Below, in pieces: positions 1 through 64,000 of a DNA stretch of 64,000 nucleotides; position 1 is the first letter of the stretch; each line of letters begins with the position of its first letter. The DNA is taken from NCBI GenBank assembly GCA_020248905.1, contig JADCGR010000019.1, positions 1 through 64,000 of the forward strand. Reading direction: 5' to 3'. Origin of the DNA: Curvibacter sp. GTDB lineage: Bacteria; Pseudomonadota; Gammaproteobacteria; Burkholderiales; Burkholderiaceae_C. A program made the translations under genes and the position numbers. Below the pieces are notes generated by a model. It was not told the DNA's origin. It did no database searches and saw nothing but the letters and a program-made list of their open reading frames with translations.

Positions 1-61
1 CCGCCACAACGAGTTGAAAGACGGACTTTGCAAGATCAACGGCAACGGTAGTAGCATGCAT
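1..61 (-). CDS. IS110-family transposase, N-terminal fragment cut by window edge
   Basis: Reading the minus strand from an ATG at 61 gives 20 codons that match the start of IS110-family transposases: M-H-A-T-T-V-A-V-D-L-A-K-S-V-F-Q-L. The Asp at residue 9 fits the first acidic residue of the DEDD (RuvC-like) catalytic set of this family. The rest of the gene lies to the left of the window, so its integrity cannot be judged. It points away from the cassette array that starts near 150. The attC remnant beside it suggests the IS1111 subgroup that targets integron attC sites. Confidence 0.8.
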   Translation of the reverse strand, partial: MHATTVAVDLAKSVFQLVVA

Positions 62-152
62 GTCGGGCTCCTTTCGTTTGAAGACCTGATCCCCACGCCA
101 ATGAAGACCAGTGCGCTACTCTCGCGCAAACAAAGGGGGGAGTCCATCCCAT
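1..152 (-). mobile_element. End of an IS110/IS1111-type element inserted in an attC site
   Basis: This stretch holds the transposase start (61) and about 90 bases of non-coding IS end. The outer boundary is inferred: from about 153 onward the sequence reads as the inner and 3' part of an attC site, while the expected outer attC arm is missing. IS1111-attC elements are known to insert specifically in attC sites. The exact IS terminus cannot be placed without the other end of the element. Confidence 0.5.
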
Positions 153-208
153 CAGTCAACCGGACCTGCGCGAGAAGCCTCGCAGGCCGGTGAATTCAAA
201 TATTAGGC
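153..208 (+). other. Integron attC site remnant, 5' arm replaced by the IS
   Basis: The arms TCAACCGGACCTGCG (about 155-169) and CGCAGGCCGGTGAA (181-194) are inverted complements, with two extra unpaired A bases in the left arm. Such extrahelical bases are a hallmark of folded attC sites. The right side ends in ATTAGGC (202-208), close to the GTTRRRY core site but with A in place of G. The left R'' box is not found, consistent with IS insertion into the site. The first cassette gene starts 26 bases further on. Confidence 0.6.
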
Positions 209-234
209 TACCCATTGAGGCACCCAAAGGCTGT

Positions 235-684
235 ATGACGAAATATCTGATTGCTGGCTTTGTCTTCTGCATGGGCGTATTGTTGGGCGGCGCACTGTTC
301 TCGCGAACCATCGAACGCTCAGTTATTTCTGCTGCTCCGTGTGACGGCGACTGCTACACCAAAGCGGATATCGCCGCCCTCCTTCTGTCCGCTGGCATTC
401 AACTGGCACCAAACGCCATTCCGGGAAAGATTGCCGAATCACGTAAATGCATCGGAGTTCAGCACTGGCGCCCTGAGGGCCGCTATCACATCGCTTACTT
501 TCCAAAGCGCGACGCTCGCAACATCATGGAACTGCAAGCAGAAGATACCCCGTACCTCTTGGATTGCTTGGCGCTTGCAAAAGCTCACGTAGCTAATGCA
601 GGTCACTCAAACTATCGGTTTGTCAGCAACGGGCCAGCGCTTCAGCACGTTGCATACTTTCACTTTCACGTCATCGCCAAGTGA
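235..684 (+). CDS. Membrane-anchored HIT-like protein on an integron cassette
   Basis: The protein has 149 aa from ATG 235, which has AAGG four bases upstream. A GTG at 190 is in frame but lies inside the attC remnant, so it is not preferred. Residues about 4-22 form one membrane segment or uncleaved signal, so the body is probably periplasmic. The C-terminal two-thirds resembles the HIT nucleotide hydrolase/transferase fold: a HIAYFPKR strand, a central D-T-P-Y-L helix, N-Y-R-F-V-S-N-G, and a final Y-F-H-F-H-V-I that fits HxHxHxx with the first His changed to Tyr. The middle His, the nucleophile in HIT enzymes, is kept. CDP-diacylglycerol pyrophosphatase is a HIT-related membrane enzyme and one possible comparison. 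The substrate is unknown. The gene is followed at 731 by its own attC. Confidence 0.6.
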   Translation: MTKYLIAGFVFCMGVLLGGALFSRTIERSVISAAPCDGDCYTKADIAALLLSAGIQLAPNAIPGKIAESRKCIGVQHWRPEGRYHIAYFPKRDARNIMELQAEDTPYLLDCLALAKAHVANAGHSNYRFVSNGPALQHVAYFHFHVIAK

Positions 685-730
685 ATCATGCGTCGTACGC
701 CGTACTTCACACGCTGTGCTTAAGCCCCCA

Positions 731-847
731 GCCTAATTGGCGGTTCAACGCGGACGTCAACATAGGCCATGCCTTCGGCATCTTCATGGCCTATGTCGGT
801 ACCATCCGCACTTCGTGCTCCGGCGCCGATTAACCAGGGCGTTAGCC
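731..847 (+). other. Integron attC recombination site
   Basis: The site begins GCCTAAT (731-737) and ends GTTAGCC (841-847), an inverse core-site pair. Inside, GGTTCAACG (about 742) is complementary, with extrahelical bases, to the CCGATTAACC stretch before 834. The centre folds as CATAGGCCATG / CATGGCCTATG. A length near 117 bases is within the known attC range. The orientation puts the integrase to the left, outside the window. It separates two cassette genes, each starting shortly after a core site. Confidence 0.8.
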
Positions 848-863
848 ATTTCGGGAAATAAAC

Positions 864-1475
864 ATGACTTCTGATGCAACCAAGACGGCGATCTTCGGGG
901 GACTCTTTGCAGTTCTCGGCGCGATCGGTGGCGCAGCTGTTACAGGCTGGGCTCAGGTCGAACTTGCTCGGCAAAAGTTCAATTCAGACTTGGTACTGAA
1001 AGCACTCGAATCGGCTTCTCCTGAGCAGAGACTTGAATCCCTGAAGCTGCTCACAGAGACACGCCTGCTGAAGGACAAGGAGATACAAGAGGGAGTTAAA
1101 GCATACGCGACGTCAAGGGAATCGAATCCCGCCGCTATTCCACAGGTGTTACCAACAACATCGTTTGCAGCCCCGGTGATTTCCAATCCCCGTGTTTATC
1201 TGTTGGCCGGAAACAGTTCGAAGGTATCCTTGTTCGCCGCGTACAAGACTCAGCTTGAGGCGGCGGGCTACCGCGTCCTCGGTGCAAAGCTCCTGAGCGA
1301 CAAGGGGCGACCGGATGCGGAGGAGGTGCGGTACTTCAACGCTGAAGACAAGGTCCAGGCCGAAAGAATTGCCGAGGTGGTCAAGTTCAAATTGTCCATC
1401 TCCAGTTTGCCGGTGAGGCTCTACGAAGATTCTTCTGCGAAGCCTGGCTATATCGAAATCTGGTTCGGGCGATGA
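864..1475 (+). CDS. Single-pass membrane protein with LytR_C-like tail, cassette-borne
   Basis: This 203-aa protein starts at ATG 864, only 17 bases after the attC core, as is usual for cassette genes. Residues about 8-30 form one glycine/alanine-rich membrane segment. A charged helical region follows (about 33-85; Q-K-F-N-S-D, S-P-E-Q-R-L-E-S-L-K-L-L). The C-terminal part (about 108-203) has a V-Y-L-L-A-G strand, A-G-Y-R-V, an R-Y-F-N-A-E-D segment and I-E-I-W-F-G at the end. That pattern resembles the LytR_C/SPOR-like alpha-beta fold found on envelope proteins. No enzyme motif is seen. The similarity is by eye only; function is unknown. Confidence 0.55.
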   Translation: MTSDATKTAIFGGLFAVLGAIGGAAVTGWAQVELARQKFNSDLVLKALESASPEQRLESLKLLTETRLLKDKEIQEGVKAYATSRESNPAAIPQVLPTTSFAAPVISNPRVYLLAGNSSKVSLFAAYKTQLEAAGYRVLGAKLLSDKGRPDAEEVRYFNAEDKVQAERIAEVVKFKLSISSLPVRLYEDSSAKPGYIEIWFGR

Positions 1476-1479
1476 AGAC

Positions 1480-1510
1480 GGTTGAATCGCTGTTCAAGCG
1501 GTCGCGATGC
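1480..1510 (+). other. Possible left half of a degenerate or truncated attC
   Basis: Just after the stop at 1475, GTTGAATCGC followed by TGTTCAAGCGG looks like the R''-L'' half of an attC (consensus RYYYAAC, then TTCAAGCGG). No convincing complementary L'-R' half is found before 1615; GTTGGTG near 1559 is a poor core match. It may mark the broken end of the cassette array. Confidence 0.3.
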
Positions 1511-1615
1511 TGATCTGCCGCCCTGCAGCCGTGGCAACGTGAAGCCAGTGAGGCCGCGTTGGTGGTGAGGTCCGTCATCCCTGCGATTGCCCACGGATTG
1601 TCATGAAGTGCCTTT

Positions 1616-1903
1616 ATGAATCACGCCTACGTCGTCGGACAGATCACCATCAAAGACCCCCAAAAGTGGGCCACCTGCCGCGATCAGGTGCCTGCCACCC
1701 TGCAACCCTGGGGCGGCGAGCTGGTGTTTCGGGGCAAGCAGCGCGCGGTCTTTGCGGGTGCCAACCCGCATGCCGACATCGTGGTCATCCGCTTTCCCAG
1801 CTTGGCCGCAGCGGATGACCGGTTCAACTCCGGCGCGTATCAGGCGCTGATTGCGCTGCGCGAGCAGGCGGCCGATGTGCTGCTGACGTCGTATGAAACC
1901 TAG
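1616..1903 (+). CDS. DUF1330 domain protein
   Basis: This 95-aa protein spans one complete DUF1330 domain, a small dimeric ferredoxin-like (Dabb-related) fold. Recognisable parts are the opening Y-V-V-G-Q-I-T-I-K-D, the G-G-E-L-V-F-R-G-K strand and the closing helix with F-N-S-G-A-Y-Q. The length equals the family norm. DUF1330 proteins are cytosolic and their biochemical role is not settled. It stands alone on the plus strand just after the integron remnant, so it may mark the return to core chromosome. No clear ribosome site precedes the ATG. Confidence 0.85.
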   Translation: MNHAYVVGQITIKDPQKWATCRDQVPATLQPWGGELVFRGKQRAVFAGANPHADIVVIRFPSLAAADDRFNSGAYQALIALREQAADVLLTSYET

Positions 1904-2037
1904 ACGCATCTTTGCGCGCCACACGGGGCGTGGGGCCGCATGAAGCGGCCTCTGTTGTTTGGGCTCTGTGCGGCGCTGGCGTCTGGCCTGGCTGACGCAC
2001 CGATCCCGGTCACAGTGATGCCTGCCCACCGTCTTTC

Positions 2038-2544
2038 ATGCCGCCCATGAAGCCTGTTCCCCTCGCTTGCCTGCACCGGGCCCGGCTGTTGCTTTGCCTG
2101 CTGTGGCCGATACCTGCTGCTTGGGCTGGCCCGGCGGTCTGGCGGGACTGGCCCATGCCGCTGGTGATCGAAGCCCGCCCGACGCCGGTGTCCCCGCCCG
2201 AGGGCTGGCAAGTCTCGGCGCAAGCGGCACCCTGCCGGCTGGTGCACCTCACCGTGTTTGACGGGCTGCCACAAGAGCAGGCCTCACTAGTACCGGACGT
2301 TGATCAAACGCTGCCCGCCGGGCGCGGCCTGCTTAGCTGGATGCTCACCCCCGTGTCCGCTGAAGGAAGCTGGGTGGCGCTGGGCTACAGCTGCAAGACC
2401 CTGGTGCTGAGCCGCCCGCTGCCGCCAGGTGCGCAGGCCTTCCGGGTGAGCTACGATGCGCGGCAGCGCGTGGAGGACATGCCGCGCATTCTGCGTGCCG
2501 AGGTCCAGCTAGCGGCCCCAGGGCCTGCCGGGCCGTTGCGATGA
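2038..2544 (+). CDS. Secreted STY0301-like protein
   Basis: A 168-aa protein with a signal peptide ending near A-A-W-A (about residue 30). A second ATG at 2047 would give a tidier signal. The mature part has the layout of STY0301-type periplasmic proteins: an N-terminal V-I-E strand, a central V-F-D-G-L-P-Q-E motif, a W-M-L strand, then G-Y-S-C-K-T before S-R-P-L-P. Two cysteines (A-P-C-R and Y-S-C-K) could form a disulfide. Function in the family is unknown. Its stop overlaps the ATG of the next, interrupted, reading frame (ATGA at 2541-2544), so the two are translationally coupled. Family assignment is from motif spacing alone. Confidence 0.55.
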   Translation: MPPMKPVPLACLHRARLLLCLLWPIPAAWAGPAVWRDWPMPLVIEARPTPVSPPEGWQVSAQAAPCRLVHLTVFDGLPQEQASLVPDVDQTLPAGRGLLSWMLTPVSAEGSWVALGYSCKTLVLSRPLPPGAQAFRVSYDARQRVEDMPRILRAEVQLAAPGPAGPLR

Positions 2545-2957
2545 GCACGATAGGGCCAGAAGGTCTGCTGCTTCATTGGCAGGAGACTCAGGTGAGCGCA
2601 ACGCACCTGGACCAGGGGTAGCTGCAGCTGCGCTTGTCTTCGGCGCGCGTGAGCTGCGCGCCGGGCCGTCTCTTGCAGGCGCCCGAGGAGACCGAGGGTT
2701 ACCTCGCGCCGGTGGTGCTGTGCTTCAGCGCGGCGCGCTGGCAGGGCGAGCTGGCGCTGGCCATGGGGCTCTTGAGGGAGGGCGAGCTGTGGATGAACGG
2801 GCAGCGCCTGCAGCGTGTGCCCCTGCCGCTGCGCTGCCAGGCCCCGGTGCGCGCACGGCTGGCTTTTGCCCACGACCTGGTGCTGCACCTTGAGGCCGTG
2901 GCGCTGCGCGTGGCGCTGGACGGGCACGAAAAGTTCACGCCGCTGCTGGCCTGCTAG
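2541..2957 (+). pseudogene. Conserved hypothetical gene interrupted by an amber codon
   Basis: An ATG at 2541 overlaps the previous stop. From it one frame runs to TAG 2955-2957, broken only by TAG at 2619-2621 (codon 27). The protein around the break reads H-L-D-Q-G-stop-L-Q-L-R-L, where Trp (TGG) would be the natural residue, one base change away. The downstream 112 codons keep the composition and length of a real gene: A-P-V-V-L-C-F, L-W-M-N-G-Q-R-L, then a final L-L-A-C. A TTG at 2634 could restart translation. It is a nonsense mutation, a sequencing error or readthrough. The family is not recognised. Confidence 0.6.
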
Positions 2958-3002
2958 GCTTGTGGCGAGGGAAGCAAATGGTCCTGAGGATCAGGAGGCG
3001 GT

Positions 3003-3308
3003 ATGTCTTTGTTCTGGGTGGTGTGCGGTGTGGTGGCACAGCTGAGTCTGGGCTTTGTGCTGTTCATGCTGGTGGCGTTTTCGGCCGGCGGCATTGCCAA
3101 CGCCGGTGGTGTGAGCCCGCGCGACATGCTGTTGCTCAACGCCGCGCTGTATGTGCTGCCGCTGCTGTGCCTGGTCAGCGCCGGGCTGATCGTCTACGGC
3201 TATGTGTCTGGCGCCTCGGCGCGCACCTACGGGTGGCATCTGCTGCCGCTGCCTGCGGCGGTTGCGTACATCCTGTTCGCGCTCTCGCTCAGCAGCGCGT
3301 CGCGCTGA
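3003..3308 (+). CDS. Small three-helix membrane protein, unknown function
   Basis: This 101-aa protein has AGGAGG five bases before ATG 3003. Three hydrophobic segments are visible (about residues 5-29, 45-68 and 76-95), joined by short polar loops such as S-P-R-D-M and S-G-A-S-A-R. No catalytic or binding motif is seen. It ends 10 bases before the esterase gene at 3319, so the two are probably cotranscribed. Not recognised as a named family. Confidence 0.6.
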   Translation: MSLFWVVCGVVAQLSLGFVLFMLVAFSAGGIANAGGVSPRDMLLLNAALYVLPLLCLVSAGLIVYGYVSGASARTYGWHLLPLPAAVAYILFALSLSSASR

Positions 3309-3318
3309 AGCGCCCGCC

Positions 3319-3981
3319 ATGTCCCGGCTGATGCCAACGCCAGCCCGCATGCCGCGCCGACGCCTGCTGGCCGCGGGTGCCTCCCTGGCTTTGCTGGTGG
3401 CCTGCGGCCGGCGCAAGCCCGCGGCGCAGCCCCTGCCTGCGGGCAGCACCGTGCTGGCGCTGGGCGACTCGCTGACCTCCGGCGTGGGGGCCACGCCCGA
3501 AACGGCGTACCCGGCCGTGCTGCAGGCGCTCACGGGCTGGCAGGTGGTCAATGGCGGCGTGTCGGGCGACACGGCGGCCCAGGCGCTGGCGCGGCTGCCC
3601 GCGCTGCTGCAGGACCACCAGCCCGCGCTGGTGATCGTGAGCATCGGTGGCAACGATTTTTTGCGCCAGATGAGCGCAGGCGCAGCGCGTGCCACCATCG
3701 CCGAGATCTGCCGCACGGCCCGGACCGCTGGCGCGCAGGTGCTGCTGGTGGCGGTGCCTCAGGTTTCACTGCTGGCAGCGGGCACCGGCCGCCTGAGCGA
3801 CCATCCGCTGTATGCCGAACTGGCCGCAGAGCTGAAGATGCCGCTGCACGCCACCGGCTGGGCCGAGGTGCTGTCGCGGCCCGAGCTGCGGGCCGACACC
3901 GTGCACGCCAATGCCCAGGGCTACCGTGTGTTTGCCGAGGGGCTGCGGGATACCTTGCGAAAAACGGGCTGGTTGCCGTAG
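3319..3981 (+). CDS. GDSL-type lipoprotein esterase (TesA-like arylesterase)
   Basis: A 220-aa SGNH/GDSL hydrolase that cleaves ester or thioester bonds. The N-terminus has an R-R-R stretch, a hydrophobic core and a lipobox L-L-V-A-C-G with Cys29, so it should be a lipoprotein exported through Sec. Block I is A-L-G-D-S-L-T-S-G with nucleophile Ser51; the G-G-N-D block carries the oxyanion Asn, and D-T-V-H-A-N near the C-terminus gives the catalytic Asp and His. The order matches E. coli TesA. ATG 3319 is used because frames further upstream run into the preceding gene. It converges with ppx, whose stop is 23 bases away. The natural substrate is unknown. Confidence 0.85.
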   Translation: MSRLMPTPARMPRRRLLAAGASLALLVACGRRKPAAQPLPAGSTVLALGDSLTSGVGATPETAYPAVLQALTGWQVVNGGVSGDTAAQALARLPALLQDHQPALVIVSIGGNDFLRQMSAGAARATIAEICRTARTAGAQVLLVAVPQVSLLAAGTGRLSDHPLYAELAAELKMPLHATGWAEVLSRPELRADTVHANAQGYRVFAEGLRDTLRKTGWLP

Positions 3982-4004
3982 TTGGGTTTGAGGGGCGCGG
4001 GCCC

Positions 4005-5501
4005 TCAGCCCGCAGTGTTTACGCTCAGCGCCCAGGCTGTCTTCTGCCAGGCCATGGTTTCTTCCTGCAGCAGCCAGGCTGACTGCGGGTAACGAGCGGC
4101 CCACGCGGCGGGGTGCAGCAGTTGCACTTCGGTGCCGCCGTCCCATTGGATCTGCACGCGCTCCAGCTCCGGGTCGCGCCGCGCATGGCACAGGATCACA
4201 GCCAGGCGCAGTGCCATGAGTTGCAGGGTGAAGGCGGCGTCGTCGAGCCGCAGGTCGAGCTTGCGTAGCTTGCCCCGGTGGCCCAGCACAAGCTGGCCGA
4301 GGCGGTGCAGCTCGTTCATGGTAAAGCCGGCGGCGTCGGCGTTGTCGAGGATGTAGGCACCATGCTTGTGGTAGTCGCTGTGCGAGATGGCGCTGCCGAT
4401 CTCGTGCAGCTGCGCGGCCCAGCCGAGCTTGCGCAGATGGCGATCGAGTTCGGGCAGGTTGTGGCTGGCAGCGAGCTGCAGCAGCAGCGCCTCGGCTACC
4501 TGGCTCACGCGGCGGGCCTGGGCCGGGTCCACGCCGAAGTTGCGCGCCAGGCGTTGCACACTTGTGCTGCGCTGGTCGGTTTGCTCGTGCTCGCGGTCCA
4601 GCAGGTCGTACAGCGCGCCATGGCGCAAGGCGCCCTGGGCCACATGCATTTCCTCGATGCCCAGCAGCTGGAAGACACCACGCAGCACGCTGACACCGCC
4701 ACCGATCACGGCTCTGCGGTCGTCCTTCATGCCGTCCAGCCGCAGGCGATCGGCGCTGCCGGTTCGCAGCAGCTGCACAAGCAGCCAGTCTAGGCCCTCG
4801 CGCGTGACGCGGCCCGCAGGCCAGCCCGCGCCCTGCAGCACATCGCCCACGGCGCCCACGGTGCCGGACGATCCGTAGACCACGTCCCAGTCCTCGCGGC
4901 GGCAGCTCACGAGGGCTTCATCCAGCACCGCCTGCGCGGCGACCTCGGCCGTTTCAAAGGCCGCCGCCGTGAAACGGCCTTGCGGAAAGTAGCGCATGGA
5001 CCAGGCCACGCTACCCACACGGTACGAATCCATGAAGCCGGGCCGGTAGCCCTGGCCCAGGATGATTTCGGTTGAGCGTCCGCCGATGTCCACCACCAGG
5101 CGGCGCTCGTTGCTCTGCGGCAGCAGATGCGTCACGCCCTGGTAGATCAGGCGCGCTTCTTCGCGGCCTGAGACAACCTCGATGGGAAAGCCGAGGATGC
5201 TTTGGGCCCGCTCCAGGAAGACGTCGCGGTTGCGGGCCTCGCGCAGGGTCTGGGTGGCCACGGCGCGCACCTGGCCCTTGCGAAAACCGGCCAGGCGCTC
5301 GGCAAAGCGCCCCAGGCATTCCCAGCCGCGCTGCATGGCTTCGTGCGTGAGATTGCGGTCCTCGTCCAGGCCGTTGCCCTGCCGTACGGTTTCCTTGAGG
5401 TACTCGCGCCGCTTGAGCAGGCCATGGTCGATCTGGGCGATCTCCAGGCGGAAGCTGTTGGAGCCCAGGTCGATGGCGGCGAGTTCGGTTCCGTTTTTCA
5501 T
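4005..5501 (-). CDS. ppx: Exopolyphosphatase / Ppx-GppA phosphatase
   Basis: A 498-aa cytosolic enzyme that removes terminal phosphates from polyphosphate; GppA paralogues also act on pppGpp. The N-terminal actin-like ATPase domain opens with A-A-I-D-L-G-S-N-S-F-R-L, and D-I-G-G-R-S-T-E is the second phosphate loop. The C-terminal half is HD-like, with L-H-E-I-G and H-S-D-Y-H-K-H. The start is ATG 5501; the in-frame extension to 5621 is low-complexity and contains a palindromic repeat, so it is not taken as coding. With phoBR and pst nearby it adds to the phosphate theme of the window. Confidence 0.93.
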   Translation of the reverse strand: MKNGTELAAIDLGSNSFRLEIAQIDHGLLKRREYLKETVRQGNGLDEDRNLTHEAMQRGWECLGRFAERLAGFRKGQVRAVATQTLREARNRDVFLERAQSILGFPIEVVSGREEARLIYQGVTHLLPQSNERRLVVDIGGRSTEIILGQGYRPGFMDSYRVGSVAWSMRYFPQGRFTAAAFETAEVAAQAVLDEALVSCRREDWDVVYGSSGTVGAVGDVLQGAGWPAGRVTREGLDWLLVQLLRTGSADRLRLDGMKDDRRAVIGGGVSVLRGVFQLLGIEEMHVAQGALRHGALYDLLDREHEQTDQRSTSVQRLARNFGVDPAQARRVSQVAEALLLQLAASHNLPELDRHLRKLGWAAQLHEIGSAISHSDYHKHGAYILDNADAAGFTMNELHRLGQLVLGHRGKLRKLDLRLDDAAFTLQLMALRLAVILCHARRDPELERVQIQWDGGTEVQLLHPAAWAARYPQSAWLLQEETMAWQKTAWALSVNTAG

Positions 5502-5558
5502 GGGCGTGAGGGCAAAGCTTTCGGATTGTCGCTCAGGGAGCCGCGCGCGAGACTGTTG

Positions 5559-5608
5559 CCGTTGAGCCGGTCGAGACGCCCCGGCCTTTGGCAGGCTCAG
5601 GCCAAACG
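5559..5608. repeat. REP-like palindromic repeat pair upstream of ppx
   Basis: CCGTTGAGCCGGTCGAGACG and GCCTTTGGCAGGCTCAGG face each other, each a variant of a Comamonadaceae-type unit resembling TTCGACAGGCTCAGCCCGAACG. It lies in the 125-base gap between ppx (start 5501) and the stop of the next gene upstream (5627). A related unit occurs inside dnaX at 28071-28115. Confidence 0.5.
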
Positions 5609-5626
5609 TCGCAGCCTGCACCGTGC

Positions 5627-6763
5627 CTACCCGAGCATGCGGCCGTCGGCCGTCAGCATGCTCTGCGTGACGTAGGCGCTGGTGCGGCGCTGAGCCTGGA
5701 AGCTGATGCGAAAGCCCGCCAGATCCATCAGGCTGCGGCGCTGGAATGCCTGCAATACCTGCGCGCGAGTGGCGCCCGGCTCCAGGCCCATGAGCACCTC
5801 CTGGGTGTACCGCGCGGCAATGAAGCCCGCCAGGCTTTGCGGCGTGGGGGGCTCGTCGAAGAGGCGGTTGAGCGCGTGGCGGTAGCTGCGTACGATCGGC
5901 AGGCTGGAGGTTACAACGGGTACCACCTGGGTGCCCACCACGGACGCGCCGCGCAACGGCCCCAATTGGTTGAGGGTTCGCAGGTTCACGTGGGCCAGCG
6001 CGATGACATAGCGCTGGCGGTCCTGTTTCTCCAGACCGAGCGTGAACTGGGCCAGTTCCGGTGTGCCCCCAAGGAAAATAAGGATCGCGGGCGTCTGTGG
6101 CGTGAGCTGCTGTCCGAGTTGCTGCAGGGTGCCTGATGGCACATACGGTACGTAGCGCAGTTTGAGATCACGGGCCAGGGCGGAGAACTCGCCCTGGTTC
6201 AGGGTTTGCTCCTGCCGAGAGGAATAGACCACCCCCACCTCTGTCACGCCCACCACGGACAGGCATTTCAGCGCATAGCTGGTCTGTTCTTGTTGCGAGG
6301 CAAAGATGGGGAAGGTGCGTTCCATGCCGGCCAGAGGCTCCCGGTGCAGCCAGGGCGCGACATGGGCGATCTCCAGCGTCGTGTCCACTTGCAGCAGCTT
6401 GATCAGCTCGCTTGCAGCACGGTGACCTGCGGTGCCGCACAGGGCCAGACACTGCGGCATGCTGCGCACGTCGTTCAGTGCCTGCTGCAAACTGGCGGCA
6501 GTGCCATCGACTTCCAGAACCGTGTGCTGGATCGGGCGCCCGCGCCAGCCGCCGCGGGTGTTGAAGTCCTGCCAGGCCGCGCGCGATCCGATCAGGAAGT
6601 CACGCGACACGTCCAGCTGGCCGGGAGAGCTGTCGACGATCTGGATGACCTCGGGGCTGCGGCCTGCTGCGGGGCGCAGGGCCTGTGACCAGGCCGGCCC
6701 ACCGAGCAGGGGCAGGGTGCTGGCCGCCAGCAGTAGCTTGCGGCGGGAGGGATGGGCGGGCAT
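5627..6763 (-). CDS. ABC transporter substrate-binding protein (type 1 periplasmic fold)
   Basis: A 378-aa exported protein. The signal region has R-R-K followed by L-L-L-A-A-S-T-L-P-L-L and a cleavage-like A-W-S-Q. The mature part resembles the Peripla_BP_6 (LivJ/branched-chain amino acid type) fold: I-Q-I-V-D-S-S-P-G, a G-T-A-G-H-R turn, V-G-V-V-Y-S-S-R in the second lobe and G-T-Q-V-V-P-V-V. No permease or ATPase lies beside it, so it is an orphan binding protein that must work with a distant transporter or as a sensor. It is probably cotranscribed with ppx. The ligand is not predictable from sequence. Confidence 0.8.
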   Translation of the reverse strand: MPAHPSRRKLLLAASTLPLLGGPAWSQALRPAAGRSPEVIQIVDSSPGQLDVSRDFLIGSRAAWQDFNTRGGWRGRPIQHTVLEVDGTAASLQQALNDVRSMPQCLALCGTAGHRAASELIKLLQVDTTLEIAHVAPWLHREPLAGMERTFPIFASQQEQTSYALKCLSVVGVTEVGVVYSSRQEQTLNQGEFSALARDLKLRYVPYVPSGTLQQLGQQLTPQTPAILIFLGGTPELAQFTLGLEKQDRQRYVIALAHVNLRTLNQLGPLRGASVVGTQVVPVVTSSLPIVRSYRHALNRLFDEPPTPQSLAGFIAARYTQEVLMGLEPGATRAQVLQAFQRRSLMDLAGFRISFQAQRRTSAYVTQSMLTADGRMLG

Positions 6764-6870
6764 GAGCGGGGCAGCGTATGCTGGAAAGGAAGGCGCGGGC
6801 GCGGCGACAAAATAACCGGCGGACGCGGCCCTGGGGAGCGGCGGCCGCCGGCCTGGGGTGGGCTGGGTAA

Positions 6871-7371
6871 TCAGCGACGGGCCGGTGCCGGCGGCATCAG
6901 CACGCGGTCCACGACGTGGATCACGCCGTTGGTGGCGTTGATGTCACCCTTGGTGACCATGCCGTCCTCCACGGTGACGAACTGACCGGCGCGCGAGAGG
7001 GCAAGATTGGCGCCCTGCAGCGTCTTGACAGGGCCGACCTTCACTTCGGCGGCCATGACCTTGTTGGGCAGCACGTGGAAGGTGAGCACCTGGCGCAGGC
7101 GCTCGGGGTTGGCGGCGATTTCCTCGAGGGTCTTGGCGGGCACGGCCTTGAAGGCTTCGTTGTTGGGCGCGAAGATGGTCAGGGGGCCGGAGGTGGCCAG
7201 GGTGGAGCGCAGACCGGCCTTGTCGACCAGGTCGTTGAGCGTGCTGAGATCCTTGTCGCGGGCCAGGGTCTCGGCCAGGTTCACGGGCTTGGGAGTCGAG
7301 GCGCAGCCGGCGAGTGCAGCAGCGAAGGCCAGGGCCAAGACCAGACGACGGGAGGGGGCGAGGGATTTCAT
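6871..7371 (-). CDS. Fasciclin (FAS1) domain lipoprotein
   Basis: This 166-aa protein has a lipobox L-A-G-C-A near residue 23, so it is probably a lipid-anchored envelope protein. One FAS1 domain fills the rest: L-A-T-S-G-P-L-T-I-F-A-P-N-N-E-A-F is the H1 motif, L-T-F-H-V-L-P is the central H box, and N-G-V-I-H-V-V-D-R-V-L is the terminal H2 motif. FAS1 domains mediate adhesion or ligand binding; the bacterial role is poorly known. It is divergent from pstS, with a 204-base shared gap that holds the Pho box. Whether it also responds to phosphate is open. Confidence 0.9.
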   Translation of the reverse strand: MKSLAPSRRLVLALAFAAALAGCASTPKPVNLAETLARDKDLSTLNDLVDKAGLRSTLATSGPLTIFAPNNEAFKAVPAKTLEEIAANPERLRQVLTFHVLPNKVMAAEVKVGPVKTLQGANLALSRAGQFVTVEDGMVTKGDINATNGVIHVVDRVLMPPAPARR

Positions 7372-7505
7372 GAAAAGACTCCTGTGACGGGAAGAAAAAT
7401 CGCGTTTCGGCTGCCAGCATAGCGATGAAATATGTCAAACAGGTGACGGCTTTCTTAAAAACCGTGACTGCACATTACACTCACCGGCGCGTGTGGGTAC
7501 TTGGA

Positions 7506-7523
7506 TGTCATACCGATGTCACA
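7506..7523 (+). promoter_or_regulatory. Pho box (PhoB binding site) of the pst operon
   Basis: TGTCATA (7506-7512) and TGTCACA (7517-7523) are direct repeats spaced 11 bases start to start, the classic PhoB half-site arrangement. A weak -10-like TTAAAT follows at about 7533. The site lies 52 bases before the pstS start and predicts phosphate-starvation induction. Confidence 0.8.
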
Positions 7524-7575
7524 AAACGTTCTTAAATTCAGCCGGAGTGTGAAATTAATCAACCAGGAGTCATCC

Positions 7576-8619
7576 ATGAAAGCTTCCGCGAAACACTATG
7601 TGCTGGGTCTGATGACCAGCATTAGCTTGCTGCTGCCCGCCGTTGCCCAGGCGCAGGACGTGACCGGCGCCGGCGCCAGCTTCCCTGCTCCGCTGTATTC
7701 AAAGTGGGCCGCCGAGTACGCCAAGGTCTCCGGTAACAAGATCAACTACCAGTCCGTGGGCTCGGGCGCCGGCATCCGCCAGATCGACGCCAAGACCGTG
7801 GACTTCGGTGCCTCCGACATGCCGCTGAAGGACGAGGACCTGGCCAAGAAGGGCCAGCTGCAGTTCCCCACCGTGATCGGCGGCGTGGTGCCGGTGGTCA
7901 ACATCCAGGGGGTGGCGCCGGGCCAGCTCAAGCTGACGGGCCAGCTGATCGCTGACATCTATCTGGGCAAGATCACCAAGTGGAACGACCCGGCCATCAC
8001 GGCCATCAACGCTGGCGTCAAGCTGCCCGATGCAGCCATCGCCCCGGTTCGCCGTGCCGACGGTTCGGGCACCACCTTCCTGTTCACCAACTACTTGAGC
8101 AAGGTCAGCCCCGAGTGGAAAGACAAGGTCGGTGAAGGCACGGCCGTGAACTGGCCCACGGGCGCGGGCGGCAAGGGCAACGAAGGCGTGGCCGCTTTCG
8201 TGGGCCGTCTGCCCAACTCCATTGGCTACGTCGAGTACGCCTATGTGAAGCAGAACAAGATGACCTTTGCCCTGATGCGCAACAAGGACGGCAACTTCGT
8301 GCCTCCGAGTGACAACGCCTTCAAGGCGGCCGCTGCCGGTGCGGACTGGCTCAAGAGCTTCTACCAGATCCTGACGGACCAGCCGGGCAAGGACGCCTGG
8401 CCCATGTCCGGTGCAACCTTTATCCTGATGCACAAGGTGCAGGAAAAGCCCGCCAACGCCGCCGGCGCCCTCAAGTTCTTTTCCTGGGCCTACGCCAACG
8501 GCGACAAGATGGCCGACGATCTGGACTATGTGCCCATGCCTGCCAACGTGAAGGCGGCCATCGAGCGCACCTGGTCGGAGATCAAGGACACCTCGGGCAA
8601 GACCATCGCCTACAAGTAA
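7576..8619 (+). CDS. pstS: Phosphate ABC transporter, periplasmic phosphate-binding protein
   Basis: A 347-aa protein that captures phosphate in the periplasm for PstCAB. AGGAG lies six bases before ATG 7576; an earlier in-frame TTG at 7501 reads through the Pho box and is rejected. The signal peptide ends A-Q-A-Q-D. Ligand motifs are visible: [13 protein letters not shown] at the N-terminus, [15 protein letters not shown], and [10 protein letters not shown] in the second lobe. It is the first gene of the pstSCAB-phoU-phoBR operon. Confidence 0.98.
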
Positions 8620-8644
8620 TCAGAAGTCTCGAGCGCAGCACGCC

Positions 8645-9610
8645 ATGAGTTCACCCCCTTTCGCGCAACGCTCCCGCAACGGAGCCTGGTTCGATGTTCC
8701 CTTCGGTTGGCTGGCCCAGGGCGCGGCCTGGGTGACCCTGGCGCTGCTGGCCAGCATCATCGCCTCGCTCGTGGTTGGCGCCTGGCCGGCCATCGAGCGC
8801 TACGGCCTGGGCTTCCTGACCAATGCGGTCTGGGACCCGGTCCAGGAGGACTTCGGCGGGCTGGTGATGATCTACGGCACGCTGGCAACGTCCTGCATCG
8901 CCCTGCTGATCGCGGTGCCCGTGAGTTTCGGCATCGCCCTGTTCCTGACGGAGATGTGCCCGGCCTGGCTCAAGCGCCCGCTGGGCACGGCCATTGAGCT
9001 GCTGGCGGCCGTGCCATCCATCGTTTACGGCATGTGGGGCCTGCTGGTGTTCGGCCCCATACTGGCGACCTATGTGCAGCAGCCACTGCAGAAGTTGCTG
9101 ACCGGCGTGCCCTACCTGGGCGCCCTGGTGTCCGGGCCCCCGGTGGGCATCGGTATCCTCTCGGCCGGCATCATTCTGGCCATCATGATCATTCCCTTCA
9201 TCGCGGCTGTGATGCGCGATGTGTTCGAGGTCACGCCGCCGCTGCTCAAGGAGTCGGCCTACGGTCTCGGTGCCACCACCTGGGAGGTGGTCTCCAAGGT
9301 TGTTTTGCCTTACACGAAGACCGGCGTGGTCGGCGGCATCATGCTGGGCCTGGGCCGTGCCCTGGGCGAGACCATGGCCGTGACCTTCGTGATCGGCAAT
9401 ATGAACCAGCTCGATTCCCTCAGCCTGTTTCAGGCCGCCAACAGCATCACCTCGGCGCTAGCCAACGAGTTCGCCGAGGCCTCCACCGGTCTGCACCAAG
9501 CCTCGCTGATCTACCTGGGTCTGGTGCTGTTCTTCATCACTTTCGTGGTGCTGTCCCTGTCCAAGCTGCTGCTGAGCCAGCTGCGCAAGAGCGAAGGATC
9601 CAAGACATGA
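8645..9610 (+). CDS. pstC: Phosphate ABC transporter permease PstC
   Basis: A 321-aa inner-membrane permease, one half of the phosphate channel. About six membrane helices are present. The cytoplasmic coupling loop reads [12 protein letters not shown], then [13 protein letters not shown], typical of the EAA region in PstC. It starts 25 bases after pstS, and its TGA overlaps the PstA ATG (ATGA, 9607-9610), so translation is coupled. Confidence 0.97.
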
Positions 9611-10464
9611 GCGCTTCGGTCGATTACCGAGTTGCGGCCTTCGCCCGGCGCAAGCGCATTAACTACATCGCGCTCACCCTGTCGCTGGGTGCGATGGTGT
9701 TTGGCCTGTTCTGGCTGTTCTGGATCCTGTGGGAGACCCTGCGGCTCGGTATCGGTGGGCTGGCCTGGGCCACGTTCACGCAGATGACCCCGCCGCCCAA
9801 CGAGGTGGGTGGCATCGCCAACGCGATGTACGGGTCCTTCCTCATGGTGATGCTCGCCACGCTGGTGGGCACACCCATCGGCATCATGGCCGGAATCTAC
9901 CTGGCCGAGTACAACCCCAAGGGCTGGTTGGCCGAGACCACGCGCTTTGTCAATGACATCCTGCTGTCCGCACCGTCGATCGTGATCGGCCTCTTTGTCT
10001 ACGCGGTGATTGTGGCGCGCTTCAAGTCCTTCTCGGGCTGGGCCGGCGTCATGGCGCTGGCGCTGATCGTGATTCCCGTGGTGATCCGCACCACCGAGAA
10101 CATGTTGCAGCTGATCCCGGCGGCCATGCGCGAGGCGGCCTACGCGCTGGGCACGCCGAAGTGGAAGGTCATTACCAAGATCACCCTGCGCGCGGCGATG
10201 GCCGGCGTGGTCACTGGCGTGCTGCTGGCGGTGGCCCGTATCGCCGGCGAGACCGCGCCGCTGCTGTTCACCGCGCTCAACAACCAGTTCTGGACATCGG
10301 ATCTGAAGGACCCGATGGCCAGCCTGCCTGTGACCATCTTCAAATTCGCGATGAGCCCCTACGAGAACTGGCAGCAACTGGCCTGGGCCGGCGTGCTGCT
10401 GATCACGGTGGCTGTCCTGGGACTCAACATCTTGGCCCGTCTGCTGACGAGGCGCAAGGGCTGA
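9607..10464 (+). CDS. pstA: Phosphate ABC transporter permease PstA
   Basis: A 285-aa inner-membrane permease that pairs with PstC. Features are I-A-N-A-M-Y-G-S-F at the start of the transport domain, [17 protein letters not shown], and the coupling loop [11 protein letters not shown] followed by [11 protein letters not shown]. The start is ATG 9607, overlapping pstC by four bases; longer frames further upstream belong to another reading of pstC. Confidence 0.97.
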
Positions 10465-10500
10465 GCGATGTATACGAGCGATTTCTCTGCAAGGACCCCC

Positions 10501-11286
10501 ATGGAAACGAACCCGGCTCCCGCGGCCACGCCCCATCCGAAGATCACGGTGCGAGATCTAAACTTCTACTACGGCAAGTTCCACGCCCTAAAGAACATCA
10601 ATCTCGACATCCCGGAGAACAAGGTCACGGCCTTCATCGGGCCTTCAGGCTGCGGCAAGTCCACGCTGTTGCGCGTGTTCAACCGCATGTTTGAGCTCTA
10701 CCCTGAGCAGCGGGCCGAGGGCCAGGTGGTGCTGGACGGCGAGAACCTGCTGACCAGCAAGGAAGACGTGGCGCTGGTGCGCGCCAAGGTGGGCATGGTG
10801 TTCCAGAAGCCCACGCCGTTTCCGATGTCGATCTACGACAATATTGCGTTCGGCATCAAGCTCTTCGAGAACCTCAGTTCCACCGATATGGATGAGCGTG
10901 TCGAATGGGCGCTGCGCAAGGCCGCGCTGTGGGGCGAGGTCAAGGACAAGCTGCGGCAAAGCGGCTCCAGCCTCTCCGGTGGCCAGCAGCAGCGCCTGTG
11001 CATTGCGCGTGGCATCGCCATCAGGCCCGAGGTCATCCTGCTGGACGAGCCCTGCTCCGCGTTGGACCCGATTTCGACCGCCAAGATCGAGGAGCTGATC
11101 ACCGAGCTCAAGACGGACTACACGGTGGTGATCGTCACGCACAACATGCAGCAGGCCGCGCGCTGCAGCGATTACACGGCCTATATGTACCTGGGCGATC
11201 TGGTGGAGTTCGGCGCCACGGAGCAGATGTTCTTCAAGCCCACGCGCAAAGAGACCGAAGACTACATCACTGGCCGTTTCGGCTGA
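10501..11286 (+). CDS. pstB: Phosphate ABC transporter ATP-binding protein PstB
   Basis: A 261-aa ATPase that powers PstSCA. Walker A is G-P-S-G-C-G-K-S-T (residues 47-55), the signature is L-S-G-G-Q-Q-Q-R-L, and Walker B with its Glu is [12 protein letters not shown]. The H-loop is V-I-V-T-H-N-M. AAGGA lies five bases before ATG 10501. An ATG at 10468, with AAGGG seven bases upstream, would add 11 residues and cannot be excluded. The length fits the family. Confidence 0.96.
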
Positions 11287-11297
11287 GGAGCGAGAGC

Positions 11298-11999
11298 ATG
11301 CCGGATAAACATCTTTCCACCCAGTTCGACACCGAGCTGAGTTCCGTTTCCAGCCGCGTGATGGAAATGGGTGGTCTGGTCGAAGCCCAGATCCAGCAGG
11401 CCGTTCAGGCGCTGGGCCAGTTCAACGCCGAGGCGGCACGCCAGGTCATCGTTCTCGAAAAGCGCGTGAACGGCATGGATGTGGAGCTCGACCACGAGAT
11501 TGCCTCCATCATCGGCCGTCGCCAGCCCACGGCGCGTGATCTGCGCCTGCTCATGGCCATCGCCAAGGCAGTGGCCAACCTGGAGCGCGCGGGCGACGAG
11601 GCCGAGAAAATGGCGCGCATGGTGCTGTCCATCATCCACAGCGACGGACCGCGCACGCTGCCGGCCTCCGAGCTGCGGACGGCGGCCGACCTGGCTGCAG
11701 GCCAGTTGCGCAAGGCGCTCGATGCGTTTGCCCGCCTGGACACGACCACAGCCCTGGCGATCCTGCGCGAGGACGACCTGATCGATAATGAATTCGACAG
11801 CTTCGTTCGCATCCTCATCACCTACATGATGGAAGACGCGCGCACCATCTCCAGCAGCCTGGACCTGCTGTTCCTGGCCAAGGCGATCGAGCGGGTTGGC
11901 GACCACGCCAAGAACATCGCCGAGCTGATCATCTACATCGTTAAGGGTGCCGATGTCCGTCACCTTTCGATTTCGGAAATCGAGGCACTGATCCAATGA
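11298..11999 (+). CDS. phoU: Phosphate signalling complex protein PhoU
   Basis: A 233-aa cytosolic, all-helical protein with two PhoU repeats. It represses PhoR kinase activity when phosphate is plentiful and connects to PstB. The metal-cluster motifs E-R-A-G-D-E-A-E-K in the first half and E-R-V-G-D-H-A-K-N in the second are both intact. It follows pstB by 11 bases, and its stop overlaps phoB (ATGA 11996-11999). Confidence 0.96.
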   Translation: MPDKHLSTQFDTELSSVSSRVMEMGGLVEAQIQQAVQALGQFNAEAARQVIVLEKRVNGMDVELDHEIASIIGRRQPTARDLRLLMAIAKAVANLERAGDEAEKMARMVLSIIHSDGPRTLPASELRTAADLAAGQLRKALDAFARLDTTTALAILREDDLIDNEFDSFVRILITYMMEDARTISSSLDLLFLAKAIERVGDHAKNIAELIIYIVKGADVRHLSISEIEALIQ

Positions 12000-12709
12000 A
12001 GCAGCCCACGGTCCTGGTCGTCGAGGATGAATCGGCAATCGCCGAGCTGATTGCCGTCAACCTGCGCCACAACGGCTTTCGGCCCACGCTGGCCATGGAC
12101 GGTGACAGCGCGCAGCGCGAGATTGACGCCATGCTGCCCGACCTCGTGCTGCTGGACTGGATGCTGCCCGGTGCCAGCGGCCTAGCGCTGGCACGCCGCT
12201 GGCGCGCCGACGCGCGGACGAAAGCAGTGCCCATCATCATGCTGACCGCGCGTGGCGATGAGGCCGACCGTGTAGCGGGCCTCGATGCCGGCGCCGACGA
12301 TTACATGGCCAAGCCTTTTTCGACAAAGGAGATGCTGGCGCGCATTCGGGCCGTGCTGCGCCGCCGCGCGCCGGAGCAGGCCACCGTGACACTGGAGATT
12401 GGCGCGCTCAAGCTGGACACGGCAACGCACCGCGTGAGCTTTGGTGAGCAGCCCCTCAAGCTCGGGCCCACCGAGTTCAAGCTGCTCCAGCACCTCATGA
12501 GCCACGCCGAGCGCGTGCACAGCCGGGGGCAACTGCTTGACAAAGTCTGGGGCGACCACGTCTTCATCGAAGAGCGTACGGTGGATGTACACATCAAGCG
12601 CTTGCGCGAGGCCCTGGGTGACGCCGCTCCGATGGTTGAGACCGTGCGCGGCGCGGGTTATCGGCTTTCGGCACTGGCCCTGAACGCTGCGCCCGCCGCC
12701 CGCGCCTGA
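11996..12709 (+). CDS. phoB: Phosphate regulon response regulator PhoB
   Basis: A 237-aa OmpR/PhoB-type regulator. The receiver domain has the acidic pair E10-D11, phospho-acceptor Asp54 in L-L-D-W-M-L-P-G, T in M-L-T-A-R-G, and K in M-A-K-P-F-S. The C-terminal winged helix includes H-S-R-G-Q-L-L-D-K-V-W-G and R-T-V-D-V-H-I-K-R-L-R. It should bind the Pho box at 7506, closing a feedback loop on its own operon. Confidence 0.97.
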   Translation: MKQPTVLVVEDESAIAELIAVNLRHNGFRPTLAMDGDSAQREIDAMLPDLVLLDWMLPGASGLALARRWRADARTKAVPIIMLTARGDEADRVAGLDAGADDYMAKPFSTKEMLARIRAVLRRRAPEQATVTLEIGALKLDTATHRVSFGEQPLKLGPTEFKLLQHLMSHAERVHSRGQLLDKVWGDHVFIEERTVDVHIKRLREALGDAAPMVETVRGAGYRLSALALNAAPAARA

Positions 12710-12734
12710 CCTTCTGTTCCTGACTGCGTATCCC

Positions 12735-14096
12735 ATGCCTCTGCGGATACTCTCCATTGTCTTGCTGCAGATTCTTGGCGCGCTGCTGGGCATGTGGCTC
12801 GCGCCCAGGTCGCTGGAGATACGTGGTGGCCTCGCGGGCATGCTGGTCATGGGCACGGTCTGGGTGCTGTGGGACTTCACGCGCGGCCTGCGCGTGCTGC
12901 AATGGCTGCGTGATGATGATCTTTCCGACGTGCCGGTCAAGCTCGGCCTGTGGGGCGCGGTGGCCGAACGTGTGCGGCGCGCGGCCCGCGTGCGCGAGCA
13001 GGCAACCCGCGAGAGCGAGCGGCGCCTGCAGGATTTCCTGGCGGCCCTGCAGGCCTCTCCCAACGGGGTGGTGCTGCTGGACGCGAGCGGTCGCATCGAA
13101 TGGTTCAACCAGACGGCGGCCGCGCATCTGGGGCTGGACCCTGCGCGCGACCGGCTTCAGCACCTGGTCAACCTGGTACGCGATCCCGGCTTTGCGGCGT
13201 ATATCTCGGGCGGTGACTACCACGGCGACGTGACCATGCCGGCGCGAAGCCACAGCAGTACCCGCCCGGTGCGCATCTCGGTGCAGTTGCATGACTACGG
13301 GCAGGGCAAGCGTCTCCTGCTCTCGCGCGACATCACGCTGTTTGAGCAGGCGGAGGCGATGCGGCGTGATTTCGTGGCCAACGTCTCGCACGAGATCCGT
13401 ACGCCGCTGACGGTCCTCTCGGGTTTTGTCGAGACCCTGCAGTCCCTGCCTTTGAATGAGTCCGAACGGACGCGCTACCTTGATCTCATGGGCCAGCAGG
13501 CCGAGCGCATGCAGTCCCTGGTGAGCGATCTGCTGATGCTTTCGCGCCTGGAGGGCAGCCCGCCACCGGGCGAGGGCGAATGGTCCTCGCTGCCGGTCAT
13601 GGCGGCGCAGATGGAGCGTGACGCGAGGGCGCTGTCGGCCGTGCTCAATCCTCCGATGACTGGCCCGAGCCAGCACGTCGTTTTCGACGCGGCTCCCCCT
13701 TGGGAGCTGTCAGGCACGGCGACGGAGTGGCACAGCGCCATGTCCAACCTGATGAGCAATGCCATCCGCTACACCCCGGCAGGTGGCGAGGTGTATTGCG
13801 GGTGGTTGCAGCATGAGGACGGGCGCGGCGAGTTCTTCGTGCAAGACAGTGGCCCCGGCATTGCGCCCGAGCACATTCCGCGCCTGACAGAGCGCTTTTA
13901 CCGGGTCGATCGCAGCCGCTCGCGCGACACCGGTGGTACCGGGCTGGGCTTGGCCATCGTCAAGCACGTGGTGCAGCGCCACGGTGCGGAGTTGCGCATC
14001 GAGAGCGCGCCGGGCAAGGGCTCGCGCTTTGCTATCGTGTTCCCCGCTGCGCGGCTGCGCCCGATCTCCCAGCCTGCCTTGCTGGACGCGGCCTGA
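12735..14096 (+). CDS. phoR: Phosphate regulon sensor histidine kinase PhoR
   Basis: A 453-aa membrane kinase. Two N-terminal membrane segments (about 3-22 and 31-47) have almost no periplasmic loop, as in PhoR, which senses phosphate through Pst-PhoU. A PAS domain follows (about 98-200; S-P-N-G-V-V-L-L-D-A-S-G-R), then the HisKA domain with His219 in V-S-H-E-I-R-T-P-L and the HATPase boxes N (N-L-M-S-N-A-I-R-Y), G1 (D-S-G-P-G-I) and G2 (G-T-G-L-G-L-A-I-V). It is the last gene of the operon and converges on the MATE gene. Confidence 0.96.
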   Translation: MPLRILSIVLLQILGALLGMWLAPRSLEIRGGLAGMLVMGTVWVLWDFTRGLRVLQWLRDDDLSDVPVKLGLWGAVAERVRRAARVREQATRESERRLQDFLAALQASPNGVVLLDASGRIEWFNQTAAAHLGLDPARDRLQHLVNLVRDPGFAAYISGGDYHGDVTMPARSHSSTRPVRISVQLHDYGQGKRLLLSRDITLFEQAEAMRRDFVANVSHEIRTPLTVLSGFVETLQSLPLNESERTRYLDLMGQQAERMQSLVSDLLMLSRLEGSPPPGEGEWSSLPVMAAQMERDARALSAVLNPPMTGPSQHVVFDAAPPWELSGTATEWHSAMSNLMSNAIRYTPAGGEVYCGWLQHEDGRGEFFVQDSGPGIAPEHIPRLTERFYRVDRSRSRDTGGTGLGLAIVKHVVQRHGAELRIESAPGKGSRFAIVFPAARLRPISQPALLDAA

Positions 14097-14140
14097 AGCG
14101 GCTGTCAGTGCCGGGCGAGGGACTGACAACGCCTCGCCGC

Positions 14141-15472
14141 CTACTTTCTGAGCACTCGCCAGATCATCAGCCAGAAAGTCAGCGCCGCCATCGCCATCGC
14201 GACCGATCCCGCCATCCAGAACGCTGCCGGATGGTTCAGTGCTCCCCAGGGACCCACTCCCTCATAGGCGAGGACGTGGCCGCCATACAGGCCCAGACCC
14301 CAGAGCAGCACGGCGTAGATAGCCAGCGGCGCGAGCGTGATGCGCCAGCAGCGCAGCACGAACACGGCCAGCGCCTGCAGGCCGTCAAAGAGATGGTAGA
14401 GCGCCACCCAGAGCAGCAGGGGCGCTGCCAGGGTTACCACATCGCCGCTGCTGGCGTAGACTGCGGCCAGGGGCTCGCGCACCAGGATAAGGGTGCCGGC
14501 AAGCAGCAGGGCGCCACCGGCCACCAGGCTAAGGCCCACGCCCACCGCATGCCGAGCCCGTGCCGGCTGGCCCGCACCTAGCCAGTAACTGGCCCGTGCG
14601 CTGCTCGCAATACCGATGGCCAGGGGCGCCATATAGAGCACCGCCGCGAGGTTGGCTGCGATCTGGTGGGCGGCAGCAGCCGTGGTGCCCTGGCGCGCGA
14701 TGAAAAGCGCCATCAGCGTGAACGAGGTCACCTCGACCAGGATGGTCAGGCCGCTGGGAATGCCCAGCCGCAGAAAGGCGCCTAGCAACGCGCGGTCGGG
14801 CCGCCCCGGCCACTGCCAGAGTTGGTAGGCCGCATAGAGCTCCCGCGTGCGCAGCAGCCACAGGGCCAGTGCCAGCATGCCGGTGTGCACGAGCAGCGTG
14901 GCCCAGGCGCAGCCGGGTGCGCCCAGCGCCGGCAAGCCCAGGCCGCCAAAGGTGAACCAGATGGACAGCGGTATCTTCAGGCCCAGTGAGCCCAGTTGCA
15001 GCCAAGTGACCAGTTGCGGATGCCCCAGGCTCTGGTTCAGCGTGCCATAGAGCCGAAACGCCAGCGCGGCCGGCAGGGCCAGGGCCAGCACGCCCAGGTA
15101 ATCGTGCACCTCGCCCCGCAGGGAAGGGGGCACGTCGGCCCAGTGCAGCAGCTGCGCGGGGTTGAGCAGCACGGCCATGCCCACGGCCACCAGCAGGGCC
15201 CAGAGGTAGAGGCCCTGGCGGAAGGAATGTCCGAGGCGTTGGGCTTGCCTTGCGCCATGCAGCTCGGACCACACGGGCAGGAGGGCCTGCGTGACGCCCA
15301 TGAGACCCACATAGACGCTCATGTAGATCGCCGCACCCACCGAGAGCGCGGCCAGCGAGGCCTCAGCGTAGCGGCCGGCGACGATGGTGTCCGTCACGCC
15401 ATAGGCCATGGTGGCGAGCTGGCCCGCCAGCACCGTGCCGGCGTGGCGCGCAATGGTTCGGAGCTCGGCCAT
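14141..15472 (-). CDS. MATE family efflux transporter (NorM-like)
   Basis: A 443-aa inner-membrane protein with about 12 helices in two repeats, typical of multidrug and toxic compound exporters driven by Na+ or H+. Family features are A-Y-G-V-T-D-T-I-V-A-G in helix 1, G-V-T-Q-A-L-L-P in helix 2, L-G-I-P-S-G at the start of the second repeat and A-A-A-A-H-Q-I-A-A-N. The start overlaps by one base the stop of the upstream membrane protein, so the two are an operon. The drug or metabolite exported is unknown. Confidence 0.9.
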   Translation of the reverse strand: MAELRTIARHAGTVLAGQLATMAYGVTDTIVAGRYAEASLAALSVGAAIYMSVYVGLMGVTQALLPVWSELHGARQAQRLGHSFRQGLYLWALLVAVGMAVLLNPAQLLHWADVPPSLRGEVHDYLGVLALALPAALAFRLYGTLNQSLGHPQLVTWLQLGSLGLKIPLSIWFTFGGLGLPALGAPGCAWATLLVHTGMLALALWLLRTRELYAAYQLWQWPGRPDRALLGAFLRLGIPSGLTILVEVTSFTLMALFIARQGTTAAAAHQIAANLAAVLYMAPLAIGIASSARASYWLGAGQPARARHAVGVGLSLVAGGALLLAGTLILVREPLAAVYASSGDVVTLAAPLLLWVALYHLFDGLQALAVFVLRCWRITLAPLAIYAVLLWGLGLYGGHVLAYEGVGPWGALNHPAAFWMAGSVAMAMAALTFWLMIWRVLRK

Positions 15473-17187
15473 CAGCGCGGGGCGGTTTCGGTGCCCCCAA
15501 GGCGCCTCAGGATCGCCACGCCCTCATCCCCAGGCCGCGGATGTTCAAGCACGATGACCTGCTTCCACTGCAGGGGGTTGATGATCTCGGGCATCTGGCG
15601 CACCAGCTCCAAGTCCACGATCAGCCACGCACAGGTCGAGTGATCGGTGGTGGGCTCAAGCTTGAGCTGGCTATGGATCTGCAGACCGGCGATCTGGTAG
15701 CGCGACAGCCCGTACCAGCTCAGGCAGGTCGAAGGCTGGACGGCCGTATCGATGCGCTTGGCCAGGGGCGCGTAGCTGCGGGCGTGGTCGATGGCGGGCA
15801 TCCACAGGGTGGTCACCAGCAGCCAGCACAGAGCGGCACCACCCGCAGGCAGCACCATGCTTTTCCAGAGTGCCGAACGATGGCGGCCGATGCGCCATTT
15901 CACGAGCCATCCCCAGGCCAGGGTTGCCACGGTCGCAAAGACGAAGGGCAGGATAATGAAACGCGGCTCGAAGCCCGGCAGCAGCTTGGCGACATTGGCC
16001 GCTGGCTGGGGAGGAATGCCCGTCTGCATGGCGATCCAGACCACCCAGATCACGAGCGCGCAGGTAGTGAAGAACAGCAGGGTGAACCAGTCGATCAGCG
16101 CCGAGACGCTGCGGTTCATGGTGGGCAGGGCGAATGCTGCCAGCGTGGCCAGCGCGGGTAACGCCAGCAGCAGCGCCCGGTCGCCCGCAGCCGTGACGAC
16201 GGTGGCACCGACCGTGATCAGGGCGCACCAGAAGGGCAGTGACAGATGCCGGCTGGGCTGGCGCCCGAACAGCTGCCGGCGCCAGTACCAGAGTGTCCAC
16301 AGCACCAGCGGCCACAGCGGCCAGGTGAACCACAGCAGCAGGCGGGCCAGGCTTTGCCAGTCGGCCGTACCATTGGGCAGTTCAATACGCCAGCGCCAGA
16401 GATCGAGGGTCGTGGCCAGCGCGGCGATGAAGACCGTTAGCGCGAGCAGTCGCCACAGACCATGGCGGTGACGTTGCGGTGCCTCGAGGGCCTGCGTGCG
16501 GTCCAGCGCATGGGCCAGCAGGCCGCCCAAGGCCAGCAGCAGGGCCAGGGCCGGGCCTCCGGAGAGCGTCAGGCCGGTCAGGCCGACCAGGGCCGACAGG
16601 GCGGGCGTCCAGCGCCGGTAGGGCAGGGCGGCGAAGGCGTAGAAGCTCAGGGCGACAAAGCACAGCTGCGCCAGCGCCGGGGTGGTCTCGTGCGAGAGCT
16701 GGGCCAGGCCCAGGCAGGCGATGAAGGCCAGGAGGCCACCATCGGCCATGGCTCGCGCGTAGTCGTGGGGGCGCGCCTCGCCACCGAAGGCAAAGGCCAC
16801 GGGCTGGGCCAGCGGGCTGCGCGCAAGGTAGTAGATGCCCTGCCAGACGGCCACCAGGGTCAGGGCCAGCAGGCCGATGAAGGGCAGCCGTGCGGCAAAG
16901 CCGGGATAGACCCAGTCCGGCGCGAGTTGCAGGGCCCAGGCGCCGAGCCAGTAAGGAAGCAGCCCATCAACATCGGGTGGCATGCCGCCCAGCTTGGGCG
17001 CGAGCCAGTCGGCGCGACCGGCGGCGAGCTCGGCCATGTAGCCATAGGCGGTGATATCGGCCATGCGCCAGGGCGTGCGACCGATGAAACCGGGCAGCAC
17101 GTAGGCGAGCGCGAAGAGCCATAGCGCCAAGTGCGGAAGGCGGCGCACGGCGCCCTGGGGGACGATGGCGGGGCTGGGCTGGTTCAC
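15472..17187 (-). CDS. Multi-spanning GT-C / ArnT-like glycosyltransferase-family membrane protein
   Basis: A polytopic protein of about 571 aa with some 12 hydrophobic segments. The start of the fold, G-R-T-P-W-R-M-A-D followed by G-Y-M-A-E-L, is like the first loop of PMT/ArnT-type GT-C transferases, where an Asp acts in lipid-linked sugar transfer. A soluble tail (about 490-571) follows the last helix. GTG 17187 is chosen because an earlier TTG at 17205 lies in the T-run of the rpmE2 terminator. No strong ribosome site is visible. The sugar and acceptor are unknown; it is coupled to the MATE gene. Confidence 0.7.
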   Translation of the reverse strand: MNQPSPAIVPQGAVRRLPHLALWLFALAYVLPGFIGRTPWRMADITAYGYMAELAAGRADWLAPKLGGMPPDVDGLLPYWLGAWALQLAPDWVYPGFAARLPFIGLLALTLVAVWQGIYYLARSPLAQPVAFAFGGEARPHDYARAMADGGLLAFIACLGLAQLSHETTPALAQLCFVALSFYAFAALPYRRWTPALSALVGLTGLTLSGGPALALLLALGGLLAHALDRTQALEAPQRHRHGLWRLLALTVFIAALATTLDLWRWRIELPNGTADWQSLARLLLWFTWPLWPLVLWTLWYWRRQLFGRQPSRHLSLPFWCALITVGATVVTAAGDRALLLALPALATLAAFALPTMNRSVSALIDWFTLLFFTTCALVIWVVWIAMQTGIPPQPAANVAKLLPGFEPRFIILPFVFATVATLAWGWLVKWRIGRHRSALWKSMVLPAGGAALCWLLVTTLWMPAIDHARSYAPLAKRIDTAVQPSTCLSWYGLSRYQIAGLQIHSQLKLEPTTDHSTCAWLIVDLELVRQMPEIINPLQWKQVIVLEHPRPGDEGVAILRRLGGTETAPR

Positions 17188-17202
17188 GCTGGGATGATGC
17201 CG

Positions 17203-17239
17203 CAAAAGAAGAAGGGCAGCGCGGTGAACCGGGCTGCCC
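17203..17239 (-). terminator. Rho-independent terminator of rpmE2
   Basis: On the minus strand GGGCAGC and GCTGCCC pair around a 12-base loop (17214-17239), followed by TTCTTCTTTT. It lies 24 bases past the rpmE2 stop. Confidence 0.75.
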
Positions 17240-17262
17240 TGCTGCGAACGACTGAGGCCGGA

Positions 17263-17523
17263 TTACTTGGCGACAGCGGTCTTGCCGAAGCGGTTACGGA
17301 ACTTCTCGACGCGGCCGCCCATGTTGTCCACGGACTTCTGGGTACCGGTGTAGAAGGGGTGCGACTCGCTCGTGGTATCCAACTTGATCCAGGGCAGTTC
17401 ACGACCGTCTTCCATCTTGATCGTTTCCTTGGCGCTGGCGCAGGAACGGGTGACGAACTTGAAGCCGTTGGACATGTCCTGGAAGCAAACGTCGCGATAG
17501 TTGGGGTGGATGCCTTCTTTCAT
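17263..17523 (-). CDS. rpmE2: 50S ribosomal protein L31, type B
   Basis: An 86-aa ribosomal protein. It opens M-K-E-G-I-H-P-N-Y and has the type-B S-H-P-F-Y-T-G motif and C-terminal R-V-E-K-F-R-N-R-F. The Cys quartet of zinc-binding L31 is absent; only two Cys remain (D-V-C-F and R-S-C-A), as expected for the zinc-free form, which in other bacteria can replace the zinc form under zinc limitation. It lies downstream of rho with a 240-base gap and ends at a clear terminator. Confidence 0.96.
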
Positions 17524-17763
17524 GATTTCTTCCTCATCTGCGGGAGCCGGCCCAGCCTATTCCGGGCTACTTTCCACGAAAACGCTAAATTATATAGCGA
17601 AATCAACAGCTTGCGAACGCCTGGTGAGCCCAGGGTCCGCGCGCAGTGCCGGCCTGTTTGCAGGCACTCGCCGAAGCCGCTTCGCCGGGCCGCTGAGTGC
17701 GCCCCTACGCGCAGCAGGAGGGGTTAGCGCAGCGCTCGACAGGGCGCGTCGCCTGAGGTGGCG

Positions 17764-19029
17764 TCAGCCGCCCCTTCTCATCATGTCGAAGAACTCGTTG
17801 TTGTTCTTCGTGGCGCGCATCTGCTTGAGCACCATTTCCATGGACTCGATCTCGTCCATGTTGTAGAGGAACTGGCGCAGGATGCGGGTCTTCTGCAGGA
17901 TCTCGGGCTGCAGCAGCAGTTCTTCGCGACGCGTGCCGCTGCGGTTGAGCTGGATGGAGGGAAAGACGCGCTTTTCGTACAAGCGGCGGTCTAGATGAAT
18001 TTCGCTGTTGCCCGTTCCCTTGAACTCTTCGAAGATCACTTCGTCCATGCGGCTGCCGGTGTCCACCAGCGCGGTGGCGATGATCGTTAGAGAGCCGCCC
18101 TCTTCAACGTTGCGCGCGGCGCCCAGGAAACGCTTGGGACGCTGCAGGGCGTTGGCGTCCACGCCGCCCGTCAGCACCTTGCCGGACGAGGGCACGACGT
18201 TGTTGTAGGCGCGTGCCAGGCGGGTAATGGAGTCCAGCAGGATGACCACGTCTTTCTTGAGCTCAACCAGACGCTTCGCGCGCTCGATCACCATCTCGGC
18301 GACGTGTACGTGACGCGCGGCCGGTTCGTCGAAGGTTGAGGCGATCACCTCGCCCCTGACCGTGCGCTGCATCTCGGTCACTTCTTCCGGACGCTCGTCC
18401 ACTAGGAGCACCATCATGATGCTGTCGGGGTAGTTGGCGGCAATCGCGTGCGCGATGTGCTGCATCATCACGGTCTTGCCGCTCTTGGGCGGGGCCACCA
18501 GCAGGGCGCGCTGACCCTTGCCGATGGGGGCGATGATGTCGATGACACGCCCAGTGATGTTTTCCTCGCTCTTAAGTCCGTCCTGTTCCAGCTTCATCTG
18601 CACCTTGGGGAACAACGGGGTCAGGTTCTCGAACATGACCTTGTGCTTGTTGGTCTCGGGCGAGCCACCGTTGACCTTCTCCAGCTTGTTCAGCGCGAAG
18701 TAACGTTCGCCGTCCTTGGGCGTGCGCACCTCGCCTTCGATCATGTCGCCGGTATGCAGGTTGAAACGGCGCACCTGGCTCGGGGAGATGTAGATGTCAT
18801 CCGTGCTGGCCGTGTAGCTCGAATCCGGGCTGCGCAGGAAACCGAAGCCGTCAGGGAGGATTTCGAGCACACCGTCGGCAAAGACCTGCTCGCCCGCCTT
18901 CGCGCGCTTCTTGATGATGGCAAACATCAGCTCCTGCTTGCGCATGCGGCCGGTGTTTTCGATCTCGAGCTCTTCGGCCTGCTTCAGGATTTCAGACACA
19001 TGCAGTGCCTTGAGTTCATTCAGGTGCAT
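17764..19029 (-). CDS. rho: Transcription termination factor Rho
   Basis: A 421-aa hexameric RNA helicase that ends transcription of untranslated RNA. The N-terminal Rho_N helix bundle (about 1-45) and the cold-shock RNA-binding domain with D-G-F-G-F-L-R are present. Walker A is A-P-P-K-S-G-K-T; Walker B ends [10 protein letters not shown]; the Q-loop and R-loop region includes G-G-V-D-A-N-A-L. The length matches E. coli Rho (419). The order trxA-rho-rpmE2 is conserved in Burkholderiales. Confidence 0.98.
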
Positions 19030-19152
19030 GGAGGAGGTCCCTGCGGGGAGTGTCGGTGTGTCGGGGGGAAGGGGGCCGGGAAGACGCGGGGTCTTGCCTA
19101 CGGGGACTCAAGCGGCTTTCAGTCCGGAAAGCAGCGAGCGCTGGAATTATGA

Positions 19153-19186
19153 CAGGAAAAGAGGCCGCCGAGGAAGTGGCGGCGGC
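19153..19186 (-). terminator. Probable terminator after trxA
   Basis: On the minus strand GCCGCCG and CGGCGGC pair around nine bases (19164-19186), followed by CTCTTTTCC. It sits between trxA and rho and may reduce, rather than block, readthrough into rho. Confidence 0.5.
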
Positions 19187-19198
19187 TGCGGGCCGGGT

Positions 19199-19531
19199 TC
19201 AGACCAGCTGTTGGTCGATGAAGGCAGTCAACTGGGCCTTGCTCATGGCTCCCACCTTGGTCGCGGCGAGCTGGCCGCCCTTGAAGATCATCAGGGTCGG
19301 AATGCCGCGGATGCCGAACTTGGCCGGAATGTCGCGGTTCTCGTCGACATTCATCTTGGCGATCTGAAGCTTGCCCTGGTAAGTGTCCGCCACCTCGTCG
19401 AGCACAGGGGCAATCATCTTGCACGGTCCGCACCACTCGGCCCAGTAGTCGACCAGCACGGGCTGGGTGGACTTGAGGACGTCGGTCTCGAACGAGGCAT
19501 CGGAGACATGCTTGATGAGGTCGCTGGCCAT
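19199..19531 (-). CDS. trxA: Thioredoxin 1
   Basis: A 110-aa cytosolic disulfide reductase. The redox motif W-C-G-P-C has Cys34 and Cys37, and the cis-proline motif is G-I-P-T-L. AAGGAG stands before the ATG on the minus strand. It is divergent from the AddB-like gene, with 47 bases between the starts. Confidence 0.98.
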
Positions 19532-19578
19532 TAAGAACTCCTTGTGCGCGAGGGCAATGCGGCTACATTCCCAGAATT

Positions 19579-22110
19579 GTGACAGAAACCTTGGATACCC
19601 GTTGGCAGCGGTGGCTTGCCGACATCAGCGATCACATGCGCGCGCTCAGGGCGCATCCGGCCCGCACGGTGGTGCTGCTGCCCTACGCGCAGCTCATGCC
19701 GGTCGCGGCGCGTCAGTGGGCCCGCCTGCATCCGCAGGGCTTCGCGCCGCGCTTCGAAACCACACAGAACTGGTGCCGTAGCCTGGGTGCCCCCCCTCCC
19801 GCACCCACCGATTACAGCGGCGACGTTGCGCTGGACGCGCTCACGGCCCGGTCCTTGCTAGAGCAGGCTGGCCTGCGCGAGCGTGCCGAACTGGCCACGC
19901 CACTCCTGCTGGACTCGGCGCGCGAGCTCGCCGCCGTCGCCGCAGCCGTTGCGCCGGGGCAGCGCGTCGCCTGGGGACAGCGGGCGCGCGCGTCCGCCCT
20001 TGCAGGCCTGGAGGCGGGGGTGCTGGCGCTCGAAGCCCAGGTTGCGCAAGTGGCTGTGGCCTGGGTGGCCCATTCCTACTATCCCAGCGACGCGCTTTTT
20101 TCTCCGCGGGTGATGGCCGATGTTGACTGCTTGATCGTTGTGCCGGGCCTGCAGCCCGACCCTTTGCCCGCCGGGCTGCAGGTGGTCTGGGGCGAGCGCC
20201 TGCACGTGCTGGTAGCGCCCGTGATCGGTGAGGCCAGCCCCGCCTTGCGTTTTTTTGAAGCCAGCGACGCCGCCGACGAGGCGCAACGCACCGCCGCCTG
20301 CGTGCTGCGGCATCTGTCGGATGGCCGCTCGCCCGTTGCCGTGGCCGTGACCGATCGCGCACTCACGCGTCGTGTGCGAGCCATGCTGGCCAGCCACGGC
20401 GTGCAGATGCGTGACGAGACAGGCTGGAAACTATCGACCAGCCGCGCCGGGGCGCAAGTCATGGCTGCCTTGCGTTCGGTGGCCTGGAACGCGGGCAGCG
20501 ATGCTGTGCTGGACTGGCTCAAGCACGTGCCAGCCTGTGATGCGCACTTGCTGGGCGAACTCGAAGCATTATTGCGCCGCCGGCCACAGCGTGCCTGGCG
20601 CCATGTGCCGGAAACACTGGACCTGCGTGCACATCCGGCCCTGACTGAACTCCTCCAGCGCATCGAGGCCTGGCGTTTAACCATGCAAGGCTCACGGCCG
20701 CTCGCTGAATGGCTGCAGCTCCTGCGCACGCTGCTGCAGACCACGGGACAATGGGCCCTGTTGCAGGATGACCAGGCTGGCGCGCCTGTTCTGACCGCGC
20801 TGCGCCTAGACGAAGTCGCCTGCCTGCCTGCCGAAGCCCTGTGGACGCGCCGTCGCCTCAGCGTGGCGGATTTCACGCGCTGGGTGGACCAGGTGCTCGA
20901 GTCCGCAAGCTTCAAGCCCGATTACCCGTTGCAGGAGCAGGCCGTGCTTCTTCCCCTGGCCCAGATGCTCGGTCGGGATTTTTCAGCCGTGGTTCTGCCG
21001 GGCTGCGACGAGCTGAGGCTGCCAACCTCGCCCGATCCCGCAGGCCTGTGGACGGCGACTCAACGCGCGGCCCTGGGCCTGCCGACGGGTGACGTCCTCG
21101 AAGCCGCCCTGCGCGCGGCCTGGGCGGATGCACTGGCCCGGCCGGCCGTGGACGTTCTCTGGCGGCGCAGTGACGAAGGCGGCGAGCCGCTGCTGCCCAG
21201 TCCACTGGTCCAGCTCGCGCGCAGCGATCTGAAGGCCAGGGGGTGCGATGGGCCCGGTCTGCTGGTCATGCGGCAGCTGGCTGCGGCGCCCGTGGTCCGG
21301 CCGGCGCCCGCGGCGCCTGCGTTAGCCTTGAGCCGGATATCTGCCAGCGCTTACCAGGACCTGCGGCAGTGCCCCTACCGCTATTTCGCGCTGCGCCTGC
21401 TGGGCCTGAAAGAGGCGGAGGAGCTGGAGGGAGAACTCGACAAGCGCGACTTCGGCCTCTGGCTGCACGGTGTGCTGCAGCGTTTCCATCGGCAACTGGA
21501 CCAGCCCGACGCCGACCGCGCTTCGCGGCGCGCCTGGCTCGACACGGCAGCCACCGAGGAGGCGGTCGCGCAGCGCCTAGCCGAGGACGAGTTCCTGCCC
21601 TTTCGCTCGGCCTGGCCGTCAATGCGCGAGGGCTATCTCGACTGGCTGGCCCGGCACCAGGCTGCGGGCTGGCGCCACGTTGACAGCGAACGTAGCGCCG
21701 AACAAGTTGTGGGCGCGCTCACGCTCTTCGGCCGCCTGGACCGCGTGGATCGCGGCAGCGACGGGATGAATCTGCTGATTGACTACAAGACCGAGGGGCA
21801 GCAAATCACGCGTGATCGAATCCGTGAACCGCTGGAGGACACGCAGCTGGCCTTTTACGCCGCCCTGCAGCCCGACGACACCCTGCGTGCCGCCTACGTG
21901 AACGTGGGTGAGCGCGACGGCTGCCGCACCTTCGAGCAGGAGGATGTGGTGGCCGCGCGCGATGCGCTCATCGAGGGCCTGCTCGACGAACTAGGGCGCA
22001 TCGCCGGCGGCGCAGCCTTGCCGGCTCTGGGCGAAGGACGGGTCTGCGAGACCTGCGCGGCGCGAGGCCTTTGCCGCAAGGACTTCTGGGCCGGGGAGCC
22101 GCTGCCATGA
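19579..22110 (+). CDS. AddB-like PD-(D/E)XK nuclease, probable DNA repair protein
   Basis: An 843-aa protein resembling the AddB-related repair proteins of betaproteobacteria. The helicase-like N-terminal part shows no Walker A motif. The C-terminal nuclease domain has D in R-L-D-R-V-D, then L-I-D-Y-K as the D-x-K pair. Four Cys fit the AddB iron-sulfur staple: one in R-Q-C-P-Y-R-Y and three in [10 protein letters not shown] (C-x2-C-x5-C). Its stop overlaps the helicase start (ATGA 22107-22110), so the two form a complex-like pair for double-strand break processing. GTG 19579 lacks a ribosome site; TACATT nine bases upstream could be a -10 of a leaderless message. Confidence 0.85.
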
Positions 22111-25100
22111 CGCCGGCCTACGAACGCAACGGCGCGCTGGTAGCGCGCGAGGATTTCTACACGATCGCCTGCGATCCGCAACGCCATGTGGTTGTGGAGG
22201 CCTGCGCGGGCGCGGGCAAGACCTGGATGCTGGTCTCGCGCATCCTGCGCGCCTTGCTCGAAGGTGCGGCGCCACAGGAGATCCTGGCCATCACCTTCAC
22301 CAAGAAGGCGGCGGGCGAGATGCGTCAGCGCCTTATGGAGTGGCTGGAGGATTTCGCCCACGCGGACGATCAGCACCTTCGCAGGCAATTGCTCATCCGC
22401 GGTGTGGCTGCGGACCGCGTGCCCGCGCTGGTCGAGCCGCTGCGCCAGCTGCACCGTTGCCTGTTGCTACAGGGGCGCACGGTGCAGATCCGCACCTTCC
22501 ACAGCTGGTTCGTGGCCCTGCTGCGCGATGCGCCCGTGGCTGTGCTGGAGGAACTGGGCCTGCCCGCGGCATACGAGTTGCTGGAGCAGGACGCTTCAGC
22601 CATCGCCCAGCTCTGGCGGCCGTTCCAGGGGCGCCTGCTGAGCGAGCCTGAGTTGCGCGCCGACTACGAGGCTGTGATCGCCACGTATGGCCGCAGCCAG
22701 ACCGAGAAGGCACTGGAGGCCGCCCTGCAGCGGCGAGTGGAGTTCATGCTGGCCGATGCGTGCGCGGCGATCGAGCGCTCGGTGCCTTCAGCAGGCGACG
22801 TTTACGCCGAATTTGCAGGCCTGGACACGCCGGTGCGATGGCTGCTGCAAGCGCCGGTGCGCGAGCGCTGGCTGATGCGGGCCAAAGTGCTGGGGCAGGA
22901 AAAAAACAAGACGCCACAGTCTGCAGCCACGGACATCGTCGATGCCTTTGCCTTGCTTGATCGGGGGCAGTGGACACCAGCCTTGGATCTTTTGCGATCT
23001 GCCTTCTTCGTCAAGGACGAAGACCGCCTGACAAAGCACTTGCAGAAACTTGAGGCAGCCCAATACGCACAACCTGAGCTGCAGCGTCTGTGTGCCGCCC
23101 AGCAGCAGCACGAGGCCTGGCTGTACCAGCAGCGCATGGCACGACTTACCCGTGTGCTCATTGAAGAATACGGTGTGCTCAAGCGCGAACGAGGCTGGGT
23201 GGACATGAGCGACGTCGAGCGCGCCGCGCTGCACCTGCTGTCCGACGCCACGCTCAGTGGCTGGTTGCAGGAGCGGCTGGACGCGCGTACCCGGCATCTG
23301 TTGATCGATGAGTTCCAGGACACCAACCCCTTGCAATGGCAGGCGCTGCACGCTTGGCTCAGCGGCTACGCAGGCAGCGGCGGCGGGGCGACGGCGCCAC
23401 GGCTTTTCATTGTGGGCGACCCCAAGCAGAGCATCTACCGCTTTCGCCGCGCCGAGCCACAGGTCTTTGAGGCGGCCAAGGCTTTCGTGCAGGCGCTGGG
23501 TGGCGACTGGCTGAGTTGCGACCACACCCGCCGCAACGCGCCTTCGGTGCTGGCCCTGGTCAACGCCACGCTGGAGACGGCGCAGGCCGAGGGCGACTAC
23601 GCGGGTTTTCGAAGGCACAGCACGGAGTCGAGCGAGGCGGGCGCGGCTCAGGCCCTGCCCGCCATCCCGCGGCCGGGCAAGGAGGAAAGAGTTGCGGCTA
23701 CCGAATGGCGTGACAGCCTGACGCAGGCGCGCCACCTGCCTGAGGACACGCTGCGTGAGCTTGAATGCCGCCAGGTCGCGCGCTTGATCGCGCAACAGAT
23801 CGCCAGCGGCAAGCGCCCGCGCGAAATCATGGTGCTGGCGCGCAAGCGTGATCGCCTGTCGGCCATGGAGGCTGAACTGCGCGCGCTCGGCATCGCAGCC
23901 CTGCAGCCTGAAAAGACCGAGCTCGGTGAGGCGCCCGAGGTACAGGACCTGGTGGCCCTGGTCGACGCGCTGGTCTCCCCTCGGCACGATCTGTCGTTGG
24001 CACGAGCCCTGCGCTCGCCGCTCTTTGGGCTGTCCGACGGGGCGCTCATCGAGATTGCGCTGCGCCAGCGGGCGCAAAACCGACCGTGGTTCGAACTCTT
24101 GCAGCAAGACGGCTGGTCGGCTGCCCTGCAGGGCGTGGGGGCGCGCCTGCGTCGTTGGCAGCAATGGACGGCCAGCCTGCCGCCGCATGACGCGCTGGAC
24201 GCGATCTACGAGGACGGCGACGTGCTGGCGCGCTTTGTGGCTGCTGCACCGGCCAACCAGGGGGATGCGGTACGCGCCCATCTGCTGGCCCTGCTGTCCG
24301 CCGCGCTGCAGCTCGACGGCGGTCGCTACGCCACCCCGTATGGACTGGTGCGTGCCTTACGTGCCGGCGGTGTGCCCGCGCCCCAGGCCTTGGCGGCCGA
24401 CGCAGTACAGCTGTTGACCGTGCATGGCGCCAAGGGGCTGGAGGCGGACGTGGTGCTCCTGCTCGACACCGATGCGCCGCCGCAGCGTGCCCAGACCATG
24501 GGGGTGCTGCTGGACTGGCCTGGCGAGGCAGCGGCGCCGCTGTCCTACATCTTTCTCGCCAGTGAAAACCGCGTACCAACCAGCATACGCGCGGCCCTTG
24601 AGAAAGAGCAGCGCGAGCGCCAGCGCGAGGAGCTCAACGCCCTCTACGTGGCTCTCACGCGGGCCCGGCAGCGTCTGGTGCTGTCCTCGGTGCAGCCGCA
24701 CGGCGACAGCGGTCGCAGCTGGTGGCAGCGCCTGCTGCCCGGCTGTGTTCCGTTGACTGCGGAGGAGCTGTCCAATGCGTCGATCGCCGGGGCGAGCGGG
24801 GAGACGCCTCTGGCTCTGCCGGTGCTCCCGGATGTGCGCTTTGACACGCCGCGAGGCGACGCGGTGGTACAAAGCCAAGACCCACCCGAGGCGCGCATCG
24901 GCAAGGCCATGCACCGGCTGCTCGAGTGGACGACGCTGAAGGCGCAGGACTGGACGGTAAGCCAGCTGCAGCGCATCACCGTCGAGTTTGGCCTGGACAC
25001 GGCGCAGGCCCGGCAGGCCGAGTCCTTGGCTCGGCGCATCCTGCAGGGTGAGGGGGCCTGGGCCTGGTCCGTCGCCGAGGTCGACTGGGAGGCCAATGAA

Positions 25101-25328
25101 GTCCCCGTCAACGTGCAGGGCAGCGTGCGCCGCATCGACCGCCTGGTGCGCCGGCGCGACGGACACTGGTGGGTACTGGACTACAAATCGGCTGCCAATC
25201 CGCAGACGCGTGACGAGCTGCTAGCTCAACTGCGGGCTTATCGCTCGGCCGTGCAGGCTGCGAGCCCCGGTGCCCCGGTGCGCGCGGCGTTTCTGAGCGC
25301 GCTGGGGCGGGTCGAGGAAATCGAGTAG
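22107..25328 (+). CDS. AddA-like UvrD-family helicase/nuclease
   Basis: A 1073-aa superfamily-1 helicase with a C-terminal nuclease. Walker A is A-C-A-G-A-G-K-T (Lys38). Others are motif Ia/II L-L-I-D-E-F-Q-D-T-N, motif III V-G-D-P-K-Q-S-I-Y-R-F-R, motif V L-T-V-H-G-A-K-G-L-E, and motif VI A-L-T-R-A-R. The nuclease motif is W-V-L-D-Y-K-S-A near 1030. Together with the preceding AddB-like protein it should unwind and trim broken DNA ends for recombination. The start is ATG 22107, coupled to the previous gene; it is slightly shorter than B. subtilis AddA. Confidence 0.92.
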   Translation: MTPAYERNGALVAREDFYTIACDPQRHVVVEACAGAGKTWMLVSRILRALLEGAAPQEILAITFTKKAAGEMRQRLMEWLEDFAHADDQHLRRQLLIRGVAADRVPALVEPLRQLHRCLLLQGRTVQIRTFHSWFVALLRDAPVAVLEELGLPAAYELLEQDASAIAQLWRPFQGRLLSEPELRADYEAVIATYGRSQTEKALEAALQRRVEFMLADACAAIERSVPSAGDVYAEFAGLDTPVRWLLQAPVRERWLMRAKVLGQEKNKTPQSAATDIVDAFALLDRGQWTPALDLLRSAFFVKDEDRLTKHLQKLEAAQYAQPELQRLCAAQQQHEAWLYQQRMARLTRVLIEEYGVLKRERGWVDMSDVERAALHLLSDATLSGWLQERLDARTRHLLIDEFQDTNPLQWQALHAWLSGYAGSGGGATAPRLFIVGDPKQSIYRFRRAEPQVFEAAKAFVQALGGDWLSCDHTRRNAPSVLALVNATLETAQAEGDYAGFRRHSTESSEAGAAQALPAIPRPGKEERVAATEWRDSLTQARHLPEDTLRELECRQVARLIAQQIASGKRPREIMVLARKRDRLSAMEAELRALGIAALQPEKTELGEAPEVQDLVALVDALVSPRHDLSLARALRSPLFGLSDGALIEIALRQRAQNRPWFELLQQDGWSAALQGVGARLRRWQQWTASLPPHDALDAIYEDGDVLARFVAAAPANQGDAVRAHLLALLSAALQLDGGRYATPYGLVRALRAGGVPAPQALAADAVQLLTVHGAKGLEADVVLLLDTDAPPQRAQTMGVLLDWPGEAAAPLSYIFLASENRVPTSIRAALEKEQRERQREELNALYVALTRARQRLVLSSVQPHGDSGRSWWQRLLPGCVPLTAEELSNASIAGASGETPLALPVLPDVRFDTPRGDAVVQSQDPPEARIGKAMHRLLEWTTLKAQDWTVSQLQRITVEFGLDTAQARQAESLARRILQGEGAWAWSVAEVDWEANEVPVNVQGSVRRIDRLVRRRDGHWWVLDYKSAANPQTRDELLAQLRAYRSAVQAASPGAPVRAAFLSALGRVEEIE

Positions 25329-25335
25329 GCACTGC

Positions 25336-26655
25336 ATGACAGACTTGCGAGAGGCAAGAGTCGCCGTCATCGGTGGCGGCCCGGCCGGGCTGATGGCTGC
25401 CGAGGTGCTGGTCGAAGCGGGTGTGTCCGTGGATCTCTATGACGCCATGCCCTTGGTGGGGCGCAAGTTCCTGCTCGCCGGCAGGGGCGGCCTCAACCTC
25501 ACCCACTCGGAGGGGGCGGATCGCTTCGCCCAGCGTTACGGCGAGCGACGCATCCAGATCGCTGCGCTGCTGGGCGAGATCGACGCTACCAATCTGCGGG
25601 CCTGGGCGCAGGGCCTGGACATCGAGACCTTTGTCGGGACCTCCGGGCGGGTGTTCCCCAGGGATATGAAAGCGGCGCCGCTGTTGCGCGCCTGGCTGCA
25701 TCGCCTGCGGCATCCAGCCCACGGCGGTGCGGGCGTGCAGTTCCATATGCGGCATCGCTGGCTGGGCTGGCGTCAGGACGGGCGCACGCTGCGTTTCGAG
25801 ACGCCTCAGGGTGAGCTTGGCGTGCAGGCCCATGCCACCGTGCTGGCCCTGGGCGGCGGCAGCTGGGCGCGTTTAGGCTCAAACGGTGCCTGGGTGCTCC
25901 TGCTGGTTGCGCGCGGCGTGGCCGTAGCACCGCTGCTGCCGTCCAACTGCGGCTTTGATGTCGCACCGGGCACGAGGTCGCCGCCCCCGGGGCAAGCGCT
26001 GCCCGTCCGGGCGGTGATGCCAGGCGCGGGCTGGAGTGAATTCTTTGCCAGCCGTTACGCTGGCCAGGCTTTCAAGACTGTGGCGCTCGTGTTCACCGAC
26101 AGCCGCGGGCGCCGCTTTGAGCGCAAGGGCGAGTTCGTGGCGACGGCCACAGGCGTGGAGGGCAGTCTGGTTTACGCGGCGTCGGCACTGCTGCGCGACG
26201 AGATCATCCGCAGCGGTTACGCCGTGCCGCATATCGACCTGCTGCCGGACTGGACGGCCGAGCGCGTACGTGCCGAAGTGCGGCATCCGCGCGGATCGCG
26301 CTCGCTGTCCAGCCATCTGAAGGGCCGGCTTGGGCTGGACGGCATCAAGGCGGCCCTGCTGCACGAGGTGCTGGGGCGCGAGGGCGTGCACCACAGCGAG
26401 GCGCTGGCGCATGCCATCAAGGCCCTGCCTTTGCCGCTCGTAGCTGCACGTCCCATCGACGAAGCCATCAGCAGCGCGGGCGGCGTGCTCTTCGAGGGGC
26501 TGACCCCGGACCTGATGTGCGAGGCGCTGCCCGGCGTGTTCTGCGCTGGCGAGATGCTGGACTGGGAAGCCCCGACCGGTGGTTACCTGCTGACCGCCTG
26601 TTTTGCCAGCGGCAAGCGCGCAGGGCAGGGCGTGCTGCGCTGGCTCGCACGTTGA
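25336..26655 (+). CDS. BaiN/HI0933-like FAD-dependent flavoprotein
   Basis: A 439-aa oxidoreductase. The N-terminal FAD-binding motif is V-I-G-G-G-P-A-G-L-M-A-A; family motifs G-R-K-F-L-L-A-G-R-G-G-L-N-L-T-H and the C-terminal S-S-A-G-G-V and F-C-A-G-E-M-L-D-W-E-A-P-T-G-G-Y are all intact. The subgroup resembles TIGR03862 flavoproteins (PP_4765 family). No electron partner lies nearby, and the substrate is unknown. It starts 7 bases after the helicase gene, so it probably belongs to that operon. Confidence 0.88.
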   Translation: MTDLREARVAVIGGGPAGLMAAEVLVEAGVSVDLYDAMPLVGRKFLLAGRGGLNLTHSEGADRFAQRYGERRIQIAALLGEIDATNLRAWAQGLDIETFVGTSGRVFPRDMKAAPLLRAWLHRLRHPAHGGAGVQFHMRHRWLGWRQDGRTLRFETPQGELGVQAHATVLALGGGSWARLGSNGAWVLLLVARGVAVAPLLPSNCGFDVAPGTRSPPPGQALPVRAVMPGAGWSEFFASRYAGQAFKTVALVFTDSRGRRFERKGEFVATATGVEGSLVYAASALLRDEIIRSGYAVPHIDLLPDWTAERVRAEVRHPRGSRSLSSHLKGRLGLDGIKAALLHEVLGREGVHHSEALAHAIKALPLPLVAARPIDEAISSAGGVLFEGLTPDLMCEALPGVFCAGEMLDWEAPTGGYLLTACFASGKRAGQGVLRWLAR

Positions 26656-26663
26656 GGATCATG

Positions 26664-26692
26664 AAAAAGCCGCTGGCGCAGGCCAGCGGCTT
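26664..26692 (-). terminator. ffs: Terminator of the SRP RNA gene
   Basis: AAGCCGCTGGC and GCCAGCGGCTT pair perfectly (11 bp, 4-base loop, 26667-26692). On the minus strand five T follow, just past the SRP RNA 3' end. It may also stop transcripts from the flavoprotein gene on the plus strand. Confidence 0.8.
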
Positions 26693-26702
26693 CATGAACG
26701 AG

Positions 26703-26800
26703 GTGACGGACCTCGACCCCGGCACTGACTCCACAGTTAGGGCTGCTTGGTTCCCCACCTGACCCGGTTGGCCGCTTTACCATGCGGGAAGGCCCGTCGT
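26703..26800 (-). ncRNA. ffs: Signal recognition particle 4.5S RNA
   Basis: On the minus strand the conserved SRP domain IV is clear: GGTCAGG, then GGAA, then AAGCAGCC, followed by the return strand TCAGTGCCGGGGTC. The ends pair: GACGGGCCT at the 5' side with AGGTCCGTC at the 3' side, one G-U wobble. That sets a length near 98 nt, normal for the small bacterial type. It binds Ffh to target membrane proteins. It sits next to dnaX but on the opposite strand, and ends at a strong terminator. Confidence 0.9.
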
Positions 26801-26881
26801 GTGGGATTGTAGCGCCGCAGGCAGAAGCCAAAGGCAGCGCATCCGGTGGGCTGACTCTATCCACACCGTAGAATCCCGAGC

Positions 26882-28756
26882 ATGTCCTATCTCGTGCTTG
26901 CCCGCAAATACCGTCCCCGGAGCTTTGCCGAGATGGTCGGGCAGGAGCATGTGGTGCGAGCGCTGGGCAATGCGCTGCAGACGCAGCGCCTGCACCACGC
27001 CTACCTTTTCACCGGCACCCGGGGGGTGGGAAAGACGACGGTTTCGCGCATCCTCGCCAAGTCGCTTAATTGCGTGGGCGCCGACGGGCAGGGCGACATC
27101 ACTGGTCAGCCCTGTGGCGTCTGCCAGGCCTGCACCGACATCGACGCTGGACGCTTTATCGACTACACCGAGCTCGACGCCGCCTCCAACCGCGGTGTGG
27201 ACGAAATCCAGGCGCTGCTGGAGCAGGCGGTGTACAAGCCGGTGCAGGGGCGCTTCAAGGTCTTCATGATCGACGAAGTCCATATGCTCTCGAACACGGC
27301 CTTCAACGCCATGCTCAAGACGCTGGAGGAGCCGCCCGAGTACCTCAAGTTCGTGCTGGCCACAACCGATCCGCAGAAGGTACCGGTCACCGTGCTCTCG
27401 CGCTGCCTACAGTTCAACCTGCGGCCGATGGCACCCGAGACGGTGCTGGAGCACCTGGGCCGCGTGCTGGGCGCCGAGCAGGTGCCGGCTGAGCCGGGCG
27501 CGCTGCGCCTGCTCGCGCGGGCGGCGCGCGGTTCCATGCGCGATGCGCTCTCGCTGACCGATCAGGCCATCGCCTTCGGCTCCGGGCAGCTGGAAGAGGC
27601 CGCCGTGCGCCAGATGCTGGGCAGCGCCGACCGCACGCATGTCTACACCCTCATCGATGCCCTGGCGCGCGCGGATGGCAAGACCGTGGTGGAAACTTCC
27701 GAGGCGCTTCGGCTGCAGGGCCAGAGCGCGGCCTCAACGCTCGAGGAGATGACGGTGGTTTTGCAGCGCATGGCGGTGCTGCAGGCCGTACCCGGCAGCG
27801 CCGATGCTTCGGACCCCGAAGCCGCCGAGACTGCGCGCCTGGCCGCACTGCTGCCGGCTGACGAGACTCAACTGCTCTACAGCCTGTGCCTGCACGGCCG
27901 GGGTGAGCTGGGCCTCGCACCCGACGATTATGCGGCGCTGACCATGGTGCTGCTGCGGCTGCTGGCCTTCAAGCCGGGCGTGTTTGCCGGTTCGGCTGAA
28001 AAAAAAACACTGAAATTACCTGAGGTCGCGCCTCGGCCCCAGCCCGTGATGGCTCCTGCCGGCGCTCGCCCGGAGCATGTCGAGGGGCTTCGAAGGGCTC
28101 AGCCCCAACGGAGTGCGCCCGTCCCGCCCGCAGCCGCTCACCCCATTGCTGCAACGGCTGCCCGTCCCGCAGGCTTCACGCCGCCGGGCCAGGTGCTGTC
28201 CGTGGTCGACGAGGAACATCCGGTGCAGCCCGCGCGCCCCGCGACCGCCATGCCCGCCGCCCAGGTCGTGGCTGTGCCCGTGCGCGTGGCCGCTGAATCG
28301 CGCGCTGATGCGCCGGCCCCGGGCGCAGCACGCGGCGCTCCTCTGGTGCCTACCGAGGAGGGCGGCTACTGGCACGAGGTGGTGCGCGGCCTCATCGCCA
28401 GCGAGGCCGTGTCGGCGCTGGTGCGCGAGCTCGCCTTGCAGTCGCAGCTGGTGGCGCGTGATGCAGACCAGTGGCTGCTGCGCGTCGAGCGCGAGTCGCT
28501 CAATTCCACCTCCAGCCGCGAGCGGCTGCAGGCCGCCCTGCAGGCTGCAGGCCACGGTGTGACGCTGGCGGTGGAGATCGGCCGCGTGAGCGACAGCCCG
28601 GCGCGCCGGATGGCGGCCATCGCCGAGGAGAGGCAGCTCGCAGCGGAGAAGCTCATCCACGAGGACCCCTTCGTGCAGGCGATGATGCGCGAGTTCGGCG
28701 CAAAAATCGTACCCGGCAGCATCAAGCCCATCGAACCGACCCACCAACCGAAGTAA
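26882..28756 (+). CDS. dnaX: DNA polymerase III subunits tau and gamma
   Basis: A 624-aa clamp loader subunit. Walker A is G-T-R-G-V-G-K-T-T, the zinc-binding Cys set starts at L-N-C-V and continues C-G-V-C-Q-A-C, Walker B is [10 protein letters not shown] and the SRC motif is L-S-R-C-L. Domains I-III fill residues 1 to about 365; a Pro/Ala-rich linker (about 377-500) leads to the tau-specific C-terminal domain, which binds DnaB and the polymerase. A run of nine A at codons 373-376 can give a gamma-length product (see separate entry). TAGAAT eight bases before the ATG suggests a leaderless or very short leader. Part of the linker is encoded by a palindromic repeat. Confidence 0.96.
27999..28007 (+). 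promoter_or_regulatory. dnaX: A9 slippage site in dnaX
   Basis: Nine A in a GC-rich gene, read GAA AAA AAA ACA. A -1 shift continues AAC ACT GAA ATT ACC and stops at TGA 28021-28023 (380 aa). A +1 shift reads CAC and stops at TGA 28011-28013 (376 aa). Both would end where domain III ends, as gamma does. E. coli makes gamma by ribosomal frameshifting; Thermus thermophilus by transcriptional slippage at an A run. Use in this organism is inferred. Confidence 0.65.
28071..28115. repeat. REP-like palindromic repeat within the dnaX coding region
   Basis: The unit runs from CGGAGCATGTCGAGGGGCTT to AGCCCCAACGG, a close variant of the Comamonadaceae TCGACAGGCTCAGCCCGAACG palindrome. It is in frame and encodes [14 protein letters not shown] in the tau linker. 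A related pair lies at 5559-5608. Confidence 0.6.
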
Positions 28757-28764
28757 GGAAGCCC

Positions 28765-29097
28765 ATGTTCAACAAAGGACAACTCGCCGGCCTGATGAAG
28801 CAGGCCCAGGCCATGCAGGACAACCTCAAGAAGGCCCAGGAAGAACTGGCTTTCATCGAGGTCACCGGTGAATCCGGTGCCGGCCTGGTCAAGGTGGTGA
28901 TGACCTGCAAGCACGACGTCAAGCGCGTTACCATCGATCCGAGCCTGCTGGCCGAAGACAAGGACATGCTGGAGGATCTGGTCGCTGCGGCTGTCAACGC
29001 TGCGGTGCGCAAGGCTGAAGAGACCAGCCAGGAGAAGATGGGCAAGCTTACTGCTGGCATGCCCGGATTGCCTGGTGGAATGAGGTTCCCTTTCTGA
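28765..29097 (+). CDS. ybaB: YbaB/EbfC nucleoid-associated protein
   Basis: A 110-aa dimeric DNA-binding protein. It starts [15 protein letters not shown], has the central strand [12 protein letters not shown] and D-P-S-L-L, and ends with a glycine/methionine-rich tail [16 protein letters not shown] stands before the ATG. It sits between dnaX and recR, the usual dnaX-ybaB-recR order, and probably shares their transcript. Confidence 0.95.
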
Positions 29098-29236
29098 GGG
29101 CCACTGCGCGAGCGTGGGGCGTCGTTGCGGGGCCCGTGGGGAAATCCTCACGGACCTCAAGTCCATTGCGATTTCCCGCCACCCGCGCCTCGCCTGAGGC
29201 CCGCTCGCTACGCATCGAAGGATTGTTGGTACATCC

Positions 29237-29827
29237 ATGTCCGACGCCCACTCCCTTGACGCGCTGATCCAGGCGCTGCGCCGCCTGCCGGGCGTGGGCG
29301 TGAAGTCTGCGGGGCGCATGGCTTTCCATCTGCTGCAGCACGACCGCGAGGGCGCGCAGTTGCTGGCGCGCGCCCTGCAGCAGGCGGCGATCCAGGTGCG
29401 TCACTGCACACGCTGCCACACCTTCAGCGAGGCGGAGGTCTGCGCCACTTGCCAGGACCCGGGCCGCGACGCCAGCAAACTGTGCGTGGTGGAAACGCCC
29501 GCCGACCAACTGGCCCTGGAGCGCACCGGCGCCTACAAGGGCCTGTACTACGTGCTCATGGGTCGGCTCAGCCCGCTAGACGGCATCGGGCCGCTTGACA
29601 TCGGTCTCAAGAGTCTCTTTGATCGCACGATTGATGGCTCCGTGCGCGAGGTGATCCTGGCCACCAACTTCACGGCCGAGGGCGAAGCCACAGCCCACGT
29701 CATCGCCGAGGGGCTCAAGGCGCGTGGCGTCGCCTACACGCGCCTGGCGCGAGGCGTGCCCATAGGCAGCGAGCTGGAGTACGTGGACCTGGGCACGATC
29801 GCGCACGCGCTGGTGGACCGGCGCTAA
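29237..29827 (+). CDS. recR: Recombination mediator protein RecR
   Basis: A 196-aa protein that helps RecA load on single-stranded gaps with RecF and RecO. The helix-hairpin-helix is [10 protein letters not shown], the zinc finger is C-x2-C-x8-C-x2-C (C-T-R-C to C-A-T-C), and the Toprim part begins L-C-V-V-E-T-P-A-D and includes [11 protein letters not shown]. The length is normal. Confidence 0.97.
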
Positions 29828-29916
29828 GGCTTTTCGCCTGCAACGACAAGAAACTTCGGGACCCGCCGCTGGGCCATAATTCGCAGCATCCAGAACGACC
29901 CTTGCCCGTACTGACC

Positions 29917-30330
29917 ATGACTTTTGCACGCTTCACCCTGGCCCACTGGTGCGTCCTGATCGCAGCGCTGCTGCCCATTTTCTGCGCGGGTATCGCCAAG
30001 TCGGGCATGATGGGCAAGTCGCGCAAAGAGGGCGGTTATGACAACCACGATCCGCGCGCCTGGCTGGCGCGCCAGGCAGACTGGCGCGCACGCGCCAACG
30101 CTGCCCAGCAGAACAGCTTTGAGGCGCTGCCCTTTTTCATCGGGGCGGTCATCATTGCCCACCAGCTGGGCGCCCACCAGCTGCGGCTCGACATGCTGGC
30201 CTTTCTGTTCGTTTTCCTGCGCGTGATCTACATCATGGCTTACGTGGCAGACATGGCCAGGGCGCGTTCCGTGCTCTGGATTCTCGCCTTCGCCGCGAAT
30301 ATTGCCATCCTGTTCATCGGCTACCACTAG
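29917..30330 (+). CDS. MAPEG-family membrane protein
   Basis: A 137-aa protein with four hydrophobic segments (about 7-27, 66-82, 85-105, 113-132). It has the loop motif A-R-A-N-A-A-Q-Q-N-S-F-E-A-L-P-F-F typical of bacterial MAPEG proteins, which relate to glutathione S-transferases and eicosanoid enzymes. ATG 29917 is preferred over an upstream TTG at 29902. A CATAAT lies about 40 bases upstream as a possible -10. Activity is unproven. Confidence 0.85.
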   Translation: MTFARFTLAHWCVLIAALLPIFCAGIAKSGMMGKSRKEGGYDNHDPRAWLARQADWRARANAAQQNSFEALPFFIGAVIIAHQLGAHQLRLDMLAFLFVFLRVIYIMAYVADMARARSVLWILAFAANIAILFIGYH

Positions 30331-30490
30331 CCACCGGACGCCACCAGGCAGCCTCGGGCCGTGCTGGCCTGACGGCGGCCTGAACTTGCCGAGGCGCTAC
30401 GGGGAAACCCGCTCCGGATGTTTACGGATACAAGGGGTGGGCGACGCGCATTAAGCTCACAGGCCTGAGATTTTTTCCGGAGATCCTTGT

Positions 30491-31537
30491 ATGGCCCCAG
30501 TGCGCATCAATCGTCGCGTCTTCACCATCGGCACCGCCATGGGTGCGGCCGCGCTGGGGGTGCCCGCGCTGGCGGCCGATCCCAAGCTTGAAAAGAGCAA
30601 GGTCGCGATTGCCGTGGGCGGCAAGGCTTCTTTCTACTATCTGCCTCTGACCATCGCCGAGCAACTGGGCTATTTCAAGGCCGAGGGTCTGGAGGTAGAG
30701 ATCAGCGATTTTGCCGGTGGAGCGCGCGCATTGCAGGCCGTGGTGGGTGGCTCGGCCGATGTCGTGAGCGGCGCGTATGAGCACACCATCAACCTGCAGA
30801 ACAAGGGCCAGATGTTCCAGGCCTTCGTGCTGCAGGGCCGTGCGCCGCAGATTGCCCTGGGCGTGTCGGCCAAAACCATGGCGAACTACAAGACGGTGGC
30901 CGATCTCAAGGGCAAGAAGATCGGCGTCACGGCGCCGGGCTCCTCCACCAACATGATGGCCAACCTCGTGCTCTCGCGCGCAGGGCTCAAGGCTGGGGAT
31001 GTAAGCTTCATCGGCGTAGGCACCTCCGCTGGCGCGCTGACGGCGCTGCGCACCGGCCAGGTCGATGCAATGTGCAATATCGATCCGGTCATGACCATGC
31101 TTGAGCAGAAGGGCGATGTGCGCATCGTCTTCGATACCCGTACGCTCAAGGGTACACGGGAGGTGTTCGGCGGCTCCATGCCGGCCGGTTGCCTCTATTC
31201 GCCGCAGGAGTTCATCCAGAAGAACCCGGCCACGACCCAGGCGCTCACGAATGCCATCGTGCATGCCCTCAAGTGGCTGCAGACGGCTGGGCCGAGCGAC
31301 ATCATCAAGACCGTGCCGGAGTCCTATCTGCTCGGCGACCGGGGACTGTACCTAGCGTCCTTCGAGAAGGTGCGCGAGGCGCTGGCGCTCGACGGCCTCT
31401 TTCCCGAGGACGGCGGCCGGACCGCCCTGCGTGCGCTGGCCAGCTTCGACACGACTCTCAAGGCCGACAAGATCGACCTGGGCAAGACCTGGACCAACCA
31501 GTTCGCCGCGCGCTCCAAGGCGCGTTTCAAGGCCTGA
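30491..31537 (+). CDS. NitT/TauT-type ABC transporter substrate-binding protein
   Basis: A 348-aa exported protein of the SsuA/ThiY/NMT1 type. The signal has N-R-R-V-F near residue 7, Tat-like, and ends A-L-A-A-D. The binding fold shows F-Y-Y-L-P-L-T-I-A, L-G-Y-F-K-A-E-G-L, G-G-A-R-A-L-Q-A, and A-P-G-S-S-T-N in the hinge region. It starts a three-gene operon with an ATPase and one permease. Ligands in this class include sulfonates, taurine, nitrate, thiamine precursors and aromatics; this one cannot be told from sequence. Confidence 0.88.
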   Translation: MAPVRINRRVFTIGTAMGAAALGVPALAADPKLEKSKVAIAVGGKASFYYLPLTIAEQLGYFKAEGLEVEISDFAGGARALQAVVGGSADVVSGAYEHTINLQNKGQMFQAFVLQGRAPQIALGVSAKTMANYKTVADLKGKKIGVTAPGSSTNMMANLVLSRAGLKAGDVSFIGVGTSAGALTALRTGQVDAMCNIDPVMTMLEQKGDVRIVFDTRTLKGTREVFGGSMPAGCLYSPQEFIQKNPATTQALTNAIVHALKWLQTAGPSDIIKTVPESYLLGDRGLYLASFEKVREALALDGLFPEDGGRTALRALASFDTTLKADKIDLGKTWTNQFAARSKARFKA

Positions 31538-31547
31538 GCCGCAGCGC

Positions 31548-32372
31548 GTGTCCGACCTGTCCAGCTCCCCCGCACTCGAGCTGCTTGGCATCACCTGTGC
31601 ATTTGCCGCCAGCGACGGCGGCCCGCCTTACACCGCAGTTGCCGAGACCACGCTGCATGTGGCGGCCGGCGAGTTTGTCTCCGTCGTCGGGCCCACGGGC
31701 TGCGGCAAGTCCACCCTGCTCAATGTGGGCGCTGGCCTGCTGGTACCCAGTGCGGGCCAGGTGCGGGTCTTTGGCGAACCCCTGCACGGCCTGAACCGGC
31801 GCGCGGGTTACATGTTCCAGGCCGAGGCCCTGCTGCCCTGGCGCAGCGCGCTGGACAACGTGCTGCTTGGTCTGCAGTACCGTGGCGTGCCCGAGGCGCA
31901 GGCGCGGTCCCAGGCCGAGGACTGGCTTGCGCGGGTGGGGCTGTCCGGCTTTGGCGATCGTTATCCGCATCAGCTCTCGGGCGGCATGCGCAAGCGCACG
32001 GCACTGGCCCAGACCCTGGCTCTGGACCCGGACATCATCCTCATGGACGAACCCTTCAGCGCGCTGGACGTGCAGACGCGGCAGCTGATGGAGAACGAGG
32101 TCCTTGAGCTTTGGAGCGCCAGGAAGAAGGCGGTGCTTTTCATCACGCATGACCTGGACGAGGCCATCGCGATGAGTGACCGGGTGGTGGTGCTCTCGGC
32201 CGGCCCTGCCACGCGGCCCATCGGCGAGTTCCTTATTGACCTGCCGCGTCCGCGCAATGTTGCCGAGGTGCGCCATCATCCGCGCTTCATGGAGTTGCAC
32301 ACCCGCATCTGGGATGTGCTGCGCGAGGAGGTGCTCAAGGGCTACCAGCAGCAGCTGAGGAAGGCGGCATGA
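31548..32372 (+). CDS. ABC transporter ATP-binding protein (NitT/TauT type)
   Basis: A 274-aa ATPase. Walker A is G-P-T-G-C-G-K-S-T, the signature L-S-G-G-M-R-K-R is the NitT/TauT form, Walker B is I-I-L-M-D-E-P-F-S-A-L-D, and the H-loop is F-I-T-H-D-L-D-E-A. GTG 31548, 10 bases after the binding-protein stop, gives a natural N-terminus; upstream in-frame codons overlap that gene. It energises the permease at 32431. Confidence 0.93.
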   Translation: MSDLSSSPALELLGITCAFAASDGGPPYTAVAETTLHVAAGEFVSVVGPTGCGKSTLLNVGAGLLVPSAGQVRVFGEPLHGLNRRAGYMFQAEALLPWRSALDNVLLGLQYRGVPEAQARSQAEDWLARVGLSGFGDRYPHQLSGGMRKRTALAQTLALDPDIILMDEPFSALDVQTRQLMENEVLELWSARKKAVLFITHDLDEAIAMSDRVVVLSAGPATRPIGEFLIDLPRPRNVAEVRHHPRFMELHTRIWDVLREEVLKGYQQQLRKAA

Positions 32373-32430
32373 GTCCCGCACGGCCGCCCGCACGGGCTCG
32401 CACCCCAGCGTGCAAGACGAAGGTGTTTCG

Positions 32431-33276
32431 ATGAGTCTCTGGCAGGTCCTCAGGCCGCGCACGGGCAACCTGCGCTGGTGGCAGCTTGGCGTGCTGCTGG
32501 CTTTTCTGGGGCTTTGGCAACTTGCCTCGCGCGATACCCGGCTGGCCTTCTTCCTCGGTGATCCGGTGCAGGTGGCCGGACGCATCTGGTCATGGTTTCT
32601 GCCCTGGGCCCTGCCGGGCAACGCGCTGTTTCCCGAGGGTCTGAACGGCAATGCCGACATCTACCGACATCTCGGGACAACCCTGCTGGAGACCTTCCTC
32701 GCCTTTGGCATCGGCACCGTACTGGGGCTGGTCTGCGGCTTGTGGCTGGCGCTCTCGCCACTTGCCAGCGCCATCCTCGATCCCTACATCAAGGCGGCCA
32801 ATGCGATGCCACGCGTGATCCTCGCGCCCATCTTCGCCATGTGGTTCGGCCTAGGCATCTGGAGCAAGGTGGCACTGGCAGTGACGCTGGTGTTCTTCAT
32901 CGTGTTCTTCAACGTCTACCAGGGTGTGCGCGAGGTCAGTCCCGTGGTGCTGGCCAATGCCCGCATGCTGGGCGCCAACCAGCGCCAGCTGCTGCGCACC
33001 GTCTACCTGCCCAGCGCCACCGCCTGGGTGTTCTCCAGCCTGCACACTTCGGTGGGGCTGGCCTTTGTGGGCGCGGTGGTGGGCGAGTACCTGGGATCGG
33101 CGCGAGGCGTGGGCTATCTCATCCTGCAGGCCGAGGGCACCTTCGACGTCAACACGGTGTTTGCCGGCATCGTGGTGCTGACGGCCTTCGCGTTGCTGCT
33201 TGATGGCCTGGTCGGCCGGGTCGAGCGGCGGCTGATGAAGTGGCAGCCGCGCGCGGGCGAGACGCAGAAGCTCTAG
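32431..33276 (+). CDS. ABC transporter permease (NitT/TauT type)
   Basis: A 281-aa inner-membrane permease with about six helices. The cytoplasmic coupling region includes A-R-M-L-G-A-N-Q-R-Q-L-L and the N-terminal helix is L-G-V-L-L-A-F-L-G-L-W. AAGG lies seven bases before ATG 32431; a GTG at 32410 is possible. A single permease gene implies a homodimer. Its TAG (33274-33276) shares the palindrome CTAG with the stop of the opposite-strand mltD. Confidence 0.93.
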   Translation: MSLWQVLRPRTGNLRWWQLGVLLAFLGLWQLASRDTRLAFFLGDPVQVAGRIWSWFLPWALPGNALFPEGLNGNADIYRHLGTTLLETFLAFGIGTVLGLVCGLWLALSPLASAILDPYIKAANAMPRVILAPIFAMWFGLGIWSKVALAVTLVFFIVFFNVYQGVREVSPVVLANARMLGANQRQLLRTVYLPSATAWVFSSLHTSVGLAFVGAVVGEYLGSARGVGYLILQAEGTFDVNTVFAGIVVLTAFALLLDGLVGRVERRLMKWQPRAGETQKL

Positions 33277-34817
33277 CGCTGGGACACCCGGGCGGCCGGT
33301 GCGGCCTCGGCCTTGGGACGTACAGGCGTCCCAAGCTTGGACGTCACGGGCAGCCAGCGCTGGATCACGATGTTTTGGCCCGGCTTGAAGGACGCACCTG
33401 CTCCTACGCTGTTCCATTCGGCCACCTTGGCTGCCGGCAGGCCGTAGCGCCGCGCGATGGTGTTTACCGTATCCTTCTTGCCGGCCTTGAGCACGATGCG
33501 GCGCAACTCGGTCTCGGGGACGAGCGAGAGCTGGCCGTTGTCGGCCACGCGCTCCGTAACATCGCGCTCCTGGCTCGCGGGCCGAGGCACCAGGAGCGTG
33601 GAGCCGGCGCGGATGACCATGTGGCTGGGGATGTTGTTGGCCAGCCGGAGGTCACTCTCACTGATCTTGAGGCGCTTGGCCGCATCGCCGGTCTTCATCG
33701 TCGAGGGCGCGATCCACACGGTCCAGCTCGAGAGCCGGTCCCCTGCATAGGCATCGAGGTTGCGCTGGAAGATCTCGGCGTTGTCCCAGGGTAGCAGGAT
33801 CTGAGGCGTGCCGGCGGCCAGGATCACGGGACGGTGCAGCGAGGGGTTGAGCGCCTTGAAGTCCTCCAGCCTCACCTCGGCCAGTCGGGCGGCGAGGGCA
33901 ACGTCGATGTCGCGCGTGATGGCGACGCTGTCAAAGAAGGGATGGTTGTCGATCAGCGGCAGGCGCACGCCAAAGCGGCCGGGCTCGGCCACGATGTTCT
34001 TCATGGCTTGCAGCTTGGGGATGTAGTAGCGCGTTTCCATGGGCATGTTCAGGTCGAGGTAGCCCGTGCCCTTGTTGAGACGTTTGTTCTTCGCAATCGC
34101 GCGCCCCACGCTGCCCTCGCCCCAGTTGTAGGACGCCAGCGCGAGGTGCCAGTCACCGAACATGCCGTAGAGCTTTTCAAGGTAGTCCAGCGCGGCCCGC
34201 GTGGAAGCCATCACGTCGCGCCGGTCGTCACGGAAGGCGTTCTGCTTAAGCTGGTAGACCTTGCCCGTGCTGGGGATGAACTGCCAGATACCGGCGGCGC
34301 GCGCGTGGGAGTAGGCCTGGGGGTTGTAGGCGCTCTCGATGAAGGGCAGCAGGGCCAGCTCAGTGGGCAGACCCCGGCGCTCGATCTCCTCAACGATGTG
34401 GAAGAGGTACTTGCGCGAACGCTCGGCCATGTTCTCCAGGTCTTGCGGCCGCGCAGCGTACCACTTCTCGCGCCCGGGGACGAGGTCGCTGGCAAGGTCG
34501 GGCATGGCGAAGCCGCGCCGAATGCGGTCCCAGAGATCGGCCGGCGGGGTCAGGGGCGTGACGTTGCGCGGGGTGAGCAGATTGTCTGGCCCTGGTGCGG
34601 CAATGGGGCTGATCGCGCCGGCAGGGTAGACAGGTTCGTGGCGAGATAGCCCCGACGATGGCGCTGAGGGGGCGGGCGCGGCCTCGCGACTGATGACGAC
34701 CACCGCGTCTGGCGACGGTGTGGCGCCCTGCATGCCGGAGGACGGTGCGCTGGCGCAGCCGGCGAGCAGCAGGGCCACCAGGATCGCCGCGCGAGAGATC
34801 ACGGGGATAGAGGTCAT
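33273..34817 (-). CDS. mltD: Membrane-bound lytic transglycosylase D-like, with LysM repeats
   Basis: A 514-aa lipoprotein (lipobox L-L-A-G-C near residue 21) that cleaves murein glycan strands. The SLT domain has catalytic Glu in [10 protein letters not shown], then [12 protein letters not shown] and A-S-Y-N-W-G-E-G. Two LysM-type peptidoglycan-binding segments follow in the C-terminal third, one around [10 protein letters not shown] and one around [13 protein letters not shown] 34817 overlaps the gloB stop (ATGA). Confidence 0.92.
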
Positions 34818-35653
34818 CGGAACTCGTTCTTCCAGGTGCGCAGGGCGGCAAAGACGGCGACCTCCTCCGTCGCGCCGGCGCGGGCACGCATGGCCTCCCG
34901 TACGCCAGGCAGCCGTGAGCGCAGAAAAGGGTTGATCTCGCGCTCGATGGCGAGCGTCGAGGGCAGGGTGGGTTGCTGGCGTGCGCGCAGCTGCACACAG
35001 TGCTCGGCGTAGCGCTGCAGGGCCGCATTGCCCGGCTCGACCGCACATGCAAAGCGCAGATTGCTCAAGGTGTATTCATGGGCGCAGCACACCCGCGTCG
35101 ATGCAGGCAGTGCAGCCAAAGTGTCGAGCGAGGCCAGCATCTGCGCGGGCGTGCCTTCAAAGATGCGCCCGCAGCCACCGGAGAACAGGGTATCGCCGCA
35201 GAACAGCAGGGGCGCGCTGGGCGCATGCGCGCCAGCCGGCGCCGGGCTGCCCCAGGCCGGCTCAGCGCACTTGGGGGCGTGCGACGCAGTCCCCCGAGGG
35301 TCGCAAAACCAGGCGATGTGGCCTGCCGTATGCCCAGGCACGTCGATGACCTCGAACCGCAGCCCGAGCAGCGTGCGGGTGTCACCGCCGACCACCCGCT
35401 CCAGTGGCTCGGGCATCTCCTCGCCGGCCGGACCGTAAACGGCAGCGCCGGTGGCTTCGCGCAGCATGGCCACACCACCAATGTGGTCGGCGTGGTGGTG
35501 GGTGACTAGAATCGCCCGCAACTGCAGGCCCAGGGCCTGCAGGGCCTGCAGCACCGGTTGTGCATCACCGGGGTCGACGACGATAGCCTGGTGCCCGTCA
35601 TGCAGCAGCCAGATGTAGTTGTCGTCGAAGGCGGGCAGTGGAAGCAGGGTCAT
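34814..35653 (-). CDS. gloB: Hydroxyacylglutathione hydrolase (glyoxalase II)
   Basis: A 279-aa metallo-beta-lactamase-fold enzyme that turns S-lactoylglutathione into lactate and glutathione, the second step of methylglyoxal detoxification. The metal motif is T-H-H-H-A-D-H, followed by [18 protein letters not shown] and C-C-A-H-E-Y-T. Between H-I-A-W-F and L-L-F-C-G-D there are about 30 residues, where E. coli GloB has only a few; that insert is palindrome-rich in DNA. The ATG overlaps that of the divergent methyltransferase. A TATAAT ten bases upstream (35663-35668) suggests a leaderless message. Confidence 0.95.
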
Positions 35654-36437
35654 GAATGAGGGAATTATAGGTTTGCACGACTGGTTCGAGACCCCTGCCG
35701 GGGCCTATCTGCTGGCTTGGGAGCAGCAGCAGTTCGACCGGGCCGTGGCCGACCTGTTTGGCTACCACGCCCTGCAGCTAGGCTTGCCGGCGCTGGATGC
35801 GCTGGCTGCCAACCGCATGCCGCATCGCTGGCTGGCCACGGCGGCGGGCGTGAGCGCCGATGGCGCGGCGCTGCGGCTTGACTACGCGGCGCTGCCCTTT
35901 GCCGAGGCGAGCCTGGATCTCGTCGTGCTGCCGCATGCCCTAGACAGTCACCGGGACCCGCACGCCGTACTGCGCGAGGTCGCTCGCGTGCTGGTACCAG
36001 GTGGACGGGTCGTGATCAGCGGCTTCAACCCGCTGAGCCTGTGGGGCATACGCCAGCGCCGCGAGAGGCTGTACCGGCGTTTCAATGTGGGCCGTGCCCT
36101 GCTGCCGCCCGCGCTGGCCTTCATCAACGAATGGCGACAGCGGGACTGGCTGCGCCTGCTGGATTTCGAGGTGGAAGTCGTGCGCCACGGTGCCTATCGC
36201 CCCCTGATGGGCAGCGAGGCCTGGCTGCGGCGCTGGCGCTGGATGGATGGCGCGGGCGCGCGCTGGTGGCCTTTTCTGGGCGCAGTCTGCTTCATGGTGG
36301 CGGTCAAGCGCGTGCATGGCGTGCGCCTTCTGGAACCTGCCTGGCGGCGTGCCGGCAGCAAGTCGGCGGCAACGGTTCCACTCGTGCGCCGCCAGCGCGA
36401 GCCACATGGCAAGCCGAACAAGGGAAGCGCCGAATGA
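35652..36437 (+). CDS. Class I SAM-dependent methyltransferase
   Basis: A 261-aa protein of the Methyltransf_11 type, common beside gloB and rnhA in Burkholderiales. It shows [15 protein letters not shown] (motif II region), [16 protein letters not shown] (motif III region) and a C-terminal membrane-like strand. The usual glycine-rich motif I is weak. ATG 35652 overlaps the gloB ATG within CATG; TTG 35673, with GAGGG ahead of it, is an alternative. It overlaps rnhA by four bases. The substrate is unknown. Confidence 0.8.
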
Positions 36438-36874
36438 ACACGGTCGTAATCTACACCGACGGCGCCTGCAAGGGAAATCCGGGTCCCGGTGGCTGGGGCG
36501 TGCTGCTGCGATCCGGTGACGTCGAAAAGGAGCTCTGCGGGGGCGAGCGTGAGACCACCAACAACCGGATGGAACTGCTCGCCGTCATTCAGGCGCTGGA
36601 GGCGCTCAAGCGTCCCTGTCATGTGATCCTGCATGCGGACAGTCAGTACGTGCTCAAGGGAATCACCGAGTGGCTCGCTGGCTGGAAGGCCAAGGGCTGG
36701 AAGACCGCTTCCAGGCAGCCCGTGAAGAATGTGGACCTGTGGCAACGGCTCGACGCGCTCGTGGCGGGCGCGGGGCACCGCATCGAGTGGCGCTGGGTCA
36801 AGGGGCACGATGGCGATCCCGGCAACGAGCGTGCCGATGCGCTGGCTAACCGCGGCGTGGCCCAGGCTCTGTAA
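36434..36874 (+). CDS. rnhA: Ribonuclease HI
   Basis: A 146-aa enzyme that cuts RNA in RNA-DNA hybrids and clears R-loops and primers. The catalytic residues are visible: Asp in [10 protein letters not shown], Glu in N-N-R-M-E-L-L, Asp in H-A-D-S-Q-Y-V, and the late Asp in G-N-E-R-A-D-A-L. The basic protrusion K-A-K-G-W-K-T is present. It is translationally coupled to the methyltransferase. Confidence 0.98.
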
Positions 36875-37022
36875 AGTTCTGCAAAGCGTTGGCCTGACCC
36901 CCTGCGGGAGGGGTTCCGTGAGGGATGGTGCGTATGCAAGGCCCTCGGCGGGCTGCTACAGTCGGACCATCGGATCCCGGTGGCACAGCCCACGGATTCT
37001 CGCCTGTTGCAGCACAAAAACC

Positions 37023-38222
37023 ATGGCTTCCAAATTCATCTATCCGGTCATTGCCGTCGTCGGCATTGCGGCGGCTTCCGGTGCTGCCTGGTGGTACCAG
37101 CGCAAGTCGCCTGCGCGCACCGAAGCGCCTGCCGCCTCAGCACCAGCCGCGGCCCCCGCAGCGGCGGGACCACTGGGTGCGGGTGCCCAACCCCCGGGTG
37201 CGCCAGCGGGGGCGGGGCCTTCCGGACCATCGGGGCCGGCCAGGCCGGTGGCCGTGGAGGTTGCCAAGGTGCAGGTCGCCCGCTTAGTCGACGATGCCCA
37301 GGCCGTGGGCAGCCTGCGTTCGCGCCAGGGTGTGATGCTGCGCCCCGAGGTCAGTGGCCGCGTCACGCAGCTCAACTTCAGGGACGGTGAGCGCGTGCTC
37401 AAGGGGCAGTTGCTGGTGCAGTTTGATGACCAGCTGCCACAGGCCCAGATCAAGCAGAGCCTGGCCGAGCTGTCGATCGCCCAGGCCAACCACAAGCGCA
37501 ACCAGGAGCTGCTGGCGCAGAACTTTGTGAGCCAGCGTTCGCTGGACGAGAGTGCCGCCAACCTGGAGGTGGCCCAGGCCAAGCTCGCTCTGGCGCGGGC
37601 GACTGCTGAGCGCCTGCGGATCTTCGCTCCCTTTGACGCGATCGCTGGTATCCGCAGCGTCAACGTTGGTGACTATCTCAAGGACGGCACCGACATCGTC
37701 AACCTGGAGGACATCGATGCCGTTTTCGTGGACTACCGCCTGCCCGAGCGTTTCCAGGGCAAGGTCAAACCTGGCCTCAAGGCGACGGTCGAGCTCGATG
37801 CGCTGCCCGGTCGCAAGTTCGAGGCGCGGGTGCAGGCGGTCGATCCGCTGATCGACGCCAACGGCCGTTCCATCGGTGTGCGGGCCACCATCCCCAACCG
37901 CGATTTGCAGCTGCGCCCGGGGATGTTTGCCCGCGTGAGCACCGTCTTTGGCGTACGCGAGCGGGCCACTATCTTGCCCGAGGAGGCCATCGTGCCCCAA
38001 GGGGGCAAAGTCTTCGTGATCAAGCTCGTGCCTGGTGCGGACCAGGACACGCTGGTGTCGCAGCGCGTCGAGGTCAAGCTGGGTATCCGCCGGCCGGGTC
38101 AGGTCGAAATCGTCGAAGGCGTCAAGGACGGCGAGACCGTGGTCATCGCCGGGCAGCAACGCCTGCAGCGCGACGGCAGTCCGGTGCGGGTGCTCGAACT
38201 GAACCGTCCGTCCGGTAACTGA
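37023..38222 (+). CDS. RND efflux periplasmic adaptor (membrane fusion protein)
   Basis: A 399-aa adaptor with one N-terminal membrane anchor (about 6-25), no lipobox, and a Pro/Ala/Gly-rich linker to residue about 75. The lipoyl half-motif R-P-E-V-S-G-R-V-T-Q-L-N-F, the alpha-hairpin with A-N-H-K-R-N-Q-E-L-L, and I-F-A-P-F-D-A-I-A-G-I follow in normal order. It pairs with the pump gene 28 bases downstream. No outer-membrane factor gene lies here, so TolC-like help must come from elsewhere. Confidence 0.93.
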   Translation: MASKFIYPVIAVVGIAAASGAAWWYQRKSPARTEAPAASAPAAAPAAAGPLGAGAQPPGAPAGAGPSGPSGPARPVAVEVAKVQVARLVDDAQAVGSLRSRQGVMLRPEVSGRVTQLNFRDGERVLKGQLLVQFDDQLPQAQIKQSLAELSIAQANHKRNQELLAQNFVSQRSLDESAANLEVAQAKLALARATAERLRIFAPFDAIAGIRSVNVGDYLKDGTDIVNLEDIDAVFVDYRLPERFQGKVKPGLKATVELDALPGRKFEARVQAVDPLIDANGRSIGVRATIPNRDLQLRPGMFARVSTVFGVRERATILPEEAIVPQGGKVFVIKLVPGADQDTLVSQRVEVKLGIRRPGQVEIVEGVKDGETVVIAGQQRLQRDGSPVRVLELNRPSGN

Positions 38223-38250
38223 ACTGGCCCCCCCGCCAGCGCGAGGACTT

Positions 38251-41200
38251 ATGCAACTGCCCGAGATTTCTATCCGTCGCCCGGTCCTCGCCACCGTGCT
38301 GTCATTGCTTGTGCTGCTGATCGGCGCGGTCAGCTTCACCAAGCTGCCAGTGCGCGAGTACCCCAAGATCGACGAGCCGGTCGTGACGGTCACGGTGCGC
38401 TACGCCGGTGCCTCGGCCGAGGTGGTGGAGTCCCAGGTGGCCAAGCCGCTGGAGGATTCGATTGCCGGCATCGACGCCGTGGACGTGCTGACCTCGATCT
38501 CGCGGGCCGAGCAGGCGCAGATCACTGTGCGCTTCCGGCTCGAAAAGGACGCCGACGCGGCGGCGGCCGAGGTTCGCGACCGCACCGCCCGAGTGCGTAA
38601 TCGCCTGCCTCAGGCCATCGACGAGCCGGTCATTGCCAAGGTCGAGGCCGACGCCTTTCCCGTGATCTGGCTCGCCTTCTATAGCGATAGGCACAGCGCG
38701 CTGGAGATCAACGAAATGGTCAACCGCATCGTCAAGCCGCGCCTGCAAACGGTGACAGGTGCGGCCGATGTCCGCATCTTCGGCGAGCGCAAGTACGCCA
38801 TGCGCGTCTGGCTCGACCCCGACCGCCTGGCCGCCTACAAGCTCACCACGCAGGACGCCGAGGACGCCCTGCGCCGCAGCAATCTGGAGGTGCCGGCCGG
38901 CCGCATCGAAAGCCGGCAGCGCGAGTTCTCGGTCACGTCCAACACCGACCTGCGCACCCCCCGGCAGTTCGGTGAGATCGTGATCAAGACCGTAAATGGC
39001 TTTCCTGTCAAGTTGCGCGACGTGGCCCGCATCGCCGAGGGGGCTGCCGAGGAGCGCACCTCTGTGCGCCTCAATGGCAGCCCCGCCATATCCGCCGGGG
39101 TGATCCGGCAGGCGACAGCCAACCCGCTCGACCTGAGCAGCGGCGTGCGCGAGATGATCCCCCGTCTGCAGTCCGATCTGCCGCCGGGCGTGACCATCAA
39201 TGTGGCCAACGACAACTCCGTGTTCATCGACCGCTCGGTCAAGAACGTCTACCAGACCATCCTTGAAGCCGTGGTGCTGGTGGCTCTGGTCATCTTTGCT
39301 TTCCTGCGCACCTTCCGCGCGTCCATCATTCCCATCGTGACCATCCCGGTGAGCCTCATTGGAACCTTCGCGCTGATGGCACTGGCTGGCTTTACCATCA
39401 ACACTCTCACGCTGCTGGCTCTGGTGCTGGCCATCGGCCTGGTGGTGGATGACGCGATCGTCGTGCTGGAGAACATCTACCGCCACATCGAGGAAGGGCT
39501 CGACCCCTTCAGCGCCGCCATCAAGGGTGCGCGCGAGGTAGGCTTCGCCGTCGTGGCCATGACACTGACCCTGGCGGCGGTCTACGCGCCGCTGGCCTTC
39601 ACGCCCGGGCGCACGGGACGGCTATTCGTCGAGTTCGCGCTGGCCCTGGCCGGTGCAGTGATTGTCTCGGGTTTCATCGCGCTGACGCTTTCGCCCATGA
39701 TGTGCTCGCGCCTGCTCAGGCACAACCCCAGCCCAGGTGTCTTTGATCGCACCATGGAGCGTTGGCTCACGGCGCTGAGTATCGGCTACGAGCGAACGCT
39801 GCGGCACTTTCTGGGCATGCGCTGGCTGGTCCTGCTCCTCATGGCGGGTGTCGGCCTGGCCATTTGGGCCATCCTGCCCGGGATGAAGCGCGAGCTGGCC
39901 CCGATGGAGGACCGTGGCGTCATCCTGAATGTGATCAACGCCCCTGACGGTGCGACCATGGACTACACGGAGCGCTACGCCCGCGCCATCGAACGCATTG
40001 GCAGCGAGTACAAGGAGTTTGACCGGCTGTTCGTCGTTACCGGCAACCCGACGGTGAGCCAGTCCAACGTCTTCATGCGCGCCGTGGACTGGGATGAGCG
40101 CAAGCGCACGACGCTGGAGATGGCGCGCGAGATGCAGCCACGCATCAACGGTCTGCCCGGCGTGACGGCTTTCCCCATCACGCCGCCCTCGCTCGGCCAG
40201 GGCTTTCGCGAGCGGCCAGTGAACTTCGTCATTCTCACCTCCGACAGCTACGAGAACCTGAACCAGGTCACGCGGCGCTTCCTTGATGAGATCGGCAAGA
40301 ACCCGGGCTTCCTGACACCCGACGTGGATCTCCGCCTGAACAAGCCTGAACTCAAGATTGACGTGAACCGCGAGAAGGCCGCCGACCTGGGCGTGAGCGT
40401 GGATGCAGTTGCCCGCGCCATCGAGACCATGCTGGGCGGCCGGCTGGTGACTCGCTACAAGCGCGACGGCGATCAGTACGACGTGATCGTGCAGACGCAG
40501 TCGGCCGGGCGTGATACGCCGGACGACATCGAGCGCATCTTTGTGCGTGGCCGCAACGAAGCCATGATTCCGCTGGCCTCGCTGGTCACGGTGCGCGAGG
40601 CGGTCGCGCCGCGCGAGCTCAACCACTTCAGCCAGCGGCGTGCGGTCACCATCACCGCCAACCTGGCCCCTGACTACTCTTTGGGCGAGGCGCTGGACTT
40701 CCTGGACGAGGTGGGCAAGAAGGTGCTCAAGCCGGGTTACACCACTGATCTCAACGGCACCTCGCGCGAGTTTCGTAACTCGCAGGGTTCGCTGACCATC
40801 GTCTTCGTGCTGGCCCTGCTCTTTATCTTTCTGGTGCTGGCTGCCCAGTTTGAGAGCTTTGTCGATCCCCTCGTCATCATGCTGTCGGTACCTCTGTCCA
40901 TGATCGGCGCGCTGCTCGCGCTCAAGCTCAGCAACGGCACGCTCAACGTCTACTCGCAGATCGGGCTGGTCACCCTGGTCGGCCTCATCACCAAGCACGG
41001 CATCCTGATCGTCGAGTTCGCCAACCAGATGCGCGAGCAGGGCATGGAGATGAAGGAGGCGGTCGTCAAGGCGGCCAGCCAGCGCCTGCGCCCCATCCTC
41101 ATGACCACGGGCGCCATGGTGCTGGGCGCGGTGCCGCTGGCCCTGTCCACGGGCGCAGGCGCCGAGAGCCGCAACCAGATCGGATGGGTCATCGTCGGCG

Positions 41201-41334
41201 GCATGTCTGTGGGCACGGTGCTGACCATCTTCGTCGTACCCACCATGTACACCCTTCTGGCACGCAAGGCAGCCCCGGGTGCCGACAAACGCCCAGTGAG
41301 CGATGCCACTGGTCACGATCTGGTGGCCAAGTGA
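38251..41334 (+). CDS. RND multidrug efflux pump, HAE1/AcrB type
   Basis: A 1027-aa inner-membrane proton antiporter with 12 helices and two large periplasmic loops. The N-terminus S-I-R-R-P-V-L-A-T-V is typical. The proton relay Asp pair is in G-L-V-V-D-D-A-I-V-V-L-E-N, the G-F-A-V-V-A-M-T-L helix follows, and the second-half helix 10 has L-V-G-L-I-T-K-H-G-I-L-I-V-E. The Lys is the relay Lys of HAE1 pumps. Substrate range is unknown. No regulator is next to it. Confidence 0.95.
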   Translation: MQLPEISIRRPVLATVLSLLVLLIGAVSFTKLPVREYPKIDEPVVTVTVRYAGASAEVVESQVAKPLEDSIAGIDAVDVLTSISRAEQAQITVRFRLEKDADAAAAEVRDRTARVRNRLPQAIDEPVIAKVEADAFPVIWLAFYSDRHSALEINEMVNRIVKPRLQTVTGAADVRIFGERKYAMRVWLDPDRLAAYKLTTQDAEDALRRSNLEVPAGRIESRQREFSVTSNTDLRTPRQFGEIVIKTVNGFPVKLRDVARIAEGAAEERTSVRLNGSPAISAGVIRQATANPLDLSSGVREMIPRLQSDLPPGVTINVANDNSVFIDRSVKNVYQTILEAVVLVALVIFAFLRTFRASIIPIVTIPVSLIGTFALMALAGFTINTLTLLALVLAIGLVVDDAIVVLENIYRHIEEGLDPFSAAIKGAREVGFAVVAMTLTLAAVYAPLAFTPGRTGRLFVEFALALAGAVIVSGFIALTLSPMMCSRLLRHNPSPGVFDRTMERWLTALSIGYERTLRHFLGMRWLVLLLMAGVGLAIWAILPGMKRELAPMEDRGVILNVINAPDGATMDYTERYARAIERIGSEYKEFDRLFVVTGNPTVSQSNVFMRAVDWDERKRTTLEMAREMQPRINGLPGVTAFPITPPSLGQGFRERPVNFVILTSDSYENLNQVTRRFLDEIGKNPGFLTPDVDLRLNKPELKIDVNREKAADLGVSVDAVARAIETMLGGRLVTRYKRDGDQYDVIVQTQSAGRDTPDDIERIFVRGRNEAMIPLASLVTVREAVAPRELNHFSQRRAVTITANLAPDYSLGEALDFLDEVGKKVLKPGYTTDLNGTSREFRNSQGSLTIVFVLALLFIFLVLAAQFESFVDPLVIMLSVPLSMIGALLALKLSNGTLNVYSQIGLVTLVGLITKHGILIVEFANQMREQGMEMKEAVVKAASQRLRPILMTTGAMVLGAVPLALSTGAGAESRNQIGWVIVGGMSVGTVLTIFVVPTMYTLLARKAAPGADKRPVSDATGHDLVAK

Positions 41335-41346
41335 GCCGCGCCGGCC

Positions 41347-43866
41347 GTGGCTGACATGGCTGGCCCGAAAGACAACCCCGGCGAGCCGGGCGGCCTGAGC
41401 GCCGCCGAGGCTGCCCGCCGGCTGGCGACCGACGGTCCGAATGTGCTGCCCGGCGAAGGCACGCGCAGCCTCCTGCGCATCGTGGGCGAGACCGTGCGCG
41501 ACCCCATGTTCCTGCTTTTGCTAGCCGCTGCGCTGCTCTACCTGCTCCTGGGTGACCTCAAGGAAAGCCTGAGCCTGCTGGTCATGGTCTGTGTGGTGAT
41601 CGGGCTCACGCTCTATCAGGAGGGGCGGACAGAGCGCGCCGTGCAGGCCCTGCGCGATCTTTCCAGCCCCCGTGCGCGCGTGATCCGTGACGGTCAGGTC
41701 TGCGTGATTGCGGGCCGCGACCTTGTGCGTGGCGACCTGCTGATACTGGCCGAGGGCGACCGCGTAGCGGCGGACGCCGAGTTGTTGTCCGGCGGACCGC
41801 TGGAGTTGGACGAGTCTCTCCTCACGGGTGAGTCGCTGCCGGTCGAGCGGCGCGCTGGCGGTGCTGCGGCCACGGTCCATGCCGGCACTCTGGTCGTGCA
41901 GGGCCAGGCCCTGGCCCGCGTGCGGGCCACCGGTGTACACAGCCAGATGGGACGCATCGGGCACGCGCTGCAGACCGTACAGGCCGAGGAATCCCCGCTG
42001 CGTCGACAGACGCGCCAGCTCGTACACCGGCTGGCCGTGTTTGGCCTGGTGTTTTGCCTATCTCTCGTCGTGCTGCAGGGCCTCACGCGTGGCGACTGGC
42101 TGCAGGCTCTGCTGGCTGGCATCGCGCTGGCCATTGCCATGCTGCCGCAGGAGTTCAGCGTGGTCATGACCGTGCTGCCGGCGCTGGGAGCGTGGCGGCT
42201 GGCACGCGAACAGGTGCTCACGCGCCGTATGGCGGCGATCGAGACGGTGGGTGCGACCTCGGCGCTGTGCGTGGACAAGACGGGGACGCTGACCCTCAAC
42301 CGAATGCGCGTCGCGCAGTTGAATGCCGCTGGCGCTGTGCACGCCTTGGAGCCAGCCGGGCGCGGGGAACTGCCCGAGGACTACCACGAGCTGGTCGAGT
42401 ACGCGATTCTCGCCAGCCGAGTCGATCCCTACGACCCCATGGAGCAGGCTTTCCACGCGCTGGGCCGCAGCGACCTGGCGCAGACCGAGCACCTGCATGG
42501 CGACTGGGAACTGGTGCAGGAATACGCCCTGTCACCAGGCCTGCGCGCCATGGCGCATGTCTGGCGCGGCCAGGGCCAGGGCGCGCACGTGGTAGCTGCC
42601 AAGGGCTCGCCCGAGGCCATCATCGACCTTTGCCATCTGGACGCGGGCCATCGCATTGCAGTTGCAGCGTCGGCCGATGCCATGGCTGCCAAAGGCTTGC
42701 GCGTGCTGGCGATCGCGCGCGCACTTCATCCGGGTCCCCCCTGGCCGGCGGGCGAGCATGACTTCGACTTCCGCTACGTGGGCCTGATCGGTCTGGCAGA
42801 CCCACTGCGGCCCGGCATTCCCCAGGCCGTGCGTGAGTGCCGCGAGGCGGGTATCCGAGTCGTGATGATCACGGGCGACTACCCGGTCACGGCTCGGGCT
42901 ATCGCCGCCCAGGCCGGTGTCGACGCGCATGAAGTGATCACCGGGCACGAGCTGGACCGGCTGTCCGACGCGCAGCTGCAGCAGCGCCTGCAGACCGCCA
43001 GCGTCTGCGCACGCATTGCGCCGGTGCAGAAGCTGCGCATCGTGCAGGCCCTTCAGGCGGGCGGCGCCGTGGTGGCCATGACGGGCGACGGCGTCAACGA
43101 TGCGCCCGCCCTCAAGGCCGCCCACGTCGGCGTGGCCATGGGCGCGCGCGGCACCGACGTGGCGCGGGAAGCGGCAGCCCTGGTGCTGGTCGACGACAAC
43201 TTCGCGTCCATCGTGCATGCCGTGCGCCAGGGCCGTCGCATCTACGGTAACTTGCGCAAGGCCATGGCCTACATCCTCGCGGTGCACGTGCCCATCGCTG
43301 GCATGGCGCTGTTACCGCTGCTGCTGGGCTGGCCCATCGTGCTGTTTCCCATGCACATCGCGTTGCTGGAGCTCGCCATCGACCCCGCCTGTGCCATGGT
43401 GTTCGAGGCCGAGCCCGCCGAGGAGGACGTTATGCAGCAACCGCCACGAGATCCCCGCGCGCCGCTGTTTGACGGCGCGGCTATTCTGCATGCTGTCCTG
43501 CAGGGTCTGGGTGTGTTGCTGGCGGTCCTGCTGCTTTATGTGTGGGGCCTGCGCACGCTGGACGAGGCGCAGGCGCGCAGCCTCGCCTTCGCCGCTCTCG
43601 TTCTGGGCAATCTCGCGCTTATCCACTCAAACCGTGGCGGGCGGCGGGGCATGCTTGCTGCCCTGCGGACAGGGCATCCGATGTTGTGGGGCGTGAGCGC
43701 CTTCATCCTCGGGCTGCTGGCGCTGTCGCTTTACCTGCCGCTGCTGGCTTCCCTGCTCCAGCTCGAACCCCTTTCAGCGGGTCAGCTGCTGTTGGCGGCG
43801 GCCGTGGCCACCCTGTGCGTGCCGTGGTTCGCGCTGCTGCGCCGATATCTTGGTCGGCGGGCCTGA
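41347..43866 (+). CDS. Cation-translocating P-type ATPase
   Basis: An 839-aa P2-like ATPase. The actuator motif is L-T-G-E-S, the phosphorylated Asp is residue 310 in D-K-T-G-T-L-T, the hinge is T-G-D-G-V-N-D-A-P-A-L, and M-I-T-G-D-Y is present. N-terminal cation ATPase residues G-L-S-A-A-E-A fit the family. Helix 4 reads M-L-P-Q-E-F, where Ca2+ pumps have P-E-G-L; Gln268 replaces the first Glu. The ion is therefore not assigned. GTG 41347 follows the RND stop by 12 bases, so it may share that transcript; ATG 41356 is an alternative start. Confidence 0.9.
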   Translation: MADMAGPKDNPGEPGGLSAAEAARRLATDGPNVLPGEGTRSLLRIVGETVRDPMFLLLLAAALLYLLLGDLKESLSLLVMVCVVIGLTLYQEGRTERAVQALRDLSSPRARVIRDGQVCVIAGRDLVRGDLLILAEGDRVAADAELLSGGPLELDESLLTGESLPVERRAGGAAATVHAGTLVVQGQALARVRATGVHSQMGRIGHALQTVQAEESPLRRQTRQLVHRLAVFGLVFCLSLVVLQGLTRGDWLQALLAGIALAIAMLPQEFSVVMTVLPALGAWRLAREQVLTRRMAAIETVGATSALCVDKTGTLTLNRMRVAQLNAAGAVHALEPAGRGELPEDYHELVEYAILASRVDPYDPMEQAFHALGRSDLAQTEHLHGDWELVQEYALSPGLRAMAHVWRGQGQGAHVVAAKGSPEAIIDLCHLDAGHRIAVAASADAMAAKGLRVLAIARALHPGPPWPAGEHDFDFRYVGLIGLADPLRPGIPQAVRECREAGIRVVMITGDYPVTARAIAAQAGVDAHEVITGHELDRLSDAQLQQRLQTASVCARIAPVQKLRIVQALQAGGAVVAMTGDGVNDAPALKAAHVGVAMGARGTDVAREAAALVLVDDNFASIVHAVRQGRRIYGNLRKAMAYILAVHVPIAGMALLPLLLGWPIVLFPMHIALLELAIDPACAMVFEAEPAEEDVMQQPPRDPRAPLFDGAAILHAVLQGLGVLLAVLLLYVWGLRTLDEAQARSLAFAALVLGNLALIHSNRGGRRGMLAALRTGHPMLWGVSAFILGLLALSLYLPLLASLLQLEPLSAGQLLLAAAVATLCVPWFALLRRYLGRRA

Positions 43867-43914
43867 GGGAGCGCTTGGCCACACTGTTTCCTGCAATAGA
43901 AGCCGGCCGTGGGT

Positions 43915-45192
43915 TCAGATCACGCCCTCAAACATCATCACGTCCACCTCGTCGCCAACCGCAACATGGCCCTGCGCGTGGTGCAGCACGATGAGACCGT
44001 TGGCCTGGACCATGGAGCTCAGCACGCCCGAGCCCTGGTTGCCCGTGGTGCGGACCTGCAGGGTGCCGTCGGGCGCGGCGCTGACGATGCCGCGCTGGTA
44101 CTCGGTGCGTCCAGGCTTCTTGCGCAGCGGCTCCAGGCAGCGCGCACGCAGCAGGGGCGCGGGCAGGGTCTCGCAGCCCATCATGCGCAGCAGAGCCGGG
44201 CGTACAAAGGCCAGAAAGGTCACCATCACCGCCACGGGGTTGCCGGGCAGGCCGAAGAGTACGCAGGCGCTGCCCGACAACGACAGGCGGCCGACCGCCA
44301 TCGGGCGGCCCGGGCGCATGGCGATACGCCAGAAGGCCACATCGCCGAGCTTCTTCATCATCGCCTTGGTGTGATCGGCCTCGCCCACGCTCACGCCGCC
44401 GCTGGTGATGATGGCGTCGGCCTGCGCCGAGGCGGCACGGAACGTGGCCTCCAGCCGTTGGGGGTCGTCGGCCACGACGCCGTAGTCCAGCACCTCGACG
44501 CCGAGCCGCGTCAGCAGGCCGAAGACCGTGTAGCGATTGCTGTCGTAGACTGCCCCCTCGCGTGGCGCATCGCCCAAGCTCAGGATCTCGTCACCCGTGG
44601 AGAAATAGGCCACCTTGAGCCGGCGCCGCACGGTGACCGTGGGAATACCCAGGCTGGCCGCCAGCCCGAGTGCCGCGGGCGACAGGCGCGTACCGGCACG
44701 CAGGGCAGGCTGGCCCTGCATGACGTCCTCGCCAAGGACGCGACGGTTGTCGCCCGTCTGTAGCAAGCCCGCCGGGATGGTGATGTGCTCGCCGTCCAGC
44801 TGCACGAACTCCTGCGGCACCACGGTGTCCAGGCCCGCAGGCATGATGGCGCCCGTCATGATGCGCAGGCACTCGCCGGCCGCGACCTTGCCCTGCCAGG
44901 CCTTGCCCGCCAGGGCGGTGCCCACTGACTTCAGTCTAAGGGGCGCATCCGGCCGGAGCTGGCGGCCGTCGAAGGCGTAGCCATCCATGGCCGAGTTGTC
45001 GTGGGGCGGTACGCTGACCGGGGAAATCACGTCCTCGGCCAGTACACGGTCGAGCGCGTCGAAGATGCCCAGGCTCTGCGTTTCGGCGACGGGCTCGACG
45101 AGGCGTTCAAGAAACGCGTTGACGCCCTGCGCGCTCAGGGCCTGCGGGTCGTAGCCCTGTAGCTCCGCCGCGATCTGTTCTATGGTTTTCAT
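43915..45192 (-). CDS. moeA: Molybdopterin molybdotransferase
   Basis: A 425-aa enzyme that inserts molybdate into adenylylated molybdopterin. Conserved parts are P-P-H-D-N-S-A-M-D-G-Y-A, I-M-T-G-A-I-M-P, F-S-T-G-D-E-I in domain III and G-G-V-S-V-G-E-A-D. The start ATG 45192 fits the family; upstream in-frame codons overlap mobA. It lies four bases after the mobA stop in the order moaA-mobA-moeA on the minus strand. Confidence 0.96.
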   Translation of the reverse strand: MKTIEQIAAELQGYDPQALSAQGVNAFLERLVEPVAETQSLGIFDALDRVLAEDVISPVSVPPHDNSAMDGYAFDGRQLRPDAPLRLKSVGTALAGKAWQGKVAAGECLRIMTGAIMPAGLDTVVPQEFVQLDGEHITIPAGLLQTGDNRRVLGEDVMQGQPALRAGTRLSPAALGLAASLGIPTVTVRRRLKVAYFSTGDEILSLGDAPREGAVYDSNRYTVFGLLTRLGVEVLDYGVVADDPQRLEATFRAASAQADAIITSGGVSVGEADHTKAMMKKLGDVAFWRIAMRPGRPMAVGRLSLSGSACVLFGLPGNPVAVMVTFLAFVRPALLRMMGCETLPAPLLRARCLEPLRKKPGRTEYQRGIVSAAPDGTLQVRTTGNQGSGVLSSMVQANGLIVLHHAQGHVAVGDEVDVMMFEGVI

Positions 45193-45196
45193 GCGC

Positions 45197-45820
45197 TCAG
45201 GAGTCTTCCAGCTGCTTGAGTTCAGCCAGCGTATTGGCATTTGAGAACGCCAACGCGTCGTCGCCGGGCTGGTCAAAGGGCACGACCACTGTGCGGTGTT
45301 GGGCCGTCCACGCGTCAATCTTGCGGCCGCCCTCCTTGGTGAAGGCTGCGAGGCTCTCCAGCAGGTTCACGCTGAGCAGGCAGAACACGGGCTGGGTGCG
45401 GACCTGCACCTGACCCTGCTCGTCGGCTTCGCGGCCGGCCGCCATGGCGATCTGCGCGCCTTCGCGCTCCAGTGCGGCGGCCAGGCGGCTCGCCAGGTCT
45501 ATGGGGAAGCGCGGCGTGTCGCACGGCACGGTCAGCAGCCACGGGGTCTCGCAGCGTTCCAGGCCGGTCAGAAACCCGGCGAGCGGGCCAGCGTAGTCGG
45601 TCAGCACATCGGGCCAGACCTCGACGCCGAAGGACTCATAGGCCGAGAGGTTGCGGTTGGCATTGATCATCACCGGACCCGCCTGCAGCTGCAGGCGCAT
45701 GAGCGTGTGCAGGGCCAGCGGCAGCCCGTTGAAGTTCTGCAGGCCCTTGTCCACGCCGCCCATGCGGCTGCCACGGCCGCCGGCGAGGATGAGACCGGTG
45801 ATGTCTTGAGGGCGTATCAA
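45197..45820 (-). CDS. mobA: Molybdenum cofactor guanylyltransferase
   Basis: A 207-aa enzyme that joins GMP to molybdenum cofactor for the DMSO reductase family. The nucleotide-binding motif is [25 protein letters not shown] is the metal-binding loop. It is two bases from moaA, so the three genes form an operon. Confidence 0.95.
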
Positions 45821-45822
45821 AT

Positions 45823-46974
45823 CTAGCCTCCGATGTAGCTCATTTCCACGCGGCGCTGTGGCCGCAGTCCCTTTTCGGGCGACTGCTGGCCGCGCAGTTC
45901 GGAGTAACGGTCATCGCGCGCGCTCCAGATGTGGCCGATGGCCGATTCGATGTCGGCATCGCTGGCCCCGCCGCGGATCAGGCTGCGCAGGTCGTGGCCC
46001 TGGGTGGCGAAAAGGCAGAGATAGAGCCGGCCCTCGGTGGATAGGCGCGCACGATTGCAGTCGCCGCAGAAGGCATGGGTCACGCTGCTGATCACACCGA
46101 TCTCGCCAAGCGTGGGGTCGTGCTGGCCGTCGGTACCGGCATAGCCCCAGCGCTCAGCGGTCTCGCCGGGTGCGCTGGGTTCGAGCTGCACCAGCGGCAG
46201 TTCGGCATGGATGCGCTGCACCACCTCGGCCGAGGGCAGGACCTCGTCCATACGCCAGCCGTTGGTGGCGCCCACGTCCATGTACTCGATGAAGCGCAGC
46301 ACCATTGCCGTCCCGCGGAAGTGGCGCGCCATAGGCAGGATCTCATGCTCGTTGGTGCCGCGCTTGACGACCATATTGATCTTGATCGGTCCCAGTCCCG
46401 CGTCGCGCGCGGCCGCGATGCCTTCGAGCACATCCTGTACCGGGAAGTCGACGTCGTTCATACGGCGAAAGACCGCATCGTCGAGCCCGTCCAAGCTGAT
46501 GGTGACGCGCTGCAGCCCGGCCGCCTTGAGGTCGCGCGCCTTGCGTGCCAGCAGCGAGCCGTTGGTGGTGAGCGTGAGGTCCAGCGGATCGCCGTCGACC
46601 GTGCGCAAAGCGGCCAGCTGCCCGATGAGGATTTCGATGTTCTTGCGCAGCAGCGGCTCGCCCCCGGTGAGGCGGATCTTGCGTACGCCATGGGCGGCGA
46701 AGAGCCGGGCGACCCGCGTGATCTCCTCGAAGCTCAGCAGGGCACTGTGCGGCAGATAGGCATAGTCCTTATCGAAGACTTCCTTGGGCATGCAGTAACT
46801 GCAGCGGAAGTTGCAGCGATCGGTCACGCTGATGCGCAGGTCACGCAGCGGACGGCCCAGACGATCCGTGATCAGGCCGTTGGCTGCGATGCGCGTGGCA
46901 GGGTCGAAAGCTGCAGCGGGCGCCACAAGGTTTGGGATGCGCTGGTCGACCAGCGGAATCACTCGTTCAGACAT
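45823..46974 (-). CDS. moaA: GTP 3',8-cyclase (radical SAM)
   Basis: A 383-aa enzyme for the first step of molybdenum cofactor synthesis. The radical SAM cluster motif is C-N-F-R-C-S-Y-C, the SAM motif is T-G-G-E-P-L-L, and the C-terminal second cluster has F-C-G-D-C-N-R-A-R with a later C in L-Y-L-C-L-F-A. The C-terminus lacks the double-Gly end of some homologues and instead ends Y-I-G-G, so it is intact. Upstream is a 187-base gap and then IS remnants. Confidence 0.96.
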
Positions 46975-47161
46975 GCCCTTATTGTGACCCAGCCGCTAAG
47001 ACCCCGGGGCAAGACCGCGCAAAACGCGTGAAGCCCTTTCCCGAGGACGTGGAACGGGCCGGCGTGGGACGCCCAGCCTATCAGGCTGCTGAAATACTTC
47101 CATACTCAGGTCCACGCCGGACCCTTGTGAAACGTAATGACGCTGACTACACGAATGCACC

Positions 47162-47424
47162 ATGCGCGGAGCCGACACCTTTACCGAGAGCCTCTTTTCG
47201 ATGCGTCACTCGGACGATTTCGTGCCAGTGAGCCATCTGCTGCGCTCGATTCGCAATACGGTCAGTAGGGCCTTGGTGTCCATGGATGCGCTGCTGGGCA
47301 GCAATTACGAGGCGCGCATCATAGGAGGTTGCCCCAGAATTGCGCCGAGAAACTGTGCCGGCCATGCTGTTGCAAATTTTCTACAGCCTGCGCTCTGAGC
47401 GCCAATTGATGGAGCCGACCCAGT
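47162..47424 (+). pseudogene. IS5-like transposase fragment with frameshifts
   Basis: The frame from ATG 47162 opens M-R-G-A-D-T-F-T-E-S-L-F-S-M-R, as in IS5-like (DUF772) transposases. After G-G-C-P-R-I-A-P the match shifts frame; M-L-L-Q-I-F-Y-S-L-R-S-E-R-Q-L-M-E continues near 47363-47413. It ends at a stop where the family has Q-Y-N. No catalytic domain remains. The sequence before it (47080-47160) may hold the old IS end. Confidence 0.75.
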
Positions 47425-47431
47425 AACAGAG

Positions 47432-47755
47432 CCGGAAATGAGCAAGGGCTCAAAACTGCCCTTGCGTTCTCGGGGTACGTCTAGTCACAGGGGCGCCCTC
47501 GCCGGTCAGTGCGGTCGTGGCGCTGCTGTCACTTGGGTGGTTGGCGTCTTCGCTGGGCTGGCCCAGGTGGTGGCCCAGCTCTGCGCCCAGGGCGCGCTCA
47601 ATCAGCGTCTTCTTGAACGCCACGGTGGCGGCGTTGACGAGCTCCCCGTTCATCGGTCCGCAGACAAACTGGTAAATCAGTTCCTTGGGAATCTTCTGCA
47701 GGCCCGGCGACGTCGCGGCAATCGCCGCGTTATTCTGTTTCGCCTTTCTTGGCAT
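47432..47755 (-). pseudogene. IS256-like transposase fragment with a frameshift
   Basis: From ATG 47755 the minus strand reads M-P-R-K-A-K, then I-P-K-E-L-I-Y-Q-F-V, F-K-K-T-L-I-E-R-A-L-G-A-E-L-G-H-H-L-G: the N-terminus of IS256-family transposases. One frameshift after E-G-A-P-V-T hides the expected D-V-P-R-E-R-K-G-S-F-E-P, which is present in the next frame. Homology stops near 47432, where it abuts the IS5-like remnant. The catalytic DDE part is missing. Confidence 0.75.
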
Positions 47756-48018
47756 ATATGCAGTCAGGGTGAGGCCGCGCCATCCTCCTACTCGATACCG
47801 CCGCACCCAGGCTTAGCCCTGATCTTGAGGCGGAACGAGGATCCAAGGAAACGTCAGGTGCCGGTCGAGTTTGAGCGAGGTCGCGGTCCAGGCGCCATGC
47901 CCAAGCTCTCCGGATTCCGGAATTGGCTGAGCGGCCACGAGGCCGCAGCCCAAGGCAGGCCGTTTGAAATTCCTGGGAGCAAAATAGCCCTCCGGGATTG
48001 TTTGCCGCCAATCAAGCC

Positions 48019-48801
48019 ATGACCCTGTTCGTCGCCGCCACCGCTCAACTCATTCGAACCCGCGTGCCCCACCTCGTTCGCACGGCCGCGGTGCGAGACG
48101 ACTTGGTGGGCTGGGTCGTATCCGGTCGCAAGCGTCTTCGCACGCCGAGCGGAGAGACGCGATTCTCCGCCGGGCAGGCCTTCATCATGGCGAGTGGGAC
48201 CCAATGGGACATGATCAACGAGCCGGTCACGAATGGCTGGTACGAGGCGCGGCTAATAGGACTTGCGCCGCAAACCATAGAGCGGTTCCACGATCGCTTC
48301 GGCCAGTTCTCCGCGCTACCTGCTGTGCAGGGTTGCGCCAGCACCGACGCCGATGAGGGGTTCGTGACCACCTTCGACCACGCCACGGCCGCGCTACTAG
48401 AGCCCAGTGTCTCCCACGCCGTGCGCGAGCACCGTGCACTTGAAGTCCTTCTGTTGCTCGCTGAGCGGGGGATCGTGTTCGGCCAGTCGCGCGAGCTGCG
48501 TTGGGCTGACCGGGTTCATCGCTTGGTGAGCCAGCGGCCGCACGCGCCCTGGACGGTGGATGACCTAGCGCATGCCTTTCATCTGAGTGCGAGTACCCTG
48601 CAACGCCGGCTGGGCGAAGAAGGGACCTCGGCCAGCCGATGCGTGCGCGAGGTTCGACTGGAATCCGCCATGGCACTGTTGCAGGGCACGGGGCTGCAGG
48701 TGTCGGAAATCGCAGCTCGTTGTGGCTACGAATCGCACAGCCGCTTCACGGCAGCATTTCGCCAGCGCTTCGGCTACGCGCCTTCACATCTGCGTCCCTG
48801 A
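48019..48801 (+). CDS. AraC-family transcriptional regulator
   Basis: A 260-aa protein with an N-terminal cupin-like sensing part (about 1-125) and two C-terminal helix-turn-helix units. The second HTH shows V-S-E-I-A-A-R-C-G-Y-E-S-H-S-R-F-T-A-A-F-R-Q-R, the best AraC signature. ATG 48019 is preferred over TTG 47998. It is 122 bases before the PEBP-family gene, its likely target or partner. The 263 bases upstream (47756-48018) contain no gene I can support. The region looks acquired. Confidence 0.85.
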   Translation: MTLFVAATAQLIRTRVPHLVRTAAVRDDLVGWVVSGRKRLRTPSGETRFSAGQAFIMASGTQWDMINEPVTNGWYEARLIGLAPQTIERFHDRFGQFSALPAVQGCASTDADEGFVTTFDHATAALLEPSVSHAVREHRALEVLLLLAERGIVFGQSRELRWADRVHRLVSQRPHAPWTVDDLAHAFHLSASTLQRRLGEEGTSASRCVREVRLESAMALLQGTGLQVSEIAARCGYESHSRFTAAFRQRFGYAPSHLRP

Positions 48802-48923
48802 CGCGTACGCGCCAGCCCTTGGAACCGATGCGTGGTTCCGCACAGCAATTGATACGGGCGGGCTAATGTGACCGGTCCAGCCGTAATACCATGATTGCTT
48901 CTCAACTTCCTTCGGAGACTCCC

Positions 48924-49484
48924 GTGAAGCGCATTCTCATCGCCTCCACATTGATCAGCCTGTCGACCCTAGCGAGCGCCGCTGACTTCCAGTTGAGCAG
49001 CCCGGACATCAAGGCCGGCAGCTCGATCGACAAGAAGTTCGAATTCGATGGCTTCGGTTGCTCGGGGGAGAACAAGTCCCCGGCGCTGCAGTGGCGCGGC
49101 GTGCCTGCAGGCACCAAGAGCTTTGCGGTGACCGTGTATGACCCTGATGCACCCACCGGCTCGGGCTGGTGGCACTGGTCAGTGATCAACCTGCCCGCCG
49201 ATGTCACTTCGCTCAAGGCAGACGCCGGAGCCGTGGGCGATGCGAACCTGCCCAAGGGCGCCCGACAGGTGCGCATAGACTACGGTGTCACCGGTTGGGG
49301 CGGCATGTGCCCGCCGCCGGGTGACAAGCCGCATCGCTACATCTTCACCGTGCACGCGCTGAAGACCGACAAGCTTGAGATTCCGGCCGATGCCACTGCA
49401 GCGCTAGCAGGCTACATGATCAACGCCAACGCGCTAGCGAAGGCCAGCTTCACCGCCACCTACGGTCGACCAAAGGCGAAGTAG
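48924..49484 (+). CDS. YbhB/YbcL-type PEBP (Raf kinase inhibitor-like) protein, secreted
   Basis: A 186-aa protein. GTG 48924, with GGAG six bases upstream, gives a signal peptide M-K-R-I-L-I-A-S-T-L ending A-S-A; the ATG at 48891 is in frame but adds an unlikely leader. PEBP motifs are intact: C-S-G-E-N-K-S-P-A-L-Q-W, Y-D-P-D-A-P-T-G-S-G-W-W-H-W, and P-H-R-Y-I-F-T-V-H-A-L. The family binds anionic ligands; its role in bacteria is unclear. It follows an AraC regulator in the accessory region. Confidence 0.88.
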   Translation: MKRILIASTLISLSTLASAADFQLSSPDIKAGSSIDKKFEFDGFGCSGENKSPALQWRGVPAGTKSFAVTVYDPDAPTGSGWWHWSVINLPADVTSLKADAGAVGDANLPKGARQVRIDYGVTGWGGMCPPPGDKPHRYIFTVHALKTDKLEIPADATAALAGYMINANALAKASFTATYGRPKAK

Positions 49485-49545
49485 CCGTCGCGTTGGCGAT
49501 GTAATGTGCCGACTCATGGTTCTGATTAACCGGGTAGCATCGATG

Positions 49546-49583
49546 GCTAAGGAAGGTCTGGACATGTTCAGACCTTCCTTAGC
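49546..49583. repeat. Perfect 15-bp inverted repeat
   Basis: GCTAAGGAAGGTCTG and CAGACCTTCCTTAGC flank an 8-base loop GACATGTT. No T-run follows either arm, so it is not a typical intrinsic terminator. It lies 61 bases after the PEBP stop. It could be a protein-binding palindrome, an RNA hairpin or the end of a small mobile element. Confidence 0.8.
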
Positions 49584-49707
49584 TGCAATATCCAAGCGCC
49601 TGCTGCGCCCTGCAGCTGTGAAATCGGAGGTGAACTGAATTCCTGACCATCGATGGGTTTCATGCCCATTTGCCTGCCGAGATGATTAAGATAGAGAAGG
49701 ACTTGCC

Positions 49708-49917
49708 ATGCGACTGTCTCATAAGCTGCTTCGTAGTCTGCATCTCGCCACCGCGCCCGTACTCGGCGCCTTCGTGTACGCCAGTCCCCTACGAGAAAAT
49801 CCGACCTTTGTTGCTATCTTGTAGTGGGGGGTGTTTCCGATCCTTGCTAGTGCCGGCGTGTTGATGTGGATCCGCCCATGGCTTACAAGGCGCGCTGTCG
49901 AAAACAAGGCGTCATGA
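49708..49917 (+). pseudogene. Small membrane protein gene with a premature stop
   Basis: GAAGGA precedes ATG 49708, and the frame runs 69 codons to TGA 49915-49917 apart from one TAG at 49822. It opens M-R-L-S-H-K-L-L-R-S-L-H-L, then A-P-V-L-G-A-F-V-Y-A-S-P-L-R; after the TAG comes W-G-V-F-P-I-L-A-S-A-G-V-L-M-W, a membrane segment cut in its middle. A CAG-to-TAG change would explain it. The family is not recognised. Confidence 0.5.
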
Positions 49918-50619
49918 AACGCTGCGAACTCTTCGCTCGCTCCGTAATTCTGCCCATCGCTGAGCAATGAAGTTTTTTTCCGCAGCCCAATAGACTGGCG
50001 CGGCAGGCCTACGTCAAGGCTTGGTATGTCGGGCCGGGTGACGAGTTCGGTACGAGCGTAACCCGCCAGGCGATGGCACTCAGGCGGGTGGGGCGGCGAT
50101 ACTCATCGTCGTCATGTGGAATATGGGCGCGTGGCCGGATTTCAGCCTCAAGAATTTTTCGCTCAATGAGCGCATCATCATGATTGCCACGTTCGACCGG
50201 GCGCAGCGCCCCCTGCTTGAATTCCAGCAAGAATCTCAAGGCGGCTGCCCGTCGTTGTCTTGCTCATTTTAGGAGGCCTGGTCAAATGCGGAGCATGCTG
50301 CGGCACCCGGGTGCTGGGCTCTTTGTTGACGCTGCTTTGCCCGTTGGAATCAGCGGTCGAGCCGAGGAATGGCCTCGGTGGCGCTGGCGCGCGCTTCAGC
50401 AATGGCCGCTCTATGAGCAGCTACTTCAGCCTGGGGTCGGTGCGAGTGCGCCGTAGGGGTTCAGAGGTGGGTTCGGAGTGCACCTCGGAAGGTCATGAGT
50501 GACCACTACCGAAGTGAAGCGACCCAAGCCGCTCGGAGCTTCCTAGTCTTTATGCAAAGAACGCGTAGTCCAGATGCGTTGGGTCATCAGCTTGACAGCA
50601 GCCCTACGGAGAATGGCTT
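49918..50619. other. 702-base stretch with no supported gene
   Basis: Short open frames occur on both strands (for example minus 50009-50239 and plus 50184-50456), but none has a family motif or a convincing start. The stretch looks like decayed sequence between the accessory region and hppA. I see no clear promoter, hairpin series or tandem repeat in it. Confidence 0.5.
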
Positions 50620-52686
50620 TTAGCTGTGGACGCTGACCACGAGGGGCACGATCAACAGGGCCACAATGTTGATGATCTTGATGAGCGGGTTGATGGCCGG
50701 GCCGGCGGTGTCCTTATAGGGATCGCCCACCGTATCGCCTGTGACTGCGGCCTTGTGGGCTTCGCTGCCTTTGCCGCCGTGGTGTCCGTCTTCAATGTAC
50801 TTCTTGGCATTGTCCCAGGCGCCGCCGCCCGTGCACATGGAGATCGCGACGAAGAGCCCGGTCACGATGGTGCCCATGAGCAGACCGCCGAGCGCAGCCG
50901 GGCCGAGCGCGAGGCCGACAACGACGGGCACCACGACGGGCAGCAGCGATGGAATCATCATTTCCTTGATGGCGGCCGTGGTCAGCATGTCGACCGCCGT
51001 GTCGTACTCGGGCTTGCCGGTACCGTCCATGATTCCCTTGATGGTCTGGAACTGGCGTCGCACCTCCACCACCACGGAGCCGGCCGCTCGGCCCACGGCC
51101 TCCATAGCCATGGCGCCGAAGAGATAGGGGATCAGGCCGCCGATAATGAGGCCGATGATCACCATCGGGTCCGACAGGTCAAAGCGGATCGCCTGGCCCA
51201 GCGTTTCGAGCTTGTGGGTGTAATCGGCGAACAGCACCAGCGATGCCAGGCCGGCTGAGCCGATGGCGTAGCCCTTGGTCACGGCCTTGGTGGTGTTGCC
51301 CACGGCGTCCAGCGGGTCGGTGATGTCACGCACGCTGGAAGGCAGTTCGGCCATCTCGGCGATACCGCCAGCGTTGTCGGTGACCGGGCCGTAGGCGTCC
51401 AGTGCCACCACGATGCCGGCCATGCTCAGCATGGACGTGGCCGCGACGGCCACGCCGTAAAGGCCGGCCAGCTGGAAGGACACCCAGATCGCGACGCAGA
51501 CGAAGATCACCGGCCAGGCGGTGGAGCGCATGGAAACACCCAGGCCGGCAATGATGTTGGTGCCATGGCCGGTGGTGGACGCCTGTGCGATGTGCTGCAC
51601 CGGCTTGTACTGCGTGCCGGTGTAGTACTCGGTGATCCAGACCAGGGCGGCGGTGAGCGCGAGGCCGACGATGGTGGCCCCGAACAGGCGCATCTGGGTA
51701 CCGCTGGCGCTGATCGCGTTGTCTGGGATCAGCCACAGTGTCACGAAAAAGAAGGCGATCAGCGAAAGCACCCCAGAGACCGCGAGGCCCTTGTAGAGCG
51801 CAGGCATCACGTTCTTCATGCCCGGCGTGGCCTTCACGAAAAAGCAGCCGATGATGGAGGCGATGATGGACACCGCACCCAGGGCCAGCGGGTAGACCAC
51901 CGCAGCGGTGCCAGCACCCGAGACCAGCAGGGCGCCCAGCACCATGGTGGCGATGAGCGTTACGGCGTAGGTCTCGAACAGGTCGGCAGCCATACCGGCG
52001 CAATCGCCCACGTTGTCACCCACGTTGTCGGCGATCACGGCGGGGTTGCGCGGATCATCCTCAGGGATACCGGCTTCCACCTTGCCCACCAGATCGGCGC
52101 CCACGTCAGCGCCCTTGGTGAAGATGCCGCCGCCCAGACGGGCGAAGATGGAGATCAGCGAGGAGCCGAAGGCAAAACCAATCAGGGGGTTGAGCAGCTT
52201 GGCCAGGTTGGCGCTGGGGTTCAGGTTGCCGTTGCCGACCAGGAACCAGTAAAAGACCGTCACGCCCAGCAGGCCCAGGCCCACCACCAGCATGCCGGTG
52301 ATGGCGCCCCCACGGAAGGCGACATCGAGCGCCGGGCCGATGCCCTGTGTTGCCGCCTGGGCCGTACGCACATTTGCGCGCACCGATACGTTCATGCCTA
52401 TGAAGCCGCAAGCACCTGATAGCAAGGCGCCCACGACGAAGCCCACCGCCGTGTTGTAGTCGAGGAAAACGCCGATCAGCACGGCCAGGACAAGGCCGAC
52501 GATGGCGATGGTCTTGTACTGACGCGCGAGATAGGCAGCCGCGCCGGTCTGGATGGCGGCCGCAATTTCCTGCATGCGGGCGTTGCCCGCGTCTTTCGAA
52601 AGTATCCAGCGGCGGGCCCAGAAGCCGTAGCCAACGGCGACGAGGCCGCAGACAAGCGCCAAGATCAGCGCAGAGTTGCCGGTCAT
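50620..52686 (-). CDS. hppA: K+-independent proton-pumping membrane pyrophosphatase
   Basis: A 688-aa integral membrane enzyme with about 16 helices. It hydrolyses pyrophosphate and pumps H+. Substrate motifs are [20 protein letters not shown] and the C-terminal D-N-A-K-K-Y-I-E and [19 protein letters not shown] has Lys467 and Thr470 (the K460/T463 pair), which marks the potassium-independent class. AGGAG sits six bases before ATG 52686 and touches the earlier ATG 52692, so 52686 is used. It is divergent from soluble ppa. Confidence 0.96.
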
Positions 52687-52918
52687 ATCCATCTCCTGTT
52701 TTGTTGTGTCGCGTGAACGTGGCAACGCATAGGGCGAGGCCACCGATGCGTTGCTTCCTCGCCGCGAGCGACTGCGCAAGTCGCACAGGGACGATTGGCC
52801 AACGCCGGGACTCTAGCCTGAAAACCGGCGTTTACGACGAGGTATCAGAGCGTAGCAAGTAAAATCAGGGTTAATCCGGATCATCTTTATCGAAATACCG
52901 CAACACAGAAGGAAGCAG

Positions 52919-53458
52919 ATGTCCCTCGATAACGTCACCCCAGGCAAGAATGTTCCCGACGCTTTCAACGTGATCATCGAGATCCCGATGAACGCCGACC
53001 CCATCAAGTACGAGGTGGACAAGGAAACCGGCGCGATCTTCGTGGACCGGTTCATGAGCACGTCGATGCACTACCCGACCAACTACGGCTACGTGCCCAA
53101 GACCATCTCGGGCGATGGTGATCCGGTGGACGTACTGGTGATCACGCCGGTGCCTCTAATTCCCGGCGTGGTCGTACCCTGCCGACCGATCGGCATCCTG
53201 AAGATGCAGGACGAGGCGGGCGACGACGGCAAGGTGCTGGCGGTGCCTACTGATAAGGTCCTCTCCCTCTACACCCAATGGCAGAAGCCCGAGGACCTGA
53301 ATCCCATGCGCCTAAGGACGATCGAGCACTTTTTCGAGCACTACAAGGACCTCGAGAAGGGCAAGTGGGTCAAGGTGCTGGGCTGGGAAGGGCCGGACTC
53401 GGCGCGCAAGGAAATCATGGATGGCATTGCCAGCTATAACAAGCAAGCCCGTCTTTGA
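52919..53458 (+). CDS. ppa: Inorganic pyrophosphatase
   Basis: A 179-aa family I soluble enzyme that drains pyrophosphate and pulls biosynthesis forward. The metal site D-G-D-P-V-D-V-L-V is intact; E-I-P-M-N and Y-P-T-N-Y-G-Y-V-P match the E. coli protein, and [11 protein letters not shown] is near the end. AAGGAAG precedes ATG 52919. It faces hppA across a 232-base gap, so both pyrophosphate enzymes may share control. Confidence 0.97.
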
Positions 53459-53608
53459 GCGCCACATTTGAATATGAATCGACTGCCGGCTGTCTCCCTT
53501 ATTGGACTGGCCGTTTTCCATTGCAGCACCATGCCTTGGGCCACTTCCAATGCCCGCTTGAAGTTTCCCTGACGACGGATGCCGGCCGTGCGAGCCGTGC
53601 CGCAGGAC

Positions 53609-54781
53609 TCATGGCAACTTTTTCAAGGGAGAGTGTTCAGCCAATTCATCCAAGTAGGCGCTGACCGCTGCGTCTTCCCTCGCGAGGAAGTCCTGCACCG
53701 CCCGCGAGAATTCAGGCTGCGCCAGCCAGTGAGCACTGCTGGTGCGCACCGGCAGCAGCGCGCGCGACAGCTTGTGCTCGCCCTGCGCGCCACCTTCGAA
53801 GCGCTGGTAACCGTGTGCGATGCACCACTCCAGCGGCGCGTAGTAGCAGGCCTCGAAGTGCAGGCAGTCAACAGGTTCCAGCGCGCCCCAGTAGCGACCC
53901 CAGGCGACCCGCTCGCCATGCGGTTGCCCGATGGCGATCAGACTGCTGGCAATGGCACGTCCATCGCGCTCCGCCAGAAAGAGCAGCCAGTTGGCCGGCT
54001 GGTGCTGCGCCTGACCGGCGAAAAAGTCCCGGCTCAGGTAAGGCGGATTGCCGTGTTCGCGGTATGTTTGTTCGTAGCAGCGGTAGAAGAAGTCCCAGTC
54101 CGACCGCTCGATCTCGGCGCCTTCCAGCGCGCGCAGGGTGACGCTGGCCTCGCGCACCTTGCGCCGCTCCTGTCTGATTTTCTTGCGCTTGTCTTGTGTG
54201 AGGGCCGCCAGGTAGTCGTCGAAGTCTCGGTAGGCAAGGGGATCGCGGTTTTCCCAGTGAAACTGCACGGTATGCCGCAGCATCAGGCCCGCGTCCGTGC
54301 ATGCTTGAAGGTCGGTCTCGCTGCCAAACAGCAGGTGCAGCGACGACAGCTGGTTCTCCCGGCACAGCGTAAGCGCCGCAGCGATCAGCGCTTGGCGTGA
54401 CGCGGCATCCCTGGCGAGCAGACGGCTTCCCGGTGCGGGTGTGAACGGGACGGCCACGACGGCCTTGGGGTAGTAAGGATAGCCATGGCGGTGATGCGCG
54501 TCCGCCCACGACCAGTCGAAAACGTACTCGCCGCGCGAGTGGCTTTTCAGGTAGAGGGGGCAGGCCGCCTCGATGCGGCCCGAGGCATCGGTCAGCGTCA
54601 CGAACCGTGGCGTCCAGCCGGTTGTCGCCACCGAACTGCCGCTGCGCTCCAGATCCGCCAGGTATTCATGCCGCATGAAGGGGGTGGGGTGGTCCTGCTG
54701 CGCCAGCAGGTTGTTCCAGGCCATAGAGTCGATTTCCAGTGCAGAGTGATGTACCCGGGTGACATAATCGCCTGTGATCAC
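53609..54781 (-). CDS. GNAT-fold N-acetyltransferase-like protein (DUF482 type)
   Basis: A 390-aa protein related to FemAB/GNAT acyltransferases. GTG 54781 is chosen because GAGGAG lies seven bases upstream; frames further upstream overlap nadE. Motifs are P-F-M-R-H-E-Y-L near the start, D-W-S-W-A-D-A-H-H-R-H-G-Y-P-Y-Y-P-K, K-R-K-K-I-R-Q-E-R-R, and L-E-W-C-I-A-H-G-Y-Q-R-F-E-G-G-A-Q-G-E-H-K at the C-terminus. The substrate is unknown. It is divergent from nadE with 30 bases between starts. Confidence 0.85.
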   Translation of the reverse strand: MITGDYVTRVHHSALEIDSMAWNNLLAQQDHPTPFMRHEYLADLERSGSSVATTGWTPRFVTLTDASGRIEAACPLYLKSHSRGEYVFDWSWADAHHRHGYPYYPKAVVAVPFTPAPGSRLLARDAASRQALIAAALTLCRENQLSSLHLLFGSETDLQACTDAGLMLRHTVQFHWENRDPLAYRDFDDYLAALTQDKRKKIRQERRKVREASVTLRALEGAEIERSDWDFFYRCYEQTYREHGNPPYLSRDFFAGQAQHQPANWLLFLAERDGRAIASSLIAIGQPHGERVAWGRYWGALEPVDCLHFEACYYAPLEWCIAHGYQRFEGGAQGEHKLSRALLPVRTSSAHWLAQPEFSRAVQDFLAREDAAVSAYLDELAEHSPLKKLP

Positions 54782-54811
54782 GTCGTTGCTCCTCGCTTCT
54801 TCCAGTCGTCC

Positions 54812-56497
54812 ATGACCTTGCGCATTAGTGTTGCCCAGTTGAATTTCGTCGTCGGCGATCTTGCGGGCAACGCACAAAAGATCATTGCCGCTGCGCATCA
54901 GGCCCATGCCCGTGGCGTGCGGCTGCTGCTGACTCCCGAGCTGTCGCTCTGCGGCTACGCAGCAGAAGACCTGTTCTTGCGGCCCGCCTTCATTACCGCC
55001 TGTGATGATGCCGTGAAAGTGGTGGCCCGCGGTTTCGCCGGGTTAAAACACATGACCGTGGTGGTTGGGCACCCCGCCGCCGTCGGTTCGCACAGTCTGC
55101 GTTCGCGCTCCGTCTCGGCACCCAACCGCATCAACGCAGCGAGCGTGATACGGGAGGGGCAGGTGCTGGCGACCTATGCCAAGCGCGAGCTACCCAATTA
55201 CCAGGTTTTTGACGAGCGGCGCTACTTCGTGCCGGGCCATGAGGTCTGCGTCTTCGAGGCCGGAGAGCCCGGCGCGCAGGTACGCGTGGGCCTGCTGATC
55301 TGCGAGGACGCCTGGTTCGAAGCGCCAGCGCGCGAGGCCCGAGCGGCGGGTGCCGAGCTGCTCGCGGTGATCAATGCCTCGCCTTTTCATGCCGGCAAGG
55401 CAGGGGAGCGTGAGGCCATGATGCGGGAGCGCGTGCGGGACAGCGGTCTTGCGCTGGTCTACGCCCATCTCGTCGGTGGACAGGACGAGGTGGTGTTCGA
55501 GGGGCATTCCTTCGCCTTGCAAGCTGACGGCAGTCTGGCGGCCCGGGCTAGCAGCTTTGCAGAAGAGATTTTCGATTTGGAGCTCACGCGTGCCGGGGAC
55601 GCACTTCACCTGCAGGGTCGTATCGAGCCGCAGCGCAGCGTCGATGCGGATCTATGGGATGCCCTCGTGCTCGGGGTCCGCGATTACGTGGGCAAGAACG
55701 GATTTCCGGGTGCGATCATCGGCCTGTCGGGTGGTATCGACTCGGCCTTGGTGCTGGCGATTGCGGTTGATGCTCTGGGTCCGCAGCGCGTTCGCGCGGT
55801 GATGATGCCCTCCCCCTACACGGCAGACATCAGCTGGATTGATGCGCGCGACATGGCCAGTCGCCTGGGCGTGCAATACGACGAGATCTCCATCCTGCCG
55901 GAATTCGAGGCCTTCAAGGCCTCGCTGGCGCAGGAGTTCAGTGGCCTGACCGAGGATGCAACAGAAGAAAACATCCAGGCTCGTATCCGTGGCACCCTGC
56001 TCATGGCCCTGTCCAACAAGAGTGGACGCATTGTCCTGACTACAGGCAACAAGTCCGAAATGGCCACGGGCTACTGCACCTTGTACGGTGACATGGCCGG
56101 TGGATTTGCCGTTATCAAGGATCTGGCCAAGACGACGGTGTTTCGCCTGGCACGCTGGCGCAATGAACATGATCCACACGGGCGGGGCTCCCGGCCCATC
56201 CCGGAGCGCATCATCAGCCGGCCGCCGAGCGCAGAACTCCGGCCGGACCAGAAGGACCAGGACAGCCTGCCCGAGTACGACATCCTCGACGCCATTATCG
56301 AGCGCTATATGGAGAACGACCAGGGTATCGAGGAGATCGTCGCCGAGGGTTATCCCCTGGCCGATGTGGAGAAGGTGACGCGCCTGATCAAGCTCAACGA
56401 ATACAAGCGGCGGCAGTCACCGGTCGGCATCCGCGTGACGCACCGCAGCTTCGGCAAGGATTGGCGTTATCCTATTACCAACAAGTTCCGGGCCTAA
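54812..56497 (+). CDS. nadE: Glutamine-dependent NAD+ synthetase
   Basis: A 561-aa enzyme with two domains. The N-terminal nitrilase-like glutaminase (about 1-260) has Glu in T-P-E-L-S-L-C-G-Y, Lys in Y-A-K-R-E-L-P and Cys in I-C-E-D-A-W-F. The C-terminal ATP-pyrophosphatase has the P-loop S-G-G-I-D-S-A and, near the end, T-G-N-K-S-E. It makes NAD from deamido-NAD using ammonia from glutamine. The start is ATG 54812; the longer in-frame reading overlaps the opposite gene. glnB follows 41 bases later. Confidence 0.96.
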   Translation: MTLRISVAQLNFVVGDLAGNAQKIIAAAHQAHARGVRLLLTPELSLCGYAAEDLFLRPAFITACDDAVKVVARGFAGLKHMTVVVGHPAAVGSHSLRSRSVSAPNRINAASVIREGQVLATYAKRELPNYQVFDERRYFVPGHEVCVFEAGEPGAQVRVGLLICEDAWFEAPAREARAAGAELLAVINASPFHAGKAGEREAMMRERVRDSGLALVYAHLVGGQDEVVFEGHSFALQADGSLAARASSFAEEIFDLELTRAGDALHLQGRIEPQRSVDADLWDALVLGVRDYVGKNGFPGAIIGLSGGIDSALVLAIAVDALGPQRVRAVMMPSPYTADISWIDARDMASRLGVQYDEISILPEFEAFKASLAQEFSGLTEDATEENIQARIRGTLLMALSNKSGRIVLTTGNKSEMATGYCTLYGDMAGGFAVIKDLAKTTVFRLARWRNEHDPHGRGSRPIPERIISRPPSAELRPDQKDQDSLPEYDILDAIIERYMENDQGIEEIVAEGYPLADVEKVTRLIKLNEYKRRQSPVGIRVTHRSFGKDWRYPITNKFRA

Positions 56498-56514
56498 GGC
56501 CCGGGCCCCGCTGA

Positions 56515-57454
<940 letters not shown>

Positions 57455-57458
<4 letters not shown>

Positions 57459-57865
57459 GCCAAAAAGCGGTGGTACAGAGCGGCACCCCAGATGCCACCG
57501 CACAGCAGCAGGCTGAGCAGTACGGCGGCACTGCCCATGTCCTTGGCGCGTTTGGACAGGTCGTGCCATTCCGGCCCGATGCGATCGATGGCGGTCTCGA
57601 TGCCGGTGTTGAGCAGTTCGACAATCATGACGAGCAGCACGGAACCCGCAAGCAGCGCGGTCTGCGTCCAGTCCTGGCCCAACCAGAACGCGAGCGGCAG
57701 CAGGAGCAGGGCGGCCATGGCCTCCTGACGGAAAGCGGCTTCGTGCATACCGGCACGCAAGCCCTCAATGGAGTAACCGAAAGCGTGTCGCACCCGATTC
57801 AGCCCCGTACGGCTCTTCTGCAGGTTGACAGGATCGGGCAAAGATGGAGAGGACATAAGCTCCAT
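57455..57865 (-). CDS. dgkA: Diacylglycerol kinase
   Basis: A 136-aa integral membrane kinase that recycles diacylglycerol to phosphatidic acid. It has three helices and the family motif E-L-L-N-T-G-I-E-T-A-I-D-R-I with the catalytic Glu, plus the N-terminal amphipathic A-F-R-Q-E. Either ATG 57865 or 57856 may start it. It overlaps the LOG gene (ATGA) and follows the RDD gene by 22 bases. Confidence 0.92.
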
Positions 57866-57887
57866 TGTCCCTGACTTGGGTTACAGG

Positions 57888-58421
57888 TCAGGGTCTGCGG
57901 GGGCGGGCATCGACCAGACGCGTGCCGGCCAGTGCGTCATGCCAGAACTGGCCACCGGGGTGAAAACGGCTCAGCAGCGCCCAAACAGCAATCCAGCCGA
58001 AGAGCAGCACAAGGACTTCCTGCGCCGGCAGCCCGAGGGAATAGGCGGCCAGCGGCGGGAGGTACCACAACCAGCTCAGGACGTAACGCACAAGAGCGCG
58101 CCCCTGGCTCAGTGCGCGGCCGCGCTGATCAACCACCCGGATGTGCCAGGTCTTCATGGCAAGGGTCTGGCCCTTGGCCCAGAACCAGGTGAAATAGATG
58201 CCAAGGACGACAAAAAGGAAGGCCTGTTGCAAAGTGCGGTTGTCCAGCGCATGGCGGGTCTGCGACAAGGCGCTGAAAAGGTAACTCGCTAGGAATACGA
58301 CGCCGAAGAGCAACATGCCCTCATACAGCCAGCATGCCATCCGGCGCAGCAGCGCGGGGGCAATGAGGTGCTCGGCTGCGAGGGCTTGGGGAGACGGGTT
58401 CGCTGCGCGTTCGGGGCTCAC
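57888..58421 (-). CDS. RDD family membrane protein
   Basis: A 177-aa protein with three to four hydrophobic segments. The RDD signature positions are partly changed: L-R-R-M-A-C-W at the start, where Arg and Asp are usual, and W-H-D-A-L-A-G-T-R-L-V near the end is well kept. K-T-W-H-I-R-V-V-D is also typical. Roles of RDD proteins include ion exchange and envelope homeostasis; none is proven here. It is two bases from the DUF3106 gene. Confidence 0.85.
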   Translation of the reverse strand: MSPERAANPSPQALAAEHLIAPALLRRMACWLYEGMLLFGVVFLASYLFSALSQTRHALDNRTLQQAFLFVVLGIYFTWFWAKGQTLAMKTWHIRVVDQRGRALSQGRALVRYVLSWLWYLPPLAAYSLGLPAQEVLVLLFGWIAVWALLSRFHPGGQFWHDALAGTRLVDARPRRP

Positions 58422-58423
58422 GT

Positions 58424-59110
58424 TCAGTCGGTATGCGCTTCGTCGTATAGCGAACGTTCCGGCTCCTGTCGCGGTGACTCCTGCGGCACGACCATGCCCA
58501 GCGGCAGGAAGGGCGGCGACAGGTCGGCCTGTCGCGCGCTACTCCCCGCCGGGCGCCGGGGCGCTGTTGTCAGCGTGGGGGCTACGAAACTCTTGCCGGA
58601 GGCCAGCACGGGCTTGGATGGGGCCTTGGCAGAGAACTTGCGCTTTTCCTCCGGACTCAGGGCCTGGTAGGCCTCCCACTCGGCGGTCTTTTGTTCAGGG
58701 CTGAGCTTCCTGATCTCCGTGAAGTTCTGCCGAGCCTGAATGCGCTGGTGCTGGCTCAGTGTGGCCCACTCGCTCATGTGGCGGTGCAGCTTGGCCTGTT
58801 CAGCGCTGGATAGATTTGGGTAATTGCGCGAAATCGCCAGCCATTTGCGCTTGCGCTCTTCGCTTAGGCGATCCCAATGAGGCGCCAGCGGGCTCAATGC
58901 CTGACGCTGGGCCGCGCTGAGCTCGGCCCAGGCCGGCTTGCTGGGCCGGCTCGGCGTGGCTGGTGCCGTACGCACCGGGCTGTCCAGCCTCGCCGCTGAG
59001 CGACCGGTCACGGTCTGGCCCGCGGTGCCCTCACTGGGCGCCGCTGCCAGCGGCAGGGCCATGGGCACCAGCAGGGCAGCGGTGAGGAGTGGAAGGCGGT
59101 GGATGGGCAT
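58424..59110 (-). CDS. DUF3106 protein, secreted
   Basis: A 228-aa protein with a signal peptide ending near L-A-A-A-P. Its middle (about 58-165) is the charged helical DUF3106 domain with repeated L-S-x-x-Q/E motifs: L-S-A-A-Q-R-Q-A-L-S-P-L, L-S-E-E-R-K-R-K-W, L-S-S-A-E-Q-A, L-S-P-E-Q-K, L-S-P-E-E-K-R-K-F. The repeated pattern suggests a helical chain. The tail is Pro-rich. The family is restricted mainly to betaproteobacteria and has no known function. Confidence 0.9.
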   Translation of the reverse strand: MPIHRLPLLTAALLVPMALPLAAAPSEGTAGQTVTGRSAARLDSPVRTAPATPSRPSKPAWAELSAAQRQALSPLAPHWDRLSEERKRKWLAISRNYPNLSSAEQAKLHRHMSEWATLSQHQRIQARQNFTEIRKLSPEQKTAEWEAYQALSPEEKRKFSAKAPSKPVLASGKSFVAPTLTTAPRRPAGSSARQADLSPPFLPLGMVVPQESPRQEPERSLYDEAHTD

Positions 59111-59122
59111 CGTCTTGCCGAG

Positions 59123-59569
59123 TCAGTTCTGCTGCAGGGCGTTGAGCCGGTTCTTCAGGAACTGGGCGAAACCAGGGTCGGCATACGCATCGGGAGGCAG
59201 GTCATCCGTCAGGATAGCTGCGTCGAGCTCCGCCAACTCCTCGGTGAACTCGTCGCTGCCCAGAACCTGCAGCGTGACGAGGCCGGCAATCAGCGCCAGC
59301 AGTGGGACCAAGGCCACGAGACGGGGCCACAGGCTGCGTTCATCGTCACCGCCGCCCAACACTGCAGCGCCCCCTGCGTGACCCAAAGTGGCCAGCGTGG
59401 CCTGATGGACGACTCGGTGCTTCTCCAAGGCCTGCTGCCGGGCGAACCTCAAGCGTTGACTGATGTCATGTGACAAATTCTCGGCGCACGCATCGAGGCC
59501 GGCCGCCACGCGCCGACCGAACCGATCTTGTGCAGAAACTTTTTCGTCTATTGAAATTGGATTTCTCAT
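59123..59569 (-). CDS. DUF3619 protein, possible anti-sigma factor
   Basis: A 148-aa protein. The N-terminal about 80 residues are soluble and helical (R-F-G-R-R-V-A-A-G-L-D), then one membrane segment (about 81-103, W-P-R-L-V-A-L-V-P-L-L), then a short acidic tail (E-E-L-A-E-L-D, D-D-L-P-P-D-A-Y-A-D-P-G-F). That build, and a four-base overlap with the sigma gene, resembles membrane-bound anti-sigma factors. The function is inferred, not shown. Confidence 0.88.
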   Translation of the reverse strand: MRNPISIDEKVSAQDRFGRRVAAGLDACAENLSHDISQRLRFARQQALEKHRVVHQATLATLGHAGGAAVLGGGDDERSLWPRLVALVPLLALIAGLVTLQVLGSDEFTEELAELDAAILTDDLPPDAYADPGFAQFLKNRLNALQQN

Positions 59570-60132
59570 AGCTTTATCCCTTTGGCCCGCAACGCCTTGT
59601 TAAGAGCCTGGACCGCTCGCGAACAGTGCGTCTTGACGCTGCCTTCGGAGCAACCCATGGCTGCGGCAGTTTCCGCCACATCCAATTCCTCCCAATAACG
59701 CATCAGGAAGGCTTCCCGTTGACGCGGGGGCAGCTCCTGGACCTCCGCTTCGATTTCCCGCAGGGTCTGGGCCCGCTGGATCGAGGTTTCTGCGCTTTCG
59801 ACCTGGGTGGACTCGTCTCTGCCGTCCAGATTTTCGAGCAATTCGAAGTCGCTGTCGTCGCTAAGCCCCTCAAAATCACCTAGATTAGAGAAAAGGGCGT
59901 TTCGCGTCTTTAGCCGGCGAAACCAGTCGAGGGTGGTATTGGATAGGATGCGCTGGAACAGCATGGGCAGCTCGTCCGCCGGCTTGTGCCCGTAGTGCTC
60001 CACGAGCTTCATCATGCTGTCCTGGACGATATCCAGGGCCGATTCCTCATTGCGTACGTGATAGACCGAGCGCTTGAAAGCGCGTTTTTCCACGCCTTTG
60101 AGAAAGGCGGTCAGTTCTTGTTCGGTGGCCAA
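59566..60132 (-). CDS. ECF-type RNA polymerase sigma factor
   Basis: A 188-aa sigma-70 factor of the ECF class. Region 2 shows A-L-D-I-V-Q-D-S-M-M-K-L and the -10 binding Q-R-I-L-S-N-T-T-L-D-W-F-R-R; an acidic linker follows, D-D-S-D-F-E-L-L-E-N-L-D; region 4 has P-P-R-Q-R-E-A-F-L-M-R-Y-W-E-E-L and C-S-E-G-S-V-K-T-H. It is the first gene of a six-gene operon and probably is autoregulated with the membrane proteins that follow. Confidence 0.93.
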   Translation of the reverse strand: MATEQELTAFLKGVEKRAFKRSVYHVRNEESALDIVQDSMMKLVEHYGHKPADELPMLFQRILSNTTLDWFRRLKTRNALFSNLGDFEGLSDDSDFELLENLDGRDESTQVESAETSIQRAQTLREIEAEVQELPPRQREAFLMRYWEELDVAETAAAMGCSEGSVKTHCSRAVQALNKALRAKGIKL

Positions 60133-60410
60133 GGGGAGGGCTGGGCGGGCGATCGGGGTCGTTACGGGGGCTGTGCCAGCTAGGCTGGCTGCATTATGGC
60201 AGTCGGTGCACTATATTTCGGCACGCAAGCGCCAATCTGCCATGTTGCGGTGCGATAATGTGCGCTACACATCAATAAGCAAACGGGTCACGGTCCGGCG
60301 CGGCCATCCATGGCGCCCATGGCCTTGACCTCAAGTCCCGACGCGATGCCACAAGCGTTTGTGAAGGGGCACCCTAGGTTTTTCGTCAGAGAAATTCGCA
60401 AAGGTTCATC

Positions 60411-62186
60411 ATGGAAGTTTCCAAAGCTGAAATCGCCTCGGCTGCCGTTGCATCCGCGCCCGCAACAGAGGAGCTACGTGGCGCCGAGATCCTCGTCAAC
60501 GCGCTGCAGGCAGAGGGCGTCAAGTACGTCTGGGGCTATCCCGGCGGCGCTGTGCTGCATATCTACGACGCCTTCTATAAACAGGACACCATCGAGCACG
60601 TGCTGGTTCGGCACGAACAGGCGGCTGTGCATGCTGCGGACGGATACGCCCGCGCGACCGGGGACGTCGGCGTGGCCCTGGTCACGTCGGGCCCTGGCGT
60701 GACCAATGCTGTAACCGGCATTGCCACGGCATACATGGACAGCATTCCCATGGTCATCATCACGGGCCAAGTGCCGACGGCTGCCATTGGCCTCGATGCG
60801 TTCCAGGAATGCGACACCGTGGGCATCACCCGCCCCATCGTCAAGCACAACTTCCTGGTCAAGGATGCGAAGGACCTGGCCGAGACGATGAGGAAGGCCT
60901 TCCACATCGCCCGCAGTGGCCGCCCGGGCCCCGTGGTGGTGGATGTGCCCAAGGATGTATCGTTCAAGAAAGTGGCTTACGCCGGTTACCCGGAGTCGGT
61001 GGCAATGCGCTCGTACAACCCAGTACGCAAGGGTCATGCCGGCCAGATTCGCAAGGCCTTGCAGCTTCTGCTCACGGCCAAGCGTCCCTATATCTACACG
61101 GGCGGCGGCGTTTTGCTCGGCAACGCGACTGCCGAACTGCGAGCCCTGGTGGACATGCTGGGCTACCCCTGCACCAACACCCTGATGGGTTTGGGCGCCT
61201 ACCCCGCCACCGATCCCAAGTTCTTGGGCATGTTGGGCATGCACGGCACGATCGAAGCCAACAACGCGATGCAAAACTGCGACGTGCTGCTGGCGGTCGG
61301 AGCGCGTTTCGATGATCGCGTAATCGGCAATCCGAGGCACTTCGCCCAGAACGAGCGCAAAATCATCCATATCGACATTGACCCCTCCAGCATATCCAAG
61401 CGGGTCAAGGTGGATATTCCCATCGTCGGCGACGTCAAGGACGTGCTGACCGAGATGATCGCAATGATCAAGGAAAGCCAGCTCCGGGCCGACCCGGCGG
61501 CCCTGGGTGGCTGGTGGGGGGCTATCAACGGCTGGCGCCAGCGCGATTGCCTGAAGTACGACCGCAGCAACACCGAAGTGATCAAGCCCCAGTACGTCAT
61601 CGAAACGCTCTGGAACATGACCAAGGATGCCGAGGCCTACATCACCTCCGACGTCGGCCAGCACCAGATGTGGGCCGCCCAATATTACAAATTTAACGAA
61701 CCGCGTCGCTGGATCAACTCCGGTGGCTTGGGCACCATGGGTGTGGGTATTCCTTACGCCATGGGGATCAAGCTGGCCAAGCCCGAAAGCGAGGTCTACT
61801 GCGTGACCGGAGAGGGCTCGGTGCAAATGTGCATTCAGGAACTGTCCACCTGCCTGCAGTACAACACGCCAATCAAGATCCTTTCTCTGAACAACCGCTA
61901 CCTCGGCATGGTGCGTCAGTGGCAGGAGATTGAGTACTCCGGGCGCTACAGCCACAGCTACATGGACGCCCTGCCCGACTTCGTCAAGCTGGCTGAGGCG
62001 TATGGTCATGTCGGCATGCTCATTGACAAGCCCCAGGACGTCGAGCCGTCGCTGCGCGAAGCACGCAAGCTCAAGGACCGCACAGTGTTCATGGACTTCC
62101 GCACGGATCCCACCGAGAACGTGTTCCCGATGGTCCAGGCAGGCAAGGGCATTACCGAGATGCTGCTGGGAGCCGAAGACCTCTAA
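60411..62186 (+). CDS. ilvB: Acetolactate synthase, large subunit
   Basis: A 591-aa thiamine diphosphate enzyme; first common step of valine, leucine and isoleucine synthesis. The cofactor Glu is in V-R-H-E-Q-A-A, the FAD domain is intact, and the ThDP-metal motif is G-E-G-S-V-Q-M (GDG is changed to GEG) with closing [15 protein letters not shown] precedes ATG 60411. The 278-base leader (60133-60410) shows no branched-chain-rich peptide, so classical attenuation is not supported. It resembles ilvI as much as ilvB. Confidence 0.96.
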
Positions 62187-62190
62187 AGCC

Positions 62191-62255
62191 GTTGAGCGTT
62201 GGACGTCAAGCGTTTAGCGTGAAGTGCGCTCGACGCCAATCGAAAAACGCTCAAC
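62191..62255. repeat. Inverted repeat between ilvB and ilvH
   Basis: GTTGAGCGTT (62191-62200) and AACGCTCAAC (62246-62255) are perfect 10-base complements. Between them is an imperfect repeat of GCGTTGGACGTCAAGCG and GCGTTTAGCGTGAAG. It starts four bases after the ilvB stop and occupies half of the 147-base gap. It may be a small mobile element or an RNA structure for differential expression. Confidence 0.6.
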
Positions 62256-62333
62256 TCTCTCTGACGAATCTATTGCCCGCCAAGCCGGGTCGTTACCGCG
62301 ACCGGGGGAGGGCGGCGAGAAGAGGAATCACCT

Positions 62334-62825
62334 ATGAAACACATCATCGCCGTACTGCTGGAAAACGAGCCTGGCGCTCTCTCGCGTGTCGTGGGCCTTT
62401 TTTCGGCCCGTGGCTACAACATCGAGTCCCTGACCGTCGCGCCGACCGAGGATGCGAGCCTCTCGCGCATGACCATCCAGACCACTGGTTCGGATGACGT
62501 GATCGAGCAGATCACCAAGCACCTGAACCGGCTCATCGAGGTGGTCAAGGTGGTCGACCTGACCGAGGGCGCCTACATCGAGCGTGAACTCATGATGGTC
62601 AAGGTGCGCGCTGTTGGCAAGGAGCGCGAGGAAATGAAGCGTACGGCCGACATTTTCCGCGGACGTATCATCGACGTGACTGACAAGAGTTACACAATCG
62701 AGCTGACCGGAGACCAATCTAAGAACGATGCCTTCCTGGAGGCCATCGACCGCAGCGCCATCCTCGAGACGGTGCGTACCGGCAGCAGCGGCATCGGCCG
62801 AGGCGAGCGCGTTCTGCGCGTCTGA
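62334..62825 (+). CDS. ilvH: Acetolactate synthase, small regulatory subunit
   Basis: A 163-aa subunit that activates IlvB and gives valine feedback. The ACT domain opens L-L-E-N-E-P-G-A-L-S-R-V-V-G-L-F and has G-Y-N-I-E-S-L-T-V; the second half includes V-A-K/R-style E-L-M-M-V-K-V and F-R-G-R-I-I-D-V. AGGAAT stands before ATG 62334. The length matches E. coli IlvH. Confidence 0.96.
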   Translation: MKHIIAVLLENEPGALSRVVGLFSARGYNIESLTVAPTEDASLSRMTIQTTGSDDVIEQITKHLNRLIEVVKVVDLTEGAYIERELMMVKVRAVGKEREEMKRTADIFRGRIIDVTDKSYTIELTGDQSKNDAFLEAIDRSAILETVRTGSSGIGRGERVLRV

Positions 62826-62832
62826 ACAGTAA

Positions 62833-63870
<1,038 letters not shown>

Positions 63871-63886
63871 TTGGGTTCACTTTGCG

Positions 63887-63922
63887 AAAAGACAGGGCCA
63901 CCTTGGGTGGCCCTGTCTTTTT
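63887..63922 (+). terminator. Rho-independent terminator of the ilv operon
   Basis: AAAAGACAGGGCCACC and GGTGGCCCTGTCTTTT pair perfectly over 16 bases with a three-base loop, then T. The A-rich foot makes it bidirectional. It lies 16 bases past the ilvC stop. Confidence 0.92.
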
Positions 63923-63952
63923 CAGTGACCCGGTGGGCTTACACTTGGCCCC

Positions 63953-64000
63953 ATGGATAAACAAGACTGGAACGGTGCGACGCACCTTCCTCATGGAGTG
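63953..64000 (+). CDS. N-terminal fragment of a downstream gene, cut by window edge
   Basis: ATG 63953 opens 16 codons with no stop: M-D-K-Q-D-W-N-G-A-T-H-L-P-H-G-V. The fragment is too short for recognition. In related genomes pssA (phosphatidylserine synthase) often follows ilvC, which is only a position-based guess. The terminator at 63887 puts it on its own transcript. Confidence 0.45.
   Translation, partial: MDKQDWNGATHLPHGV

Follow-up and report, generated by a model that had tools for sequence, protein, structure and literature searches.

A conserved run of nine adenines in Curvibacter dnaX is a candidate RNA polymerase slippage site for making both tau and gamma

Here, we identify a run of nine adenines (A9) in the dnaX gene of a Curvibacter genome as what is probably a selected transcriptional-slippage site, yielding both tau and gamma as in Thermus. 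We propose that RNA polymerase realigns on the A9 run during transcription of dnaX. Messenger RNAs with nine A's, or with nine plus or minus a multiple of three, would then be translated into tau, and those with other numbers of A's would send ribosomes into the -1 or +1 frame, where they would stop within a few codons. The product would be gamma, a subunit of the clamp loader that has about 376-380 amino acids and possesses domains I-III without the tau tail. That slippage occurs, its extent, and the production and usefulness of gamma are points that we infer from sequence.

In the window, the 64,000-nucleotide stretch of DNA that was analysed, the zero-frame open reading frame (ORF) for tau spans 26882..28756 on the plus strand (624 codons) and was recognized as dnaX from the ORF call together with profile and Pfam matches, scoring 398 bits against TIGR02397, the DnaX N-terminal family (cut-off 250). 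Pfam matches on the plus strand place domain III (PF12169), the final domain retained in gamma, at residues 238-362 (27593..27967) and the tau-specific domain V (PF12170) at residues 504-613 (28391..28720). The original prediction placed an A9 run just past domain III, with stops in both shifted frames, and both points are borne out: the run lies at 27999..28007 (+), in codons 373-376 (GAA AAA AAA ACA), with a +1-frame TGA one codon past it (28011..28013, +) and a -1-frame TGA five codons past it (28021..28023, +). Loss of one A or gain of two enters the +1 frame, with a predicted product of 376 amino acids and 40.55 kDa ending in KKH; gain of one A or loss of two enters the -1 frame, with a predicted product of 380 amino acids and 40.97 kDa ending in KKNTEIT. 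Tau itself is predicted to have 624 amino acids and a mass of 66.7 kDa. Either shifted product would extend past the end of domain III (residue 362) and stop short of domain V (residues 504-613), thereby keeping domains I-III and lacking domain V.

A small SRP RNA (RF00169; 26702-26798, minus strand; 56 bits against a gathering score of 40) is encoded just upstream of dnaX in the reverse orientation. Between this RNA and an ORF ending at 26655 is a near-perfect inverted repeat (26660-26696), perhaps a terminator, which also appears as a sub-threshold miRNA match in the RNA-family scan.

The A9 in dnaX is no chance run. The window is 65% GC and its second-longest A run is an A7, and the 3.22-Mb genome contains A or T runs of nine or more at 10 places (12 overlapping matches). 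One of these is the dnaX run and one lies close to where an asparaginase ORF begins; the remaining eight are apparently intergenic by a reading that used no annotation, in which three (L272, L277 and L281) were placed outside genes through ORF lists or a spanning frame with no Pfam match, and five were judged extragenic by eye from their spanning frames.

The original prediction also turned on the presence of the run in close relatives, and within the genus it is found throughout: 24 of 26 genomes (the window's own included) gave a dnaX match, and all 24, each with a junction that could be read, have A9. Eight of these overlap a second set, the named loci: the best 80 of 559 relatives in a scan of genome contigs, ranked by protein similarity and blind to the A run. 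All of these best 80 of 559 carry the run, as A9 in 79 loci and A10 in one. The titles of 58 of the best 80 bear a genus or family name of Comamonadaceae, including Rhodoferax, Variovorax, Ramlibacter, Curvibacter and Hylemonella, genera that we take to belong to that family; the other 22 of the 80 are bins labelled at higher rank only, except for one Sulfuritalea. A wider family sample gave dnaX matches in 112 of 120 genomes and a read junction in 110, two matches having stopped short of it. With the window's own genome and one genus mate excluded, 108 further family genomes remain, of which 59 carry the run (57 A9, one A10 and one A8), three carry A_AAA_AAG, and 46 carry neither.

Beyond the family, a run of at least eight A's is found in one of 27 distinct loci in the order and two of 28 in the class, counted among best-scoring loci (115 and 86 genomes matched, respectively). 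A phylum sample of 60 genomes provided 30 loci, with A9 or A10 in three and A_AAA_AAG followed by an immediate -1 stop in four, one locus having both the A run and the heptamer. Outside the clade described below, the A run is uncommon, yet present. Two phylum-sample loci outside the family, L287 and L298, have an A9 in the dnaX linker with nearby stops in both frames, and L298 additionally has A_AAA_AAG with an adjacent -1 stop about ten codons downstream.

The distribution of the run follows the DnaX tree, a maximum-likelihood reconstruction from domains I-III with 123 rows, based on a short search with SH-aLRT support only. Fifty-three family rows form one clade (SH-aLRT 96), in which the run is present in 49 rows, A_AAA_AAG in two, and neither in the remaining two; the 49 carriers comprise 45 labelled in the tree and four duplicate loci that are unlabelled there and are A9 by junction reading. 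The run is absent from all 43 family rows that lie beyond the clade, and one order row, L239, carries an A10. The simplest account would be one early gain of the run in this clade followed by a few subsequent losses. Given this shared ancestry, the counts of run-bearing loci are not independent events. Among the clade members, L197/L384 and L200/L387 lack an A run in the linker, and L200 has a G8 there.

We next consider the stops in the shifted frames, using 153 loci with a run of 8-10 from the genus, named and family sets (taken from 270 loci, 258 of them distinct, with three run-bearing order or class loci excluded). The +1 stop lies exactly one codon past the run in 139 of the 153, within two codons in 142, and within eight codons in 149, being absent within eight from L070, L097, L118 and L134; at control positions, a +1 stop occurs within two codons in 3-6% of cases. 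In the -1 frame, 150 of the 153 loci have a stop within 12 codons. Both stops fall within eight codons at 134 of the 153 loci, compared with 4.6% of 13,419 control positions further towards the 3' end of these genes and 1.1% of 4,508 control positions in 46 run-less family members. When synonymous codons were redrawn with the amino acids kept, both stops were expected within eight codons at 28.3 loci versus the 134 observed, and a +1 stop within two codons at 110 of 153 versus the 142 observed. Since the redraw already yields 110, much of the excess of +1 stops sits in the amino acids, which could have been chosen for the +1 stop or could simply explain it.

We take the covariation between the second codon past the run and the base that follows it to be the decisive point over the amino-acid account. 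Where this codon is CTG, the next base is A, giving TGA, in 111 of 111 cases; at other places in the linkers, an A follows 156 of the 1,057 CTG codons (15%). Where it is CTA, the next base is A 14 times (TAA) or G nine times (TAG), or 23 of 23, compared with A or G after 30 of 49 CTA codons elsewhere in the linkers. GTA followed by A (three loci) and TTA followed by A (two loci) likewise retain TAA. Fisher's test on CTG/CTA against A/G gives a p-value of 2.8e-8, uncorrected for relatedness. The +1 stop persists, then, through changes of both codon and amino acid. Polymerase slippage needs this stop, because the loss of one A or the gain of two sends ribosomes into the +1 frame; the same stop is useless to a -1 ribosomal shift, and covariation of the stop therefore separates the two mechanisms. 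A -1 ribosomal shift alone leaves a fixed, covarying +1 stop unexplained. A +1 ribosomal shift would likewise use it, and we know of no +1 ribosomal-shift signal of such a form.

Heptamer sites show the reverse pattern. In genus g29 (loci L415-L419; genomes G053 and G408-G411), all five genomes carry A_AAA_AAG at the place of their relatives' A run, preceded by GG[GA]AG-TGCCGCCGAGCCGTC, whose leading block reads AGGAG in one genome and GGGAG in the other four, and followed immediately by a -1 stop; the g29 member G053 sits within the run clade. Across these five sites and L212, an A7G family locus absent from the tree, all six have an adjacent -1 stop in a constant position, and a scattered +1 stop that lies 3, 4, 10, 19, 39 or 41 codons on. 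Two further loci fully fit neither pattern: L123, a heptamer with its -1 stop two codons further on and a +1 stop at 8, and L134, an A8 with a +1 stop at 36. A conserved downstream hairpin in g29 was considered and rejected, the predicted hairpin ranging from strong (L418, L419) through moderate (L416) and weak (L415) to absent (L417).

These patterns weigh against programmed -1 ribosomal frameshifting on A_AAA_AAA, similar to that of E. coli but without the AAG, as the main source of gamma with polymerase slippage a minor contributor, an alternative that we consider unlikely. A_AAA_AAA, a possible slippery heptamer for a -1 shift, is in frame at all 153 run loci, and the near-universal -1 stop would suit such a shift; it is the +1 stop, however, that is the tighter of the two and that covaries as a stop. 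Stimulators of ribosomal frameshifting are also not general. Shine-Dalgarno-like words before the run show no excess (14 of 153 loci versus 9.6 expected from control positions), and none occurs in the 20 nucleotides before the window's A9. When the best hairpin just past the site was ranked among those at other positions, the E. coli dnaX control came ahead of all 59 others, and the 51 of 153 run loci tested have a mean of -6.5 kcal/mol versus -6.2 elsewhere, with a mean percentile of 0.58. In 11 of these 51 (22%), about twice the chance level, the hairpin is in the best tenth of positions, so that some run loci may possess one. The original prediction had seen no obvious hairpin after the window's run, and indeed the best hairpin starting 3-9 nucleotides past it, at -10.3 kcal/mol, is unremarkable, being equalled or bettered at 39% of 80 other positions. 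Rfam has a curated family for the dnaX element, and our RNA-family scan of 26600-29400, run without the E. coli site as a control, returned no dnaX element among matches up to an E-value of 10. Folding z-scores for the 50 nucleotides past the run were tried and set aside (mean -0.49 versus -0.18 further on; 7.8% versus 7.2% below -2), as this test lacks power in GC-rich DNA, with the E. coli hairpin scoring +0.29; the position-ranked test, which E. coli passes, replaced it.

The same bases would suit either process, and polymerase slippage could thus be joined by unassisted ribosomal slippage on one A9. Excerpts of one study report that magnesium-chelatase cassettes with 7, 9 and 11 A's shifted at 10%, 40% and 63% in E. 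coli (PMC3711429). We regard action at both levels as quite improbable, as no general stimulators were found, and it is a combination that sequence by itself cannot separate from its parts. Least of all do we favor the view that the run is kept for its peptide, EKKT, or by descent alone, with shifted products as noise and stops merely tolerated. Nearly all family carriers do share ancestry in one clade, as descent would have it. Against this very improbable reading, both lysine codons in the run are AAA in all 80 named loci, the best of 559 relatives, whereas AAA makes up 34% of lysine codons in the rest of dnaX among those run loci that have longer DNA; the linker flanking the run differs between loci in both length and sequence; and the +1 stop outlasts codon and amino-acid change alike. 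Transcriptional slippage, which the original prediction had favored, is the reading to which the conserved, covarying stops in both frames and the lack of general ribosomal stimulators point.

The window's dnaX can be set beside several known systems. In Thermus thermophilus, dnaX is a single ORF with a sense-strand A9 and a stop close by in each non-zero frame, tau arising from the zero frame and the shorter gamma from the others, according to excerpts of two papers (PMC1088944, PMC5009743). The hallmarks of Thermus-type slippage also include mRNAs heterogeneous in A number and gamma at about 1:1 with tau. The window shares the A9, the single ORF and the near stops in both shifted frames. Unlike in Thermus thermophilus, whose lineage is far removed from the window's, the site here seems to have originated inside one family, and comparison among relatives offers a test for selection on the two stops; slippage here is predicted from sequence, and as far as this tells, the site would work like that of Thermus.

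E. coli K-12 dnaX, our control record, has A_AAA_AAG with AGGGAG upstream, a strong downstream hairpin, an adjacent -1 stop and a +1 stop 12 codons on. As in E. coli, gamma in the window's gene is predicted to branch off the tau frame at a slippery poly-A that follows the conserved domains. Where E. coli has A_AAA_AAG, the window has A_AAA_AAA followed by ACA; its hairpin does not stand out, and its +1 stop is one codon past the run. Chlorobium, Chloroherpeton and others have a two-ORF dnaX, with 7-10 A's in 12 of 17 genes, as described in part of one report (PMC3711429). There too a poly-A lies at the border of two products, but recoding is needed for the longer one, whereas the window's tau is the plain zero frame of a single 624-codon ORF. 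In Caulobacter-type systems, gamma is cut from tau by a protease, as one passage of a further paper has it (PMC5009743).

The heptamer genus within the clade raises a broader possibility. In g29, all lysine tRNAs that were found are of the UUU type (genomes 78-99% complete); the window's genome has both UUU and CUU, and its other tRNA loci add none. This difference fits a remark, in an excerpt on Thermus, that two lysine tRNAs, UUU and CUU, are possibly relevant to slippage there (PMC5009743), and we offer it as a lead only. The idea that two lysine tRNAs decide between slippage and frameshifting gives no strict rule, with an exact tRNA-Lys(CUU) 15-mer missing from 21 of 59 run-bearing family genomes. 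We tentatively suggest, at somewhat less than even confidence, that the clade gained gamma-making polymerase slippage once and retained it over roughly 60 sampled genera, and that at least one inner genus swapped it for E. coli-like frameshifting, with A_AAA_AAG, a GG[GA]AG block upstream and only the -1 stop fixed, apparently keeping only the UUU tRNA-Lys. If true, the swap would make the two decoding levels exchangeable means to a single product ratio, among relatives close enough for comparison.

The window's site appears to add to the known type of dnaX slippage, with strong comparative support. In the literature searched, some of it seen in excerpt, we found no earlier account of a dnaX run or slippage in Comamonadaceae or Acidovorax, and we do not claim priority. 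In passages of a genome survey, truncating slippage was set aside as hard to judge comparatively (PMC1088944); covarying stops in both shifted frames amount to a comparative test for it. A 2012 review, as excerpted, describes most bacteria beyond enterobacteria and Thermus as without a dnaX frameshift signature and perhaps without gamma (PMC3290774). A slippage site under selection across this environmental clade would mean that gamma is worth keeping there.
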